Source: Thiosulfativibrio zosterae
Lineage (GTDB): Bacteria; Pseudomonadota; Gammaproteobacteria; Thiomicrospirales; Thiomicrospiraceae
Assembly: GCF_011398155.1 (NCBI RefSeq)
Contig: NZ_AP021888.1
Coordinates: forward strand, 1,037,501-1,101,500
Direction of reading: 5' to 3'
Length of the DNA: 64,000 nt
Below the pieces are notes generated by a model, which searched no databases, was not told the DNA's origin, and saw only the letters and a program-made list of their open reading frames with translations. Positions 1 through 64,000 of this stretch are shown piece by piece (within the stretch, counting starts at the first letter, position 1; each line of letters begins with the position of its first letter). Both the position numbers and the translations under genes were made by a program.

Positions 1-204
1 AGTGACGAAGGCTTTCAACAAGCGCTGGTTGAGCAAATTGAAGATTTGCCTGAAAAAGAAAAATTGGTGATGGCTCTTTATTACGATGAAGAGTTAAACC
101 TAAAAGAAATAGGCGAGATTTTAGAAGTGAGTGAATCTCGCGTGAGCCAAATTCATAGCCAAGCCATTAAACGCTTAAAGTCGCGTTTAAAAAACTGGAT
201 ATAA
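1..204 (+). CDS. fliA: RNA polymerase sigma-28 factor FliA, C-terminal end (partial)
   Basis: The open frame runs in from the left edge and stops at 202-204; only the last 67 residues are visible. They match the sigma-70 region 4 of flagellar sigma factors: a stretch with LPEKEKLV and LYYDEELN, then the helix-turn-helix ILEVSESRVSQIHSQAIKRL. FliA directs RNA polymerase to late flagellar and chemotaxis promoters. The cheY gene begins 35 bp downstream on the same strand, the usual fliA-cheYZA arrangement of gammaproteobacteria. The start lies outside the window. Confidence 0.9.
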   Translation, partial: SDEGFQQALVEQIEDLPEKEKLVMALYYDEELNLKEIGEILEVSESRVSQIHSQAIKRLKSRLKNWI

Positions 205-239
205 CCCATTTATAAAATGCATGAAGAGAGAGAATAAAA

Positions 240-656
240 ATGCAAATTGATAGAAATATGAACATCTTAGTGGTGGATGACTTTTCAACAATGCGCCGAA
301 TTGTTAAGAATTTGTTGAAAGAGCTTGGGTTTAGCAAGTTTGATGAAGCGGATGATGGTGCCACGGCATGGCCAATGGTTCAAAGTGGTAAGTATGACTT
401 TATTGTCAGTGACTGGAATATGCCGCAAATGACAGGGTTAGACTTATTAAAAAATGTGCGCAAGTCGCCAGAATTGAAAGACACACCCTTTTTATTGATT
501 ACGGCAGAAGCCAAACGCAGCCAAATTTTAGAAGCGGCTGAGGCTGGGGTTGATGGCTATATTGTTAAGCCTTTTACCGCTGCAACTTTGAATGCCAAAA
601 TCCAAAAAATATTTGAGCGTGTAGCGGAAAGAGAAGCGGCAAAAGTTAAAAAATAA
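240..656 (+). CDS. cheY: Chemotaxis response regulator CheY
   Basis: A single receiver domain of 138 residues. The acidic pair D13/D14, phospho-acceptor D58 (in SDWNMP), T88 (LLITAEA) and K110 (YIVKP) are all in place. The FSTMRRIVKNLLKELGF segment is nearly identical to that of enterobacterial CheY. CheA phosphorylates it and CheY-P binds the flagellar motor switch. It sits between fliA and cheZ, with a strong hairpin terminator after it at 683-720, so part of the transcript probably ends there. The start ATG at 240 follows a purine-rich GAGAGA; an ATG at 258 is the alternative. Confidence 0.95.
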   Translation: MQIDRNMNILVVDDFSTMRRIVKNLLKELGFSKFDEADDGATAWPMVQSGKYDFIVSDWNMPQMTGLDLLKNVRKSPELKDTPFLLITAEAKRSQILEAAEAGVDGYIVKPFTAATLNAKIQKIFERVAEREAAKVKK

Positions 657-682
657 GTCGCCCAGTATCGATACCCCACCCC

Positions 683-720
683 AAAAGCTCCATTATTGAT
701 TCAATAAGGGGCTTTTTTTT
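683..720 (+). terminator. Rho-independent terminator after cheY
   Basis: AAAAGCTCC pairs with GGGGCTTTT, with an inner TTATTG/AATAA extension, followed by a run of eight T. It lies between cheY and cheZ and may set different expression levels for the two. Confidence 0.8.
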
Positions 721-748
721 TGTTGATTGAATAGTGAGACCAGAAACT

Positions 749-1405
749 ATGAAGAATATCCCAATTGAAGCTGTCGAAGAACTGCTCAGTGCTTTAAAGT
801 CCGGTGATGAGCAAACTGCTCGTATTTTGTTTGATGAATTAACGCAGTTAAATCAATCAGATGTGGTTCATCAAGTTGAAGAGATTGCCATCAATCTTCA
901 TAACACGCTCGATAGCTTTGACGAGGATGCTGAATTATTAATGGCAACCAAACATGATTTGCCGGATGTTTCAGAAAGACTCCACTATGTCATGCAAACC
1001 ACTGAAGAAGCCAGTAATAAAACCTTAGGTGCTGCTGAAAATACCCTTGCAATTTTGGATAATTTGGCCGAAAAGTTAGCCCATGATTCGCAAGCGCAAG
1101 CGTTATTAGAGCAAGCGCAAAATCAACTCACTGAAATTATGATGTCACAATCTTTTCAAGACCTGACAGGCCAAGTGCTCAATAGAGTGATGATGTTGGT
1201 GGGTTCTTTAGAGCAATCTTTGATGGATCTTATCGAAAAATCCGGTATCGATTACGCCAAAATTCCAGCACGCTCGCAAACAGATGCTGACAAAAAATCT
1301 GCAGAAATGCAGGGGATTGGACCGAATGTGACCCAAGCCTCGCAAAAGGATATTGCCAGTTCACAAGATGAAGTGGATGACTTACTCGGTGATTTAGGCA
1401 TTTAG
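749..1405 (+). CDS. cheZ: CheY-P phosphatase CheZ
   Basis: 218 residues if started at ATG 749; a GTG at 734 in frame has no ribosome site and is less likely. CheZ removes the phosphate from CheY-P. The catalytic helix has FQDLTGQ with D138 and Q142, equivalent to the D143/Q147 pair known in Escherichia coli. The C-terminal CheY-binding peptide DEVDDLLGDLGI closes the protein. The body is a long predicted helical hairpin. It lies directly between cheY and cheA, as in other polar-flagellated gammaproteobacteria. Confidence 0.92.
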   Translation: MKNIPIEAVEELLSALKSGDEQTARILFDELTQLNQSDVVHQVEEIAINLHNTLDSFDEDAELLMATKHDLPDVSERLHYVMQTTEEASNKTLGAAENTLAILDNLAEKLAHDSQAQALLEQAQNQLTEIMMSQSFQDLTGQVLNRVMMLVGSLEQSLMDLIEKSGIDYAKIPARSQTDADKKSAEMQGIGPNVTQASQKDIASSQDEVDDLLGDLGI

Positions 1406-1568
1406 TTTTCAATAATGAAGCGGTAAAGGCATTTTTAATCCTAGCTTCGCTGTCAAAATGGTTTGATTCTTATGAGTGGCATATTCATTGCTTAAATCAG
1501 TTTAATTAAAAAACAACTGAAAATTGCCAGTAATTTGGCATCGCATGAATTTTAAGAGGGCGAAGACA

Positions 1569-3731
1569 GTGGATGAAGAAATATTACAGGACTTTTTAGT
1601 CGAAGCCACCGAACTGGTTGAAACCTTAGGCGAACAGCTGGTTGACCTAGAACAGTCACCCACCGATAAAGAGTTACTTAACGCAGTATTTCGTGGTTTT
1701 CACACCATTAAGGGTGGGGCAGGGTTTTTAGGTGTGACACCTTTAATTGAAGTGTGTCACCGTGCTGAAAATGTTTTCGACAAAATTCGTAATGGCGATG
1801 TGGATTATGATGCCGGTGCTGCCGACATTATCTTGCGTGCCTTTGATGTGATCAGTGATTTTATTGGTCAACTCAATGATGGCGCTCGTGAACTAGAAGA
1901 TGCCGATGCTGGGTTATTGGCAGAACTCGACGCTTTAACAAAAGGCCAAATCTTAGGTGCTGTGGTAGACGCAGAGATAGTGGAAGAAGATTTCTCTGAA
2001 GTTGAAGTTGAGTCTGAAGTTGCTGAACCTTCATCACCCAAATTAGCCTTGCCAGACGGTGTTGATCCAGATGGTGATATTACCGATGACGAATTTGAAG
2101 CCTTGTTAAATCAAAGAGATACCCTAGATGAAGCGCCTGAGCCCAAAGCCGGATTAGCTTTGCCTGAAGGCGTTGATCCTGACGGCGATATCACGGATGA
2201 TGAATTTGAAGCTTTATTAAACCAACGCGATTCTATGGAAACGGACAGTAAACCCGCTAAAGCTGGATTAAGTTTACCTGCAGGGGTTGATCCCGATGGT
2301 GACATCACCGATGATGAATTTGAAGCCTTGCTGAATATGCGTGATTTGATGGATGATGATGGCGAAGCGGCTGCGCCCGTAGCAGCCCCTGCGGCAAAAC
2401 CCGCAGCTAAGTCAGCACCCGTGTCGTCCGCTAAGCCAGCGCCTAAGCCAGCCGTGGCAGCAAAACCTGCGCCAGCTCCCGCGCCTAAAGCACCTCCCAA
2501 ACCGGCTTCTAAGCCATCTGCACCGGATGGTGACGACGATGAAAATAAAATGTCGGCTAAAAATGCCACGGAATCAACCGTTCGTGTCGATACGCGTCGT
2601 TTAGATGAAATCATGAATTTAGTGGGTGAGTTGGTTTTGGTTCGCAACCGCTTGTTAACGCTTAGAAGCAGTCACAGCGGGGATGAGGCCTTGTCAAATG
2701 CCGTGGGCAATCTTGACCATGTCACCACAGACCTGCAAGCCTCTGTCATGAAAACCCGTATGCAACCGGTTAAAAAGGTGTTTGGTCGTTTCCCTCGAGT
2801 GGTGCGTGATTTGGCGCGTAAACTGGGCAAAGAAATCGAATTAGAATTGCGTGGTGAAGAAACGGATTTAGATAAAAACTTGGTTGAAGCCCTAGCCGAT
2901 CCTTTGGTGCATTTGGTGCGTAACTCGGTGGATCATGGGGTTGAAATGCCAGATGTAAGAGCAGCAGCTGGCAAACCGCGTCAAGGCACGGTCATTTTAG
3001 CCGCTGAGCAAGAAGGTGATCATATTCTGTTGTCGATTACCGATGATGGCAAAGGTATGGATCCTGATATGTTGCGCCGCAAAGCGGTTGAAAAAGGCAT
3101 GATGGACGAAATGACTGCCAGTCAGTTAGATGACAGCGCTGCTTTCCAACTCATTATGGCGGCGGGTTTTTCAACCGCTGAAGTCATCAGTGATATTTCT
3201 GGTCGTGGTGTGGGGATGGATGTGGTGAAAACCATGATTACCAAACTCAACGGCAGTATTGACATTAAGTCAGTGGTTGGCGAAGGCACGCAAATCCGTA
3301 TTAAAGTACCATTAACCCTAGCTATTTTACCGACCTTAATGGTGTCGTTTGGCGAAGACAGTTATGCGATTCCTCTTACCAGTGTGCAAGAAATTTTTGA
3401 CTTTAAAGAAGAGCAAATCAATACGATTGACGGGATGAAAATGGTGCGACTACGCGAAAAGAGTATTCCGTTATTTTTCCTCACCGAATGGTTAGCGCCA
3501 GATACCATCAAAGAAAATTATAAAGGTGACAAGGTGATTATTGTGTCCATCGGTAATCAGCGTGTCGGTTTGGTGGTTGATCAGGTCAATGGCCAAGAAG
3601 AAGTGGTCATCAAGCCGCTGGGGGTCATGATGAAGCACATTGATGGCTATGCCGGTGCCACCATTACGGGTAACGGAAGCATTGCCCTAATTTTAGATTT
3701 GCCTGGAGTGGTTGAGCGTTTTGCGCTCTAA
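1569..3731 (+). CDS. cheA: Chemotaxis histidine kinase CheA with three internal acidic repeats
   Basis: About 720 residues from a GTG at 1569, which has AGAGGG upstream and puts the usual VDEEILQDFLVEA at the N-terminus; an ATG at 1545 and a TTG at 1524 are alternatives. P1 carries the phosphorylated histidine H45 in FRGFHTIKGG. Between P1 and the kinase core lie three copies of an acidic module (residues about 159-257), then an Ala/Pro/Lys linker to about residue 325. The dimerisation and ATPase domains follow, with N box HLVRNSVDHG, G1 DDGKGMD and G2 GRGVGMDVV, and a C-terminal CheW-like domain. A standard CheY-binding P2 domain is not recognisable; the repeats occupy its place. CheA phosphorylates CheY. 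The gene is followed 20 bp later by cheW. Confidence 0.93.
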   Translation: MDEEILQDFLVEATELVETLGEQLVDLEQSPTDKELLNAVFRGFHTIKGGAGFLGVTPLIEVCHRAENVFDKIRNGDVDYDAGAADIILRAFDVISDFIGQLNDGARELEDADAGLLAELDALTKGQILGAVVDAEIVEEDFSEVEVESEVAEPSSPKLALPDGVDPDGDITDDEFEALLNQRDTLDEAPEPKAGLALPEGVDPDGDITDDEFEALLNQRDSMETDSKPAKAGLSLPAGVDPDGDITDDEFEALLNMRDLMDDDGEAAAPVAAPAAKPAAKSAPVSSAKPAPKPAVAAKPAPAPAPKAPPKPASKPSAPDGDDDENKMSAKNATESTVRVDTRRLDEIMNLVGELVLVRNRLLTLRSSHSGDEALSNAVGNLDHVTTDLQASVMKTRMQPVKKVFGRFPRVVRDLARKLGKEIELELRGEETDLDKNLVEALADPLVHLVRNSVDHGVEMPDVRAAAGKPRQGTVILAAEQEGDHILLSITDDGKGMDPDMLRRKAVEKGMMDEMTASQLDDSAAFQLIMAAGFSTAEVISDISGRGVGMDVVKTMITKLNGSIDIKSVVGEGTQIRIKVPLTLAILPTLMVSFGEDSYAIPLTSVQEIFDFKEEQINTIDGMKMVRLREKSIPLFFLTEWLAPDTIKENYKGDKVIIVSIGNQRVGLVVDQVNGQEEVVIKPLGVMMKHIDGYAGATITGNGSIALILDLPGVVERFAL
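2043..2343 (+). repeat. Three tandem copies of a DGDITDDEFEALLN module inside cheA
   Basis: Three copies begin at 2043, 2154 and 2268, a period of about 37 codons. Each encodes LxLPxGVDPDGD followed by ITDDEFEALLN. Spacer residues differ and synonymous positions have diverged, so the protein motif, not the DNA, is conserved. Confidence 0.9.
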
Positions 3732-3751
3732 AGAAAACGCAAGGAACCTAT

Positions 3752-4258
3752 ATGAAAACTCGAGCCTTAACCAACTACGATTTGTCGCCAGACTCTGCTT
3801 TATTGGCGATAGAGGAACAAGAAAAATACTCAGGTCCTAGTATTCGCTGTGTTTTATTTCAACTGGACTCTGAAATTTACGGTATCCATGTTAAAAAAAT
3901 TCGTGAAGTTTTACGCGTTGGCACAATTCGCCGTGTTGAAGGATCTGCTCGCAATGTGTTAGGTGTTATTAATGTGCGTGGCGTTATCGTCACCGTGGTG
4001 GATACTCGCATTACTTATGGCATGTGTCCTAAACCTGTTGATGACTTATCACGAATTATCATCGTTGAGTTAGATGAAGAAAATATTGTTGGCATGATGG
4101 TCGATTGTGTTCATGAAGTAAAAGACATTCCTGAAAAACAATTTGAACCCTTGTCCAGTACCAAAGAAGATGCATCGCGTTATATTCAAGGCATTGCCCA
4201 CTTCCAGAAAAAGGTCATTATTTTAATTGATGTGGATACCATGTTTGGTCGTCGCTAG
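3752..4258 (+). CDS. cheW: Chemotaxis coupling protein CheW
   Basis: 168 residues with one CheW (SH3-like) domain from about residue 30: VLFQLDSEIYGIHVKKIREV, then VLGVINVRGVIVTVVDTR, typical of CheW scaffolds that link receptors to CheA. The N-terminal 30 residues are an extra tail. It starts 20 bp after cheA and ends the cluster before a strong terminator. No cheB or cheR is present here. Confidence 0.9.
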   Translation: MKTRALTNYDLSPDSALLAIEEQEKYSGPSIRCVLFQLDSEIYGIHVKKIREVLRVGTIRRVEGSARNVLGVINVRGVIVTVVDTRITYGMCPKPVDDLSRIIIVELDEENIVGMMVDCVHEVKDIPEKQFEPLSSTKEDASRYIQGIAHFQKKVIILIDVDTMFGRR

Positions 4259-4294
4259 ACCCCAGTAACAGACTTTAAAGCGCCTTTAAAAACT

Positions 4295-4345
4295 AAAAAA
4301 GCCCCCAGTTTTAACCAGGCCTGGTTGAAATTGGGGGCTTTTTGC
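4295..4345 (+). terminator. Terminator of the chemotaxis operon, containing the ACCAGGCCTGGT palindrome
   Basis: GCCCCCA at 4301-4307 pairs with TGGGGGC at 4332-4338, followed by a T-run. The inner part of the stem is the dispersed palindrome AACCAGGCCTGGTT (4313-4326). Confidence 0.85.
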
Positions 4346-4417
4346 TTTTAAAAATGAGTTGATTCTATTAAAAAATCCTATAATGAGCGGCTAACGATTT
4401 GAGAAAGGAAATAAACA

Positions 4418-4984
4418 ATGCCCAAGGCGAATGAACTTAAAAAGGGAATGGTGGTTGAAGTCAATAATGAGCCACATATTGTGCGCACCACTCATTGTGC
4501 CAACCCGTCTGCTCGTGGAGCCGCCACACTTTATAAAATTCGTTTTAACAGTGTCAAAACGGGTCAGAAAGTTGATATTTCTTACAAGGGCGATGACTTT
4601 TTAAAACCCTTAGATTGTCAGCGTATTCCTGTGCAGTTTTCTTACAAAGATGGCGAAAACTATGTGTTTATGAACTTGGAAGACTACACTCAATATTCAT
4701 TAACGCCAGACGAATTAGAAGGTCAGTTAGAATATATCACCGAAAGCCTAACCGGCATGGATGCCATGGTTTTGGATGAAAAAGTTATCTGTATCGAAAT
4801 CCCAGTGACCATTACCCTAGAAGTGGTCGATACCGCACCTGGTATGAAAAATGCCTCTGCCAATAGCCGCACCAAACCAGCGACTTTAACCACGGGCTTA
4901 GAAGTGCAAGTGCCTGAATATATTGAACCCGGTGAAAAAATTAAAGTGAACTCTGAAACCGGCAAGTTCATCTCACGGGCTTAA
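4418..4984 (+). CDS. efpL: Elongation factor P-like protein EfpL (YeiP)
   Basis: 188 residues with the three beta-barrel domains of the EF-P family. It begins PKANELKKGMVV and carries ARGAATLYK at the tip of domain I. The tip residue is R33, as in the unmodified EfpL/YeiP branch, rather than the lysine of modified EF-P. The C-terminus has TAPGMKNASANSRTKPATL and VPEYIEPGEKI, also typical of YeiP. The protein relieves ribosome stalling at difficult peptide motifs. A TATAAT at 4379-4384 sits upstream as a likely -10, although the best -35 (TTGATT, 4359) is only 14 bp away. Confidence 0.88.
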   Translation: MPKANELKKGMVVEVNNEPHIVRTTHCANPSARGAATLYKIRFNSVKTGQKVDISYKGDDFLKPLDCQRIPVQFSYKDGENYVFMNLEDYTQYSLTPDELEGQLEYITESLTGMDAMVLDEKVICIEIPVTITLEVVDTAPGMKNASANSRTKPATLTTGLEVQVPEYIEPGEKIKVNSETGKFISRA

Positions 4985-4988
4985 TGTC

Positions 4989-6212
4989 ATGCAGCGCTTA
5001 GCCGCTTGGAGCCTTTTATTAAGCGTCAGTTTTGCCAATGTGTGGGCCGCAGACCTGTCTTTTTTAGAAGAACGGTTTACCGCCTCTGACCAAACTGGAC
5101 TGTTGCTAACGGCTGCCAATGGGCAAGTGCTCGCGGCTAAAGATGCCCAACAACTTCGCACCCCAGCGTCGACCACCAAATTGCTCACCGCTTATTTGGC
5201 GTTGCAACATTGGGGTGCCGATTATCGTTTTCAAACCCGGTTTTATCTTCATCAGTTACCCAATCAAACGACTTATTTGGTGGTGCAAGGATTTGGCGAT
5301 CCTTTTTTAACCTCCGAAGAATTGCAAACGGTGGCCAAGTCATTAGCACAGCGTTTGCAAACCCTGCAATTATCACAATTGGCGGGCATTCAACTCGACA
5401 CAAGTTATTATGTGGCTAACCCAAGCCTGCCAGGCACGTTTAAATCGCAAAACCCTTACGATGCCATACCTTCGGCGATTACCGCCAATTTTAACACCGT
5501 GAATGTGATTAAAAATCAAGGACAAGTGCGTTCGGCTGAAGCGCAAACCCCTTTAACACTCACGGCACTAGCGCTCGCTCAAGCCTTAGACAGTTCCCCC
5601 AAAGCTCAAAGAATGAACAGTGGCGAACTGCGTGAAACCGGCGAGCAAAATTTTGCAGAACTCTTGGCGATTTTTTTAGCACAACAGGGGATTGCCGTTG
5701 GCAAGGAGGTGGTTTGGCAAAAGGTTGATGCGTTAGATACCTTAATGGTTACCCATCACAATAGCAAAACCCTGGCTGAAATGATTGCACCGATGATGCG
5801 ATATTCGACTAACTTTATTGCCAATCAGTTGGCGTTGAACCTAAGTGCCGAGGCGTTTGGCCCACCGGCATCACCTGAAAAAGTGGCGAAGTTTTACCAG
5901 CAACAATTGCAAGCCTTAGGTTGGCAAGAGGCGTTGATTGAAGATGGCGCTGGTTTGTCGGCCAATAATCGGTTAAGCCCTCAGCAACTGGTTGAATTAC
6001 TAGGGTTATTTGAACCCTATCGTGACTTATTACCAGAAATAGAACCGCGCATCTTTGCCAAGTCGGGCAGTTTAATTGGTGTGAGCACCTTGGCAGGTTA
6101 CATTCAAAAAGACCAAGATTATTGGCCGTTTGCGCTGATGATGAATGAAAAAATGCCTTATCATTATCGCAATTTAGTGGCTAAACAATTACGCGATTCG
6201 CTGAATCCTTAG
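4989..6212 (+). CDS. dacB: D-alanyl-D-alanine carboxypeptidase/endopeptidase, PBP4 family
   Basis: 407 residues with an N-terminal signal peptide cut near residue 21 (NVWA-AD). The penicillin-binding motifs are present: S61-TTK (SxxK), YSTN (SxN) and KSGS (KTG-like). The large insert between SxxK and SxN fits the S13 family (DacB/PBP4), which trims or cuts peptidoglycan cross-links in the periplasm. It starts 4 bp after efpL and is probably co-transcribed with it. Its 3' end overlaps the convergent glycosyltransferase by 4 bp. Confidence 0.88.
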   Translation: MQRLAAWSLLLSVSFANVWAADLSFLEERFTASDQTGLLLTAANGQVLAAKDAQQLRTPASTTKLLTAYLALQHWGADYRFQTRFYLHQLPNQTTYLVVQGFGDPFLTSEELQTVAKSLAQRLQTLQLSQLAGIQLDTSYYVANPSLPGTFKSQNPYDAIPSAITANFNTVNVIKNQGQVRSAEAQTPLTLTALALAQALDSSPKAQRMNSGELRETGEQNFAELLAIFLAQQGIAVGKEVVWQKVDALDTLMVTHHNSKTLAEMIAPMMRYSTNFIANQLALNLSAEAFGPPASPEKVAKFYQQQLQALGWQEALIEDGAGLSANNRLSPQQLVELLGLFEPYRDLLPEIEPRIFAKSGSLIGVSTLAGYIQKDQDYWPFALMMNEKMPYHYRNLVAKQLRDSLNP

Positions 6213-7534
6213 GGGTCTGTGTTAGGGGTTTGGGCTGGAGGTAATTTGTTTTTAGCTTCAATCCATTGCGCCATGTATTGCGTGCTTTTGTGCAAATGAT
6301 GTCTGAGCATTTTGCCGGTAAAATTGCGTTTTCTTTCTTCGGTGAGGTGATTCTGCAAGACTTGAATGCGTTCAAAGAGTGCTTGTTCGTAAAACGATTT
6401 TTTTGCAAATTGCGCCTCAAATAAAGCATCGCCTTTAAGTTGTGCAGCTTGCCAAATCTCAGGGTTTTGATACAGCGCAATGGCTTGTTCCACAAAAGCG
6501 TCAAGGCTATCGACCACAGCACCATTCCATTCTTCAATCGACTGACACATACTTTCTGCACCCAAAGGGGTGGTCACCGAGGGCGTGCCACACAGCATGG
6601 CTTCGGCCAGTTTGCCTTTAATGCCAGCGCCAAAACGAAGCGGGGCGAGCATCACTTTTGCCGATTTAACCACCGTTAAGGCATCATCCGCCCAACCTTT
6701 GACATAAAAACCTTGTTTGGCATTATGCAGTTCGGTGGCTTTTTTGGGGGGATAAGCACCATAAATATGCAGTTCTGCGTTTGGCAATGCCTGACGAATT
6801 TGCGGCCAAATGTGTTTAAGGGTGAGTACCGCATCCCAATTAGGCGCATGGCGAAAATTGCCGATACAAATAAAGTGCTGACGGTTTTCAAATGAGGGTT
6901 TGCTGTTTGGGGAGGCGTCGGGGTAAATAAACGGTAAGGTAAACAGCAGTTGAGGGGCTAGATTAAATGCCGTTTGTAACAAGTTGGTTTCAAAGGCTGA
7001 AATCATTAGGGTTAAATCACAGCGCAAAATGGCCGAGATTTCTCGAATGGCCAAATCACTGCCAGACATTTTGTTAAACAGGGTCATACTATCTTGGCAC
7101 AAAGCCGGTTGTAAATGATGACCCAGCGCGTCTTCTTTAACAGCATCTTTTAACATTTGCTGACGCACTTCTCGCAGACTGTGCAAATCTTCAGTATTGA
7201 GAATACGCAAGGCGTTGGGGCAATGTTTTTCAACCCGCCAACCAAACTGTTCTTCCATCATAAAGCGGTCAAAAATGACCAGGCCTGGTTGAAATTGCCT
7301 TAAAAAGTCGTCAAAACTGCTGTCGTTAAGCAGAATTTCTTGTTGTTGTATGCCCAGTGAATGTAAATCAAATTGATGTTCGCCAGGTTTGGCGGGGCTG
7401 GCAAAACATATTTCACAGGCTTGGGCTTGCAAGCTGTGTATCAGTTGCATCATGCGTGTGCCGGCCGCCGATGAATTGGGTTCTGGCCATACATATCCAA
7501 TGATTAAAACTTTTTCTGCTAGCAAAGTGGTCAT
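6209..7534 (-). CDS. Glycosyltransferase, GT4-like
   Basis: 441 residues from ATG at 7534; the in-frame TTG at 7546 is less likely. The C-terminal Rossmann domain shows the GT-B donor-site pattern PLRFGAGIKGKLAEAMLCGTP followed by GAESM. The N-terminal part starts with VLIIGYVWPEPNSSAAGTR, as in GT4-type acceptor domains. Sugar donor and acceptor cannot be told from sequence; cell-surface polysaccharide or protein glycosylation are the usual roles. A TATAAT on the minus strand lies at 7561-7566, close upstream. The copy of ACCAGGCCTGGT at 7278-7289 falls inside the coding sequence (encoding QPGLV). Confidence 0.8.
   Translation of the reverse strand: MTTLLAEKVLIIGYVWPEPNSSAAGTRMMQLIHSLQAQACEICFASPAKPGEHQFDLHSLGIQQQEILLNDSSFDDFLRQFQPGLVIFDRFMMEEQFGWRVEKHCPNALRILNTEDLHSLREVRQQMLKDAVKEDALGHHLQPALCQDSMTLFNKMSGSDLAIREISAILRCDLTLMISAFETNLLQTAFNLAPQLLFTLPFIYPDASPNSKPSFENRQHFICIGNFRHAPNWDAVLTLKHIWPQIRQALPNAELHIYGAYPPKKATELHNAKQGFYVKGWADDALTVVKSAKVMLAPLRFGAGIKGKLAEAMLCGTPSVTTPLGAESMCQSIEEWNGAVVDSLDAFVEQAIALYQNPEIWQAAQLKGDALFEAQFAKKSFYEQALFERIQVLQNHLTEERKRNFTGKMLRHHLHKSTQYMAQWIEAKNKLPPAQTPNTDP
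7278..7289. repeat. ACCAGGCCTGGT dispersed palindrome (inside glycosyltransferase gene)
   Basis: Exact 12-bp copy with the flanks AAAAATG and TGAAATT typical of the other copies, although it lies within a coding sequence. Confidence 0.9.
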
Positions 7535-7593
7535 AGTGCGACTCAATCAATTAAAGTCGCATTATAGTGGGGGCGCGCTTTAAAATCGATAGC

Positions 7594-8445
7594 TTATACA
7601 CAAGCCTTAAGTGCGTCATCAATTTGCGGATAGGTAAACTCAAACCCAGCGTCCAACAAACGCTGCGGGACGATGGCAGAAGAATGGGTAAGCACTTGAG
7701 CGCCTTCGCCAAACATCAGTTTCAGTTGCCATTCGGGCAAGGGTAACCAAAAGGGGCGATGCAATGCTTTGGCCAAGCTGGCACCAAACACCGCATTGCT
7801 GACTGGATTGGGCGCGGTGACATTGATGGGTCCTTCAAGTTCAGGGTGTTCAATGGCAAAGCTCATGATGCGCGCTAGGTCTTCTAGGTGAATCCAGCTA
7901 AAGCATTGTTGTCCACCCGCCACTGGTCCGCCTAAGCCCATTTTAAAGGGCGGTAACATTTTGGCTAAAGCGCCGCCATTTTTTCCCAGCACCACGCCAA
8001 ATCTTAAAATCAACGGTTTGGGCAGCAGTTTTAGACTGGCTTCCTCCCAGGCCTTGCCCAATTGTCCTAAAACGCCCTCACCTATCTCTGTACAGGTTTC
8101 ATCAATTAAGTTTGTACAGCTATTTTGCGGGTAAATGCCAATCGCTGAGGCACTGAAAATTCTGGCAGGTGGTTGCTTGCATTGGCTTAAGGCTTGCGCC
8201 AAGCGCGCGTTGGTGTTTAAACGACTGTCCCACAAGGCTTGTTTGTGTTGTTTGCTCCAGCGTTCGCCCACATTAGCGCCCGCCAGCATAATCACTAGGT
8301 CTTGCCCGTTGAGAGTGCTCGTTAGGTCAAAGTCTGGCGCAAAGGCTTGGCGCCCCAAGGCTTTGACTTGATGGAATTGTTGACTAAAATAGTTGGTTAA
8401 ATAGTGCCCTATAAAGCCGGTGCCACCCAAAATGCAGATTTTCAT
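7594..8445 (-). CDS. TIGR01777-type NAD(P)-dependent epimerase (YfcH-like)
   Basis: 283 residues of the extended SDR fold: NAD(P) motif GGTGFIG at residues 7-13, VIMLAGANVG and RWSKQHKQALWDSR. The SASAIGIYP segment and the DUF1731-like C-terminal end (ALHRPFWLPLPEWQLKLMFGEGA) place it in the TIGR01777 family, of unknown substrate. It is divergently transcribed from the split photolyase operon across a 127-bp region holding LitR-like boxes. Family members are often found in light-induced gene sets, so shared control is plausible but inferred. Confidence 0.85.
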   Translation of the reverse strand: MKICILGGTGFIGHYLTNYFSQQFHQVKALGRQAFAPDFDLTSTLNGQDLVIMLAGANVGERWSKQHKQALWDSRLNTNARLAQALSQCKQPPARIFSASAIGIYPQNSCTNLIDETCTEIGEGVLGQLGKAWEEASLKLLPKPLILRFGVVLGKNGGALAKMLPPFKMGLGGPVAGGQQCFSWIHLEDLARIMSFAIEHPELEGPINVTAPNPVSNAVFGASLAKALHRPFWLPLPEWQLKLMFGEGAQVLTHSSAIVPQRLLDAGFEFTYPQIDDALKACV

Positions 8446-8467
8446 GAGGATTCCTTTGGTTAGTTCC

Positions 8468-8506
8468 TGTACATTAATTATACATAGATAGTTAAATTTG
8501 TATAAC
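8468..8506 (+). promoter_or_regulatory. Candidate light-regulated promoter of the split photolyase operon
   Basis: TGTACA (8468-8473) and TATACA (8479-8484) stand 11 bp apart as direct repeats. TATACA can serve as -35, with TATAAC (8501-8506) 16 bp further as -10. A further inverted box TGTATA overlaps at 8499-8504. The same paired-box pattern occurs near 21581, 14053 and 13376. The region also serves as upstream DNA for the divergent epimerase gene. Confidence 0.6.
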
Positions 8507-8572
8507 TATTGCTTCATTTTAATTTACAATAGTGTTAAACCAACATTCCAAAGGTGTTAATTAGGAGGTTTT

Positions 8573-9394
8573 ATGCAGTTTTTTGAACTCAGCGTGACGG
8601 GCAAAATTGATAAAGTCCGCCTGAATGGTCGTTCAAGCCAAGAAAAATTTCTTGATTGGATTTTAGAGGATACCCCCTTTGAGCCGGCACCGTTTAATGG
8701 CGGCTTTGATGAGGCTCAGCGTCGTTTAAAAAATCTTAACTGGCAAGCCTATGGCAAAACACGCAATCACATGGATGGTGCAGTGAGTCATTTGTCGCCT
8801 TATATTGAGCATGGCTTAATTGAACCTCATGCCATTTTGGGCTTTATTGATACCAATGATGACCGCATTCATGCCTATCATTTTTTGCAACAACTCAGTT
8901 GGCGCGACTTTTTCCAAAAGAAATATCAAGAAGACCCTAAGTTGATTTGGCAAGATATGGAGCCCTACAAAACGGGTTTCAGAGCCAGTGAATACAGCGA
9001 TAAAATGCCACAAGACATCTTGTTGGGTAAAACCAATGTTGCAGTTATTAACCAGTTTATTCGTACCTTGCAAACCACAGGATATTTGCACAACCACGCA
9101 CGCTTATACCTGGCTTCTTATGTGGTGCATTGGCGTCGCGTTAAATGGCAAACTGGCGCCAAGTGGATGTTGAGTTATTTGATTGATGGTAATTTAGCGT
9201 CTAATAATTATTCTTGGCAGTGGGTTGCCAGCACCGGCAGTAGTAAACCCTATATTTTCAATTTGGATAATGTTAAAAAGTTTGCCGGTGAAGGCTTGAA
9301 CTTATCTGGCGCGGATAACTATCCGTTAGTGGGCAGTTATGACGAATTGAAAAAACGCTTGTTTCCGCACTTACAAGAAAGGATCGCGGTATGA
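8573..9394 (+). CDS. Photolyase/cryptochrome FAD-binding half (stand-alone C-terminal domain)
   Basis: 273 residues that correspond only to the helical FAD-binding domain of photolyases. The normal N-terminal alpha/beta domain is absent. It enters the family at PFNGGFDEAQRRL, continues through HLSPYIEHGLIEPHAIL and LSWRDFF, and has the FAD/DNA core GYLHNHARLYLASYVVHW, then LIDGNLASNNYSWQWVASTG and PYIFN. A strong AGGAGG (8563-8568) precedes the ATG. The next gene overlaps by 4 bp and looks like the missing N-terminal half. The pair may act together in DNA repair or light sensing. Whether it is catalytic is unknown; the WQW and LASNN core is conserved. Confidence 0.85.
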   Translation: MQFFELSVTGKIDKVRLNGRSSQEKFLDWILEDTPFEPAPFNGGFDEAQRRLKNLNWQAYGKTRNHMDGAVSHLSPYIEHGLIEPHAILGFIDTNDDRIHAYHFLQQLSWRDFFQKKYQEDPKLIWQDMEPYKTGFRASEYSDKMPQDILLGKTNVAVINQFIRTLQTTGYLHNHARLYLASYVVHWRRVKWQTGAKWMLSYLIDGNLASNNYSWQWVASTGSSKPYIFNLDNVKKFAGEGLNLSGADNYPLVGSYDELKKRLFPHLQERIAV

Positions 9395-9879
9395 AAACAT
9401 CGGCTAAACCGCTCGAAATTACCAAGGGAGAAATCAAAACCCTCGTTTGGCTGCAAGCCAATCAACTGAATCCGCATCATGATATTTTTAGCAAAGTTGA
9501 TGATGCGGATGGGGTTTTGTTTATTTGGGATGAAACCTTGTTTGAACAAGGCTTTTTTTCAAGACAGCGTTTGTATTTTATTTGGCAATGTCTGCAAGAT
9601 TTTAAAGAGCAAGAGTTGCTGGTGATTAAGGGTGAAACCCATGAAGTGTTGATGACACTTTATAAACAAAACCCAGATTTAAAAATCGTGACGCCAGAAA
9701 ATCCCAGCTTTAATTACGACCGCTGGAACTTTGTGCATAAACTCAAACAAAACCAGTTGGTTATTTATGATGGCAAAATGCCGTTTGGGTTTTTTAAGTT
9801 TTGGAAAGAAGCCGAACAACAATTGTTTGGTCAAACAAAAATCACCGGATTTGCACACAAATCGGTGGTTATGGAGTAG
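9391..9879 (+). CDS. Photolyase N-terminal alpha/beta-domain homologue (stand-alone)
   Basis: 162 residues overlapping the previous gene by 4 bp (ATGA), so translation is likely coupled. The pattern follows the Rossmann-like antenna domain of photolyases: LVWLQANQL at the first strand, VLFIWDETLFEQGFFSRQRL (VFIwDp...sxxRlxFl), IWQCLQDF, LLVIKGETHEVL and KIVTPENPSFNYDRWN. The usual arginines of the first strand motif (FRRDLR) are missing. The C-terminal third (YDGKMPFGFFKFWKEAE) resembles the FTPFxKxW region. Alternatively it is an unrelated HUP-fold protein, but its position beside a half photolyase argues against that. Confidence 0.65.
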   Translation: MKTSAKPLEITKGEIKTLVWLQANQLNPHHDIFSKVDDADGVLFIWDETLFEQGFFSRQRLYFIWQCLQDFKEQELLVIKGETHEVLMTLYKQNPDLKIVTPENPSFNYDRWNFVHKLKQNQLVIYDGKMPFGFFKFWKEAEQQLFGQTKITGFAHKSVVME

Positions 9880-9882
9880 ACA

Positions 9883-10317
9883 ATGCTCAAAGAACATCAC
9901 TGGTTAGGGTATGGGGGCTTGATTCCATTTGTGGGCTTAAGCCTGTTAATTTGGCTAACCCCTTGGCAGCTCGATGAGCAGTTGTTGGGGCATTTATTGC
10001 TGAATTATTCGGCCATGATTTTGAGTTTTTTGGGTGGTGTGATTTGGATGGCCAGCTTGGTTTATCGCTTACCTAAGCATGCCTTGTATGTGTCGGTTTT
10101 TGCCATGTTATGGCCTTGGTTAGTATTGATAGAAGCCGAAATCATGGGGCTTAGTTTACCGCTAGCCTTAAGCATTGCGGCCTTTAGTTTTATTGCCCTG
10201 TGGCTTTATGAAAAAAGATTTACCACCGCCGCTTATGATTATGCTTTTTTTAAATTGCGCACCCAATTATCTTGGGTAGCCGCACTTAGTTTATTGCTGG
10301 GAAGTCTGGGGTTATGA
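9883..10317 (+). CDS. DUF3429 membrane protein
   Basis: 144 residues with four hydrophobic segments. The start LGYGGLIPFVGLSLLIW and the NYSAMILSFLGGVIWM segment are characteristic of DUF3429, a family of small inner-membrane proteins without known function. It begins 3 bp after the photolyase N-half gene and overlaps the next gene by 4 bp, so it belongs to the same operon and probably the same response. Confidence 0.75.
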   Translation: MLKEHHWLGYGGLIPFVGLSLLIWLTPWQLDEQLLGHLLLNYSAMILSFLGGVIWMASLVYRLPKHALYVSVFAMLWPWLVLIEAEIMGLSLPLALSIAAFSFIALWLYEKRFTTAAYDYAFFKLRTQLSWVAALSLLLGSLGL

Positions 10318-10844
10318 GTCACGAATTGCACGAGTTGTATAATCAAGACTTTAACAAACCCGCACAATGGCGATTTGTTTCCGATGGTGTTATGGGCGGT
10401 CAATCACAAGGCAAGGTCACTTTAGCAGAGCGCAATGAGTCTGGATGTTCCTGTTTAGAAGGGCAGGTGAGCCTAGCCAATAATGGTGGATTTATTCAAA
10501 TGCAGCTGGATTTGCAAGCCTTTAACGATGGCGAAGTCTACAATGCGCAAGGGTTTGATGGTTTGTATTTAGAAGTGTTGGGTAACTCGCAAGAATACAG
10601 TGTGCATTTGCGCACCACCCAGTTATGGTTGCCTTGGCAATCTTTTCGCCAATCGTTTAAGGTGACACCACAATGGCAGCGTATTTATTTGCCATTTACC
10701 GATTTTGAGTCTTACAAAACCTTTGCCAAGTTGGATGTGCATAAATTAAAGCGCTTAGGCTTGCTGGCGATTGGTCGAGAGTTTGAAGCCGATGTTTGTG
10801 TAAGAAGCTTGGGCTTTTATAAAAACAAAACCATCAGCGTTTAG
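10314..10844 (+). CDS. CIA30 family protein
   Basis: 176 residues of the NADH:ubiquinone oxidoreductase intermediate-associated protein 30 fold (a carbohydrate-binding-like beta sandwich): WRFVSDGVMGGQSQG, GGFIQMQLDL, YLEVLGNSQEYSVHLRT and a final IGREFEADVCVRSLGFY. In eukaryotes CIA30/NDUFAF1 helps complex I assembly; bacterial versions are of unknown function. It is the last clear member of the split photolyase operon, overlapping the DUF3429 gene by 4 bp. Confidence 0.8.
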   Translation: MSHELHELYNQDFNKPAQWRFVSDGVMGGQSQGKVTLAERNESGCSCLEGQVSLANNGGFIQMQLDLQAFNDGEVYNAQGFDGLYLEVLGNSQEYSVHLRTTQLWLPWQSFRQSFKVTPQWQRIYLPFTDFESYKTFAKLDVHKLKRLGLLAIGREFEADVCVRSLGFYKNKTISV

Positions 10845-10877
10845 CTGACAATTAATTAAGAGAGTAGTGGGGGCAAT

Positions 10878-11315
10878 ATGGCGTTAACCGTCAAGCATTT
10901 TCAGTTAATGGAAGCCGATTATGGCATGGCAAAAAAATTGCGTTACCTTTTGGCACATTTGTATGGCTTTGATGTAGAAGTATCCTGTCGTGATTTTTTA
11001 GTGCAAGCCGGTGAAGCAGAGCAAGACACTTGGGTGGCGATTCAAAAAGCTTTTGCCCAAACCAAAGGTGCCAATATTCGCCTGCAACAACTCGCTGAAA
11101 AAGCCAACTTAGAATACCAAGTTGAACAAGCCTATGAAGCAGGACGCGTTTGTGCGCAAGAGCTATTGCCTGCACAACTCATTGCCCGAGGCATGGAGTT
11201 GCGTTACAGCAAAAACCCTTACTGGCAAAAGGCCGATGTGCCAGAACAAGTGCAACAAGCCTGGTCAGATGGTTTTCAAGAGTATTTAGAGCTGACACGA
11301 GAAGAATCTTGGTAG
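10878..11315 (+). CDS. Hypothetical protein, 145 aa
   Basis: Not recognised. The 145 residues are mostly predicted helical and soluble, rich in Gln, Ala and Glu, with no signal peptide or membrane segment. Cysteines occur at VSCRDFL and GRVCAQEL. It starts 33 bp after the CIA30 gene and precedes a strong terminator, so it could be the last gene of that operon. Confidence 0.6.
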   Translation: MALTVKHFQLMEADYGMAKKLRYLLAHLYGFDVEVSCRDFLVQAGEAEQDTWVAIQKAFAQTKGANIRLQQLAEKANLEYQVEQAYEAGRVCAQELLPAQLIARGMELRYSKNPYWQKADVPEQVQQAWSDGFQEYLELTREESW

Positions 11316-11340
11316 TTTTTTAAAGTTAACGACCATTTAA

Positions 11341-11387
11341 AAGTCCCTAAATTTAACCAGGCCTGGTTAAATTTAGGGACTTTTTTG
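11341..11387 (+). terminator. Perfect 42-nt palindromic terminator built on ACCAGGCCTGGT
   Basis: Positions 11341-11382 read identically on both strands: 21 bp on each side of the centre of AACCAGGCCTGGTT (11355-11368). Outer arms AAGTCCCTAAATT and their complement are followed by a T-run. As RNA it makes a stem of about 19 bp. It ends the plus-strand operon and can also serve the convergent pdxH transcript. Confidence 0.85.
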
Positions 11388-11406
11388 TTTGGAAATACTT
11401 AAAAAT

Positions 11407-12066
11407 TCAAGGCGCTAAACGAGAAATCACCCAGTCATCTTGGGTTTGTTGGGTATAGACGATACGGTCATGTAAGCGGTTTTCACCGCCTTGCCAAAAT
11501 TCTATTTTGGTTGGGCGAATACGGTAGCCACCCCAAAAGTCTGGGAAGGGTACTTCGCCTTGTGAAAACTTCTGTTTGAGTTTTTCGTATTGCATTTTCA
11601 ATAGATCTTTGGACGACACAATTTCACTCTGACGACTCACCCAAGCGCCAATCTGACTGCCTTTGGGGCGACTTAAAAAATAGCGCATGGATTCCGTGGT
11701 CGAAATTTTTTCAGCAGTGCCTAAGATTTTGATCTGACGCTCCAAATCTAACCACAAAAACTGCAAAGCCACTTTAGGATTTTGAGCGATATCTTGTGCT
11801 TTTTGACTGGTGTAGTTGGTAAAAAACACAAACCCTTGCTCATCAAAATACTTCAATAACACAGTACGCGTACTGGGTTGACCATCCGTATCTACCGTGG
11901 CAACAATCATGGCATTGGGTTCAATCAAATCGGCTTGTTGGGCTTGTTCAAACCAACTGGCAAATTGTTTGAAAGGATTGCTATCCATTTCATCTTCATT
12001 CAAACCGCCTTTGAGATAAGAACGGCGCAGTTCCTGTAGGTTAAGTTGAACCGAATCTTTGCTCAT
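11407..12066 (-). CDS. pdxH: Pyridoxamine 5'-phosphate oxidase
   Basis: 219 residues of the FMN-dependent PNPOx family, which makes pyridoxal phosphate from PNP or PMP. Diagnostic parts: RRSYLKGGL near the N-terminus, STRTVLLKYFDEQGFVFFTNY, GSQIGAWVSRQSE, and the C-terminal FWQGGENRLHDRIVY. The start ATG at 12066 shares one base with the stop of the upstream CPXCG gene (TGATG), so the two are coupled. Confidence 0.95.
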   Translation of the reverse strand: MSKDSVQLNLQELRRSYLKGGLNEDEMDSNPFKQFASWFEQAQQADLIEPNAMIVATVDTDGQPSTRTVLLKYFDEQGFVFFTNYTSQKAQDIAQNPKVALQFLWLDLERQIKILGTAEKISTTESMRYFLSRPKGSQIGAWVSRQSEIVSSKDLLKMQYEKLKQKFSQGEVPFPDFWGGYRIRPTKIEFWQGGENRLHDRIVYTQQTQDDWVISRLAP

Positions 12067-12257
12067 CAATAGTCCTCGTTTTCGCTTAAGGCTTGCACTT
12101 GTGGGTGGCCGTATTCGTCTAACAGAATTTTAAAATGGATGGGGCTGCAGCAGACTGAGCAGTCTTCAATGTAGTCTTGTTCTTCTAGGGTTGGGTCGAC
12201 CATAATTTCAATTTGCTCCCAGCAATAGGGGCATTGCACTGTTTTCGCTCTTAACAT
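12066..12257 (-). CDS. CPXCG-motif cysteine-rich small protein
   Basis: 63 residues with two Cys pairs, VQCPYCWEQ and CSVCCSPI, matching the small CPXCG cysteine-rich family, which probably binds zinc. Function unknown. It sits between the hydrolase (4 bp away) and pdxH (1 bp overlap) in a minus-strand operon. Confidence 0.8.
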   Translation of the reverse strand: MLRAKTVQCPYCWEQIEIMVDPTLEEQDYIEDCSVCCSPIHFKILLDEYGHPQVQALSENEDY

Positions 12258-12261
12258 GATT

Positions 12262-13212
12262 TTAATCCTCTAGAAATTGCTTGAGTGTTGTGGTGAATAG
12301 CGTTGGCCTTTCTATCCAAGGAAAATGCCCACATTTCTCAAAAACAGCCACCTGCTGAAAGGACCAATGCGCTTGCATGGCTTTTAAATTATAGGGCATT
12401 AAGTAGTCTTGTGTGCAGTCCATGAAATATTTTGGTAACTCAGCGGAAATCTGGTGGTATTTAATCGGGTTGGCATCATATTCTTTCCAGGTATTGACAT
12501 TTAAATCGATATTAAAATCCGCCGCACTGAATTGTTGGGCATATTTTAAGCCGAGTTGATAATCATAAAAGTAGGTGGGTAAAACCTGTTGTATTTGTCG
12601 TAGCGTGATTTTATTCAGATCAATGTTTTCCGGAACACTATTGTCCCAATCCTCTTCAAGGGAAGTGTTATCAGAGGTTTCTTGGGTGTTTCTTTGGTCT
12701 ATTTCGGTGGTTAAATGTTCCATGGCCTTTTTTTCTGGATCAACTGGGTTGAGCAAAATCAGTTTATTGACGCTATCAGGATGAGCTCTTTGATAGAGCA
12801 TGGCCATGAGTGCGCCCCAAGAGTGGCCGATTAAGGTCACAGATTGGTTGGGTGCAAGGCTTTGTTTGACCGCTGCAATTTGAGTAATCCAGCTCGGTAG
12901 AATAGGCCCATTTAAAGGCGAGGCATTTTCGCCTATGCCTTGCATATCCATCAAAATAGCATAAAAACCCATATCGGCGACTTGTTGTTGAATGGGTTCT
13001 AAATTCCAACTGCTAAACGCTGGACCACCGCCTAAAATAAAGGCAACAGGATGCTCTTTTTGACCCATCGCATGATACTGAATGGTTGATTGTGAAGGCA
13101 TTTGTATGGTTAACGCTGGGGTTGTAAAACCAGCTTGGCTGATGGCTGAATAAAAAATTAGCCATGACAGCATCAGCCAGTTTTGAATAAGGCGGGAAGA
13201 GAATGAATTCAT
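12262..13212 (-). CDS. Secreted alpha/beta hydrolase
   Basis: 316 residues. An N-terminal signal peptide ends near SAISQA. The alpha/beta hydrolase fold has the oxyanion region LGGGPAFSSW, the nucleophile elbow GHSWGA and a C-terminal catalytic-His motif CGHFPWIERP, in the range of proline iminopeptidase-like enzymes. A low-complexity insert (TSDNTSLEEDWDN) sits in the cap region. Substrate unknown. It is first in the hydrolase-CPXCG-pdxH operon. A terminator and a structured RNA lie just upstream. Confidence 0.75.
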   Translation of the reverse strand: MNSFSSRLIQNWLMLSWLIFYSAISQAGFTTPALTIQMPSQSTIQYHAMGQKEHPVAFILGGGPAFSSWNLEPIQQQVADMGFYAILMDMQGIGENASPLNGPILPSWITQIAAVKQSLAPNQSVTLIGHSWGALMAMLYQRAHPDSVNKLILLNPVDPEKKAMEHLTTEIDQRNTQETSDNTSLEEDWDNSVPENIDLNKITLRQIQQVLPTYFYDYQLGLKYAQQFSAADFNIDLNVNTWKEYDANPIKYHQISAELPKYFMDCTQDYLMPYNLKAMQAHWSFQQVAVFEKCGHFPWIERPTLFTTTLKQFLED

Positions 13213-13223
13213 TGAAAGACTCG

Positions 13224-13265
13224 AATAAAAAATGCCATCCCCGAAAAGAGAGAGATGGGGATGGC
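13224..13265 (-). terminator. Minus-strand terminator upstream of the hydrolase gene
   Basis: GCCATCCCC (13234-13242) and GGGGATGGC (13257-13265) form a perfect 9-bp stem. On the minus strand it is followed by ATTTTTTATT. It would end transcripts coming from bcp or from the candidate promoter near 13376. Confidence 0.75.
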
Positions 13266-13430
13266 CATAAACTTGTGAGACTGTCCTGGTAAGGGGACAC
13301 CCGACTGAGCGTTTAAATCAGTAGGGGCTCACAAGAGACTCTTAAAACTGAGACATAATCTATCTCAATTCCAATTGTAATGCTTTTGTATAGGTTTACC
13401 GCGCAGCGGCCTATCACAAACTTGGAGAAA
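13266..13430 (+). ncRNA. Structured non-coding RNA, candidate 6S RNA (ssrS)
   Basis: There is no coding signal in this 165-bp stretch, but many complementary segments exist. End stem: TTGTGA (13273-13278) with TCACAA (13414-13419), then CTG/CAG, then GGTAA (13288-13292) with TTACC (13396-13400). Further in, TCAGT pairs with ACTGA. This long interrupted hairpin with a central bubble is the 6S RNA layout. CTTAAAACTG (13341-13350) equals the segment I recall from Escherichia coli 6S, and GGTTTACCGCGCAGCGGC resembles its 3' arm. It is about 20 nt shorter than usual. CTTGTGAG/CTCACAAG (13272/13328) offers an alternative fold. The minus strand could instead carry the RNA. Confidence 0.5.
13376..13392 (-). 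promoter_or_regulatory. LitR-like paired box (TATACA-N5-ATTACA)
   Basis: On the minus strand TATACA is followed after 5 bp by ATTACA, the same 11-bp period as in the other three sites. It lies inside the 3' arm of the candidate 6S RNA. As a minus-strand promoter it would have a poor -10 and would run into the terminator at 13224-13265. Confidence 0.35.
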
Positions 13431-13967
13431 TCATGAATGGCTGGCTTGTAATGCTTTTAAATCTTCTATGACATCACGCACATGATGCGATGGGTCAACC
13501 GAGCGATAAATTTTAGCCAAGCGACCTTCTGGATTAATGATAAAACTTTGGCGTTTAGCAAACTTAATAAACTTTAAGTCCATCAAAGCATTATAGCTGC
13601 CGGTTACGCTACCTTGCGTGTCAGCCAATAGGTCAAAGGGCAGCTCATATTTGCGCTTAAAGGCTTGATGGCTTGCTTGGTCATCTAAAGAAACCCCAAT
13701 GACTTTGGCTTTTTGAGCAATCAAGCGATTAATATTGTCACGAAAGCTACAGGCTTCGGTGGTGCAGCCGGGGGTGTCATTTTTGGGATAAAAATACAGC
13801 ACCACCCATTGGCCTTTAAAGTCGCTCAAGGAAATGGTTGTGCCATTTTGATTGGGTAAGTTGAAAACAGGAGCTAAGTCGCCTTCTTGCAGATCATCTT
13901 GCGCATAACTCATGGGAGATAAAAAGGTCAGTAGACCAGCTATAAAAGTAAACCATAGGTGTTTCAT
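13431..13967 (-). CDS. bcp: Exported peroxiredoxin, BCP/PrxQ type
   Basis: 178 residues. An N-terminal signal peptide (cleavage near SYAQ-DD) precedes a thioredoxin-fold BCP domain. The catalytic motif is YPKNDTPGCTTEACSFRD, with peroxidatic Cys in GCTTE and the PrxQ-type resolving Cys five residues later (EAC). Most BCPs are cytosolic, so export is unusual and points to a periplasmic role against peroxides or lipid hydroperoxides. The promoter at 14029-14069 carries LitR-like boxes, which links it to the light regulon by inference. Confidence 0.88.
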   Translation of the reverse strand: MKHLWFTFIAGLLTFLSPMSYAQDDLQEGDLAPVFNLPNQNGTTISLSDFKGQWVVLYFYPKNDTPGCTTEACSFRDNINRLIAQKAKVIGVSLDDQASHQAFKRKYELPFDLLADTQGSVTGSYNALMDLKFIKFAKRQSFIINPEGRLAKIYRSVDPSHHVRDVIEDLKALQASHS

Positions 13968-14028
13968 ATAAATATCGCCTTGTTTGAGAGGATTGGTTTA
14001 AAAAGACAGAGAGTTAAAAGTTGCTTTA

Positions 14029-14069
14029 ATTATACATAAGCGGGCGGCTTTCTGTAAAAGTCTTGTATA
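14029..14069 (-). promoter_or_regulatory. Candidate light-regulated promoter of bcp
   Basis: Reading the minus strand: TATACA (14069-14064), 5 bp, TTTACA (14058-14053) as -35, 18 bp, TATAAT (14034-14029) as -10. It is the best promoter of the four paired-box sites. The plus strand also shows TATACA at 14031-14036, so the region between bcp and the LOV gene is bracketed by inverted boxes. Confidence 0.65.
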
Positions 14070-14101
14070 ATTTTAAAGCGATAAATAAATATTAATAATC
14101 A

Positions 14102-14126
14102 TAGGTGTTTATAATCTTTACACCTA
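14102..14126. promoter_or_regulatory. Inverted repeat around a TATAAT upstream of the LOV gene
   Basis: TAGGTGT (14102-14108) and ACACCTA (14120-14126) are perfect 7-bp arms with TATAAT (14110-14115) between them. It may be the operator and -10 of the LOV gene, whose ATG is about 120 bp downstream, or a leader hairpin. Confidence 0.4.
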
Positions 14127-14243
14127 GACGCGGTTTTAGGTTCAAAAAGCGCCCTTTTCGTGACTTCTTGCTTGACCAAACTCAATTCAAGCGGGTAATA
14201 TGAGTTTAGTTTTTGTTTGATCGAGAAAGGCATAAGTAATCCG

Positions 14244-14696
14244 ATGAAAGACCCCAAATTAAGAAACAACTTATTATTGCAATTGGTTGAAAATGCCCAA
14301 GAAGGCATCGTCGTTGCAGAAAAAGAAGGTCAAGACACCATCTTAATTTATGTAAACCCTGCTTTTGAGCAGTTAACGGGTTATGAAGCCGAAGAAATCT
14401 TGTATCAAGATTGCCGTTTTTTACAGGGTGACGATACTGAACAGGATGCTGTAAAAACCATTCGTTCTGCGATTGATGTTCAAAAACCCGTGAGAACCGT
14501 TCTTAAAAATTATCGCAAAGATGGCTCAGTGTTTTGGAATGAACTAAGCGTAACGCCATTTTTTGATGAGATTGATGAGTTGACCTATTACATTGGTATT
14601 CAAAAGGATGTGACAGAAGAGGTTTTGTTACAAGAAGCCTTAGATGCCGCTAACGAGAAAATTGCACGCTTAGAAGCGCAACTGAACAATCAATAA
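14244..14696 (+). CDS. Short LOV-domain blue-light photoreceptor (PpSB1-LOV/PplA-like)
   Basis: 150 residues from ATG 14244; an in-frame TTG at 14217 is less likely. It is a single LOV domain with short N- and C-terminal helices. The flavin-adduct cysteine is C57 in YQDCRFLQGDD, N89 and N99 bind FMN, and Q120 in IGIQKDV is the flipping glutamine. The C-terminal helix (EALDAANEKIARLEAQL) looks like a dimerising coiled coil. From memory, GIVVAEKEG and the EILYQDCRFLQGDD region are almost the same as in Pseudomonas putida PpSB1-LOV. It has no output domain, so signalling must go through a partner, most likely the LitR protein encoded tail to tail 73 bp away. Confidence 0.92.
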   Translation: MKDPKLRNNLLLQLVENAQEGIVVAEKEGQDTILIYVNPAFEQLTGYEAEEILYQDCRFLQGDDTEQDAVKTIRSAIDVQKPVRTVLKNYRKDGSVFWNELSVTPFFDEIDELTYYIGIQKDVTEEVLLQEALDAANEKIARLEAQLNNQ

Positions 14697-14716
14697 CCAA
14701 CTGTTTTAATTTAAAC

Positions 14717-14746
14717 AAAAACGCCCTCAATTGAGGGCGTTTTGCT
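14717..14746. terminator. Bidirectional terminator between the LOV gene and litR
   Basis: ACGCCCTCAATTGAGGGCGT (14721-14740) is a perfect 20-bp palindrome flanked by A-run and T-run, so it can work on both strands between these convergent genes. Confidence 0.85.
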
Positions 14747-14769
14747 TTTGGGCATTTGAAAAATAGGTC

Positions 14770-15612
14770 TTAAAAAACCTGATTTAAATTAAAGTAGTGG
14801 CATTGTAGTTTTCTGTCTAAATCTATGACGGGATCTTCATTTACAAAATAATAGAACTCTAGGGATTTATGCGAGTCGGTCCAAATATCCCATAGGGTGA
14901 CATTCAGCGGCTTTTGATTGGCCACAACGGCAATCCCTTCACAGCGCAATTTTTGCAAGCCGTTAAATAGCGCTTGGTTGTCGATTTCAGGCAGTAGATG
15001 CAACACTGGGTAAATGCCCTGATGGGCAAAATATAAAGCAACTAAGAGCAGTAAAATTTCATCTGAGGTATTGCTGCTATCGGGTTGGAGCCAAATTTTT
15101 CGACAAGTGCTTAACGACAAATGGCGGGTTGCAAATCGCAAGCGCGTGTAAAGTCTGGGTAACAATTGGGTTTCCAGTAAAGCTAAATATTCTCTGGATA
15201 AATTTCCTGTTTCTAATACCAATATACGCAAATTGTGGTTTAAGGTGGTTTCATCCGCATCTGCAAACAGTAAATCTAGGGTATTGCTGAGTTTTGCCAA
15301 ATCATATTCACTGAGAACTTGTTTGATTTGTGCAATCAAATCCAACTCTTCAATATTGGTGGTAAGCGGATTACGGGCGTTTTGGTTAACCAAGAGTTGT
15401 TTGACTTGGCTAATGGGAATGCCTTGTTCTGTCAATTTAATCGCGGCTTTAATTTGGTCGATATGCTCTTGCGTATAAAGGCGATGACCGCTTTCTGTGC
15501 GAATCGGCTCAATCAAACCATAGCGTCTTTCCCAGGCACGCAGCGTGATGGGATTAACACCAGCAATTCGACAAATTTCACGAATGGGGTAAAGGGCATC
15601 ATTAGCTTTCAT
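14770..15612 (-). CDS. litR: MerR-family light-response regulator, class II LitR-like
   Basis: 280 residues. The N-terminal winged helix (about residues 8-75) reads YPIREICRIAGVNPITLRAW, RRYGL and SGHRLYT, as in LitR/CarA/CarH. The C-terminal half has the layout of a B12-binding module (four-helix part, then an alpha/beta part with GIYPVLHLLPEID) but lacks the cobalamin-ligating (E/D)xHxxG motif. That is the state of class II LitR proteins, which do not bind B12 and, in Pseudomonas putida, work with a short LOV protein. It is the last gene of a seven-gene minus-strand operon, 59 bp after the photolyase. Repressor function and LOV partnership are inferred. Confidence 0.85.
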   Translation of the reverse strand: MKANDALYPIREICRIAGVNPITLRAWERRYGLIEPIRTESGHRLYTQEHIDQIKAAIKLTEQGIPISQVKQLLVNQNARNPLTTNIEELDLIAQIKQVLSEYDLAKLSNTLDLLFADADETTLNHNLRILVLETGNLSREYLALLETQLLPRLYTRLRFATRHLSLSTCRKIWLQPDSSNTSDEILLLLVALYFAHQGIYPVLHLLPEIDNQALFNGLQKLRCEGIAVVANQKPLNVTLWDIWTDSHKSLEFYYFVNEDPVIDLDRKLQCHYFNLNQVF

Positions 15613-15671
15613 AGGCGGCGCTCAATTGGTTGGGTAAATATCTATGCATATCTTAGACAACTTCAGAATTT

Positions 15672-17120
15672 TTAGCAAATTGGGGTTTTAAGCGATTGCA
15701 CCCTCGCCAAATGATCTTGGCGAGATTCAGCGAGATTAACAATCGGTTTTGGATAGGTTTTACCCAAAATAATGCCTTTCATTTGGCATTCTTGGGTGTG
15801 TTCCCAAGGTGCATGTATGGCTTTATTGGATAAGTTCTTCAACTCTGGCACCCAACGGCGAATATAAAGTCCCTCAGCATCAAATTTGACACTTTGCGTC
15901 ACCGGATTAAACAATCGATAATAGGGCGCTGCATCCACGCCACAGCCAGCGACCCATTGCCAGCCCATGACATTATTGGCAGGGTCGGCATCAAACAAAG
16001 TAAAGTCAAACCAGTTTTTTCCCAACAGCCAATGTTGATGCAGGTTTTTGGTTAAGAGCGATGCGACCAGCATTCGCAATCGATTGTGCATGGTGCCGGT
16101 TGCCCAAAGTTCGCGCATGCCGGCATCGATAATCGGAATACCCGTTTGACTGAGTTGCCAGGCCTGGGTGTTTTCATCGGCATCTGCCCAATCCATAGCG
16201 TTGTATTTGGCCTGAAATGGCTGGGTTTCAGCATGCGGAAACCAGCAAAGCAAGTGGCGGGCAAACTCTTTCCAAACCAGTTGGCGCATCCAAGGTTGCA
16301 CGGCTTCGGCTTTTAAACTGCCATTGGCAATACGCGCTTGGCATTCTGTAAATAATCCGCTGACCGAGATTTGGCCAAATTGCAAATAGGGCGATAAACG
16401 ACTGCTGGCATCGATTGCCGGGAAATCACGATCGGTGTCATAGTTTTGTACCGAGTTGGCTAAAAAAGAATCGGCTTGTTGCCAAGCAGCGGCTTCGCTG
16501 ATGTCCCAGTGCGCAAGTAGTTTTTGAGCCCAAGGTTTTTGAAGTAAGGCTTGTAAACTTTGGGGCAAATGTTTGGCAGACTCAGGCACAGGGATTTGTG
16601 CCGTAGCTTTTAAATCAGGAATGGCGGCATCGAGTGTGTGACATTGGTCTTGGCGTTGCATGAGGGCTTTGTAAAAAGGGGTAAACACCAAATAGGGTTT
16701 GCCTTGTTGATTACTAAAGCGGCTTGGCTCAATTAAAAACTCGGAATAGAGCGGTGTGAGTTTGACTTGATGTGTTTGGCAAATTTGCAGCGCTAAGTTT
16801 TGCTGGGTGACAAAGGGTTCACCCGGTTGAAAGCTGTAAATCACTTCAGTAATGTTATGGGTTTTTAGCAGTTGAGTAAACTGCTCTGCAAAGTCACCTT
16901 CGTGTATCCAAATAGCACCGCCCAGATTTTGAATATCCGTTTGCAGGGCTTGCAAGCTTTTTGCCAGCCACAAGCTGTTGGCAGATTCTGTGCCGCCAAT
17001 AGTGAGTTTTGGGTCGTGAAAATAGCTAAAAATAACCAGATCTGGTTGTTTTAGCGCCATTTGCAGCCCTAAGTGATGTTGTAAACGCAGTTCTCTTTGG
17101 CACCAAACTAGGGTTGTCAT
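15672..17120 (-). CDS. phrB: Deoxyribodipyrimidine photolyase
   Basis: 482 residues with both photolyase domains. The N-terminal alpha/beta domain begins LVWCQRELRLQHH and includes GKPYLVFTPFYKAL. The FAD domain has SRLSPYLQFGQIS, WKEFARHLL, GTMHNRLRMLVASLLTKNL and DADPANNVMGWQWVAGCG. It repairs cyclobutane pyrimidine dimers with visible light. It overlaps the upstream CHI-like gene by 4 bp. It gives the cell a complete photolyase in addition to the split one at 8573-9879. The degenerate palindrome AACCAGATCTGGTT (17034-17047) and a CCAGGCCTGG (16158) lie inside it. Confidence 0.93.
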   Translation of the reverse strand: MTTLVWCQRELRLQHHLGLQMALKQPDLVIFSYFHDPKLTIGGTESANSLWLAKSLQALQTDIQNLGGAIWIHEGDFAEQFTQLLKTHNITEVIYSFQPGEPFVTQQNLALQICQTHQVKLTPLYSEFLIEPSRFSNQQGKPYLVFTPFYKALMQRQDQCHTLDAAIPDLKATAQIPVPESAKHLPQSLQALLQKPWAQKLLAHWDISEAAAWQQADSFLANSVQNYDTDRDFPAIDASSRLSPYLQFGQISVSGLFTECQARIANGSLKAEAVQPWMRQLVWKEFARHLLCWFPHAETQPFQAKYNAMDWADADENTQAWQLSQTGIPIIDAGMRELWATGTMHNRLRMLVASLLTKNLHQHWLLGKNWFDFTLFDADPANNVMGWQWVAGCGVDAAPYYRLFNPVTQSVKFDAEGLYIRRWVPELKNLSNKAIHAPWEHTQECQMKGIILGKTYPKPIVNLAESRQDHLARVQSLKTPIC

Positions 17121-17641
17121 GTGTTTTCTCGTGGCGTTTTGAGGTTAAGCAATTCTTTTTTTAGGGACGCAGACAGTGGGTTTTCACCCAACCAAATCCC
17201 AAAATACACCGCTTTAAAGCCAGCGGTTTTCGTGGTAAAGACCGTTTGCTCATTGAGTTGTAATTGTGTAATGCCATTTTCATAGCTGAGGCGGTAACAG
17301 TCATTGGGTTCGACCGCTTGATAGCTGGCGTGAAGTCCGTTGACGGCTGCTTGTAAATCGACCGATAAGTTGTCAGGCAATACTTCATTTGCGCCCTTTA
17401 TCAAAATATCAGGGCTAATCGATTTGAAATAACATAACTCTAACTGCAAAGGTTGTTCATTACTTAAAAAGTTGGCCTTTAAGGACATTTTACTTTTAAG
17501 TTTGGCTTGGTAAATATCCATAAATAACCAAGTGGCGGTGCCTTGCGAAAGGGTTTGCCATTTGGCAGGCGTAGTGCTTTCAGCCCAACTCATTGAGCTG
17601 AATAAACATACACCTAGCCAAAGCCAAGGTAGGCGTTTCAT
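17117..17641 (-). CDS. Exported chalcone isomerase-like protein
   Basis: 174 residues with a signal peptide ending at SMSWA-ES. The body follows the CHI-like fold of bacterial periplasmic proteins: TATWLFMDIYQAKLKSK, LELCYFKSISPDILIKGANEVLP and YFGIWLGENPLSASLKKELL. Role unknown; fatty-acid binding is known for some CHI-fold proteins. It overlaps its neighbours by 4 bp on both sides. Confidence 0.75.
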   Translation of the reverse strand: MKRLPWLWLGVCLFSSMSWAESTTPAKWQTLSQGTATWLFMDIYQAKLKSKMSLKANFLSNEQPLQLELCYFKSISPDILIKGANEVLPDNLSVDLQAAVNGLHASYQAVEPNDCYRLSYENGITQLQLNEQTVFTTKTAGFKAVYFGIWLGENPLSASLKKELLNLKTPRENT

Positions 17642-18198
17642 GGCGCAGAATTCTCGAGCGTAGGTTTGCGAAAGAATAAGGTCACTTCGCCAACCTTAAA
17701 TCCCCATTTGGTCACAGCGGCACGATTGACCATGGTTTGATCATCATGCAGATACATCCAATCGTCAAAGTTAACATGAATACTGCTGTCTTTGTAAGGC
17801 AGATCCAGTACATATGCCCAATTGAGTGCATTACCAGCCGACTGTCCCTTGGCTTCGCCAACCACATCGGCTGCAGTACCGATAAACTGATTGGGTTGGG
17901 TCTGTTTAATGGTCCAAACACGGGTTTGTTTTTCGCCATCGTTGTATAAAAACTGTTCATCGAGGATGAGTTGAGTTTTATCCGCTGAGAGCGTGCCAGT
18001 AATGTCCACCGTAAAACGACGCAATACCATGCCGCTGCGGTCTTGGAATTGACCCCAAGCCTGAGTTTTACCATTAAAAAATGCAAACAAATCCAGTTTG
18101 GGCGTTTCGTTAGCATAGTCTTGAATTTTCATGCTGCTGCATCCCGCGGTTAAACTGAGCAGTAGAACTGTCAGCGTCCATTTAAATAAAGCTTTCAT
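17638..18198 (-). CDS. DUF3833 lipoprotein
   Basis: 186 residues with a lipobox (SLTAGC, Cys at about residue 20), followed by the DUF3833 pattern LDLFAFFNGKTQAWGQFQDR, FTVDITG and NFDDWMYLHDD. DUF3833 genes commonly travel with CHI-like, cfa, DUF1365 and amine-oxidase genes, exactly as here. Probably an outer- or inner-membrane lipoprotein taking part in lipid modification; function is not established. Confidence 0.8.
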   Translation of the reverse strand: MKALFKWTLTVLLLSLTAGCSSMKIQDYANETPKLDLFAFFNGKTQAWGQFQDRSGMVLRRFTVDITGTLSADKTQLILDEQFLYNDGEKQTRVWTIKQTQPNQFIGTAADVVGEAKGQSAGNALNWAYVLDLPYKDSSIHVNFDDWMYLHDDQTMVNRAAVTKWGFKVGEVTLFFRKPTLENSAP

Positions 18199-18200
18199 GG

Positions 18201-19439
18201 CTATTTACTCTCAGGTGTCATTTTGCTTAGCACCAACTGGTGCACGGAAATACGACCTGTTTCGAAACCAACCGTGCAATAGTCAAGGTAGTAGTTCCAC
18301 ATTTTTTGGAATTTTCGGTCAAATCCCATGTTTTGTAACATCTCACCTTGCTGATTAAAATCGTGTTTCCAAAGTTGGCAGGTTTTGGCGTAATCTTGGC
18401 CAAACGCATAGACATCATCTACCCAAAAACCATGTTGCGTGGCAAGATTACGCAATTGCGTTAGGCTGGGTAATAGGCCGCCAGGGAAAATATAGGTTTG
18501 GATAAAATCGACATCTGCTTGATAGCTGTCCGCTACGCTTTCGTCAATTGTGATGATTTGCAAAGCCGCTTTACCATGCGGTTTCAAACAGTTTTGTAAC
18601 TGCTCAAAATAGCTGTGCCAATATTCTTTGCCAACGGCTTCAAACATTTCAATACTGACAATGTGATCATATTGTTGCGCTTCGTGGCGATAATCTTGCA
18701 ATGCCACTTCAAAGTGCGACTCATCGGCTTGCGACTCTAGGCGCTGAATGGCATATTTTTGTTGTTCTTCTGAAAGCGTTAGGCCTTTGACATGAGCGCC
18801 TCTTTTCAAAGCGGCTTCCATCAGTCCGCCCCAACCACAGCCAATTTCTAACAGCTTGTCGCCTTCTTCAATCCTTAAGGCATCCAGCAGGCGTTGATAT
18901 TTGCGGTGTTGTGCGGCTTCAAGCGTGGTGTGTTCGTTATCAAAAATAGCACTGGAATAAGACATGGTGTTATCTAACCAACGGCTGTAAAAATCGTTTC
19001 CTAAATCATAGTGATACGAGATATTTTTACGGCTGTTTTGAACCGAGTTATGGCGCGAGCGATGTTGCCAAAGTTGCCATAGGTTTAAGGCTTTATTGGA
19101 TAGAAGCTTGTTAAAAACTGCTTGATTGTCGCTGGCCAAATGCATCAATTGGTAGAGTGAGTGGGTATCCAGCGCATGCTCAAAATAGGCTTGTGCAAAA
19201 CCCAGTTCGCCTTGGGTTTTAAGCAACCAATAGGTGCGTAAAGGATTGTGAATCGCCAACTCAGCATGACGACCAGATTCTTTGCCTTCAAAACGATGGG
19301 TTTCACCATATAAACTGAGGGTAATCGAGCCTGTTTGAATGTGTTTAAAAGGCAAATTTAATATGAACTTTTTAATCAACGAGGGGTGTACCAAGCGTTC
19401 TAGCCAGCTGGCTTTGGTCTGTGAAAGCGTTTTTAACAT
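18201..19439 (-). CDS. cfa: Cyclopropane-fatty-acyl-phospholipid synthase family methyltransferase
   Basis: 412 residues. SAM-binding motif LLEIGCGWGGLMEAALKRG, preceded by HYDLGNDFYSRWLDNTMSYSSAIF, typical of Cfa, which methylates double bonds of membrane phospholipids. The bicarbonate-site region YFEQ...FIQTYIFPGG is present. Overlap with the DUF1365 gene is 7 bp. In photo-oxidative stress operons Cfa homologues protect or modify unsaturated acyl chains, and furan fatty acid synthesis uses related enzymes. Which product is made here is not clear from sequence. Confidence 0.9.
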   Translation of the reverse strand: MLKTLSQTKASWLERLVHPSLIKKFILNLPFKHIQTGSITLSLYGETHRFEGKESGRHAELAIHNPLRTYWLLKTQGELGFAQAYFEHALDTHSLYQLMHLASDNQAVFNKLLSNKALNLWQLWQHRSRHNSVQNSRKNISYHYDLGNDFYSRWLDNTMSYSSAIFDNEHTTLEAAQHRKYQRLLDALRIEEGDKLLEIGCGWGGLMEAALKRGAHVKGLTLSEEQQKYAIQRLESQADESHFEVALQDYRHEAQQYDHIVSIEMFEAVGKEYWHSYFEQLQNCLKPHGKAALQIITIDESVADSYQADVDFIQTYIFPGGLLPSLTQLRNLATQHGFWVDDVYAFGQDYAKTCQLWKHDFNQQGEMLQNMGFDRKFQKMWNYYLDYCTVGFETGRISVHQLVLSKMTPESK

Positions 19440-20215
19440 GACTTCATCTCCGTGTGACTGTAATTAACCTCGGCCAAGGCCGCAGGGGTTTTATGAAATT
19501 TTCCACCTTTTATCCAAATTTTGAGCGCCCACCAATGAATCATCCACAGCACTTTAAGCGTGTTAAACGGATATTTAAGGGCCGCTAATATAAGGTTGTT
19601 GGCGTTTAAGGGTTTGGCTTTGCCCACCTGAATGGCATTGAGCACTGGGGCATTATTTTCTTGTTGGTAAATGCCCACTTGATATCTTTCAGCCGGTTTA
19701 AAAAAGCGAAATTCGTAACGACAATCCATACCAATAAAAGGCGACACATGAAACACCTTGGTGGCTTGCGCGCGTATGCCTTCTTTAAGGGGCAGCCCCT
19801 TTTCGCACAGCACATAATGATGCCATTGCCCAAAGGTATTAGACACTTCACCAATCACCGCCACCATTTCGTCTTGTGCGTTGTAGGCATACCACATGGC
19901 AAGTGGATTAAAAGTAATCCCCAAAAACCTTGGAAAACACACCAGTTCAATGCGTGCGGCGGGTTTTGGTAAACCATAGTTGGCGAGCAGGGCATCTGCC
20001 CATGCGCGCCAAGGCTGCTCGTTGCGTGCACCATAGTCTTTAAAATGCACGCTGAATAAATTAAAGCGGTTTAAAGACAAACCCTGGGTATTTTGGGCTT
20101 CTTGTTCGATGGTGTCGATATCCACTTTTAAACTGACGACACCATAACGAAACTGGTATTGCATGGGCGCAAAACGCTGATGCATCACTTGTCCAAAATA
20201 CAGGGCGCTGGACAT
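19433..20215 (-). CDS. DUF1365 protein
   Basis: 260 residues matching DUF1365: SALYFGQVMHQRFAP, FRYGVVSL, CFPRFLGITFNPLAMWYAY, the histidine-bearing EVSNTFGQWHHYVL and KVFHVSPFIGMDCRYEF. Function unknown, but it almost always sits between an FAD-dependent amine-oxidase-like gene and cfa, as here (1-bp gap and 7-bp overlap). A C-terminal hydrophobic stretch (VLWMIHWWALKIW) suggests membrane contact. Confidence 0.85.
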   Translation of the reverse strand: MSSALYFGQVMHQRFAPMQYQFRYGVVSLKVDIDTIEQEAQNTQGLSLNRFNLFSVHFKDYGARNEQPWRAWADALLANYGLPKPAARIELVCFPRFLGITFNPLAMWYAYNAQDEMVAVIGEVSNTFGQWHHYVLCEKGLPLKEGIRAQATKVFHVSPFIGMDCRYEFRFFKPAERYQVGIYQQENNAPVLNAIQVGKAKPLNANNLILAALKYPFNTLKVLWMIHWWALKIWIKGGKFHKTPAALAEVNYSHTEMKSC

Positions 20216-20216
20216 C

Positions 20217-21545
20217 TTAGGCTCTTTTAGCTTGTGATGATTTAATGTCCGTTTCCCAGGGTAAATGTAAATCCCAAAGGCGTGCTAAGTTGACCGAGCT
20301 GGTGAGCCCATCTTCGTGGAAGCCATAACCAAAATAACTACCGCAGAACCAAAGGTTATGCTTGCCTTGAATGGCTGAGAGTTGTTTTTGAGCGCGCATG
20401 GCCGCACTGTCAAAAACAGGGTGTTCATACACCAAGCGCTCGTGGGTCAAACTTTCAGCGGGTGGTGTGTTGGGGTTTAGAGTGACCAATAAAGGTACTT
20501 CGGTTTCAAAGTTTTGCAATAGATTCATCCAATAGGTGACTGCCACTTTGTCTTGTGCGCTTTTGGTATCCCGCAAATAGTTCCAAGCCGCCCATGCCAA
20601 TTTGCGTTTTGGCATCAGGTCTAGGTCAGAATGCAGGTAGGCAATGTTTTCTTGGTATTTAAAATGCGCCAATAAATTAAAATCGGGTTTGATTTTGTCA
20701 TCTAAGGCTGCATAGGTTTGGTCGGCATGCGAGGCAAACACGACATGGTCAAAGGTTTCGTGATGGTCGTTGGTAAAATAAACGCTCAAACCCAAATCAG
20801 TTTTTTCAACCTTTTTAACTTGGTGATTTAACTGGATAGCAAAGGCATTAAGCTCCAGCAATTTATTAATATATTGCTGAGAACCATTCTTAACCGATTC
20901 CCACTGGGGTCTGTCTTCTACATTGAGTAAACCGTGGTTTTCAAAAAATCTTAAAAAGCTACCCACCGGAAACTTCAACATGGTTTCGGTTGGGCAAGAC
21001 CAAATTGCTGCCGCCATGGGCAATAAATAATTATCACGCATATGGTTACTGAATTGGTGCATCAGCAAATAGTCGCCCAACGTATAAGTGAGCGGCGTGA
21101 TGCTATTGAGGTCTTGCTTGGCTTGTTGATTAAAGCGCAAAATTTCTTTAAGCATACCCCAGTGTTTGGGCGACAAAAGATTACTGCGCTGTGCAAATAA
21201 GGTATTGAGGTTATTGCCAGAATATTCTAAGTGTCCACCATCCACACTCACTGAAAAACTCATATCCGTATTTTGCGTTTCAACTTCAAGGTGTTTAAAA
21301 AATGCTGTCAGGTTGGGGTAGTTAGGCGTGTTAAACACAATAAAACCGGTATCAACCGGTTGTACTTTATCTTTTAGTTGTAAAAAACTGGTATTGGTGT
21401 GACCACCAAGTTTGGCATTTTTTTCAAAAAGGGTGACATCATGTTGTTGACTGAGAAACCAAGCAGCACTTAAACCACTGATGCCTGAACCAATCACAGC
21501 CACTTTGCGAGGTTGTGGGGTATTTTTAACTGGGTTGGATGGCAT
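20217..21545 (-). CDS. FAD-dependent amine oxidase-like protein (COG2907 type)
   Basis: 442 residues from ATG 21545, chosen because AGGAG lies upstream; the upstream in-frame start at 21587 falls inside the operator region. The FAD dinucleotide fold is AVIGSGISGLSAAWFLS followed by LFEKNAKLGGHTNT. The C-terminus has LWFCGSYFGYGFHEDGLTSS. Homologues are annotated as NAD/FAD-dependent oxidoreductases of cyclopropane/furan fatty acid operons. First gene of the seven-gene operon that ends with litR. Confidence 0.85.
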   Translation of the reverse strand: MPSNPVKNTPQPRKVAVIGSGISGLSAAWFLSQQHDVTLFEKNAKLGGHTNTSFLQLKDKVQPVDTGFIVFNTPNYPNLTAFFKHLEVETQNTDMSFSVSVDGGHLEYSGNNLNTLFAQRSNLLSPKHWGMLKEILRFNQQAKQDLNSITPLTYTLGDYLLMHQFSNHMRDNYLLPMAAAIWSCPTETMLKFPVGSFLRFFENHGLLNVEDRPQWESVKNGSQQYINKLLELNAFAIQLNHQVKKVEKTDLGLSVYFTNDHHETFDHVVFASHADQTYAALDDKIKPDFNLLAHFKYQENIAYLHSDLDLMPKRKLAWAAWNYLRDTKSAQDKVAVTYWMNLLQNFETEVPLLVTLNPNTPPAESLTHERLVYEHPVFDSAAMRAQKQLSAIQGKHNLWFCGSYFGYGFHEDGLTSSVNLARLWDLHLPWETDIKSSQAKRA

Positions 21546-21580
21546 GGTAAACTCCTGATGCTTTAAATGAAATTTTATTC

Positions 21581-21620
21581 TATACAAAAACTATACATCA
21601 ATCCACTAAAAAGTTATACA
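21581..21620. promoter_or_regulatory. Divergent light-regulated promoter region with three TATACA boxes
   Basis: TATACA occurs at 21581-21586, 21592-21597 (11 bp apart) and 21615-21620. On the plus strand the second box can act as -35 and the third as -10 with a 17-bp spacer, so a bound regulator would cover the -35. The minus-strand operon starts at 21545, so one region could control both arms. Confidence 0.6.
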
Positions 21621-21654
21621 ATCATTGAAAAGATTCGCAAAAAGGAAGGTTTTT

Positions 21655-22455
21655 ATGAAAACAACCCAGTTAACGAATCCCCAAATATCAGGGCGTCGCA
21701 TTTGGTTAGTGGGCGGTTCAGAGGGAATCGGTTTGGCGATGACTCAACAACTTCTAGGGGCCAATCATCAACTGGTTGTGTCAGCTAGGGCTGCCGAACA
21801 GCACGAAGCCTTGTTAACATTACAGCAAAATTACCCAACGCAATTGTTTTTATTGAATTTAGATGTCACGCAAAAAGACGATTTGCCTGCCAAAATTGAC
21901 CAGGCCTGGTCATTTTTAGGGGGTTTTGATGCTTGGATTTACAATGCTGGCGCTTATATTCCGATGACCATAGATGAATGGAATGTGGATGCCTTTGAGC
22001 AGATGAATGCCATTAATTATTTGGGTGCTGTATATATCATGCATGGACTGCTGCCAAAGTTTAAGGCGCAAGCGGCTGGAGAATTGTCACCCCAATGGCT
22101 GTGGAATATCAGTTTGGCTGGCGACTTTGGGTTGCCTTATGGTGGCGGGTATTCGGCGCCCAAAGCAGCATTACAAAACTTGGCAGAATCGCTTTACCCA
22201 GAGCTTAAGCAAGCTGGCATTGCATTAAAAGTAGTGAATCACGGATTTGTGCAAACGCGCTTAACCGCCAAAAATGATTTTGCCATGCTGGGGTTAATGA
22301 CGCCCGAAGCGGCGGCCACGAAAATCATAGCCGCCTTAGACTCACACAAATTTGAACATCGTTTTCCATGGAATTTGGCATGGGTGTTGGGCACGATTAA
22401 ACGCTTGCCCAAAAGTTGGGCGCTCAAAATTACGCAAGGAATGTTAAAAAAATGA
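21655..22455 (+). CDS. SDR-family oxidoreductase
   Basis: 266 residues from ATG 21655 with AAGGAAGG upstream. Classical short-chain dehydrogenase: cofactor motif VGGSEGIG, IYNAGAY (NNAG-like) and the catalytic Ser with YSAPKAAL (YxxxK). Substrate unknown. It starts the plus-strand operon divergent from the amine oxidase-cfa operon and overlaps the next gene by 4 bp. The ACCAGGCCTGGT copy at 21899-21910 lies inside it (encoding DQAWS). Confidence 0.88.
   Translation: MKTTQLTNPQISGRRIWLVGGSEGIGLAMTQQLLGANHQLVVSARAAEQHEALLTLQQNYPTQLFLLNLDVTQKDDLPAKIDQAWSFLGGFDAWIYNAGAYIPMTIDEWNVDAFEQMNAINYLGAVYIMHGLLPKFKAQAAGELSPQWLWNISLAGDFGLPYGGGYSAPKAALQNLAESLYPELKQAGIALKVVNHGFVQTRLTAKNDFAMLGLMTPEAAATKIIAALDSHKFEHRFPWNLAWVLGTIKRLPKSWALKITQGMLKK
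21899..21910. repeat. ACCAGGCCTGGT dispersed palindrome (inside SDR gene)
   Basis: Exact copy, extended to GACCAGGCCTGGTC, with AAAATT and ATTTTT flanks although it is coding sequence. Confidence 0.9.
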
Positions 22456-22907
22456 CTATTATGCCCGCAGATTTTCAAGCTGCCTTAGACAACTATGCTC
22501 AGGTTTTTGCCGCGCTTACGCCTGAAAACCTGCACACAACTTTGCCACAGGTGTTCGCGCCACAAGCCAAATTTAAAGACCCATTTAATGAGGTGGTGGG
22601 ATTAGAAAAAATCATGGGCATTTTTGAACATATGTATGCCACCCTAGATGCACCGCATTTTGTGATCACGCATACCGCCCAAAAAGGTATGGTTGGTTAT
22701 ATTCACTGGCACTTTCATTTTCAACTTAAAGGGCAAGTGCAACCGCAAACTCTAGAAGGGCTGAGCCGCATTGTCTTTAACGAACAGCATCAAGTGATTG
22801 AGCACATCGATTATTGGGATGCAGGTGCCGCCATTTATGCCAAGATTCCGTTGCTGGGTTGGGGCGTACGCTGGGTTGCCAAAAAACTCAGTGCTCAGCA
22901 GGGTTGA
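22452..22907 (+). CDS. NTF2-like/SnoaL-like protein
   Basis: 151 residues from the ATG that overlaps the SDR stop (ATGA). The cone-shaped NTF2-like fold is indicated by NYAQVFAALTPENLHTTLPQVFAPQAKFKDPFNEVVG, HWHFHFQLKG and HIDYWDAGAAIYAKIPLLG. Members near SDR genes are annotated nuclear transport factor 2 family and may be small isomerases or hydrolases. Catalytic function is not proven. Confidence 0.75.
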   Translation: MTIMPADFQAALDNYAQVFAALTPENLHTTLPQVFAPQAKFKDPFNEVVGLEKIMGIFEHMYATLDAPHFVITHTAQKGMVGYIHWHFHFQLKGQVQPQTLEGLSRIVFNEQHQVIEHIDYWDAGAAIYAKIPLLGWGVRWVAKKLSAQQG

Positions 22908-22914
22908 GTGTTAA

Positions 22915-24201
22915 ATGTCTTCGCCTGTGTCTGTGTCTAAATCCATATTAAACCGTTGGCAACTCCTCGGTTATGGCGCACTGGGTTGGCCTTTGGCCAT
23001 GTTGGGCATTCCGCTGTATTTATATTTGCCAGCTTATTATCAGCAAAACACGGAGTTAAGTTTGGCGATTATTGGCATGGCGTTATTGGCTGCGCGCCTA
23101 ACCGATGTACTCACAGACCCTTTGATTGGCCACTGGAGTGATGCCTTAACTGCAAAAGTGCCGCGCGCTTGGCAAGTGTTGAGTGGGTTTGGGCTTTTAA
23201 TATTGGGCGTTTATCAGCTATTTTTTCCAATGGGCTTTTACGCACAATCCCTTGAAGCGGTCAGTGGTTGGCAACTCGTTTTTTGGAGTTTTGTCACCTA
23301 CTTGGGTTGGACTTGGGTGCAGGTGCCTTATTTAACGCTGGCCTCAGAAAGAACCGATGATACCTTTAGCCAAAGTCGGCTATCAGCGAGTCGAGAAGGT
23401 TTGGCGATAGTCGGTGTGTTGAGCGTTTTATTGTTACCTCTGTTATTACAACAGTCGTTTACCGAGTTAGCGTTCTTTCAAAATCTGTTTTGGGTATTTG
23501 TCGGCTTACTGGGATTGGCGGGTTTTAGTTTGATCCTTTCAACCCCGCGTTTATTCGTTGCTAAAGATAGGCAAGCTCAACCTAATCCAGTCGCTGTGTT
23601 GCGCACTATTCTGCAGCAACAACCTATCCTGTTAAAACTTTTGCCGATTTATCTGCTCAATAATCTGGCAAACGCCTTGCCTGCCACCTTATTTGTGTTT
23701 TTTGTAGCGGATTATCTGCAGCTGGATGCCGACAAGGGATTGTTTTTATTGGTGTATTTTTTGTCAGGCGTTTTGGCTTTGCCACTGTGGCTGCAAATTT
23801 CTAAACGCTGGGGCAAGGCCTTTAGTTGGCAGTTATCGATGGGGTTGGCAGGGTTTAGTTTTATAGGCGTGTTTTGGCTAGACCCGAGCGACTTTTCAGG
23901 GTTTATGCTGATTTGTATTTTAACTGGCTTAAGTTTAGGGATTGATTTGGCCATGCCAGCATCTATGCAAGCCGATTTGGCGCAGCAGCAACCCCAATGG
24001 GCGGGCTTTTTATTTGGATTATGGGGCATGGTCACCAAATTCGCCTTAGCCTTAGCGGCTGGTTTGGCCTTGCCTTTGTATGATTGGGGGAAAAGTTTAG
24101 AACTCTCAACCGATTGGGTGTTGCTAGGGTTATATGCCGGGTTGCCCATTGTTTTAAAACTTTGGGCGATGGGATTGTTGCAGCGGTTTAAAAGTTTATA
24201 A
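22915..24201 (+). CDS. MFS transporter, GPH/MelB-like
   Basis: 428 residues with about twelve hydrophobic segments. The motif AARLTDVLTDPLIGHWSD is the loop 2-3 signature of the glycoside-pentoside-hexuronide type cation symporters. Homologues in photolyase/cfa clusters are annotated as MFS transporters with unknown substrate. Third gene of the SDR-NTF2 operon, 7 bp after its neighbour. Confidence 0.82.
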   Translation: MSSPVSVSKSILNRWQLLGYGALGWPLAMLGIPLYLYLPAYYQQNTELSLAIIGMALLAARLTDVLTDPLIGHWSDALTAKVPRAWQVLSGFGLLILGVYQLFFPMGFYAQSLEAVSGWQLVFWSFVTYLGWTWVQVPYLTLASERTDDTFSQSRLSASREGLAIVGVLSVLLLPLLLQQSFTELAFFQNLFWVFVGLLGLAGFSLILSTPRLFVAKDRQAQPNPVAVLRTILQQQPILLKLLPIYLLNNLANALPATLFVFFVADYLQLDADKGLFLLVYFLSGVLALPLWLQISKRWGKAFSWQLSMGLAGFSFIGVFWLDPSDFSGFMLICILTGLSLGIDLAMPASMQADLAQQQPQWAGFLFGLWGMVTKFALALAAGLALPLYDWGKSLELSTDWVLLGLYAGLPIVLKLWAMGLLQRFKSL

Positions 24202-24215
24202 ACGGTTATAAACGG
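24196..24215. repeat. Tandem 10-bp repeat TTATAAACGG x2
   Basis: Two perfect copies directly follow each other over the 3' end of the MFS gene and its stop, then a third partial copy. Probably slippage; no function seen. Confidence 0.6.
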
Positions 24216-24247
24216 TTATATAAAACTGCGATAACAGCTAATGGCTT

Positions 24248-24682
24248 TTACCAAACATGGTTGCCGGCAAAATACGAAAAGCCCACCATGAAAGCAGCTT
24301 CTTGAAATTGCTTTAAACCGGTTTCAGCAAAGGTAATCGGTAGCGGATAGTGTTTGAGATTTTCTTTTTGTTGGGTGTTGCCCATAATTAGGGTTTTTAA
24401 ACCTGGGGTCAGTTGCAATGCAGCTTCTAATTTAAAGCCGTTAGCGCCCCCAGAAAACTTGCCTTTCTTTTGGCGTTCTCTAATTACAAATAATTCAATT
24501 TTGTAATCTTCAGCCAACTTCGCCATGGTTTTTTGAAAGTATTGTAAGTCTTCCACACGGTCAGGATTGGCACAGGTGATGCGGCGGACTCGGCAATCTG
24601 GCAGGTGAAAGATTTCATCCTGCATTTTGAGTAAACTGATAATCGCATCATTGCCACTGAGTTCTACACCACATACCAGCAT
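24248..24682 (-). CDS. DUF3010 protein
   Basis: 144 residues starting LVCGVELSGNDAIISLL, followed by FHLPDCRVRRI and a Lys-rich RERQKKGKFSGGANGFKLEAAL, the pattern of DUF3010, a small cytosolic family with an RNase H-like strand order and unknown function. It lies alone between the MFS gene and msrAB. Confidence 0.7.
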   Translation of the reverse strand: MLVCGVELSGNDAIISLLKMQDEIFHLPDCRVRRITCANPDRVEDLQYFQKTMAKLAEDYKIELFVIRERQKKGKFSGGANGFKLEAALQLTPGLKTLIMGNTQQKENLKHYPLPITFAETGLKQFQEAAFMVGFSYFAGNHVW

Positions 24683-24740
24683 CTTGCTTCTCCTAACCGA
24701 TGGTAAAGACGCTATTCTAGCAAACTCTGCTACTCATCAT

Positions 24741-26105
24741 CTATTTTGCGGTGCTTTTTTGCGCATCCGCATCTGGTACAAACTTCAACACATTGCCATT
24801 AATGCAATAGCGTTTGTAAGTCGGTGCTGGGCCATCATCAAATACATGACCTAAATGAATGCCAGAACTGGCGCTACGCACCTCGGTTCGAATCATGCCA
24901 TGAGATTTATCCACCACTTCAACGATTGAACCCTCAACAGGATTAAAGAAACTTGGCCAGCCAGTGCCGCTGTTAAACTTGGTGTCGCTTCTAAAGAGGG
25001 CCGCACCGGTAATCGGGTCTACAAAGGTGCCGGGACGCTTTTCATCCAAATGCGAACCAGTGAAGGCATATTCTGTGCCCTGTTCAAATGCTATATGGCG
25101 TTGCTCAGGGGTTAAGAGTCTAAAGCCCAGCCATTTCCAAAAGCGTTCCTTGTCGCCGTTATAACCGGTAAAGCGCGACACTTCTTTGCCGTCTTCAAAC
25201 AACACGATGGTTGGTGTGGCAAATAAAGCTTTCTCTAAAGTCCAGCCTTTAGGCGGATTAGGGTTGAGCGTGGCGATAATCGGTACTTCAGATTGCCAAG
25301 TGTTCATCACTTCTTCTTTAAACTTGGCACAGAAAGGACAATCCTCTGCTTCAAATACAATCAGTTGACGCGTTTTGTTCAGATCAGTGGCATTCAGCAA
25401 TGGGTGGGTTTTTGCTGTGCTGTGTTCTGAAGGATAAGCCACGCCCGTGCCACCTAATCCGCAATAGCCATTCGGGTTCTTTTTAAGATAATCTTGATGA
25501 TACTCTTCGGCAGCGATGTAGTTGCGAAGTGGGGCAATTTCTGTGGTAATTTTGCCCAGGCCTGCCTTGCTCAGGGCTGTTTGATAGGTGTCACGCGTTT
25601 GGTTTGCTAAAGTAAGTTGCGCGTCACTTTTGGTATAAATCACACTGCGATAATTGGTACCGACATCATTGCCTTGGCGGTCGCCTTGGGTTGGATTGTG
25701 GTTTTCCCAAAACTTAATCATTAGGGTTTCTAAGTTAACTAAAGCTGGATTAAAGGTGACTTTAATCACTTCGGCATGATTACGCTTGTTGGATTTGCCC
25801 ATTTGAATCAATTTTTCTAAGCCTAATACTTCATAGTAGCCGGCTTGGGTATCATCACCACCGGCATAACCACTTTCAACATCTAAAACGCCAGGCACTT
25901 CAGAAAGACGCTTTTCAGCGCCCCAAAAGCAACCCATACCAAAAACTATACTGTCGGTTTTAACATCGGGCATATCAGACATTTCAGGGTGTTTTTCGGT
26001 CATATTAGACTCCTTTGCGCAACTGGGTAAACTGAGAAAAAGCGGAAGGCACAAGGCTAGCCAGCGCCAAGAACTGCCCAAAAATTTGGGTCGTTGAATG
26101 TTCAT
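24741..26105 (-). CDS. msrAB: MsrA-thioredoxin-like-MsrB fusion lipoprotein (methionine sulfoxide reductase)
   Basis: 454 residues. The N-terminal signal peptide has a lipobox ending SLPSC (Cys about residue 29), so the protein is probably a periplasmic lipoprotein. MsrA domain (about 52-215) has GCFWGAEKRL. A middle thioredoxin/glutaredoxin-like domain (about 240-340) has EDCPFCAKF. MsrB (about 340-450) has SGTGWPSF and catalytic Cys in RYCINGN; the zinc CxxC pairs of many MsrBs are missing. It reduces S- and R-methionine sulfoxide in exported proteins. Domain order differs from Neisseria PilB (Trx-MsrA-MsrB). The ATG has TAGGAGG upstream. Confidence 0.9.
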   Translation of the reverse strand: MNIQRPKFLGSSWRWLALCLPLFLSLPSCAKESNMTEKHPEMSDMPDVKTDSIVFGMGCFWGAEKRLSEVPGVLDVESGYAGGDDTQAGYYEVLGLEKLIQMGKSNKRNHAEVIKVTFNPALVNLETLMIKFWENHNPTQGDRQGNDVGTNYRSVIYTKSDAQLTLANQTRDTYQTALSKAGLGKITTEIAPLRNYIAAEEYHQDYLKKNPNGYCGLGGTGVAYPSEHSTAKTHPLLNATDLNKTRQLIVFEAEDCPFCAKFKEEVMNTWQSEVPIIATLNPNPPKGWTLEKALFATPTIVLFEDGKEVSRFTGYNGDKERFWKWLGFRLLTPEQRHIAFEQGTEYAFTGSHLDEKRPGTFVDPITGAALFRSDTKFNSGTGWPSFFNPVEGSIVEVVDKSHGMIRTEVRSASSGIHLGHVFDDGPAPTYKRYCINGNVLKFVPDADAQKSTAK

Positions 26106-26121
26106 TTGATAACCTCCTAAA

Positions 26122-26148
26122 TTGGTCAGGTATTTTTGTGGTTATAAT
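26122..26148 (+). promoter_or_regulatory. Probable promoter of the ChaN-like gene
   Basis: TTGGTC (26122) and TATAAT (26143-26148) are 15 bp apart, in the short region between divergent msrAB and the ChaN-like gene. Confidence 0.45.
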
Positions 26149-26178
26149 AACTCAAAAAAACTCAGTAGGAGTAGTTGA

Positions 26179-27324
26179 ATGAACTCTATGCGTCAGAGGC
26201 TGTTACGCTTTTTTGTGTTGTTTAATGTTGTGGTTGGAGGAATAGGGATGCAGGCGGTTGTTGCGGATGAACACAATGTAGGTTTTGAGGTAACGCGTGC
26301 CGGACAGCAGATGGCATTTTCAGCGTTTTTAGCGGATTTAAAGACAGCTAAAGTGGCGATAGTTGGGGAGTATCATGATTCTGTGGCGGCTCATGAATTA
26401 CAATTAAAGGTATTGCAAGGTCTGCAAACGCTCGAACCTCAACAATGGGCGTTAGGCATAGAATGGTTACCGGTTTCTGCCCAAGCCGCGATTGATGATT
26501 ATTTAGCCGATAAAACCGATGATTTTCAGTTTTTACAAGCGTCAGACTATGTTAATCGTTGGGGATTTGATGCAAGGTTGGTGTTGCCTATTTTGCGTTA
26601 TGCCAAAGAACACAACATAAAAGTGCTCGCGTTAAATGCGCCCAGCGAACTTACCCGCCAAGTTTCAAAAGAGGGCTTAGACAGTTTAAGTGCGGAGCAA
26701 AGAGCCTTGTTTCCCAATCCACTATTGCCTCAAAGCCCTCAGTATCTTGAGTTCTTAGAAGACTTTTTGAAAAACAATCATATTCCCGCGGATAAAAAAG
26801 AGATGATGCTAACGGTGCAGGCCATTTGGGATCAAACCATGGCGATGAGCGTTATTAATTTTTTAAAGCACTCTCCAAGTCAAAAGGTTTTGGTCTTGGC
26901 GGGTATGGTGCATGCGGCAAAAGGGCAGGGGATTCAAGATGCTTTGCAGCATTTAAACCCTCAGATGAGTATCAAAACCATTGGTAATGGCAGCCTTGAA
27001 AACGAAGAAGATTTTCCGTTTGATTATTTTGTGCATCTGCCAGAAATGAACTTGTCACCGGCGTTGGTTTTGGGGGTGATGTTGCAAACGGATCATCAAA
27101 AATTGACGGTTGAAGAAGTCAATGCAGAGGGCTTAGCAATAAAATTAGGGTTGCAAAAAGGGGATCAAATCCAGCAAATTGGCGACTATCTAACAAACAC
27201 CCTGGCGGATTTAAAACTGGCTTTATGGTTGAGTACTGGGCAAAACCAAGTGGTTATCAAGTGGCTGCGCCATGATGATATTTTAGATATTGATTTACCT
27301 TATCAAGCTCTTTGGGTGGATTAG
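26179..27324 (+). CDS. ChaN-like haem-binding family protein with C-terminal PDZ domain
   Basis: 381 residues. Signal peptide ends near AVVADE. The ChaN/DUF399 domain (about 45-285) has VAIVGEYHDSVAAHELQLKVL, ALGIEWLP, QAIWDQTMA and VLVLAGMVHAAKGQG; the conserved His and Glu residues match the haem-uptake family. A PDZ domain (about 290-380) has GLAIKLGLQKGDQIQQIGD. AGGAG precedes the start. Its 3' side carries a doubled TTAAAGCCG forming a weak hairpin toward the convergent gene. Confidence 0.78.
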   Translation: MNSMRQRLLRFFVLFNVVVGGIGMQAVVADEHNVGFEVTRAGQQMAFSAFLADLKTAKVAIVGEYHDSVAAHELQLKVLQGLQTLEPQQWALGIEWLPVSAQAAIDDYLADKTDDFQFLQASDYVNRWGFDARLVLPILRYAKEHNIKVLALNAPSELTRQVSKEGLDSLSAEQRALFPNPLLPQSPQYLEFLEDFLKNNHIPADKKEMMLTVQAIWDQTMAMSVINFLKHSPSQKVLVLAGMVHAAKGQGIQDALQHLNPQMSIKTIGNGSLENEEDFPFDYFVHLPEMNLSPALVLGVMLQTDHQKLTVEEVNAEGLAIKLGLQKGDQIQQIGDYLTNTLADLKLALWLSTGQNQVVIKWLRHDDILDIDLPYQALWVD

Positions 27325-27357
27325 AAAGGGTTAAAGCCGTTAAAGCCGTTAAGGGCT

Positions 27358-28242
27358 TTAAGACAATGCCTTGACGCTTTGAATTAAGCCAATGCAGCCT
27401 GACCCAATGCAGGAATTGGGTTGTTGTGCATTCTTCTGTGCCGTTTGTTGGCTAAAATAATCCATTAAGGCAGCTTCAGAGGTTTGATTGGCATCATACA
27501 CAAAGATACCGATTTGATCATCGGGTTGTAAATATCCCGTTTCTCCAAAAGGGGTATAGCGGGTTGCACCTAACGAGATGATGATTTGCGTTGGAAAACC
27601 CAAGTCTGTTAAGTATCCCATCAAGTTTTCAAGTGGCCCAAAGTCCGTTTGGGTATTGAGGGTCACCACGCACCAATCCAATAATTTTTGATAAAAATAT
27701 TGATAATTGCGCACCGGGCTGTCCATGCCATAAGTCTGTACAACTTGGTTACGACAAATAAACGATGCAATGTGCAGGTTGTCTAGTGAGTCATTAGTAT
27801 TAAAAGAGTCAATGGCTTGCCAATCTTGCGCCAGGCCGGTGCATTCTAATCCCCAGTTTTTCTTTTCACTGATTTTTTTGGCATTGGGTTTGCGAATAGA
27901 GCAATCATTAAACGCTGAAAATGCCTGCGGATGAAGGGTTTGAATGCGTTGATTGGCATCATAATCCACTTTAAATAACACGCACATTTCAGGTTCCATG
28001 TGCAGATTAATAGGGCTTGAAAAGTCCGCTTTAATCACATTGGATGACAGCGGATAAACGCCTAAAAAACTGCTGTGGTTGGGCAGATAAATGGGGAAAA
28101 TCCCCTTTGGAGCCAAAGGGTCAGCCGTTTTGACCTTCACAAAATCGGCATCCTCGCCGGCTTGGCTAAGATGTTCGGCAAAGTTACCGGCGATGCCGAA
28201 TACTGGGATTTGTTTTAATTGTTCGGTCGTAAAATTGATCAT
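27358..28242 (-). CDS. DUF5718-like protein
   Basis: 294 residues, cytosolic. FGIAGNFAEHLSQAGEDADFV, APKGIFPIYLPNHSSFLGVYP and LHMEPEMCVLFKVDYD recall DUF5718, which I know from memory only and which resembles fumarylacetoacetase-like folds. A Cys pair SCIGSGCIGLI ends the protein. Function unknown. It follows cnoX on the same strand with a 15-bp gap. Confidence 0.6.
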   Translation of the reverse strand: MINFTTEQLKQIPVFGIAGNFAEHLSQAGEDADFVKVKTADPLAPKGIFPIYLPNHSSFLGVYPLSSNVIKADFSSPINLHMEPEMCVLFKVDYDANQRIQTLHPQAFSAFNDCSIRKPNAKKISEKKNWGLECTGLAQDWQAIDSFNTNDSLDNLHIASFICRNQVVQTYGMDSPVRNYQYFYQKLLDWCVVTLNTQTDFGPLENLMGYLTDLGFPTQIIISLGATRYTPFGETGYLQPDDQIGIFVYDANQTSEAALMDYFSQQTAQKNAQQPNSCIGSGCIGLIQSVKALS

Positions 28243-28257
28243 GAGTCTTTAACTTTT

Positions 28258-29121
28258 TTAAAACATCAACATTTGTAATTTGCGGCGGTAGTTTTTAACC
28301 AATTCTGGGTGGCTGTCTTTCAAGCTCTCGAAAAGTTCGACCAGCGTTTTTTGCGCAATATTGTCTTGGAAGTCTTTATGACTGCTGAACAATTTTAAAA
28401 GGGCTTTAAAAGCTTCTTCAAACGCATTATGAATAATCAGATAGCCCACCAAACCATATAGGGCTTCTGCGTTACCTGGGTCTTCACGAAGGGTTGCTTG
28501 AATGTCTTCAATACTGGGCGATTCGTCTACAATTTTGCCAAAACGCATCAGCAGTTTAAGTGGTTTGCCTTCGGGGGAGTTTTGCGCTTCTTCTGGCAAT
28601 TTATCAAACAGACTTTGACCTTGTTCAAGATTGCCTGTGTGCAGATACATTTTGACTAAGTCTAAATGCACTCGGTAATTATTAGGGTTGGCTTGAGCCG
28701 CTTCGCCCAATAAACGCACCACTTCATCATAATTGCCAACTTGAAATGCTTCTTGTGCCTGCAAACGCAGTTCCTCTGAAGGCTCTGCTTTAAGGTGCGG
28801 TTCAAGCATTTCTTTAAATTTGGCTAGGGGGTGAGCGCCTTGCAATTCGGCAATCACTTTACCGTTTTTATAGAGCTTAAAAGAAGGAATGCTTTTAATC
28901 TGAAATTGATTGGCCAGTTCGGTTTGTTCTTCGGTATTGATTTTGGCCAAAATGAATCGTCCAGCCCAACTTTGGGCTAGGTTTTCAAGTTGCGGCAGTA
29001 TTTGTTTGCAAGGGCCACACCAGGGGGCCCAAAAGTCTACCAAAACCGGTAAATGAAATGAGTTTTCTAACACCATTTGTTGAAAGTTGTCAGCGGTAAT
29101 GTCCACAATCATGGCTTGCAT
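28258..29121 (-). CDS. cnoX: CnoX/YbbN-like thioredoxin-TPR co-chaperone
   Basis: 287 residues from ATG 29121, preferred over 29142 because AAGGA sits at the right distance. The N-terminal thioredoxin domain has DFWAPWCGPCKQILPQL and SIPSFKLYKNGKV, followed by about four TPR-like helical pairs. CnoX proteins protect proteins from chlorine stress and work with GroEL. Unlike the Escherichia coli protein, which has SxxC, this one retains a full WCGPC active site, so redox activity is expected. Confidence 0.85.
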   Translation of the reverse strand: MQAMIVDITADNFQQMVLENSFHLPVLVDFWAPWCGPCKQILPQLENLAQSWAGRFILAKINTEEQTELANQFQIKSIPSFKLYKNGKVIAELQGAHPLAKFKEMLEPHLKAEPSEELRLQAQEAFQVGNYDEVVRLLGEAAQANPNNYRVHLDLVKMYLHTGNLEQGQSLFDKLPEEAQNSPEGKPLKLLMRFGKIVDESPSIEDIQATLREDPGNAEALYGLVGYLIIHNAFEEAFKALLKLFSSHKDFQDNIAQKTLVELFESLKDSHPELVKNYRRKLQMLMF

Positions 29122-29322
29122 TTTTGGAAGTCCTTCATTCATTTAAAATCTGTTAAAACACAACATTATAGTTGAAAAGTGACTCGAAGGGGTTCGCAAT
29201 CCAAATCTCAAATAGGGATGCGTAAAATATCTTATTTTTAACGGGCTGAGACAAACAATGGGTGACAGGTGCGGTGGTTTGTAGTAATGTTTATTAGGTA
29301 AATTATTTTGGGGTTGTTGACG

Positions 29323-31449
29323 ATGAATATTGAAATTAATGAGGTTCGCAAAAGCCTAATTGCTCGTTACTCACTCGCGCTATTTGTGGTGGCCCTGTTA
29401 GCGACCACCGCCTTTGCTGTTTTGGTGTCAGCCCTAAAGAGTTCTGAAGACACCGCCTATATTGTAAACCTGGCGGGTAAGCAAAGAGCGCTCAGTCAAG
29501 CCATCGTATTAGATGTGCATCGTTTACACCAAATAAGACTCAAAACGCATGAAGATGATTCCACCGAAAACACGCAAAAATTAAATGCGACTTTTAAGCA
29601 TTTGCAGGGCTTAGTAAATGAAATGTCTTCTGCCAATCATCAATTGTCAAAAGGGCAGTTGGTTGGTAAAGCGCCTGTTACTTTGTCGTCGGAATTGCAA
29701 AATCTCTATTTTGGGCCCAAAAACCTAGCCCTAGAAGTGGAGGACTTTTTAGTTTTGGCTAGAGAAATGTTAGCCTCACAAGATTTGACCCAATCCCAAA
29801 ATTTACTCAATTTGATGGATGGGTTGGCTTCGCCCTTACTGGTGCTATTAGACAGCGCAGTTAAACAATATCAGATTGAAGGTGAGAAAAAATTGGCTTT
29901 TATTGCCAAGTTAGAAACCTTTGTGTGGGGTGGCACTTTAATAACCTTGTTGTTTGAAGTGATTTTTATCTTTCAGCCGTTGGTGAGACGCTTGGTGGAT
30001 TTGGATGTACAAAACGCAACCAATAGGCTTGAGCTGGAGCATTTGGTGGAAGTGCGTACCTTGAAGCTTGAAAAAGCGAATGAAAAACTTGCCAATCTTG
30101 CCTATCACGACTCTTTAACAGGCTTACATAATCGTCTTAATCTTGAGCAAGATTTGGAGAATATTGTTGAACAGTTTCATAGGCATAAATCACCATTTTC
30201 AGTATTTATGTTAGATATTGACTGGTTCAAAAAAGTGAATGACCAGCATGGTCATGACGCGGGGGATTTTGTTTTAAAGGAATTTGCAAATTTACTAACC
30301 ACCTCTGTCAGACAAAACGATGTGGTGTATCGAGCTGGGGGTGAAGAGTTTGTCATTTTATTTGAACGCATGTCTTTAGCTGAAGCCATTAAAAAGGCTG
30401 AGGATATTCGTGCCTTAGTCGAACACCATGAGTTTAAATATCAAGACGAAAATATCAAGAAAACTGTCAGTATTGGCGTTTTTCACTCTGATTTAAGCGC
30501 CGTTATTAAGGTAAAAGAAGTGTTTAAATTGGTGGATGAGGCACTGTATTTAAGCAAAGCCTTAGGCCGAAATCGGGTTAGCTTGGTTGAAAGAAATCAA
30601 ATAGCGCATGATGCCCAAATTCCCAAGGAATTTGTGAGCATAGTATTTAATGAGGCTTCATTTAGCGAGTTTGATAAAAATCCAACCTCTCAGGGTGGGC
30701 CTTGTATTGTGCCTAAAGTAGTCACGGACAATATTCAAAAATTGTTTGGTGTTCCAGCGGATGTTTTCCTGACAGCGGAAACTTGTTTGCGCAGTTTTAT
30801 TCATCCAGATGATTATGATTTTGTAGATGAATTAGGCCGCATGGGGTCGGATTTAGAAAACTATCAGCAAAGCTATGTTGAAAAAACGCTGGTCAATTCG
30901 ACAACCCTGAGGGTGGTCGATGTTCACAATAAAATCACTTTGGTTTATGTAGACATTTATTTTGAACCAGGTGTTTCATCTTACCAAGAGGCTAAACTTG
31001 AATTAAAAATTTACACCAGCCAGGATATGCACAGCCAAATCGAAGATGCATTAATGGTTTACAACTTTCATTCTATGCTCGAAAACAGCAATGACTATAT
31101 TTACTTTAAAGATCGCTACCATGTGTTCACGGCGGCCAGTAAAACCTTGGTCGATGTCACCAATGTTGACAACCGCATGGATTTGGTTGGTAAAACGGAT
31201 TACGAAGTCTTTCCTAAAGAATATGCCGACAAATACTTTAAGTTAGAAAAGCAGATTTTCAGTGGTGAAGTCGCTGTTGCTCAAGAATTTCAGCCAACCC
31301 TAGATAAAGCAGGAAACCACGGTTGGGTGGATAACCGCAAATATCCCATCAAAGATGAGAAGGGTGGAGTGATCGGCTTGTTTGGTATAGCACGGATTAT
31401 TTCTAATACCGATTACGAAGGAATTATTCGTAAAGAGAAGTTGAAATAA
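29323..31449 (+). CDS. Membrane diguanylate cyclase with PilJ-like sensor and C-terminal PAS domains
   Basis: 708 residues from ATG 29323; a TTG at 29308 is the other option. One membrane segment at about residues 17-39, then a periplasmic type IV pili methyl-accepting-like domain with NLAGKQRALSQAIVLDV, a second membrane segment near residues 200-218, and a coiled coil. The GGDEF domain has DSLTGLHNR, DIDWFKKVND and GGEEF, with RQND (RxxD) as an intact product-inhibition site. Two C-terminal PAS-like domains follow, the last with YIYFKDRYHVFTAASK and GLFGIARIIS. PAS after GGDEF is the reverse of the usual order. It is convergent with mutS. Confidence 0.85.
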   Translation: MNIEINEVRKSLIARYSLALFVVALLATTAFAVLVSALKSSEDTAYIVNLAGKQRALSQAIVLDVHRLHQIRLKTHEDDSTENTQKLNATFKHLQGLVNEMSSANHQLSKGQLVGKAPVTLSSELQNLYFGPKNLALEVEDFLVLAREMLASQDLTQSQNLLNLMDGLASPLLVLLDSAVKQYQIEGEKKLAFIAKLETFVWGGTLITLLFEVIFIFQPLVRRLVDLDVQNATNRLELEHLVEVRTLKLEKANEKLANLAYHDSLTGLHNRLNLEQDLENIVEQFHRHKSPFSVFMLDIDWFKKVNDQHGHDAGDFVLKEFANLLTTSVRQNDVVYRAGGEEFVILFERMSLAEAIKKAEDIRALVEHHEFKYQDENIKKTVSIGVFHSDLSAVIKVKEVFKLVDEALYLSKALGRNRVSLVERNQIAHDAQIPKEFVSIVFNEASFSEFDKNPTSQGGPCIVPKVVTDNIQKLFGVPADVFLTAETCLRSFIHPDDYDFVDELGRMGSDLENYQQSYVEKTLVNSTTLRVVDVHNKITLVYVDIYFEPGVSSYQEAKLELKIYTSQDMHSQIEDALMVYNFHSMLENSNDYIYFKDRYHVFTAASKTLVDVTNVDNRMDLVGKTDYEVFPKEYADKYFKLEKQIFSGEVAVAQEFQPTLDKAGNHGWVDNRKYPIKDEKGGVIGLFGIARIISNTDYEGIIRKEKLK

Positions 31450-31462
31450 GCATCTGGGTATC

Positions 31463-34090
31463 CTATGTATCTGAAAGCAGGGTTTTAAGTTGATAAAGGG
31501 CATCTAAAGCCATTTTGGGAGTCAGTTCATCTGGGTTAATGTCTTTAAGTGCTTGATGAAGTTTTTCCAGTTTAGGGTCGGGTAGAGCAAACATATCATA
31601 TTGTGGACTTGTGTTTAGAACACTGGACTGACTGGCAACTTTTTCAATGGTTGGTATTTGATTGGCAACGGTTTGATTTTCAAGGGTATAAAGCACTTGC
31701 TTGGCTTGGGTGATGACACTTTGTGGCACACCAGCCAAAGCCGCCACTTGCAATCCATAACTTTGCGAAGCTGGCCCTTCTTGGACCTGATGCATAAAGA
31801 CAATTTTGTCATTGTGCTCTAAGGCATCTAAATGAATGTTAATGGTATTCTCTAAGCTATCTGCTAAAGTGGTCAGCTCAAAATAGTGGGTCGCAAACAG
31901 GCAAAAACCTTGAATGTTCTTGGCCAAATGTTCCGCAATCGCCCAGGCGAGAGCCAATCCATCAAAAGTAGAGGTGCCACGCCCAACTTCATCCATTAAA
32001 ATCAAGGAGTTGGGAGTTGCATGGTGCAAAATATTGGCGGTTTCTGTCATTTCGACCATAAAAGTAGAACGCCCAGAAGTTAGGTCGTCTGATGCACCAA
32101 TCCGCGTAAAAATTCTATCTATATCGCCTAAGGTCGCAGATTCTGCCGGGACAAAGCTGCCCATCAATCCCATCAACACGATCAAAGCCGTTTGGCGCAT
32201 AAAGGTCGATTTCCCCCCCATGTTCGGCCCCGTAATAATTTGGAGTTGGCGTTGTGCATTAAAAATAGCATCGTTGGGAATAAAGGGCGCTTTAGATAAG
32301 GCTTCAACGGTTAAATGTCGGCCTTGTTGAATGTGAATGCCCGGCTCTGTTTGCAGCTGTGGGCGAGTCAAGTTTAAGGCTTCTGCTTGATAAGCAAGGT
32401 TTACCAAGACATCGGTTTCTGCCAAGGCACTGGCGGTGGTTTGTAACGCCAATAAATGTTCGTTGATGGTTTCAAGCAAATTTTGATACAGCCATTTTTC
32501 ACGCGCTAGAGATTTTTCGCCAGCCGATAAAACCTTATCTTCAAAGGTTTTCAGTTCTGGAATAATATAGCGTTCTGCGCCCTTAAGGGTTTGGCGGCGA
32601 ATATATTCCGCCGGCACTTGCTCGGATTGCAGTTTGCTCACTTCAATATAATAGCCATGCACACGGTTATAACCGACCTTTAGGGTGCTGATGCCGGTGC
32701 GCTCTTTTTCTTGGGCTTCCAGTTTCAGCAAAAACTCACCGGCTTGGTTTTTTAAATTGCGAAGTTCATCCAATTCCGCATCAAACCCTTCGGCAATAAC
32801 GCCACCATCACGCATGAGCATGGGTGGGTTTTCACAAATGGCACGACTGAGTAAATCAGCCAGTTCTGGATAGATGCTTAAACGCAGCGCTAACTGCTGT
32901 AATAAGTCACTGTTTTGGGCGGCCAGTTGTTGGGTTAAATCGGGCAGTTGATTCAGGGTGCGCCCTAAATGCAATAGATCACGCGGGCGCGCGGAATACA
33001 AAGCCACACGACTTAAAATGCGTTCAATATCGCCGACCGGTTTTAAATGGGTTTTAAAGTCGTCGAGCGTATTCAACGCCAAAATATCTTCAATGGCATC
33101 TAGGCGTTGATTAATTTTATGGGTATTGCGTAATGGCTGATTTAGCCAGCGCTTAAGCAAGCGACCGCCCATAGGTGTTGAGGTTTTATCCAAAATTTCT
33201 GCAAGGGTGTGGGCGGCTCCCCCTTGTAAATTACTGTCAATTTCAAGGTTACGACGACTGATAGCGTCCAAAATCACGGTATCGGTGGTGCGATAATGAT
33301 GCAGACTAAACACATGGCTAAGCCCGTTTTGTAACATAGACTGGGCGTAGTGCATGACTGCACCGGCAGCCGAAGTCATGGCAGGGCTTTGTTCGCAACC
33401 ATAAGCACTTAAATCTTGGGTTTTAAAATGTTGGGTTAAACGCAGTTTACAAGCCTTTAAATCAAAGTGCCAAGCGGGATATTTAACCAGGCCTGGTCGT
33501 TTTTGGAGGTTTTCTGGCAAGTTTTCAAACCAAACCGGATTATCCGGAATCAGCAATTCGGCGGGTTTAAGGCGTTCAATTTCGGCGAGCAGTTGCGCTT
33601 GATTGTCGCATTCTGTGGTTTCAAAACGACCACTCGCAACATCTAAAATGGCTAAGCCGAGTAGGTGATTGACTTCCACTATCGCCATTAATAAATTCTC
33701 TGAGCTTTCTTCCATTAAGGCTTCATCGACCAAAGTGCCGGGTGTAATCACGCGCACCACTTTTCTCTCCACTGGCCCTTTGGAGGTTGCCGGATCACCA
33801 ACTTGTTCACAAATGGCAACCGACTCACCCAGCTTAACCAATCGCGCCAAATAGTTATCTGCTGCATGATGCGGAATGCCCGCCATGGGAATCGGGTTGC
33901 CACCCGATTTTCCGCGAGCCGTTAGGGTGATTTCTAACAGCTTAGAGGCTTTCACGGCATCGTCAAAAAACAATTCATAAAAATCGCCCATGCGATAAAA
34001 CAGCAAGTGATTGGGGTGTTCCGCTTTCATAGCGAGGAACTGTTGCATCATAGGGGTGTGGGCAGAAAGGTCTATCGAGGTGCTGGACAT
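31463..34090 (-). CDS. mutS: DNA mismatch repair protein MutS
   Basis: 875 residues, full length. Mismatch-contacting [11 protein letters not shown] near the N-terminus, [10 protein letters not shown], then the ABC-type ATPase with Walker [10 protein letters not shown] and Walker [22 protein letters not shown], and the C-terminal HTH region. It finds base mismatches and recruits MutL. A copy of ACCAGGCCTGGT (33486-33497) lies in the coding sequence (encoding RPGLV). Confidence 0.97.
33486..33497. repeat. ACCAGGCCTGGT dispersed palindrome (inside mutS)
   Basis: Exact copy with TATTTA and CGTTTTT flanks, in coding sequence. Confidence 0.9.
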
Positions 34091-34208
34091 AATGGGCTTA
34101 AGGGCTTTGAATTTTTAAGAGGCTGAATTATAACACCTCGCCAAACCAGCCTCAAAAATTGCCATGGCTGGAGCAGGATAAAATTTTAATAAAAATGTAA
34201 AAATTAAT

Positions 34209-34236
34209 TTGACTTCAGCGTAGGAGTGCCTATAAT
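34209..34236 (+). promoter_or_regulatory. tRNA-Arg promoter
   Basis: TTGACT (34209-34214), 16-bp spacer, TATAAT (34231-34236), 16 bp before the tRNA 5' end: a strong sigma-70 promoter. Confidence 0.85.
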
Positions 34237-34252
34237 ACGCCTCATTCACAAA

Positions 34253-34329
34253 GCGCCCGTAGCTCAATTGGATAGAGTACTCGGCTACGAACCGAGCGGT
34301 TAGGGGTTCGACTCCCTTCGGGCGCACCA
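34253..34329 (+). tRNA. tRNA-Arg (anticodon ACG)
   Basis: 77 nt including an encoded CCA. Acceptor GCGCCCG pairs with CGGGCGC, D arm AGCTCAATTGGATAGAGT, anticodon arm CTCGG/CCGAG with loop CTACGAA (ACG at 34287-34289), T arm with GGTTCGACTCC. The A at the wobble place is expected to be changed to inosine to read CGU/CGC/CGA. A strong promoter lies upstream and a terminator downstream, so it is a single-gene transcript. Confidence 0.97.
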
Positions 34330-34337
34330 TTATTCAG

Positions 34338-34369
34338 AACCCCAGTTAAGTTTTTAACTGGGGTTTTTT
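34338..34369 (+). terminator. Terminator of tRNA-Arg
   Basis: AACCCCAGTTAA (34338-34349) pairs with TTAACTGGGGTT (34354-34365), followed by T residues. The remaining 135 bp up to 34504 contain no gene that I can see. Confidence 0.85.
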
Positions 34370-34504
34370 ATTATCTAAATTTCAGTTTTTTGCACACCCC
34401 AGACGACTCTTTGCCATTTTTAAAGCCTTTAAAATTTACGCAATTTTAGACCTTCTTTGAGTTCTACAATCTTTGTTTTGTTTTGAGCTTTAAATAGTCT
34501 GATG

Positions 34505-34525
34505 CTAAGATGTTTTTAATCTTAG
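34505..34525 (+). promoter_or_regulatory. Leader hairpin in front of the LOV-GGDEF gene
   Basis: CTAAGAT (34505-34511) and ATCTTAG (34519-34525) form a 7-bp inverted repeat ending within the AGGGGA ribosome site of the gene. It could be an operator or a translation-modulating hairpin. Confidence 0.4.
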
Positions 34526-34535
34526 GGGAATTTAC

Positions 34536-35861
34536 ATGAAAAATGCTGCGGCCTCCCAGTTTTTAACCTTGCAAACACTGTTGCAATCTTTAGAGGATGC
34601 AGATATTCCTGTGACCATTTCTGATGCTTTGGCAGAAGATATGCCGCTGGTATTTGTGAACCAAGCCTTTTTAAACTTAACGGGTTACACAGAAGCCGAT
34701 GTTATCGGTAAAAACTGTCGTTTTTTGCAAGGTAATTACCAACAACCTAATGCGACTTATCAAATTAGACAAGCCTTAGAAAAGGGCGAAGTTTGTAATG
34801 TTGACCTGGTTAACTACACCCGATCGGGTCGTGAGTTTATCAATCGTTTACATCTTTGTCCCATCAAAAATCATGGTCGAGTTGAGTATTTTTTGGGATT
34901 CCAAAAAAATATCAGCGACCATACTCTCGTTTTAATTGAAACGCTTTTTAATGCCAACCAAGATCACAAAACGCTCATTGATGCCATGTCTGAGGGGGTG
35001 GTGATTCATGATGCTACGGGCAAAATTGTGGAATGTAATTTAAGTGCTCAGCGTATTTTGGGTTTAACTTTAGACCAAATGCAGGGCGTAACTTCTATGG
35101 ATAAACGTTGGCATGCGGTTCATGAAGATGGTAGTCCTTTTCCGGGGCAAGAGCATCCTGCCATGCGTGTGCTTCGAACAGGGGAGTCGGTGTTTGGGGA
35201 GATAATGGGTATTTATCATGCCTCTGGTGAGTTGCGCTGGTTGAGCATTAATGCCACTCAGTTAACGCACACTTACAACTCTGATGAACCAGGCAAGGTA
35301 TTGGCGGTGTTTACCGATATTACCCTACAAAAGCATACAGAATGGCTGGCTGATCATGATGAGTTGAGTCGTTTATATAATCGCAGATACTTTAATCATG
35401 AAATGCCTAAAGTCATTCAACAGACGCCACCTAATGACCAGCGTTATTTTATGATGATTGATTGCGATTTCTTCAAAGGTTATAACGACAGCTATGGCCA
35501 CAACGCGGGCGATGAAGTGATTCACCTGGTTGGTGAAATGATGTTAGATCAATTTAAGGGTGAGCAAGATATTTGTTTTCGAGTAGGTGGTGAGGAGTTT
35601 GCGATTTATTTTGTCGCGCCCAATAAAACGACTGCTTTTAATCAAGCCGAAAACCTAAGAAAAGCCATTGCAGATAAAGCCATCGCCCATAAAGAAAATA
35701 TTCCTTGGTGTGTGATGACCGTATCGATAGGTCTTTATGAGTTACCCGATTCGCCTTCCTTGAGTTTAATGAAGGTGTACGATTCTGCTGACAAGGCTCT
35801 TTATTTATCTAAATCGAATGGCCGAAATCAGACGAATTGGTATGATGAAGTCATTGTTTAA
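34536..35861 (+). CDS. LOV-PAS-GGDEF protein (candidate blue-light diguanylate cyclase)
   Basis: 441 residues, soluble. The N-terminal LOV domain carries the full photoactive motif GKNCRFLQG with C61, then VNYTRSGREFINRLH and FLGFQKNIS with the conserved glutamine. A PAS domain (about 145-265) follows, then a GGDEF domain with DELSRLYNRRYF, MIDCDFFKGYND and RVGGEEFAIYF. The RxxD inhibition site is not present. Probably makes cyclic di-GMP under blue-light control, joining light to motility or biofilm choice. This is the second LOV gene in the window, about 20 kb from the litR-linked one. Confidence 0.9.
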   Translation: MKNAAASQFLTLQTLLQSLEDADIPVTISDALAEDMPLVFVNQAFLNLTGYTEADVIGKNCRFLQGNYQQPNATYQIRQALEKGEVCNVDLVNYTRSGREFINRLHLCPIKNHGRVEYFLGFQKNISDHTLVLIETLFNANQDHKTLIDAMSEGVVIHDATGKIVECNLSAQRILGLTLDQMQGVTSMDKRWHAVHEDGSPFPGQEHPAMRVLRTGESVFGEIMGIYHASGELRWLSINATQLTHTYNSDEPGKVLAVFTDITLQKHTEWLADHDELSRLYNRRYFNHEMPKVIQQTPPNDQRYFMMIDCDFFKGYNDSYGHNAGDEVIHLVGEMMLDQFKGEQDICFRVGGEEFAIYFVAPNKTTAFNQAENLRKAIADKAIAHKENIPWCVMTVSIGLYELPDSPSLSLMKVYDSADKALYLSKSNGRNQTNWYDEVIV

Positions 35862-35898
35862 ATGATTGTTTTAAATATAAAAAATATCGAGAGGATTT

Positions 35899-36459
35899 AT
35901 GGTTAGTTTAACAACGCCTATTTGTGAGTTTAATTTACCTGCAATTGATTTTGATTTATTGGGTGTTGATGGACAACGCTGGAATTTAGAAAAAGCCAAA
36001 GGCCCTAAGGGCTTATTGGTGATGTTTATATGCAATCATTGTCCCTATGTTAAATCCATTCAAACTCGTTTAGCCAATGATGCCCGCATTTTGCGAGATG
36101 AATTTGGCATACATTCGATTGCCATCATGGCTAACGATCCAAATGAATATGCCGAAGACTCTTTTGAAAACATGAAGTTAGTGGCAGAAAAGTTTGCCTA
36201 TCCTTTTCCGTATGTGATCGATGACACTCAAGCCATTGCCAAAGCTTATGGTGCAGTTTGTACGCCGGATTTCTTTGGCTATAACGCAGATCTTAAATTG
36301 CAATATCGCGGTCGATTAGATGCCTCTCGCAAAGAAACCGCACCAGAAGATGTGCGCCGTGACTTATTAGAGGCGATGAAATTGGTCGCAACAACTGGGC
36401 AAGGGCCTTTAGAGCAAATCCCGAGTATGGGTTGCTCCATCAAATGGAAAGACCATTAA
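35899..36459 (+). CDS. Thioredoxin-fold peroxiredoxin-like protein
   Basis: 186 residues of the AhpC/TSA-redoxin superfamily. The active region is MFICNHCPYVKSIQ (CNHCPYV), and IAIMANDPNEYAEDSFENM and FPYVIDDTQAIAKAYGAVCTPDFF follow the family pattern. Precise substrate unknown. It starts 37 bp after the LOV-PAS-GGDEF gene and may share its transcript. The 3' end overlaps the convergent LRR-kinase gene by 4 bp. Confidence 0.8.
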   Translation: MVSLTTPICEFNLPAIDFDLLGVDGQRWNLEKAKGPKGLLVMFICNHCPYVKSIQTRLANDARILRDEFGIHSIAIMANDPNEYAEDSFENMKLVAEKFAYPFPYVIDDTQAIAKAYGAVCTPDFFGYNADLKLQYRGRLDASRKETAPEDVRRDLLEAMKLVATTGQGPLEQIPSMGCSIKWKDH

Positions 36460-37823
36460 ATCGAAAACTGCTGAAGCGTTTGGTGCACCTTTTCAAAGGT
36501 TAAAGGGTTGCTAAGATTCGCTTTGGCACAGTCATTTTGCAGTTGTCGCAATTTGGTCACCATCGTTTCTGAAACTTTTGAGTTTGGCGCTAAGCTAACC
36601 GTCATTAAATCATCAATTAAATAGGCAAAGGCCCGCAGTTCAAGGTGTTGGATCTGCTGTTTTTGGGGATTGCTCAGCTCATGATATTGACTGGCAGCGC
36701 CAAAATCGCCCATTAAGAGATCGGCATTGTCATTTATTAAAATATTGTGTGCGTAAAGGTCGCCATGGCTGATTTCGTGCTGATGTAGGTGTGCCATGGC
36801 ACTGGAAACGGCTTGCAGTATTTTGAGTGTGGTGGTTTGATTGAGCTGTAACTCTGGCGCAAAAGTATCTCTTGAGCAGGTTTCTAATGACGGTGGCAAG
36901 CCGAGATTTTTGTAATCGCTCGGAATCAATTTCATCAATAAGCCCGTTTGCGGGTTTTCTGACGAGTGGTTGTCAAAATGCCCAAGCACTTCAATCCAGT
37001 TGGGATGATTGGGTATTTTTAAACTGGTCTGTAATTCATCTTGCGGGTAACCATCGCTGGTTAACTGTCCTTTAAAAATCTTGACGGCAAAATCTTCTTG
37101 AGTATGGGCTGTGTTTTTCTGCCAGCGTGCCCGATATATTAACCCTGATGCCCCTTGTCCCAGCAATTCGTCACATTCAAAGTCTTGAGAGTGAAATTTT
37201 GAATGTTCCAAGGCGGTTAAGTCGGCGGTGGCACAAAACGGATTGCCTGAAAAAGCTAACCATGCCAGCTTCGGTAGGGCTAAAAGCCAATCGGGCAAGT
37301 GGGTGAGTTGATTGGCTGAAATTCGGATGAGTGCCAAGTTTTCGCAGTGTTTGAGTGTTTCTGGCAAAGCCGCCAGTTGATTGCCCGCCAATGCCAGTTT
37401 TTCTAATCGAGGACATTGTCCAATGGCATTGGGTAACAGGGTGAGTTGGTTGTCTGTCAAAATCAGCCAGCGTAATTTGGGTGGCAAAGCATCTTCTGCA
37501 ATGTGTTTTAAGCGGCAAGATTTAAAGCCAATCATTTCTAAGTTGGGGCAGAGTGCCAAAATGCTTGGAAAAATTTCTATGGGATTATTGGATAGAAAAA
37601 TCACCTTTAAACGATGCAGTTTTGGCAGGTCTTGTGGCAAAGTCATGAGTTGATTGTTGGATAAATCTAGGATTTCTAGACTGTCTGCAAGCGAGTAAAT
37701 CTCTGTGGGGAATTCAGTGAGGTTTGCAGACAAACTTAAACGCTTTATCCCATTTAATTCCCCGGCTTTCAGTTGTTCTAAAGTTTGCAAATCACTCTCC
37801 AATTCTGTGCATTCAATACTCAC
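36456..37823 (-). CDS. Leucine-rich-repeat protein kinase-like protein
   Basis: 455 residues from a GTG start. Residues about 25-210 are leucine-rich repeats (LEILDLSNNQLMTLP, LRWLILTDNQLTLLP, LEKLALAGNQLAALP). Residues about 218-455 form a Ser/Thr-kinase-like domain: glycine loop LGQGASGLIYRA, Lys in AVKIFK, catalytic loop HGDLYAHNILI and DFG in MGDFGAAS. The catalytic loop is HGD instead of HRD, the RD arginine being lost, so it is a non-RD kinase. Cytosolic, with no signal peptide. Target unknown. Confidence 0.82.
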   Translation of the reverse strand: MSIECTELESDLQTLEQLKAGELNGIKRLSLSANLTEFPTEIYSLADSLEILDLSNNQLMTLPQDLPKLHRLKVIFLSNNPIEIFPSILALCPNLEMIGFKSCRLKHIAEDALPPKLRWLILTDNQLTLLPNAIGQCPRLEKLALAGNQLAALPETLKHCENLALIRISANQLTHLPDWLLALPKLAWLAFSGNPFCATADLTALEHSKFHSQDFECDELLGQGASGLIYRARWQKNTAHTQEDFAVKIFKGQLTSDGYPQDELQTSLKIPNHPNWIEVLGHFDNHSSENPQTGLLMKLIPSDYKNLGLPPSLETCSRDTFAPELQLNQTTTLKILQAVSSAMAHLHQHEISHGDLYAHNILINDNADLLMGDFGAASQYHELSNPQKQQIQHLELRAFAYLIDDLMTVSLAPNSKVSETMVTKLRQLQNDCAKANLSNPLTFEKVHQTLQQFSI

Positions 37824-37878
37824 GGTCGGGTATCATAATTGATTAAAGTCTCAGCTCCAAATCTCTAAGGAATTCATT

Positions 37879-38241
37879 GTGCAATTTTTGACTGTCATGA
37901 CATTGTTATTAATTTTTCAACTCTCAGGAGAGTTGTTGGTTTTGTCTTGGGACTTGCCTGTTCCTGGCCCTGTATTGGGAATGATGTTGATGTTTTTGGT
38001 ATTGCTTTTTAAACATAAGGTGGCGCATCAAATGCGACCAGCCACTGAGCAGTTGTTGAGTCATCTATCTTTATTATTTATCCCCGCGGGGGTTGGGGTT
38101 ATGGTGCATGTGGTTCGATTGGAGCAGGAATGGATTGCCATTTTGGTTGCCATTTTTTTAAGTACCCTGATAGGTTTATTAGTCACCGCTTGGACTATGC
38201 AGTTAATGATGAAACTCTTGCACAGCAAGGATATTAAATAA
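37879..38241 (+). CDS. lrgA: LrgA/CidA-family holin-like protein
   Basis: 120 residues from a GTG, with four hydrophobic segments. LPVPGPVLGMMLMFLVLL and LLFIPAGVGVMVHV are family signatures. LrgA/CidA proteins form small holin-like or transport complexes with LrgB/CidB. The stop overlaps the lrgB start (TAATG). Confidence 0.85.
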   Translation: MQFLTVMTLLLIFQLSGELLVLSWDLPVPGPVLGMMLMFLVLLFKHKVAHQMRPATEQLLSHLSLLFIPAGVGVMVHVVRLEQEWIAILVAIFLSTLIGLLVTAWTMQLMMKLLHSKDIK

Positions 38242-38963
38242 TGCAAACACATTCGGCTATTTGGGTTTACCTTTCCGCCAGTCCTCTTTGGGGGCTGACT
38301 TTGACCTTGGTGTGTTATTTGTTGGCGCTTAAAATTTATCGTCAAGCTAATCATCATCCGTTACTCAATCCGGTAGGTTGGTCAATTTTGATGATTATTA
38401 CGGTTTTGGTGGTCGGTGATATTTCTTATCCGAGTTATTTTTCGGGTGCGCAGTTTATTCACTTTTTGTTAGGTCCCGTAACGGTTGCTTTGGCGATTCC
38501 GTTATTTTTTCAGTTAGAAAAACTTAAAAAAGTTTGGTTACCTTTAAGCGTTGCTTTGGTGGTGGGGATGACCGTTTCTGGTTTTAGCGCCTACTTTATT
38601 GCACAAGCCTTGGGGGCGAGTGAACAGACCATGCTGTCGATGATTCCAAAGTCTGTGACGGCACCGGTGGCGATGGGGATTGCTGAAAAAACCGGAGGGT
38701 TGCCAACTTTGACCGCGGTTTTTGTGGTGATGACGGGTATTTTTGGTGCGTTTATTGGCACCAGTTTATTTAAGTTATTCAGAATTCAAGATGATACGGT
38801 GAAAGGGGTGGCCATGGGCGTGACGGCACATGGTCTAGGCACAGCAAGGTCTTTCCAAGTAAGCCCAGAAATGGGGGCGTTTGCCGGTTTGGCAATGGCG
38901 TTAGCGGCCTCTTTGTCGGCATTTGTTTTGCCGGTTGTATTGAGCTTGTTAAAGTCTTTTTAA
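38241..38963 (+). CDS. lrgB: LrgB/CidB-family membrane protein
   Basis: 240 residues, about six to seven hydrophobic segments. LLGPVTVALAIPLFFQLEKLK, SMIPKSVTAPVAMGIAEKTGG and GVTAHGLGTARSF are diagnostic. It acts with LrgA in membrane permeability or in export of small organic acids. Confidence 0.88.
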   Translation: MQTHSAIWVYLSASPLWGLTLTLVCYLLALKIYRQANHHPLLNPVGWSILMIITVLVVGDISYPSYFSGAQFIHFLLGPVTVALAIPLFFQLEKLKKVWLPLSVALVVGMTVSGFSAYFIAQALGASEQTMLSMIPKSVTAPVAMGIAEKTGGLPTLTAVFVVMTGIFGAFIGTSLFKLFRIQDDTVKGVAMGVTAHGLGTARSFQVSPEMGAFAGLAMALAASLSAFVLPVVLSLLKSF

Positions 38964-38985
38964 GATTTTAAAAATATCTTAAGGT

Positions 38986-39012
38986 ATAAAAAAGCAGGCC
39001 TTAAGCCTGCTT
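38986..39012 (-). terminator. Terminator of the phosphofructokinase gene
   Basis: AAGCAGGC (38992-38999) and GCCTGCTT (39005-39012) make an 8-bp stem. On the minus strand it is followed by TTTTTATACC. It can also slow the plus-strand lrgAB transcript. Confidence 0.7.
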
Positions 39013-39040
39013 GGTTGTTTGGAGCGTGGCGCTAAAGGTT

Positions 39041-40318
39041 TTATTTGACCGCAATGTAACGCGTTAATTTTTGAGGCACATAATTGAATTCTAACGGACG
39101 AATGTCTGGTAGGCCGTGTTTGTAAGCCAAGGCTCTTTCACCTTTAATGAGTGGGGTTAAATACTCTAAGGCGGCAGGTGTAATGTCCATGCCATCTTCG
39201 GTGAGGTATTCATCAGGCACCGACTTTTCTAGGTCTGCCACTTCCATTAAATCCACATTTTTATAACGCCAAACCAACGGACAAGTATCAATCACTTCGA
39301 TGACGGGTAATACGCCGTGCAATCCATCTAAAGCGGCTTGCACAGCGGCTTTGCCGGCACGATAGGCCATTTCCCAGTCAGTTTGTGAAACTAAATGGCT
39401 GGCAGAGCGTTGTAAATAATCTGGAATAGCACTGTGGGTTTTGCAACCAAATTCTTCTGCAACCATATGAGAAAGCGTGTGTGCAACGCCTCCTAATTGC
39501 GTGTAGGCATTGTTGTGGGTATGTTCGACATTTTCAATTGAAATGTAGTTGCCGTTTTCATCGGTTAAACCTTCGGATACGATACAAACGCAATAACCTT
39601 TGGTATTGATGAGATCACGAACCCGATTTAAAAATTTGGTTTTATTAAATTGTCTTTCGGCAGGCAATATCAGAAGTGGTACTTCAGGAATAATGTTTTT
39701 CACCAACCCGCCAGCAATGGTTAACCAGCCCACATTGCGCCCCATGGCTTCGAGTACAAAGAATTTGGTAGAGGTGTTGTGCATGGAATATAAATCCATG
39801 GTGGCTTCTAATAAACTGGTGGCTATGTATTTAGCAGCGCTCCCAAACCCTGGGCTGCAATGAGACAGTGCTAAATCGTTATCAATGGTTTTCGCAACCC
39901 CAATGCAAGTCATGGGGTGACCATTTTGCGTGCAATAATCCGCCACTTTCTGTGCGGTGACCATGCTGCCATTGCCGCCATTGTAGAAGAAGTAACCAAT
40001 GTCATAAGCCTTAAAGACTTCTAAAATACGCTCATATTGCCCTGGGTTTTCTTCAAAAGTATCTAGGTCAAAACGACACGCCTCAAAAGCAGCGCCTGGC
40101 TGAATTTTTAAACGGTCCAGTTTATCTTCGGTCAGATGGGTGACATCAATAATTTCTTCTTCTAAAACCCCTTTAATACCATTGCGAGCGGCATAGATTT
40201 TATTAAAGGCCTCTGGATGACGCTTGGCCATTTCGATGACGCCGGCGGCACTGGCGTTAATGACTGCGGATACACCGCCGGCTTGGGCATAAATAACATT
40301 TTTGGATTGTTGTGACAT
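39041..40318 (-). CDS. pfp: 6-phosphofructokinase, PPi-dependent type
   Basis: 425 residues of the PfkA/Pfp superfamily. YNGGNGSM lines the phosphate site, and the motif KTIDNDL with its lysine marks the PPi-using group. EAMGRNVGWLTIAGG follows. It interconverts fructose 6-phosphate and fructose 1,6-bisphosphate with pyrophosphate, reversibly, and in related autotrophs also works on sedoheptulose phosphates of the Calvin cycle (known for homologues in methylotrophs, inferred here). Transcribed singly with a terminator downstream. Confidence 0.85.
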   Translation of the reverse strand: MSQQSKNVIYAQAGGVSAVINASAAGVIEMAKRHPEAFNKIYAARNGIKGVLEEEIIDVTHLTEDKLDRLKIQPGAAFEACRFDLDTFEENPGQYERILEVFKAYDIGYFFYNGGNGSMVTAQKVADYCTQNGHPMTCIGVAKTIDNDLALSHCSPGFGSAAKYIATSLLEATMDLYSMHNTSTKFFVLEAMGRNVGWLTIAGGLVKNIIPEVPLLILPAERQFNKTKFLNRVRDLINTKGYCVCIVSEGLTDENGNYISIENVEHTHNNAYTQLGGVAHTLSHMVAEEFGCKTHSAIPDYLQRSASHLVSQTDWEMAYRAGKAAVQAALDGLHGVLPVIEVIDTCPLVWRYKNVDLMEVADLEKSVPDEYLTEDGMDITPAALEYLTPLIKGERALAYKHGLPDIRPLEFNYVPQKLTRYIAVK

Positions 40319-40361
40319 GGCTGATATCTCTTAAATCTGGTATGGAATATTGGGAATTAGT

Positions 40362-41504
40362 CTACTCTAATGTCAGTTGCTGGTTTTGAATTTTTAATGA
40401 CACTTCGCCCAAAAGTAACTTTTTAAAAGGCTGTTCAAAGACAAAATGTCGCCAACCTTTTAAAACAGCACTTGAAGATCGCACCATTGCGAGTAAATCC
40501 GCTTTATTGGCTAGATTATTGGGGGGGCAATTGATATCGTGGGCAATTTGGGTGAGCAACGCTTGGGCTAAATCAATCAGCTTGGCTTCCTCGGAAGAGG
40601 GTGGCGCTGGATGGCTGACTTTTGCTGGCCAAGTTTCAGGGTGCTGAAAAACATCATCAATAATGGCAATCCATTCTGCGCCATAGCTTTTGATAGATGA
40701 CGACTTAATATTGGGCACTTTATAAAGTGCTTCAACAGTAATGGGAGGGCGTTTGGCAATATCCACAATACATTCGTCTGACAAAACCCAACGCTTGGGC
40801 TTATTGCGTGTGATGGCAAAATGCTCACGCCACTCCGCTAGACGAAAACAAATGGCCAGTTGTTTGGCATTTAAGCCTTTCGTGCCTTTAAGCTTGTGTC
40901 CGGCTTCGACTGGGGGATTGTCATAATGAATAGGGTTGAGTAGGTCTTGAAAATCGGCTTGTAAAACCGCAAGCTGTTCTTGGCTGAGTTGTTGCACGAT
41001 TTTTTCATACAAGGGCGCTAAATATTTCACATCATCTGCGGCATAGGCGATTTGTTTGTCGCTGAGTGGACGGCGTTCCCAATGGGTACGGGTTTGGTCT
41101 TTTTCGAGAAGGATGCCTAATTCGGCTTCGACCATTTTTGCCAAACCGGCTAGATTGCCATAATTTAAGAAAACGCCTGCAATTTGGGTGTCAAAAATTG
41201 CAACAGGCATTTGCTGGCTAACTTGATACAATACTTCGATATCTTGACGGGCAGAATGGAAAACTTTGATGAGATTTGGATTGCTTAAACAGTCCCAAAA
41301 AACCTTCAGGTCTTGCATTTGGTTAAAGGCTAAGGGGTCAATCAACGCCAGTTGTCCCGCACTGCTTTGCACTTGAATTAAACAGAGTTCAGGGTAATAG
41401 GTGTCCACCCGCATAAATTCGGTGTCAATTGCCATCCATTTACAAGTCTGTAAGTGCGCACAAAATGGCGCTAGGGCATCGGTATTGGTGATGATGTTTG
41501 TCAT
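40362..41504 (-). CDS. rnd: Ribonuclease D
   Basis: 380 residues. The DEDD 3'-5' exonuclease domain has IDTEFMRVDTYYPELCLIQV, VFHSARQDIEVL and the third motif with YAADDVKYL, followed by an HRDC domain (LAEWREHFAI, PPITVEALYKVPNIK). It trims 3' ends of tRNA and other stable RNA precursors. It lies upstream of pfp with a 43-bp gap. Confidence 0.93.
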   Translation of the reverse strand: MTNIITNTDALAPFCAHLQTCKWMAIDTEFMRVDTYYPELCLIQVQSSAGQLALIDPLAFNQMQDLKVFWDCLSNPNLIKVFHSARQDIEVLYQVSQQMPVAIFDTQIAGVFLNYGNLAGLAKMVEAELGILLEKDQTRTHWERRPLSDKQIAYAADDVKYLAPLYEKIVQQLSQEQLAVLQADFQDLLNPIHYDNPPVEAGHKLKGTKGLNAKQLAICFRLAEWREHFAITRNKPKRWVLSDECIVDIAKRPPITVEALYKVPNIKSSSIKSYGAEWIAIIDDVFQHPETWPAKVSHPAPPSSEEAKLIDLAQALLTQIAHDINCPPNNLANKADLLAMVRSSSAVLKGWRHFVFEQPFKKLLLGEVSLKIQNQQLTLE

Positions 41505-41538
41505 AAAACGAAGTTTAGCATAGCTTAAGGAAGAAAAA

Positions 41539-42987
41539 TTGAAGCATCCACAAAATAGTGATTTATGGGTTCATATTTTAGGTATTGCCGGCACCTTTAT
41601 GGGGGGCATTGCGCAATTGGCGAAAGCCAAGGGCTTTAGAGTTTCAGGGTCTGATAAAGCCATTTATCCTCCAATGAGTACGCAATTACTGCAGGCTGGC
41701 ATAGAGGTCACGCCTTATGAGCAAGATACCACGCTGAGTGTTTCAAATCACCATTTTCCGGATGTGGTGGTCATTGGTAATGCCTTGAGTCGTGGACATA
41801 ATTTAGTGGAAGCAACCTTGAATGCGCAACAGTCTTATACCTCTGGCCCCCAATGGTTGGCTGAGCATATATTGGCCGACCGTTGGGTGGTGGCTGTGGC
41901 TGCAACCCACGGTAAAACCACTACTGCATCTATGGTGGCTTGGATTTTAGAGTATGCAGGTCTTAATCCTGGGTTTTTAATTGGCGGCGTGCCAGAAAAT
42001 TTTGGGGTGTCAGCGCGTTTGGGTGAATCACCATTTTTTGTGGTTGAGGCCGATGAATACGATACGGCGTTTTTTGACAAGCGTTCTAAGTTCGTCCATT
42101 ACCATCCGCGCACCTGTGTCATCAATAACTTAGAGTTTGATCATGCAGATATTTTTGAAAATCTTGCCGCCATTCAAAAGCAATTTCATCATTTAGTTCG
42201 TACGGTTCCAGGCAATGGCTTGATTATTAAGCCCAGTGATGAATTAAATGTGGATGAGGTATTGGCCAAAGGATGTTGGTCGCCAGTGCAGTCGCAAGGC
42301 TTGCAAAATGCGGATTGGACCTACCGTTTGTTAAAACAAGATGCCACTGAATTTGAGGTGCTTTTTAAAGGCGAGCTAAAAGGGCAAATTTATTGGGGCA
42401 TGACAGGATTGCACTCTGTTCGTAATGCTTTGAGTGCGATTGCTGCTGCAGTGCATTGTGGCGTGCCGGTGGAGCATTGTATTGCGGGTTTGTGCGAGTT
42501 TAAAGGGGTGCGTCGTCGCATGACTTTGGTGGGTGAAACAGCCAAAGGTATTAAAATTTATGATGATTTTGCCCACCATCCAACTGCCATAGAAACCACA
42601 CTTTTGGGTGCTAAAAATGCACTAAAAATAACCAGCACCCTAAAGGGCATAAAGCCTGGTCATAATTCTGCTCCAAATGGGCGTTTAGTCGCTGTTTTTG
42701 AACCGCGTTCTAATACCATGCGCATGGGTGTGCATCGAGATACCTTGCCTGCTGCGTTTGCCTGTGCTGATGAGGTGTTTGCATTTATTGACCCAGATTG
42801 GCATTGGCATCTACCAGCCAGTTTATTTACCCAGCCAGTGACCGTAATGTCTTCTTATGAAGCCTTGTTAGAGGTGTTGATTAAGCAGCTGCAGCCGAAT
42901 GATACTGTGGTCATGATGAGTAATGGCAGTTTTGGTGGCTTGCACCATCGATTATTGGATGCTTTAAATCAAAAGGATAATGAGTGA
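41539..42987 (+). CDS. mpl: UDP-N-acetylmuramate:tripeptide ligase Mpl
   Basis: 482 residues from a TTG start preceded by AAGGAAGA. Begins WVHILGIAGTFMGGIAQLAKA, has the ATP loop ATHGKTTTASM, the acceptor region VVEADEYDTAFFDKRSKF and YDDFAHHPTAIETTL. It joins recycled L-Ala-gamma-D-Glu-mDap tripeptide to UDP-MurNAc in the cytosol. The stop overlaps a 26-codon gene. Confidence 0.93.
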   Translation: MKHPQNSDLWVHILGIAGTFMGGIAQLAKAKGFRVSGSDKAIYPPMSTQLLQAGIEVTPYEQDTTLSVSNHHFPDVVVIGNALSRGHNLVEATLNAQQSYTSGPQWLAEHILADRWVVAVAATHGKTTTASMVAWILEYAGLNPGFLIGGVPENFGVSARLGESPFFVVEADEYDTAFFDKRSKFVHYHPRTCVINNLEFDHADIFENLAAIQKQFHHLVRTVPGNGLIIKPSDELNVDEVLAKGCWSPVQSQGLQNADWTYRLLKQDATEFEVLFKGELKGQIYWGMTGLHSVRNALSAIAAAVHCGVPVEHCIAGLCEFKGVRRRMTLVGETAKGIKIYDDFAHHPTAIETTLLGAKNALKITSTLKGIKPGHNSAPNGRLVAVFEPRSNTMRMGVHRDTLPAAFACADEVFAFIDPDWHWHLPASLFTQPVTVMSSYEALLEVLIKQLQPNDTVVMMSNGSFGGLHHRLLDALNQKDNE

Positions 42988-43064
42988 GTATTTGGGTATT
43001 TTTAGAACTAGGGCTGTTTTTAGCCCTAGTGGTTTGGGTCGTCTGGATGATTCGCCGACGCTAA
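42984..43064 (+). CDS. 26-aa single-pass membrane peptide
   Basis: A GTG at 42984 overlaps the mpl stop (GTGA), giving a 26-codon frame: SIWVFLELGLFLALVVWVVW then MIRRR. It is a single hydrophobic helix with acidic Glu near the N-terminus and a basic tail, placing the tail in the cytosol. The tight overlap suggests coupled translation. It is too short to name a family. Its stop is 5 bp from the stop of the convergent gene. Confidence 0.55.
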   Translation: MSIWVFLELGLFLALVVWVVWMIRRR

Positions 43065-43069
43065 TTTTT

Positions 43070-43378
43070 TTATTTGGCCAGCTCAGCGGCTTTTTCTTTT
43101 AAGGCTTCGATATTTTCGGGTGTAATGCTGTCTTTAACATAGTCCGTTGCGCTTTGGGTGGCATCTTTGGCCTTGTCTATGATGTTGGCTTCTGGCAACA
43201 ATACGGCAATGGCCACAATAACGGCTAAAACAATCAAAACGGCTTTCATGCTGTTGAGTAAGATTTTGGCTAAAAAGAATATGGCCACTAAGGCGACCAA
43301 AACTGCAATCCCTGTGCTGACATCCCCAGCTTGCAGGTTTTCGAGCGTGGTGTTAACCCATTCAGGCATGGCAAACAT
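43070..43378 (-). CDS. Small membrane protein with amphipathic C-terminal tail
   Basis: 102 residues. Two near-continuous hydrophobic segments (about 24-40 and 44-61), then a charged helical tail with KDATQSATDYVKDSITPENIEALKEKAAE, similar to apolipoprotein-like helices. Not recognised. A start at the second Met (43369) is possible. Confidence 0.6.
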   Translation of the reverse strand: MFAMPEWVNTTLENLQAGDVSTGIAVLVALVAIFFLAKILLNSMKAVLIVLAVIVAIAVLLPEANIIDKAKDATQSATDYVKDSITPENIEALKEKAAELAK

Positions 43379-43496
43379 AAAATGAACTCCGAATTTTCAA
43401 AAAACAAAAATCATAGCATATCGAAATGATTTTCATGCAATTTTGTCTAAAATCGGTCAAAATACGAGGTTTTAACCGATTTAGGATTGGCCCGTT

Positions 43497-45676
<2,180 letters not shown>

Positions 45677-45680
45677 AAAT

Positions 45681-45694
45681 AACCAGGCCTGGTT
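45681..45694. repeat. ACCAGGCCTGGT dispersed palindrome (tgt-yajC gap)
   Basis: AACCAGGCCTGGTT starts 5 bp after the tgt stop. It forms a hairpin but no real T-run follows, so it is not an obvious terminator. Confidence 0.9.
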
Positions 45695-45801
45695 AAATTT
45701 AAGTGTGTTTTGAGGTCTCTAAGATAAAAAAAATTTATAAAACGGCACTTGTTGTGCCAAAATAACCCCGATTTTTAATTTACGAAATAATGGAGAAGAC
45801 C

Positions 45802-46137
45802 ATGAGTTTTTTGATCAGTGATGCATTGGCTGAAGGTGGTGCGGCGGCACAAGGTGGCGGATTTGAAAGTTTAATCCCGTTAGTTTTATTGTTTGTGGTG
45901 TTTTATTTTTTATTGATTCGTCCACAACAAAAGAAAACCAAAGAACATAAGAAATTGGTTGAGTCGATTCAAAAGGGTGCTGAAGTAGTCACCTACGGTG
46001 GTTTGGCTGGCAAAATTCGTGGTTTAGATGATAACTTTATCGATTTAGAAGTGGCTGACAACATCACTGTAAAGGTCGAAAGACAAAATGTTGCGCGTGA
46101 ATTACCCAAGGGAACTTTAAAAGGTACTGCTGAGTAA
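45802..46137 (+). CDS. yajC: Preprotein translocase subunit YajC
   Basis: 111 residues from ATG 45802, preferred since GGAGAAG precedes it; ATG 45790 is in frame. One membrane helix (SLIPLVLLFVVFYFLLI) followed by RPQQKKTKEHKKL and GGLAGKI. It associates with SecDF at the inner membrane. Confidence 0.93.
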   Translation: MSFLISDALAEGGAAAQGGGFESLIPLVLLFVVFYFLLIRPQQKKTKEHKKLVESIQKGAEVVTYGGLAGKIRGLDDNFIDLEVADNITVKVERQNVARELPKGTLKGTAE

Positions 46138-46156
46138 TTTGCCTTAGGCAAACGAT

Positions 46157-46185
46157 AACAAAGGGGCTTGGCCCCTTTTGTTGTT
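46157..46185 (+). terminator. Terminator after yajC
   Basis: AAAGGGGC / GCCCCTTT stem with TTG loop (46160-46178), extended by AACA/TGTT and T residues, in the gap before secD. Confidence 0.65.
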
Positions 46186-46289
46186 TAAAAAACATTCATT
46201 TTGCGATGATTTTTTAACCGAAAATCCGTTTTTTTAAACGCTTATCCGATTTGAATGGCGACCCCATTCAACAAAATAGAGTTTTCAAT

Positions 46290-48173
46290 ATGTTTCAAAC
46301 GCAAGCTCCCATTATCAGTAATCAGTATCCTGCTTGGAAATACTTTTTATTGATTGTTATGACCGTTTTGGGTCTAACCTACGCGCTCCCTAATATTTTT
46401 GGGGATGATCCAGCGGTGCAAATTTCGCCGGCAAAATCGGTGCAATTTGATGCCTCGACTCAACAAAAAGTGACCGAGGCTTTGACGCAAGCTGGCATAG
46501 CGCCCAAATCGGTACAATTTGAAAATGGTCAGTTTTTAATTCGTTTGAACAACAGCGATGACCAACTCAAAACCAAATCGGTTGTCAAAGATTTGATCGG
46601 TCGTCAAGGTGTGGTCGCGCTTAACTTAGCGCCTGCTACGCCAGATTTTTTGCGAGCCCTAGGTGGTCAACCGATGTATTTAGGGTTGGATTTGCGCGGT
46701 GGGGTGCATTTCTTGATGGATGTCGATATGGAAGCGGCAGTCGAGAAAAGTTACCAGCGTTATTTGGATGAAATTCGTGCGCTATTGCGTAACGAAAAAG
46801 TGCGCTATTTAGGCATTGCTTACGAAAACCAAGAGTTGATGATTAAGTTTAGGGATTTGGACGGTTTAGCTCAAGCGCAAACCTTATTGTCGAATCAATA
46901 TGGCCGTGAGTTTTTGTTGACCGAAAATACCGCCACGGCAGCGCCAAATTTATCAGTTAAGTTACAACCTGCCGCCATTAAAGAAGCGCAAGCCTATGCG
47001 TTGAAACAAAATATCACCACTTTGCGTAATCGTATCAATGAGCTAGGCGTTGCCGAACCAGTGATTCAACAGCAGGGTGATAGACGCATCGTGGTGCAAT
47101 TGCCGGGCGTGCAAGACACGGCTCGTGCCAAAGAAATTTTAGGCGCCACCGCCACTTTAGAATTCCGTTTGGTAGAAGAAAAGGGCGATCCTTATCAAGC
47201 CAAAAAAACCGGTTATGCGCCTAATGGTTCTGAGATTTATCAGTTCCGTGATGGTCGTCCTATCTTATTGCAGCGTCGTATCATTATCTCAGGTGACAAT
47301 GTCATCAACGCGCAATCGGGTATAGATCCACAATCGGGTTCGCCAGAAGTGAGCATTACGCTAGATGGTGTCGGTGGTCGTAAAATGATGTCGGTGACCA
47401 AAGAAAATATTGGTAATCGCATGGCGGTGGTGTTTATTGAAAACCGCACCGAAACCACCGAAGTGAATGGCGAAAAAGTCAAAAAACGCATCAGTACCCA
47501 AGATGTGATTAATGCGGCCACCATTCGTGGTCAGTTCTCAACGCGTTTTCAAATTACGGGCTTAGATAACCCCCAAGAAGCACAAGACCTTGCTTTATTG
47601 TTGCGTGCAGGGGCTTTAGCTGCACCCATGGAAATTGTTGAAGAACGCACCATTGGCCCAAGTTTAGGAAAAGACAATATCGAACAAGGTTTTATGTCTG
47701 TAGTGGTCGGTTTTATTTTGGTACTGATTTTAATGGCATGGCGTTATAAAACTTTTGGCTTGATTGCTAACCTAGCCTTAACTTTAAACTTAGTATTGAT
47801 TTTTGCGGTGCTGTCTTTATTGCAAGCCACGCTCACCATGCCAGGGATTGCAGGTATCGTGTTAACAGTGGGGATGGCGGTTGATGCCAATGTCTTGATA
47901 TTTGAGCGTATTCGAGAAGAATTGAAGGTTTCGTCTATTCAGTCGGCGATTTATGCCGGTTATGAGAAAGCCTTTGTGACCATTGCAGATGCCAACATCA
48001 CCACGCTCTTAGCCGCAATTGTGTTGTTCAGTTTTGGCACTGGGCCGATTAAAGGGTTTGCGATTACCTTATCGATTGGGATTATCACCTCAATGTTTAC
48101 CGCCATTTTAGGCACGCGTGCCATCGTTAATTTACTGTATGGCAATAAGCCCGTACAAAAATTATCGATTTAA
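46290..48173 (+). CDS. secD: Protein translocase subunit SecD
   Basis: 627 residues from ATG 46290; TTG 46251 is in frame but gives an unusual N-terminus. NQYPAWKYFLLIVM and YALPNIFGDDPAVQI, LGLDLRGGVHFLMDVD, the periplasmic P1 region, and membrane segments with GMAVDANVLIFERIREEL. With SecF it uses the proton gradient to help late steps of protein export. Confidence 0.95.
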   Translation: MFQTQAPIISNQYPAWKYFLLIVMTVLGLTYALPNIFGDDPAVQISPAKSVQFDASTQQKVTEALTQAGIAPKSVQFENGQFLIRLNNSDDQLKTKSVVKDLIGRQGVVALNLAPATPDFLRALGGQPMYLGLDLRGGVHFLMDVDMEAAVEKSYQRYLDEIRALLRNEKVRYLGIAYENQELMIKFRDLDGLAQAQTLLSNQYGREFLLTENTATAAPNLSVKLQPAAIKEAQAYALKQNITTLRNRINELGVAEPVIQQQGDRRIVVQLPGVQDTARAKEILGATATLEFRLVEEKGDPYQAKKTGYAPNGSEIYQFRDGRPILLQRRIIISGDNVINAQSGIDPQSGSPEVSITLDGVGGRKMMSVTKENIGNRMAVVFIENRTETTEVNGEKVKKRISTQDVINAATIRGQFSTRFQITGLDNPQEAQDLALLLRAGALAAPMEIVEERTIGPSLGKDNIEQGFMSVVVGFILVLILMAWRYKTFGLIANLALTLNLVLIFAVLSLLQATLTMPGIAGIVLTVGMAVDANVLIFERIREELKVSSIQSAIYAGYEKAFVTIADANITTLLAAIVLFSFGTGPIKGFAITLSIGIITSMFTAILGTRAIVNLLYGNKPVQKLSI

Positions 48174-48201
48174 CTGCAACTCAACATAAAGAAGAGTGAA
48201 C

Positions 48202-49257
48202 ATGGAAGCACAAGTTACAAATACAAACACGGCTGCTGAACAGCCGGTTAAGCAAATCAACTTTATGAAGCACCGCGGTTTGGCGGTGATTTTATCGGCC
48301 GTGATGGTCATTGCCTCGATTGTTGGTTTGGTTTATAAAGGGCTAAATTTTGGTATCGACTTTACCGGCGGAACCATAATTGAGCTGGCCTACGATAAAC
48401 CTGCCAATATTGAAACCATTCGTAACACCTTGCGTGGCAATGGATTTGATGATGCAGTGGTGCAAAACTTTGGCTCGGTTGAAGATGTGTTAATCCGCAT
48501 TGCACCGCGTGAAGGCGTGAATGCCGCAACCGTTAGTAACCATCTGATGGATGTTTTAAAAGCGCAAGACAGTGGTTTTGAAATGCGTCGTGTGGAGTTT
48601 GTTGGACCTCAAGTGGGTGATGAACTGACCGAAGATGGCGCGTTAGCGGTTATTTATGCCTTGTTAGGGATTTTGATTTATGTCGCATTGCGTTTTGAAT
48701 TTCGCTTTTCGGTCGGTTCGGTGGTGGCGTTAATTCACGATGTGGTCATTACCTTGGGTGTGTTTGCGTGGACTCAGGCACAATTTGATTTAACCGTATT
48801 AGCCGCGATTTTAGCGGTTATCGGTTATTCGTTGAACGATACCATCGTGGTCTTTGACCGAGTGCGTGAAAACTTTAGAACCGTGCGTGAAGGCTCGCCA
48901 GTGGAGGTGACTAACCTTGCCATTAACCAAATGTTGTCGCGTACCATTATGACCTCTCTAACCACTTTGATTGTTTTGATTGCGTTGTTTTTCTTGGGCG
49001 GCGAAATTATTCATAACTTTGCAATGGCTTTAATTGTAGGGATTTTTGTGGGCACTTATTCTTCAACCTATGTTGCCAGTGCCATAGCTTTGGCGATGGG
49101 GGTTTCTAAAGAAGATTTGATGAAACCACCCAAAGACAGCGCCGGCAAAGAGGAGCGCGAAGCCGAATTGACCCGTGCCTTCTTAGAAGAAGAAGCGCGC
49201 CGTGAAGCCAGAGAAGCCGCACGCGAAGCCGCTAAAGCGGCCAAACAAGCCAAATAA
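48202..49257 (+). CDS. secF: Protein translocase subunit SecF
   Basis: 351 residues. NFGIDFTGGTIIEL, the periplasmic part, five further membrane segments with GYSLNDTIVVFDRVREN, and a charged Ala/Glu/Lys C-terminal tail (about 45 residues) longer than in many SecF proteins. It starts 28 bp after secD. Confidence 0.95.
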   Translation: MEAQVTNTNTAAEQPVKQINFMKHRGLAVILSAVMVIASIVGLVYKGLNFGIDFTGGTIIELAYDKPANIETIRNTLRGNGFDDAVVQNFGSVEDVLIRIAPREGVNAATVSNHLMDVLKAQDSGFEMRRVEFVGPQVGDELTEDGALAVIYALLGILIYVALRFEFRFSVGSVVALIHDVVITLGVFAWTQAQFDLTVLAAILAVIGYSLNDTIVVFDRVRENFRTVREGSPVEVTNLAINQMLSRTIMTSLTTLIVLIALFFLGGEIIHNFAMALIVGIFVGTYSSTYVASAIALAMGVSKEDLMKPPKDSAGKEEREAELTRAFLEEEARREAREAAREAAKAAKQAK

Positions 49258-49286
49258 AGTCGCCTAAAAATAGGCTAAAAGTTCTG

Positions 49287-49316
49287 AAAAATGACCAGGC
49301 CTGGTCATTTTTTGGT
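49287..49316 (+). terminator. secF terminator formed by the ACCAGGCCTGGT palindrome
   Basis: AAAAATGACCAGG (49287-49299) and CCTGGTCATTTTT (49300-49312) form a perfect 26-bp palindrome, followed by TGGTTTTT. The dispersed motif is at 49294-49305. Confidence 0.8.
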
Positions 49317-49353
49317 TTTTAAAACAGGTTTTTTAACTCAAAAGTATTCAATC

Positions 49354-50928
49354 ATGTCGTTAATTTTAGAAAAAAACAAACGCCGCACCTTTGCGATTAT
49401 TTCGCATCCGGATGCGGGTAAAACCACCGTTACTGAAAAACTCTTGCTCTACGGAGGAGCTATTCAAATGGCCGGTGCGGTTAAGAGTCGTAAAACCGAT
49501 CGTGCGGCCACTTCTGACTGGATGAAAATCGAGCAAGAGCGTGGGATTTCGGTCGCTTCCTCGGTGATGCAGTTTCCCTATAAAGATGTCATGATTAACC
49601 TGCTTGATACGCCCGGTCACGAAGACTTTTCGGAAGATACTTATCGTACTCTAACCGCCGTGGATTCTGCGCTCATGGTGATCGATGTGGCGAAAGGGGT
49701 TGAAGACAGAACCATTAAGCTCATGGAAGTTTGTCGTTTGCGTGATACGCCTATCTTAACTTTTATTAATAAACTTGACCGTGAAGGGAAAGAGCCCATA
49801 GAGTTATTGGATGAAGTCGAGGACATTTTAAAAATCAAATGTGCGCCTATTATCTGGCCGATTGGCATGGGCAAACGCTTTAAGGGCATTTATCACCTCT
49901 ATAACGATACGGTGCGCTTGTTTGAATCGGCGCAAGGTTTGGTAGCCAGCCAAGGTGAGTTGATTCAAGGGTTAGATAATCCTCGTTTAGACCAGTTATT
50001 GGGTAGCCAAGCGCAAGAGCTGCGCGATGAAATTGAGCTGGTGCAGGGTGCGAGCCATGAGTTTGAGTTAGATGCTTTTTTAAATGGCGAGTTAACGCCG
50101 GTGTATTTTGGCTCGGCGGTGAATAACTTTGGTTTGCAAGAGTTATTGGATGGCTTTGCACAATATGCGCCTTCACCCGTTGGGCGTAATACTGAAACGC
50201 GTTTGGTCAAAGCCGATGAAGAGAAACTCACCGGTTTTATCTTTAAAATTCAGGCGAATATGGACCCAAAACACCGTGACCGTGTGGCCTTTATGCGCGT
50301 GGTGTCTGGACAATATGAAAAGGGCATGAGTTTAAAACATGTGCGTATTGGCAAGGATGTCAAGATTGCCAAAGCGATTACCTTTTTAGCCAATCGTCGT
50401 GACCAAGCTGAAGAAGCTTATCCGGGCGATATTATTGGTTTACATAACCACGGCACCATTAAAATTGGCGATACCTTCACTCAAGGTGAAGATTTAAAAT
50501 TCACCGGCATTCCAAACTTTGCGCCAGAATTATTCAGACGCGCGCAATTAAAAGACCCGATGAAAATGAAGTCATTACAAAAAGGGCTAACGCAGTTGTC
50601 CGAAGAAGGTGCAACTCAGCTCTTTAGACCGATTGCCAATAATGATTTAATTTTGGGCGCGGTTGGTATCTTGCAGTTTGAGGTCGTTGCTCAGCGTTTA
50701 CAAGACGAATACAATGTCGCTTGCTTTTTTGAGCCGGTGAATGTGTCCACAGCGCGTTGGGTGGTCGGGGATAAACTCGAGATTGAAAAGTTTCTTGCCA
50801 AGGTGCGTGATAATGTTGCTTATGATGCAGCGGATCAATTGGTTTATATTGCGCCAACCCGAGTTAATTTGAGTTTGATCGAGGAGCGTTGGCCAAACTT
50901 GAAGTTTGTGGCAACGAGAGAACATTAG
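49354..50928 (+). CDS. prfC: Peptide chain release factor 3
   Basis: 524 residues from ATG 49354 ([20 protein letters not shown]); an ATG at 49291 lies inside the terminator palindrome and is rejected. GTPase motifs [24 protein letters not shown] and FINKLDRE. It releases RF1/RF2 from the ribosome after termination. Confidence 0.96.
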
Positions 50929-50968
50929 AAATATTTGCAAGTTTGCAATAGTTTAGGAGAGGGTTGTT

Positions 50969-51787
50969 ATGGAAAATTTTGATTTAAATATGTTGTGGGT
51001 GGATTACGCCATGCCTTGGGGTATTAAGCTCATCTTTGCATTGCTCATTTTCGTGCTTGGTAAATGGGTCATCGGTATGGTGATTGGGGTTGTGCGCAAG
51101 GTGCTTGATAAATCAAAGATGGATTCTATGTTATCCAACTTTATTTTATCGATAGCCAATGCCATTCTGTTGCTATTCGTAGTCATTGCAGCACTGAGTC
51201 AATTAGGTGTTGATACGACTTCGTTGATAGCATTAATTGGGGCTGCAGGTTTGGCAGTGGGTTTAGCCCTGCAAAACTCATTACAGAACTTTGCAGCAGG
51301 TGTGATGTTGATTGTATTCAAACCCTTTAAGGTGGGTGATTTTATTGATGCTGGTGGCGTTGTGGGTGTGGTTGAACAAGTCGGGATTTTCAGTTCAACT
51401 TTGCGTTCCGGTGACAACAAAGAAATCATAGTGCCAAATGGTTCGATTTATAGCAGCTCAATTACCAATTTTTCGGCCAGAGATACGCGTCGTGTCGATA
51501 TGGTATTTGGCATCGGTTATGACGCCGATGTGAAGTTGGCGAAAAGTATTTTAGAAAAGCTGGTCACTGAAGATGAGCGCATTTTAAAAGACCCAGCACC
51601 GGTGGTTGCTGTTTCTGAACTCGCGGATTCGAGTATTAATTTTGTGGTGCGTCCTTGGGTGAATTCAGGGGATTATTGGGCGGTTTACTGGAGTATGAAC
51701 GAGAAGGTGTTAGAAGCATTTGCTGAGGCAAATGTCAGCATTCCTTATCCGCAGATGGATGTTCATTTGTACAAAAAAGAAGCTTAA
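50969..51787 (+). CDS. mscS: Small-conductance mechanosensitive channel MscS
   Basis: 272 residues. Three membrane helices; the pore helix reads LIALIGAAGLAVGLALQNSLQNFAAGVMLI, followed by FKVGDFIDAGG and the beta domain. It opens under membrane tension to release solutes during osmotic downshock. A terminator follows at once. Confidence 0.93.
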   Translation: MENFDLNMLWVDYAMPWGIKLIFALLIFVLGKWVIGMVIGVVRKVLDKSKMDSMLSNFILSIANAILLLFVVIAALSQLGVDTTSLIALIGAAGLAVGLALQNSLQNFAAGVMLIVFKPFKVGDFIDAGGVVGVVEQVGIFSSTLRSGDNKEIIVPNGSIYSSSITNFSARDTRRVDMVFGIGYDADVKLAKSILEKLVTEDERILKDPAPVVAVSELADSSINFVVRPWVNSGDYWAVYWSMNEKVLEAFAEANVSIPYPQMDVHLYKKEA

Positions 51788-51796
51788 AACCGACTG

Positions 51797-51836
51797 AAAA
51801 CGCTGGGGGATTAAATCTCCCCCAGCGTTTTTTTTT
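51797..51836 (+). terminator. Terminator after mscS
   Basis: AAAACGCTGGGGGA pairs with TCCCCCAGCGTTTT around a short loop, followed by a T-run to 51836. Confidence 0.9.
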
Positions 51837-51865
51837 ACAAATTTTAAATCAAAAGGAAAATTAAG

Positions 51866-52585
51866 ATGAAGTTCAAGAAAATAGTGATGGCTACTGCCAT
51901 TATCATGTCTAGCTCAGCTGCGATGGCAGATGAAGTTAAAACAGGTTTAAGTGGCGCAGGTGAAGCGGGTTATTCAAATACCACGGGTAATACGGTTTCT
52001 GAGTCTTTATTTGCTGGGATAAAGTTAGATTATTTGCAGGCAGACTACAAAGTTAAAGGTTTGATTGAAGCCAATAACAAAAAAGAAAGTGGCGTGCAAA
52101 CCGCTGAGCGTTATGTGGGTGATTTTCAGGCAGATGTCTTCTTTAGTGATAACCAAAAAATGTATGGTTTTGGTCAAGCTCGCTGGGAAAATGACCGTTT
52201 TGCCGATATAGATTTAAGCAGCTATTATTTTGGCGGTGTGGGTTATAACTACTTTAATCAAAAAAATATTGTGTTAACGGTTGAAGCCGGTTTGGGTTAT
52301 CAAAATGTTAATTACATGACTGCTAAAGACTTTGACCAAGGCGTGAGCAAACTTTATGCTAACTTTGAGTATGCAATTAATGCCAATGTGCGTTTCTTGC
52401 AAGATGTCACTGAATACTATGGTAGCGAACAGGCTAAGTTTGAATCGAATACTGGCGTTAAAGTTAAATTAGCAGATAGCCTAAGTATGAAAGCCTCTTA
52501 TAAATATCGTCATAACAGCGACCCAGCAGCGGGTAAAAAGAATGAAGATACAGAAACTCTATTATCGGTCATGTATGATTTCTAA
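51866..52585 (+). CDS. DUF481 outer-membrane beta-barrel protein
   Basis: 239 residues. Signal peptide cleaved after SSAAMA. The rest is amphipathic beta strands (GLSGAGEAGYSNTTGNTVSES, YYFGGVGYNYF, LSVMYDF with a terminal Phe) as in the YdiY/DUF481 barrel family. Function unknown. Confidence 0.8.
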   Translation: MKFKKIVMATAIIMSSSAAMADEVKTGLSGAGEAGYSNTTGNTVSESLFAGIKLDYLQADYKVKGLIEANNKKESGVQTAERYVGDFQADVFFSDNQKMYGFGQARWENDRFADIDLSSYYFGGVGYNYFNQKNIVLTVEAGLGYQNVNYMTAKDFDQGVSKLYANFEYAINANVRFLQDVTEYYGSEQAKFESNTGVKVKLADSLSMKASYKYRHNSDPAAGKKNEDTETLLSVMYDF

Positions 52586-52616
52586 CGCATTCCGTTAGTT
52601 TTGAATCCTGATGAAA

Positions 52617-52639
52617 GCCGACTAAAAGTCGGTTTTTTT
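52617..52639 (+). terminator. Terminator after the DUF481 gene
   Basis: CCGACT (52618-52623) and AGTCGG (52627-52632) followed by seven T. It ends on the stop codon of the convergent mgtE. Confidence 0.75.
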
Positions 52640-53996
52640 ATAGAATAATGATGGTGGCGAGGCCTAAAAATACAAAGAATCCTAGCGAGTCCGTGACGGT
52701 GGTTAACATGAGTCCGGCGGCGAGTGCAGGGTCAATTTTCATGCGATGCAGTCCTATGGGGATTAAAGCCCCAGCAAGCGCCGCAGCGATGAGGTTAATA
52801 AGCATAGCACCGGCAAAAATTAAGCCCAGCGTCCAATCTTGAAAAACTAAGAATACACCCGCAAAGGACATAATTGCCCAAACCAAACCGTTCAGTAAAC
52901 CAACCGTGGCTTCTTTAAGGATTAACAGTTTAGAGTTGGCCTGACTGAGTTTTTGCGTTGAAATGGCACGAATGACGATGGTAGCCGTTTGGGTTCCGGC
53001 AATGCCGCCCATGCTGGCGATGATTGGCATTAACACCGCTAGAGCAACAATTTTTTCAATGGAAGCATCAAACAAGCCGATAACAAAAGAGGCGAATATG
53101 GCGGTCAGTAAATTAATGCCTAACCAAAAAGTACGGCGTTTGGCGGCGCGAGAAGGTGGCGAGAATAAGTCTTCTTCCTCATCTAAACCGGCACTGGCCA
53201 TTTGATTGTGTTCTGCTTGGTCACGAATAATATCAACGACATCATCAATCGTGATACGACCTAACACGAAGTTTTTATCGTCCACAACGGTGGCGGCAAT
53301 CAGGTCATATTTTTCAAAAATATGCGCTACCTCTTTAGCGGGCGTCATGCCGTGAATGGCGGCTTTGTGACGATCTACTAAGGCTGAAACAAGGGTGTCT
53401 TCATCATGGGTCAGTAGGTCATTGAGTTTGAGCGTACCCACATAGCGCCCATCTCTGTCGCGTACAATTAAATCCACCAAAGAATCAGGCAGTTCCCCTA
53501 TTTTGCGTAACAAACGCATTACCACCTCAAGAGTAACTTCCTCACGCACGGCAATAAAATCGGTGGACATCATGCCGCCGGCGGTGTTTTCTGGATAAGT
53601 TAAGGCGATTTCAACGGCAAATCTATCTTCATCCGATAAGGCATTGAGCAGTGTTTTTTGTTCGGTTTCTGGGAGAGATTGCGCAATATCCACAATGTCA
53701 TCAGTCTGTAAGTGCCCAACGACCTCTAAAATTTCATGTTGTTCCAGTTGGTCAAGCAAACTGCTGCGCACTTGATCATTAGTGTGTGCCAGTATTTCGC
53801 CCTGAAATTTAGGGTCTATCTGCTGCCATAGCGCATTTCTTTGGGCAGGGGGAGTTGCCTCAAGAATTTCAGAGATTTCTTCTGGCACAAGGCGTGACAA
53901 TAAGCTTGCCACTGCAAGCAGATTATTATTGTTAATGGCGTCTAACAATTGTTCAGTCAGTAGGCCGGTATCATTTGGATGGTGTCTGGTGACCAT
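52638..53996 (-). CDS. mgtE: Magnesium transporter MgtE
   Basis: 452 residues from ATG 53996; the TTG at 54008 is less likely. N-terminal superhelical domain, two CBS domains (MSTDFIAVREEVTLEVVM; MTPAKEVAHIFEKYDLIAATVVDD), then five membrane segments with MPIIASMGGIAGTQTATIVIRAI. It takes up Mg2+ through a channel gated by Mg2+ binding at the cytosolic domains. Confidence 0.94.
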   Translation of the reverse strand: MVTRHHPNDTGLLTEQLLDAINNNNLLAVASLLSRLVPEEISEILEATPPAQRNALWQQIDPKFQGEILAHTNDQVRSSLLDQLEQHEILEVVGHLQTDDIVDIAQSLPETEQKTLLNALSDEDRFAVEIALTYPENTAGGMMSTDFIAVREEVTLEVVMRLLRKIGELPDSLVDLIVRDRDGRYVGTLKLNDLLTHDEDTLVSALVDRHKAAIHGMTPAKEVAHIFEKYDLIAATVVDDKNFVLGRITIDDVVDIIRDQAEHNQMASAGLDEEEDLFSPPSRAAKRRTFWLGINLLTAIFASFVIGLFDASIEKIVALAVLMPIIASMGGIAGTQTATIVIRAISTQKLSQANSKLLILKEATVGLLNGLVWAIMSFAGVFLVFQDWTLGLIFAGAMLINLIAAALAGALIPIGLHRMKIDPALAAGLMLTTVTDSLGFFVFLGLATIIIL

Positions 53997-54071
53997 AACA
54001 AGTCTCAAAAAAAGTTTTGTTTAATTCTATCAAGACTGGCTGTTAAAGTGCTTTTTATCTGTGTTTTAAAA

Positions 54072-54101
54072 ACAAAAAAGCCCAAATTAATGGGCTTTTT
54101 G
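54072..54101 (-). terminator. Terminator after hpf
   Basis: AAAAAGCCCA (54075-54084) and TGGGCTTTTT (54091-54100) form a symmetrical stem. On the minus strand T-rich sequence follows; it can work in both directions. Confidence 0.8.
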
Positions 54102-54128
54102 CTAGCGTTGTGAATCTTTTATGAAAGA

Positions 54129-54461
54129 TTAAGCATCTACAGTGTGTAAGCTACGCGCGCCACCTGATTTTTGGTTGTGGCTAGAAATTTTTTCTTTGTG
54201 TTTGATGATTTGACGATCCAATTTGTCTAATAAACCATCAATGGATGCATACATATCTTCACTGCTATGCTGTGCAAATAAATCTCCACCAGAAACATGA
54301 ACAGTTGCTTCAGCTTTTTGATCTTGTTTTTCAACTGTCAAGATGACATGAATATTGGTGACATGGTCAAAGTGACGCGTTAATTTGTCCATTTTTTCGT
54401 TAACATAATCTCTTAGCGCATCGGTAATATCAATGTGGTGACCAGTAATGTTGATTTGCAT
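54129..54461 (-). CDS. hpf: Ribosome hibernation-promoting factor (short HPF)
   Basis: 110 residues. MQINITGHHIDITDALRDYV, RHFDHVTNIHVILTVEKQDQKAEATVHV and DMYASIDGLLDKLDRQIIKHKEK are typical. It binds the 30S subunit and favours 100S dimers in resting cells. It has its own promoter at 54550-54577. In most gammaproteobacteria rpoN lies between lptB and hpf; it is missing here. Confidence 0.93.
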   Translation of the reverse strand: MQINITGHHIDITDALRDYVNEKMDKLTRHFDHVTNIHVILTVEKQDQKAEATVHVSGGDLFAQHSSEDMYASIDGLLDKLDRQIIKHKEKISSHNQKSGGARSLHTVDA

Positions 54462-54549
54462 AATATCGCTCCTTTATATTTATATTTGCGATGGAGGAGA
54501 AGTGCTTTAACTTTATGCTCTTGTAACTCACTTCTTAACTTTCGATTTC

Positions 54550-54577
54550 AGTATAGCACAGTTTGATGGGCTTACAA
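54550..54577 (-). promoter_or_regulatory. hpf promoter
   Basis: On the minus strand TTGTAA (54577-54572), 16 bp, then TGCTATACT with TATACT at 54555-54550: an extended -10 promoter about 90 bp before hpf. The rest of the 225-bp gap up to 54686 shows no gene. Confidence 0.65.
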
Positions 54578-54686
54578 CTGCCTGGCAACAAAATTTGAAG
54601 CAACAAATATGAGCATAAGCTGGATGAAAAATGCTGAAAAGATGACAAGAAATTTTGGTTGAAATAGTCAGTGATTGTTGCCAATG

Positions 54687-55409
54687 TTAGGCAAAGTTTT
54701 CACCTAAATAAACGCGTTTAACTTCTTGATTTTGTAAGACCTCGGCGGGTGTGCCTGAGGCTAAAATGGTACCGGCATTCAAAATATAGGCTTGGTCACA
54801 AACGCCCAATGTTTCACGCACATTATGGTCAGTAATGAGAACCCCAATATTTTTGGCTTTCAAATGAAGGATGATATTTTGAATATCTTTAACAGAAATA
54901 GGGTCTACGCCCGCAAAGGGTTCGTCCAATAAGATAAACTGTGGCTCCATGGCTAAGGCGCGTGCAATTTCAACACGGCGTCTTTCACCACCGGATAAGG
55001 CTTGTCCAAGCTGTTCAGTAATATGCCCAATTTGTAGGTCGTCAATAAGATGGTTATAGATGCTGAGGCGTTGTTCGGCATTGAGTTCTGGACGCATTTC
55101 TAAAATGGCCATGATATTTTGGGTAACCGTCAGTTTTCTAAAAACAGAGGCTTCTTGTGGGAGATAACCAATACCCATTTGCGCTCTTTCATGAATGGCC
55201 AACTGGGTGATTTCTTGGTCGTCTAAATAGATATGACCTGCATCAGCGGCAACCAGTCCTGTCATCATATAAAAAGTGGTGGTTTTACCGGCACCATTAG
55301 GCCCGAGCAAGCCAACCACTTGTCCGCTGAAGACATCTAAGTCAACAGAGGTGACAACGGTTCTTTTTTTATAACTTTTGGCAAGGCCTTGGGCGTAAAA
55401 GTGTGCCAT
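54687..55409 (-). CDS. lptB: LPS export ABC ATPase LptB
   Basis: 240 residues. Walker [10 protein letters not shown], signature [16 protein letters not shown], Walker [15 protein letters not shown]-loop DHNVRET. It powers lipopolysaccharide transport with LptFG. It starts right after the lptA stop. Confidence 0.96.
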
Positions 55410-55991
55410 TTAAGGTTGCTCTGGTGTTGGTGTTGATGGGGTTTCTGCGGGCGTTTGAGGTGTAAAAATCACCTTAATACGCTGATCCGCTTCTCCTGAA
55501 CCTTTAGCACGGAGTGTTTTTTGAGTGAGGTCATAAAAAATCTCTGGACCTTGTATCGAGTTTTCACCTTCTTGTTCAACTAAGGCATCCCCCTGAAACA
55601 AAAGGGTTTTGAGTTTGGCGTTATAGGTGATTTGTTCTGCGTGCCCCGTTAGCCATTTTTGTTGTTCGAGTGAATAGCGTTTAAAGGTTGCGGGTTTGCC
55701 AGTGGCAACGGCACTTTCTAAAACTGACAGCGGGTGTTCGATACTGACTTGGTCGCCAGTAATTTTGGTCGTGCCTTGGGTTATGACAACATCCCCAATA
55801 TAGATACTTTTACCCAATTTTTCTGCCGCATCTAAACGGTTTGCAATCACTTCAACCGGTTGTTCTTCATCCGGTTTAGTGGTTTCAGAGGAAGATTCTG
55901 CCCAAACTAGACCGCTGGCGGAAAACAGCATGGATAATATCATTGCCTGTAAAATGCGTGTTTTAGATGTTAAAGCAAGGGTGTATTTCAT
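55410..55991 (-). CDS. lptA: LPS-binding periplasmic bridge protein LptA
   Basis: 193 residues. Signal peptide ending SGLVWA-ES, then the OstA-like beta-jellyroll (VIANRLDAAEKLGKSIYIGDVVITQGTTKITGDQV). The tail is Pro/Thr rich. Forms the periplasmic bridge for LPS between LptC and LptD. Confidence 0.9.
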   Translation of the reverse strand: MKYTLALTSKTRILQAMILSMLFSASGLVWAESSSETTKPDEEQPVEVIANRLDAAEKLGKSIYIGDVVITQGTTKITGDQVSIEHPLSVLESAVATGKPATFKRYSLEQQKWLTGHAEQITYNAKLKTLLFQGDALVEQEGENSIQGPEIFYDLTQKTLRAKGSGEADQRIKVIFTPQTPAETPSTPTPEQP

Positions 55992-55994
55992 GGT

Positions 55995-56561
55995 TTAGTC
56001 TTTTGTTGGGCTAAAAATTGTCGTCACTTTAGAGGCAAATTGGTAATGCCCCTCTTCTAAGTTGCCTTGAAAACCCTTGCCTGAAATGCGAGTTTTTGGA
56101 TCAGTTAATACCACTTCAAGCGGGCTTTCTAATTGTTGAGTGTCGCTATTATAGGTAATCTGCTGAGTTTTTAAGGTTTTATTTGTTTGGTTGAGACTTT
56201 GGGATTGCATCAACACATTACCCTCAAACAGAATTTGCGTTTCATTGGTTGAGGTTGCAAATTGACTTTGAATGGTTGTTGTTTTGTCTGTTGACACTTG
56301 AATGATTCGAGGTTCGGTAAATTTAGCGACTTTTTGGGTCTCTTGATAGTAAATAGCTTTGGCGTTGATGATATTTTGCTGATTGGGTTTTTGAGCATCT
56401 AATGCCCAAGTCGTGGAGTCAAAAATTTGCCAGCTATAAGTCTCTAGGGGTTTAGGCGTGACTGCTGGCGCTTGGGTTGTGTAAGACATTTGTTGTGTCG
56501 CCAAAACAAACATTAGCAGCGATAATAGGATAAACAATAACCAGCTCAGTTTTTTGGACAT
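55995..56561 (-). CDS. lptC: LPS transport protein LptC
   Basis: 188 residues with one N-terminal membrane anchor (LSWLLFILLSLLMFVLAT) and a beta-jellyroll periplasmic domain (INAKAIYYQETQKV, LFEGNVLMQSQS). Receives LPS from LptBFG. Gap of 3 bp to lptA. Confidence 0.9.
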   Translation of the reverse strand: MSKKLSWLLFILLSLLMFVLATQQMSYTTQAPAVTPKPLETYSWQIFDSTTWALDAQKPNQQNIINAKAIYYQETQKVAKFTEPRIIQVSTDKTTTIQSQFATSTNETQILFEGNVLMQSQSLNQTNKTLKTQQITYNSDTQQLESPLEVVLTDPKTRISGKGFQGNLEEGHYQFASKVTTIFSPTKD

Positions 56562-56583
56562 GGTGTCTTCCTATAATTGCAGA

Positions 56584-57126
56584 CTAAGCATCTCTTAAAT
56601 AGAAGTCCATATGCGTTTGCCAAGCATCTTGCGATTTCATAATGATTTCGCACACTTCTCTTACACAGCCTTGACCGCCTTTGAATTGCGAAATGTAATC
56701 CACGCGAGATTTAACTTCTTGGTCGCCATCGGCAGGCGTTACTGATAAACCAACGCGTTTAAGAATGGGTAAATCTAAAATGTCATCACCCACATAAGCA
56801 ACTTCAGACATTCTAAGCGACAGTTTTTCAACCAGCTCTAAAAAGGTCGGTAGTTTGTCAGGTACGCCTTGGTATAAATGTTTTACTTTCAAGTCGCGCA
56901 TACGGTTTTCAACCAGTTGAGATTTGCGCCCAGTAATGATGCCTATGTCTATTCCTGATTTTTGTAGCATGACCATACCATGACCGTCACGGGTGTAAAA
57001 AGCTTTATATTCTTGACCATCGTCACCGTAAATTAAACGATTGTCCGTCATGACACCATCAACATCTAACAGTAATAATTTGATTTTTTTGGCTTTTAAA
57101 GTCAGTGCGTTGGAGACAGTGGTCAT
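56584..57126 (-). CDS. kdsC: 3-deoxy-D-manno-octulosonate 8-phosphate phosphatase
   Basis: 180 residues of HAD type C0: LLLLDVDGVMTDNRLIY with the nucleophilic Asp, IITGRKSQLVENR, and VAYVGDDILDLPILKRVGLSVTPADG. It makes KDO for LPS inner core. kdsD, normally just upstream, is not here. Confidence 0.93.
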   Translation of the reverse strand: MTTVSNALTLKAKKIKLLLLDVDGVMTDNRLIYGDDGQEYKAFYTRDGHGMVMLQKSGIDIGIITGRKSQLVENRMRDLKVKHLYQGVPDKLPTFLELVEKLSLRMSEVAYVGDDILDLPILKRVGLSVTPADGDQEVKSRVDYISQFKGGQGCVREVCEIIMKSQDAWQTHMDFYLRDA

Positions 57127-57146
57127 GGTGTTACCTCAAAGTTTGT

Positions 57147-58133
57147 TTAAGCAATCATTCGGAAATAAATTAACACGAGATAAGCAATAAAGCTACCTAA
57201 GAGTAAAAACCCTTCAAGCTTGGTAATCATGGCATTCCCTTTACGGGGCAAGGCAACCAATAACATTAAAAGCGTTAAGGTGAGCATAATAGGATAATCA
57301 ATCAACAGCGTGTTGGCCTCAATGATTGAAGGCGCAATCAATGCGGGCATTGCCATTACCGCTAAAAGGTTAAATAGGTTAGAACCTAAAATGTTCCCAA
57401 TCATCAAATCAGCCTCATTTTTGCGGGCAGCGCTGATAGCGGCTGCCAGTTCTGGTAGGCTGGTGCCAACGGCTACGATGGTTAAACCGATAATCATGTC
57501 AGGTACTTCAAAGAAATGAGCAATTTCAACTGCGCCCCAAACCATTAATTTTGCACTACCAATCAAAATGGCTAAACCGATACCCAACAGAACCAATGCC
57601 TTGTTAAGGGACATTTTGGGTAGGTCTTCAATTTCATGAAGCGTTTCTTCGGCTAATGGGTCTTTAGGGTCAATGTTTTTGTTGATTTTGATCATCCAAA
57701 TCATGACTGCAAAAAACATGGCCAGCAAAATAAACCCGTCAGTTACATCTAAGTCTTTGTCTAATAATAAAATTAAACCAATTAAAGAAACGCCTAGTAA
57801 AACTGGAAACTCACGCTTGAGTAGAGATGATTTAATGGCAATGGGCGCAATAATGGCTGTGATGCCCAATACCAAACCGATATTCGCAATATTGGATCCG
57901 ATAACATTTCCTATAGCTAATCCAGGGTTGCCTTCTACTGAGGCTAGAACAGAAACAATGACTTCGGGAAGTGAAGTACCAAAGCCTAATACGACAACGC
58001 CGATGATGAGAGGTGAGATTTTTAAGTGTAAAGAAGTGCTTGCTGCGCCATCGATAAAGATGTCTGAGCTCCAAACCAATAGAACTAATCCAATAATTAA
58101 ACCCAGCGTTGGTAATATAAGCGTTTCTATCAT
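57147..58133 (-). CDS. yrbG: Calcium/sodium antiporter, YrbG family
   Basis: 328 residues, ten hydrophobic segments in two repeats. Alpha repeats VLGFGTSLPEVIVSVLAS with GNVIGSNIANIGLVLG, and VAVGTSLPELAAAISAARKNE with GNILGSNLFNLLAV. Exchanges cations in the inner membrane. First gene of the kdsC-lpt operon. Confidence 0.92.
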   Translation of the reverse strand: MIETLILPTLGLIIGLVLLVWSSDIFIDGAASTSLHLKISPLIIGVVVLGFGTSLPEVIVSVLASVEGNPGLAIGNVIGSNIANIGLVLGITAIIAPIAIKSSLLKREFPVLLGVSLIGLILLLDKDLDVTDGFILLAMFFAVMIWMIKINKNIDPKDPLAEETLHEIEDLPKMSLNKALVLLGIGLAILIGSAKLMVWGAVEIAHFFEVPDMIIGLTIVAVGTSLPELAAAISAARKNEADLMIGNILGSNLFNLLAVMAMPALIAPSIIEANTLLIDYPIMLTLTLLMLLVALPRKGNAMITKLEGFLLLGSFIAYLVLIYFRMIA

Positions 58134-58267
58134 TTAATAATCTTTGTTTTTTTGTTTCAAAGATTACTATTATAAATGGCAAGGCCTTTAAAATAAATAT
58201 TATTTATGACTAGGGGTGTATTTAAGTGAATATTTTGGGCTAAAAATCATTAAAAAGGTGAAGTGTT

Positions 58268-58894
58268 TTGGAAAATTTAACCGTTGGCAGTTTTGGTTGG
58301 GATAGAGCGGAATGGCAAGAAATTTTCTATCCTGAAGACTTACCCTCTGAATGGTGTTTGGATTTTTACAGCAATGAGTTTCATTGTGTATTAATACCGC
58401 AAACCGAATGGTTAGCTTGGTCTGACGAAGAATTTGAGAGTGTTCTTGAGTCGATAGAAGGGCAAACTTTTGCTTTGTATTTTGCGGTTCAAACCGCATT
58501 AGATGCCTCTCAACAAAAGCAGTTGTTAAGATGTCATCAAAAATTTTATCAGTATGAAAAGGGTGTGGTGTTTTGGCAAGAAGCATTCAGACTTCCGTCA
58601 GGATGTGAGGATTTTTCTCAAACGCTGTTGCAGAAACTTGATGATAACCATAAAACTGAAGAATTCGAATGGTCTTGGACTTTTGACGGCTGGCGTTTAT
58701 CTGGCATTCCTTTAGGGCTGGTTTTTAAAATACCCAGCGATGGCAAAGAACAAGCCAAAATGATTAAGTCGTTTGTTGAGAGTTTGCCAAAAGATCAAGT
58801 GGGTGCGCCATTTATCTTAGGCGACTTGAATACTCCCCTTGAAATTCAGGATTTGCGTGCGATTAAAACAATTGCCGAGTTATTGGGTTATTAG
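58268..58894 (+). CDS. DUF72-like protein
   Basis: 208 residues from a TTG with AGGTGA upstream. The start VGSFGWDRAEWQEIFYPEDL, followed by EWCLDFYSNEFHCVLIP, recalls the beginning of DUF72 (YecE) TIM-barrel proteins but is shorter and diverged. Function unknown. It is inserted between yrbG and the mla genes, which adjoin directly in many relatives. Confidence 0.6.
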   Translation: MENLTVGSFGWDRAEWQEIFYPEDLPSEWCLDFYSNEFHCVLIPQTEWLAWSDEEFESVLESIEGQTFALYFAVQTALDASQQKQLLRCHQKFYQYEKGVVFWQEAFRLPSGCEDFSQTLLQKLDDNHKTEEFEWSWTFDGWRLSGIPLGLVFKIPSDGKEQAKMIKSFVESLPKDQVGAPFILGDLNTPLEIQDLRAIKTIAELLGY

Positions 58895-58959
58895 GGGTAT
58901 TCTGATGAACGCTATAATTAAAATCTTTAATTCTGTTTTTAAACCGCTAAAATGGCTCT

Positions 58960-58985
58960 AAAAATAACCAGGCCTGGTTATTTTT
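58960..58985 (+). terminator. Terminator-like hairpin formed by the ACCAGGCCTGGT palindrome
   Basis: AAAAATAACCAGG (58960-58972) and CCTGGTTATTTTT (58973-58985) form a perfect 26-bp palindrome with the dispersed motif at its centre (58967-58978). It lies 22 bp before the mlaF start, so it ends the DUF72-like transcript or lies in the mla leader. Confidence 0.7.
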
Positions 58986-59007
58986 AAGTCTAATTTTTGA
59001 GAAAAAT

Positions 59008-59868
59008 ATGCAGGAAACTACAACGCATACAATGCATCATTCTGAACAAGGTTCCAACGAATCTGGCATGGTGCCGTTAATTGAAATTAAAAATTTGGTC
59101 TTCAGTCGTGGCAATCGTAAGATTTTTGATGGCGTCAATTTGGTGATTCCACAAGGAAAAGTGACGGCAATCATGGGCCCGAGTGGCACAGGCAAGACCA
59201 CCTTGTTAAAGTTAATCGCTGGACAACTTAAACCTGACTCGGGTGAGATTTGGGTGAAAGGACAAAATGTTCATAAGTTGCGCCGCACCAAACTTTACGA
59301 GTTGCGCAGTAAGATGGGTATGCTCTTTCAAAGTGGCGCGTTACTCACCGATTTAAATGTTTTTGATAATGTGGCTTTTCCAATTAGAGAACATTCAAAT
59401 CTCCCCGAAGAAATTATTAAACCGTTGGTGCTGATGAAACTGCAGTCGGTTGGCTTAAGAGGTGCGCAACATTTGATGCCTTCGGAGTTGTCCGGTGGAA
59501 TGTCGCGCCGAGTGGCCTTGGCTCGTGGTATTGCCCTAGATCCTGAAATGATTTTTTACGATGAGCCTTTTGTTGGGCAAGACCCGATTACCATGGGTGT
59601 GTTGGTTCAGCTGATTCGTAAACTTAACGACAGTTTAGATTTAACCAGCGTGGTGGTTTCGCATGATGTGGATGAGGTTTTATCCATTGCTGACTACGCC
59701 TGTGTATTGTCTGAAGGACGCATTGTTGCCGAAGGCACGCCAGAGTCTTTAATTGAATCTTCTAATGAAGCCGCTGCTTATGTCGAACAGTTTTTACAAG
59801 GAAAACCTGACGGTCCAGTGCCTTATCATTTTCCGGTTAAATCGTATCTAGAGGACTTAACACCATGA
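59008..59868 (+). CDS. mlaF: Phospholipid transport ABC ATPase MlaF
   Basis: 286 residues with a His/Gln/Glu-rich N-terminal tail of about 20 residues (start at the second Met, 59068, is possible). Walker A GPSGTGKTT, signature LSGGMSRRVALARGIAL, Walker B IFYDEPFVGQDP. Drives retrograde phospholipid transport that keeps outer-membrane asymmetry. Overlaps mlaE by 4 bp. Confidence 0.94.
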   Translation: MQETTTHTMHHSEQGSNESGMVPLIEIKNLVFSRGNRKIFDGVNLVIPQGKVTAIMGPSGTGKTTLLKLIAGQLKPDSGEIWVKGQNVHKLRRTKLYELRSKMGMLFQSGALLTDLNVFDNVAFPIREHSNLPEEIIKPLVLMKLQSVGLRGAQHLMPSELSGGMSRRVALARGIALDPEMIFYDEPFVGQDPITMGVLVQLIRKLNDSLDLTSVVVSHDVDEVLSIADYACVLSEGRIVAEGTPESLIESSNEAAAYVEQFLQGKPDGPVPYHFPVKSYLEDLTP

Positions 59869-60680
59869 GTTCAACCCCAAAAACAAATCAAGTCAGTTCG
59901 GGCTGGGTGAATGGTCTGGCTTATTTAGGTTCAGGTTTTATTGGTTTTTTATCAAGTTTAGGGCGCGCAGCTATTTTTATTTTGTCTTTGCTGCCAGCCA
60001 TGCCCAGTGCACTTTGGCGTTTTGAGCTACTGATTAAACAAGTCTATTTTGCCGGTGTTTTATCTTTGCCGATTATCTTAACGGCAGGCCTATTCGTGGG
60101 CATGGTACTCACCCTGCAAGGTTACAATGTTTTGGTTGATTATAACTCTGCCGAAGCGGTAGGTGCTATGACGGCGCTTTCCTTGTTACGCGAGTTAGGG
60201 CCCGTGGTTGCGGCATTATTATTTGCGGGTCGCGCAGGTTCAGCCATGACTGCCGAAATTGGTTTAATGAAATCGACCGAGCAATTATCAGCCTTAGAAA
60301 TGATGGCAGTCGACCCCAATAAATTTGTATTTGCGCCAAGATTTTTAGCCACAGTCATTGCCTTACCTTTGTTGTCGTTACTGTTCATCGCAATGGGGAT
60401 TTTAGGTGGATATTTAGTCGGTGTTGGCTGGTTAGGGGTTGATGAAGGCGCTTTTTGGTCGCAAATGACCAGTCATGTTGATTGGCAAGAAGATGCGGTC
60501 AATGGCATTATTAAGTCGATTGCCTTTGCATTTTTAGTGGCAATTATTGCGTTATATCAAGGCTATGATGCTATGCCCACTTCGGAAGGGGTGAGTGGTG
60601 CAACAACCAGAACCGTGGTTCATGCCTCGTTGGGTGTTTTGGGATTAGACTTTATCCTAACCGCCCTAATGTTTAACTAG
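59865..60680 (+). CDS. mlaE: Phospholipid transport permease MlaE
   Basis: 271 residues, five to six membrane segments. VGMVLTLQGYNVLVDYNSAEAVG, RELGPVVAALLFAGRAGSAMTAEIG and EQLSALEMMAVDP are family hallmarks. Confidence 0.95.
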   Translation: MSSTPKTNQVSSGWVNGLAYLGSGFIGFLSSLGRAAIFILSLLPAMPSALWRFELLIKQVYFAGVLSLPIILTAGLFVGMVLTLQGYNVLVDYNSAEAVGAMTALSLLRELGPVVAALLFAGRAGSAMTAEIGLMKSTEQLSALEMMAVDPNKFVFAPRFLATVIALPLLSLLFIAMGILGGYLVGVGWLGVDEGAFWSQMTSHVDWQEDAVNGIIKSIAFAFLVAIIALYQGYDAMPTSEGVSGATTRTVVHASLGVLGLDFILTALMFN

Positions 60681-60719
60681 TTTTATTTAATTTTGAATTA
60701 TTGAATCAGGAATTTGTGT

Positions 60720-61193
60720 ATGAGTCGTCAAAAGATAGTTGAGGTTTGGGTTGGGGCATTTGTGTTGATGTCACTGATTGCATTATCGGTTATTGCCTTT
60801 AAAGTCAGTAATTATCAAGGTTTACAAGAACGTGCAACCTACGAAATCAGCGGGCTTTTTAGTAACATTGGCGGTCTAAAGGTCAGAGCCCCCGTGAAGA
60901 TTAGCGGTGTGGTGGTTGGGCGAATTAAGTCGATTGAAGTCGATGCTAAAACTTATCAGGCCTTGGTCAAAATGGACATTTATCAAGATTTTAATCAGTT
61001 ATCGAGTGACACTTCGGGTGTTATTTTGACCTCTGGGTTGTTGGGCGATCAATATGTAGGATTAGAACCCGGTGGGTCTGATGAGTTATTGAAAAACGGC
61101 GATCGACTAGAACTCACGCAGCCAGCGTTGGTTTTAGAAGAGTTGATTGGTCAATTTTTAACCAAGTTTTCAGGCGACACTTCGAAGCCTTAG
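60720..61193 (+). CDS. mlaD: Phospholipid-binding MCE protein MlaD
   Basis: 157 residues from ATG 60720 with AGGA upstream. One N-terminal membrane anchor and a single MCE domain (YEISGLFSNIGGLKVRAPVKISGVVVG; LTSGLLGDQYVGLEPGG). Hexameric periplasmic ring of the MlaFEDB complex. Confidence 0.94.
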   Translation: MSRQKIVEVWVGAFVLMSLIALSVIAFKVSNYQGLQERATYEISGLFSNIGGLKVRAPVKISGVVVGRIKSIEVDAKTYQALVKMDIYQDFNQLSSDTSGVILTSGLLGDQYVGLEPGGSDELLKNGDRLELTQPALVLEELIGQFLTKFSGDTSKP

Positions 61194-61214
61194 TTTTAAT
61201 TGTTGGAGCAAAAC

Positions 61215-61853
61215 ATGACATTTTTAAAAGTTCAATTGGCGCGTTCTCTCATGGTTTTGGCAATGCTGATGGGATTGATTTCGCAGGCTTATGCCATTAA
61301 TCAATCGAATCCTGAAACCATGGTCAAAGAAGTTTCAGAACAATTACTGAAAGAGTTGGAGTTGCAACGCGCTGAATTAGAAGGGCAGCCGCAAAAAATT
61401 AAGGTCTTTGCCGAACAGTTTGTGTTGCCTTATGTGGATACCCCCAAAATGGCCAGATATGTCATGGGGCGTTACTGGAAAATAGCCAGTGAAAAACAGC
61501 AACAAGCGTTTACAGAAGCCTTTACACAAACGCTGATGCGTTCTTATGCCAGTAGCATTTTAAAGCTCAAAGTCACCAGCGTTGTCGTAAAGCCGATGAT
61601 TGAAGAAAAAGAAGGGCGTGTTCAAGTTCCTTCAGAAGTGACGCAGGCTGATGGGAATGTGACGGGAATTGTTTATCGTGCCTACCTAAACGCGGCTGAA
61701 AATAAGTGGTTTTTATATGATGTGTCGATTGAAGGCATTAGCATGTTGCTGAATTATCGCAAGTCTTATGGTTCTGAGTTAGATAAGGGGGGCATTGACC
61801 AAGTGATCAATGATATGCAAGCCAAAAATAAAGCTTTCTTAGAGGCAGCGTAA
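61215..61853 (+). CDS. mlaC: Periplasmic phospholipid shuttle MlaC
   Basis: 212 residues from ATG 61215. Signal peptide ends ISQAYA-IN. FVLPYVDTPKMARYVMGRYW and YDVSIEGISMLLNYRKSYGSEL are MlaC signatures. Carries phospholipid between MlaA and MlaD. Confidence 0.93.
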   Translation: MTFLKVQLARSLMVLAMLMGLISQAYAINQSNPETMVKEVSEQLLKELELQRAELEGQPQKIKVFAEQFVLPYVDTPKMARYVMGRYWKIASEKQQQAFTEAFTQTLMRSYASSILKLKVTSVVVKPMIEEKEGRVQVPSEVTQADGNVTGIVYRAYLNAAENKWFLYDVSIEGISMLLNYRKSYGSELDKGGIDQVINDMQAKNKAFLEAA

Positions 61854-62198
61854 GTGTTTTTTAAATCCAAAAAAGCAGTTTTAAAGTTTTCAGTCAGTGA
61901 TCAATGTCTTAACTTTGAAGGTCCTGTGAATGCCGATACGGTGAGTCAGTTTGTCAAACAGTGGCAAATTCATATTAAAAAGACACCGGTAGAAGTATTG
62001 AGTGTGGATTGGTCGGCGGTGACAGAAAGTGACTCTACGGGCTTGGCCTTAATGCTATCGATACAGGCAAAGCAAGCGGCGCATTTAAGCTTAAAAAATG
62101 TTCCGCCAAAATTGCTAACCTTATTGCATTTATATGATTTAGAAGAAGTTTTTGAATTGCCTGCGGCAGCACAATTATCTCACGGAGCAGTTTTGTGA
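61854..62198 (+). CDS. mlaB: STAS-domain protein MlaB
   Basis: 114 residues from a GTG directly after the mlaC stop. STAS fold with VDWSAVTESDSTGLALML around the conserved Ser-Thr. Cytosolic subunit needed for MlaF activity. Confidence 0.88.
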   Translation: MFFKSKKAVLKFSVSDQCLNFEGPVNADTVSQFVKQWQIHIKKTPVEVLSVDWSAVTESDSTGLALMLSIQAKQAAHLSLKNVPPKLLTLLHLYDLEEVFELPAAAQLSHGAVL

Positions 62199-63112
62199 GT
62201 GTACCAGCGGTTCAGTTTGAGGGGGTTTCTAAAAACTATCATCATCTGCGAGCACTAAACAACATCAGTTTTGATGTTGAAGAAGGCAGTTTTTTTGGAT
62301 TATTAGGACCAAATGGTGCCGGTAAATCTACCTTAATCAATTGTATGTCTGGTTTGGTCAAACCATCTGACGGGCAAATTTTTATTAAGGGCGCCCATGT
62401 GATTAAGGATTATCGTCAAGCAAGACGCGCCTTGGGACTTGTACCGCAAGAACTGATTTCTGACCCTTTTTTTTCCATTAGAGAATTGTTGCGCATACAG
62501 TCGGGCTATTTCGGGTTGGTAGGCGCTAAACAATTGGCATGGGTGGATGAATTGCTGGAGCGTTTGGCACTTAGTGATAAAGCCGATCAAATTACCAATA
62601 TGCTTTCGGGCGGAATGAAACGACGACTGCTGATTGCGATGGCGTTGGTTCATAAGCCACAAGTCTTGGTTTTAGATGAGCCTACGGCGGGTGTTGATGT
62701 AGATTTGCGCCGAACGCTATGGGAATTTGCCCAAGAACTTCATCAGCAAGGTCATACGATTATACTCACAACACATTATCTGGAAGAAGCAGAAGCTTTG
62801 TGTCAAAAGGTCGCTATTTTGCAACATGGTGAAGTTAAAGCCATGGACACAACAGCGGCGCTCTTATCAAAGCACCCATATCGTTTTGTTCGAGTATCAG
62901 GCACTGGCAATTATAAATCTTTGTTACCACCATTAGCAGAACGCTTGGTTGAGTTTGATGTAAATGGTGGCCTATTCAAAATGGAAAAAGATATGCCCTT
63001 ACCCGAGATGCTGGGATGGTTGCATCAGAGTGGTTTAAATATTCAAGATATTAGTACCCGAGACGCTTCGTTAGAGGAGGTTTTTTTGAACCTAACAGGA
63101 GCCACTAAATGA
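62195..63112 (+). CDS. yadG: ABC-2 type exporter ATPase (YadG-like)
   Basis: 305 residues, GTG start overlapping the mlaB stop by 4 bp. Walker A GPNGAGKSTL, signature MLSGGMKRRLLIAMAL, Walker B VLVLDEPTAGVDVDLRRTLW. Pairs with the permease that follows (4-bp overlap). Substrate unknown. Its place between mlaB and ibaG suggests an envelope role. Confidence 0.85.
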   Translation: MSVPAVQFEGVSKNYHHLRALNNISFDVEEGSFFGLLGPNGAGKSTLINCMSGLVKPSDGQIFIKGAHVIKDYRQARRALGLVPQELISDPFFSIRELLRIQSGYFGLVGAKQLAWVDELLERLALSDKADQITNMLSGGMKRRLLIAMALVHKPQVLVLDEPTAGVDVDLRRTLWEFAQELHQQGHTIILTTHYLEEAEALCQKVAILQHGEVKAMDTTAALLSKHPYRFVRVSGTGNYKSLLPPLAERLVEFDVNGGLFKMEKDMPLPEMLGWLHQSGLNIQDISTRDASLEEVFLNLTGATK

Positions 63113-63870
63113 ACTGGACAGGCACTTGGGCACTTTTTGTAAAAGAAGTTAGACGATTTTATTCAGTAGCGGTGCAGACCATCTTTGCTCCGGTGGTTTC
63201 AACCTTGTTGTATTTGTTAATATTTGGCAAGGTCATCAGTGCGGATATCGAAGTTTTTTCGGGATTAAACTATAGCCAGTTTTTAATTCCAGGTTTGGTG
63301 ATGATGGCGATTTTGCAGAATGCTTTTTCTAACAGTTCGTCGAGTTTGATTCAGTCAAAAATGCACGGTAATTTGTCTTTTGTGTTGCTCAGTCCTATCT
63401 CCCCGGTTGAACTTTATATCGCTTTTATTGCGGCCTCAATAGTGCGTGGCTTAGTGGTGGGTTTAGGTGTTTTGGTTGTCGGTGTTCTTTGGTTTGATTT
63501 AAGTTGGCAGTCACCGATGTGGATTTTGGTTTTTGCAATTTTAAGCGCGGGTTTGATGGGTGGAATAGGCATGACAGCCGGAATTTTGTCTGACAAATAT
63601 GACCAATTGGCAGCATTTCAAAACTTTATTATTATGCCATTGACCTTTTTAAGCGGGGTTTTCTATTCCATTCACGCCTTGCCAGGTGTTTGGCAAACGC
63701 TGTCGCATTTCAATCCATTTTTCTATATGGTGGATGGTTTTAGGTATGGTTTTTTTGAGCAATCCGATGTTTCTGTTTATTTGAGTTTGACGGTCAGCTT
63801 TGGATTCTTCCTGCTTATTTCTGCGATAAATGTGATTTTATTGGTTAAAGGCGTTAAAATACGCAACTAA
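63109..63870 (+). CDS. yadH: ABC-2 type exporter permease (YadH-like)
   Basis: 253 residues, six membrane segments. TIFAPVVSTLLYLLIFG, IPGLVMMAILQNAFSNSSSSLI and PLTFLSGVFYSIHALPGVWQ are typical of YadH/NodJ-type permeases. Confidence 0.87.
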   Translation: MNWTGTWALFVKEVRRFYSVAVQTIFAPVVSTLLYLLIFGKVISADIEVFSGLNYSQFLIPGLVMMAILQNAFSNSSSSLIQSKMHGNLSFVLLSPISPVELYIAFIAASIVRGLVVGLGVLVVGVLWFDLSWQSPMWILVFAILSAGLMGGIGMTAGILSDKYDQLAAFQNFIIMPLTFLSGVFYSIHALPGVWQTLSHFNPFFYMVDGFRYGFFEQSDVSVYLSLTVSFGFFLLISAINVILLVKGVKIRN

Positions 63871-63891
63871 AATTTTTTTCAAGGTAGATTC

Positions 63892-64000
63892 ATGTCCCCA
63901 GAACTCATTCAGCAAAAAATAATTGCTCACTTACCCGAAGCGCAAGTCACTATGGATGGCATGGACTGCAATTTTGCTGTAGAGGTAGTTTGCGCGTGCT
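63892..64000 (+). CDS. ibaG: BolA-family protein IbaG (partial)
   Basis: The first 36 codons only: SPELIQQKIIAHLPEAQVTMDGMDCNFAVEVV cut by the window end. It matches the N-terminus of IbaG/YrbA, a BolA-like protein that binds Fe-S partners and follows the mla genes in many gammaproteobacteria, usually before murA. Confidence 0.8.
   Translation, partial: MSPELIQQKIIAHLPEAQVTMDGMDCNFAVEVVCAC

Follow-up and report, generated by a model that had tools for sequence, protein, structure and literature searches.

A photolyase split between two overlapping genes with reversed domain order in Thiosulfativibrio zosterae

The window, by which we mean the whole stretch of 64,000 nucleotides of Thiosulfativibrio zosterae DNA that was analysed, contains two adjacent forward-strand genes that together cover both domains of a photolyase, and a complete photolyase gene outside this pair. 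The relevant features are:

8563 to 8568, forward strand: AGGAGG, a putative ribosome-binding-like sequence upstream of the FAD half, read from the sequence
8573 to 9394, forward strand: FAD-binding (catalytic) half, P0001, 273 aa, from the list of open reading frames and matched by PF03441
9391 to 9394, forward strand: ATGA, a 4-bp stop/start overlap read from the sequence and compatible with translational coupling
9391 to 9879, forward strand: second gene, alpha/beta partner, P0002, 162 aa, assigned as a diverged photolyase N-terminal domain by fold and profile
15672 to 17120, reverse strand: complete class I-type photolyase, P0003, 482 aa, outside the pair, matched by PF00875 and PF03441

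These coordinates, including the four bases common to both genes, agree with the original prediction, which had described a photolyase split in two with the gene order reversed. That description is confirmed: the 273-aa protein matches PF03441, the 162-aa protein corresponds to the alpha/beta domain in fold and profile comparisons, and the two domains are encoded by separate ORFs in different frames with the FAD half first, which is not the order of the class I single chain. The reading frame of P0002 is open for 16 codons upstream of its ATG, giving an open frame of 178 aa, and a DUF3429 gene and a CIA30 gene lie downstream of the pair. The separate complete photolyase had also been foreseen and was recovered on the opposite strand, 6 kb from the pair, where P0003 matched both PF03441 (E 3.6e-78) and PF00875 (E 7.1e-26) in Pfam; its match to NF007955 (E 2e-91) was yet under the cut-off of that model.

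For the first gene product, PF03441 (FAD_binding_7) was the only domain found by the Pfam search (E 3.5e-24, 85.8 bits, cut-off 27), so that P0001 is a short FAD protein without an N-terminal alpha/beta domain in its chain, and the SNNYSWQW core that had been pointed out is present. The P0001 structure model had a mean pLDDT of 77.6 and was matched by Foldseek to photolyase 1qnf (E 1e-7, prob 1.00), while the best matches of the P0001 profile in the PDB were class I (1tez, 1owl, 1dnp) and class III (4u63) photolyases. Alignment with E. coli PhrB showed that the equivalents of W277, N341, W359, D372, N378, W382 and W384 are retained, at the conserved active-site positions W110, N174, W192, D205, N211, W215 and W217 of P0001. 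Three PhrB residues are substituted, namely E274 (Q107), R342 (H175) and M345 (L178), and W306 aligns with Y141; because of these replacements, efficiency or substrate may differ from those of PhrB. The role of E. coli E274 and the meaning of the aligned active-site residues are presumed here from general background.

The original prediction took the 162-aa protein for the missing alpha/beta domain and proposed a profile search of both proteins, which succeeded for PF03441 on the 273-aa protein and fell short for PF00875 (DNA_photolyase) on the 162-aa protein (E 0.013, 15.9 bits, below the curated cut-off of 26.6). In NCBIfam, P0002 had no match. Since the PF00875 score lies below the cut-off, we base the assignment of the partner on its fold and on profile comparison. 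The AlphaFold model of P0002 (mean pLDDT 86.1) matched the N-terminal domain of photolyases in the structure comparison with VIA, both for the E. coli enzyme 1dnp (Z 10.2, rmsd 6.0 over 141 residues) and for photolyase 8ijy (Z 9.8, rmsd 2.4 over 105 residues). Photolyases and cryptochromes made up 49 of the 50 matches listed. Foldseek returned nothing for P0002 at E<=0.001; a photolyase ranked first at 2.5e-3, followed closely by adenylyltransferase, PIN and universal-stress folds. A sequence search of the PDB with P0002 alone gave designed proteins as the best match (E 0.37). With the profile of alignment A2, which combines P0002 with 27 partner ORFs taken from the 78 on named contigs described below, 27 of the 30 distinct PDB sequences found at E<=1 were photolyases or cryptochromes, the best at 2.6e-4, and 13 of the 28 A2 members themselves matched PF00875 at E<=0.1 (best 2e-4). 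When the partner profile was aligned by hhalign to a canonical alpha/beta profile built from 13 N-terminal domains, the match was colinear over 136 columns (prob 93, E 3e-7, the latter being the value for one comparison) and took in the closing FTPFYK/FFKFWK segment.

Identity between P0002 and most A2 members, which come from different phyla, is 16-28%. Within this diverged family D47, F63 and F134 are invariant and W20, R60 and W138 nearly so, and in the PDB profile alignments D47 and R60 fall on the matching D and R of cryptochromes. The loss of the first-strand arginine was described correctly, as the motif reads WFRQDLR in E. coli, WLHEDAL in the partner-family consensus and WLQANQL in P0002; the H column of the consensus holds H in 26 of the 28 rows and Q in P0002. 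In close pairs of partner genes with measurable dS, dN was below dS (for example 0.071/0.287 and 0.124/1.039); several other close pairs had saturated dS. Taken with its homologues, P0002 can be firmly assigned, on its modelled fold and on profile alignment, as a diverged photolyase alpha/beta domain, and a failure of the 162-aa protein to match this domain in structure, named beforehand as evidence against the idea, is not what we found.

The original prediction had named as further counter-evidence FAD halves that occur regularly without the partner, and this is not the case in the genomes surveyed. In the window's order, represented by 62 genomes of one family, the FAD half was found in 21 genomes and the partner profile matched in the same 21, directly downstream of the FAD half in each. 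The second survey covered 244 genomes from the phylum to which the Candidatus Obscuribacterales genome G062 belongs; we take this to be the phylum holding cyanobacteria and refer to it as the cyanobacterial phylum. Here, 51 genomes passed E<=1e-40 for the FAD half, and the 48 with E below 1e-75 were counted as split-type, a gap chosen after the list had been seen; the three remaining matches (about 1e-41) were single chains. The partner (E<=1e-10) was present in 47 of these 48 genomes, and among all 244 there was none with the partner and without the FAD half. One apparent lone FAD half (G095) turned out to be a single chain of 441 aa, of which 185 aa form a C-terminal extension. The two genes were adjacent in 29 of the 47 pairs, within 2 kb in 3, far apart on the same contig in 8 and on separate contigs in 7, the last number including cases in which a draft assembly could hide closeness (for example G224, with 211 nt of room). 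Co-inheritance is not explained by linkage alone, as the genes are well separated or on different contigs in 15 of the 47 pairs.

A comparable picture emerged from the named genomes, for which the best 80 of 546 relatives were used. The partner was present on 78 of the 80 contigs and started between -300 and +200 nt from the FAD stop in 75 of them; in the other three pairs, all from Chloroflexota, it lay 1.0-1.5 kb further downstream. Of the two contigs that seemed to carry a lone FAD half, one stops 107 nt past the FAD half (L102), and for the other the partner was found on another contig of the same genome (L099). The junction offset was -3 in 37 of the 78 pairs and, apart from the three distant ones, ranged from -234 to +30 nt in the others under first-start calling; an NTGA overlap in the partner's frame was seen in 42. 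Split-type genomes of Alphaproteobacteria had the partner in five of five cases, one of the five being the seed. The surveys overlap, as several of the loci L053-L132 seem to repeat order genomes (for example L053/L018 and L055/L023, with the same lengths and scores), and their counts are not independent by descent. Both halves are almost always co-inherited, even when the genes are far apart, and in this lineage a FAD half looks like one part of an obligate two-part enzyme. As a separate observation, two Chloroflexota loci (L113 and L123, read with flanks as L216 and L211) have a 512-aa photolyase-like ORF 5' of the FAD half and the partner 1.2-1.5 kb 3' of it.

Longer matches were found in 21 genomes. 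In 20 of them, a single chain begins with the FAD half and carries a C-terminal extension; the remaining one (G645, L229) was rejected as an ordinary photolyase with the alpha/beta domain first that had been caught by the FAD profile. In none of the 20 FAD-first single-chain genomes was a free partner found at E<=0.001. At one locus (L236), a weak match to the partner profile (3e-4) was seen in an overlapping 338-aa ORF beside the FAD-first chain. On Deinococcus plasmids, three of four cases fuse both parts into one protein of 456-480 aa with the FAD half first, and the fourth has two overlapping genes; in the only annotated split Deinococcus case, the partner is labelled 'hypothetical protein'. 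In addition to the cyanobacterial phylum, the split reversed photolyase thus occurs on contigs with the labels Proteobacteria, Chloroflexota, Acidobacteria and Deinococcus. On two Persicobacter plasmids (L051, L052), a FAD-first protein extended C-terminally by 146 aa directly precedes a complete photolyase-like ORF.

The C-terminal domain of the FAD-first single-chain relatives matched the partner profile in hhalign (prob 91, E 1e-6), whereas a direct comparison of this NewPHL-type C-terminal profile, for which 19 of 20 rows (over 90 aa) were kept, with the canonical alpha/beta profile gave no match (prob 0.5, E 0.12). Besides alignment A3 of P0001 with 14 FAD halves, we used a tree of 61 FAD domains, which left out DASH, class II, class III and plant cryptochrome sequences as well as the very long row L213, and for which the program warned of long branches meeting at the forks that join outer groups. 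In this tree, 53 rows of the lineage, including P0001 and the relatives that are NewPHL-type by architecture, fell on one side of a branch with support 98/95, and five class I and three further photolyase rows on the other. The architecture-based label newPHL_like was not a single clade (2 changes), and FeSBCP_other is our own provisional label.

The novelty of a split reversed photolyase, as it had been proposed, did not hold, as such systems have been in print since 2022. According to the excerpted text of Haney et al. 2022 (PMC9426592), all marine Synechococcus studied carry a reversed two-gene phr4/phr5, and two Cyanobium strains carry a fused phr6. There, (6-4) activity was predicted for phr4/phr5 from Fe-S cysteines, the ligands in Phr4 being C169, C254, C257 and C263, and E. 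coli given the phr4/phr5 genes of Synechococcus RS9916 was protected against UV-C but very little against UV-B. In the literature searched, a reversed two-gene photolyase appeared only in Haney et al. 2022; inverted-topology NewPHLs/SPLs are mentioned in the accessible part of PMC13274461. Like Phr4/Phr5, the window pair has the FAD half first and the photolyase domain second in two adjacent ORFs, Phr6 being one ORF; in contrast to Phr4/Phr5, its genes overlap by 4 bp. P0001 has no cysteine at all and so lacks all four Fe-S ligands of Phr4, for which reason we regard it as a relative and did not file it as Phr4. Relatives in the cyanobacterial phylum, in Chloroflexota and in Deinococcus do have the four cysteines. 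Three loci from small genomes of the cyanobacterial phylum (L202-L204), with partner matches of 1.7e-28 to 1.1e-34, fit the published description and presumably are phr4/phr5 themselves, and the cysteine spacing in L203 (85/3/6) is that of the Phr4 ligands. The branch of the window lacks the Fe-S cysteines, and neither the activity prediction nor the assay of Haney et al. is therefore simply transferable to it. The split reversed architecture itself is not new and the window pair is a phr4/phr5 relative without the Fe-S ligands. What we add to the known picture, besides this branch without the Fe-S cysteines, is a wider range of phyla, co-inheritance of the halves even at a distance and a partner under the Pfam threshold.

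Other published forms resemble the pair in part. Like the SPL of Xu et al. 2021, as described in PMC9178010, PMC9649867 and PMC9498864, P0001 is a FAD half whose chain has no N-terminal alpha/beta domain; unlike it, the window encodes that domain in a separate gene, the likeness being one of description. As in NewPHL/Phr7 (Emmerich et al. 2020, as described in PMC9426592 and PMC13274461), the FAD domain comes first; NewPHL is one chain and the window has two ORFs, the comparison being by architecture and description. NewPHLs are reported to repair CPD in single-stranded DNA. The pair shares with the class I CPD photolyase of E. coli (PhrB, 1dnp) the same two domains and most active-site residues, and differs from it in domain order, number of chains and the four replaced positions given above.

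We consider it likely that the products of the pair form a single two-polypeptide photolyase, a heterodimer carrying out light-dependent DNA repair. The first gene would provide the helical FAD domain, which would hold the flavin, bind damaged DNA and repair it with light, and the second gene the alpha/beta domain, acting in trans to the FAD chain. In ordinary photolyases, both domains share one chain, of which the alpha/beta domain takes up approximately residues 1-160. After coupled translation, the two halves would probably come together physically as a heterodimer with the shape of a normal photolyase, in which the partner may serve as an antenna or a structural element. The lesion repaired would most likely be the cyclobutane pyrimidine dimer; as with NewPHLs, the substrate might be single-stranded DNA. 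This reading is supported by the homology of both parts, the colinear partner match, co-inheritance, the Deinococcus fusions in the same reversed order and the conservation of most residues on the flavin side and the lesion side. Neither the antenna-free enzyme nor the light sensor that the original prediction offered as new roles is needed to account for the data, because most repair-type residues are kept.

That the FAD half acts alone as a short photolyase-like enzyme, with the 162-aa protein as a separate antenna-loading or regulatory helper, seems unlikely to us. SPLs are in print as CPD repair enzymes without an alpha/beta domain (PMC9649867, in the part cited), and the genes that lie far apart or on a different contig in 15 of 47 genomes would suit such independence, but near-strict co-inheritance, the Deinococcus fusions and the missing free partner in all 20 FAD-first single-chain genomes speak against it. 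We think it distinctly improbable that the pair is a cryptochrome-like light sensor in a genome whose full photolyase already performs repair. In favour of a sensor, genes for a PAS/LOV-like protein and a MerR regulator accompany that of a full photolyase within 8 kb, and P0001 has Q at the E274 equivalent; however, P0003 likewise has Q at this position, P0001 retains the N378 and N341 equivalents and the active-site tryptophans, the Pfam search of the pair revealed no output domain, and phr4/phr5 protects E. coli from UV-C (PMC9426592, as excerpted). A programmed frameshift that reads both ORFs as a single reversed-order chain was suggested by Haney et al. (PMC9426592) for phr4/phr5 and would fit the fused forms in Deinococcus and Cyanobium and the 16 open codons before the partner's ATG. 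It is very improbable here, as the junction differs among relatives and far-apart pairs exist, in which two chains must suffice; an obligatory frameshift fusion was set aside on these grounds. Finally, the weak Pfam score and the low identity to most A2 members could hint at a decaying remnant or chance ORF, an identity of the partner to which co-inheritance, invariant residues, dN below dS and the confident fold leave hardly any probability.

The preferred reading of a two-polypeptide photolyase bears on the proposal that SPLs, described as missing the alpha/beta domain, are the ancestors of photolyases (PMC9649867, repeated in PMC9498864, both in excerpt); an SPL gene of S. elongatus is named in the accessible part of PMC9178010. 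According to this published hypothesis, 'short' photolyases without an alpha/beta domain stand at the root of the photolyase/cryptochrome family. If the published SPLs belong to the lineage described here, their alpha/beta domain would not be missing but would lie on another gene, and if they are always partnered, they would be rearranged two-part enzymes and the argument for a one-domain ancestor would weaken. We see an even chance that the whole SPL class is an obligate two-subunit photolyase, which would receive its antenna-type domain from a second, sometimes unlinked gene missed by annotation, and that FAD-first proteins form one old lineage, fused in places (Deinococcus, NewPHL) and devoid of the Fe-S cluster in proteobacteria like that of the window. 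A natural system with the antenna-type domain in trans would allow the role of this domain to be separated from that of the FAD half.

The surroundings of P0003 drew our attention as well. Between 14217 and 17120, genes for a PAS protein, whose CRFLQG motif looks LOV-like by eye, a MerR regulator and the class I photolyase adjoin one another and are followed by chalcone-isomerase-like and DUF3833 genes; the group looks like a light-response island. Elsewhere in the window, a long ORF at 24741-26105 resembles, by eye, a fusion of the MsrA/MsrB type that has an additional segment in the middle.
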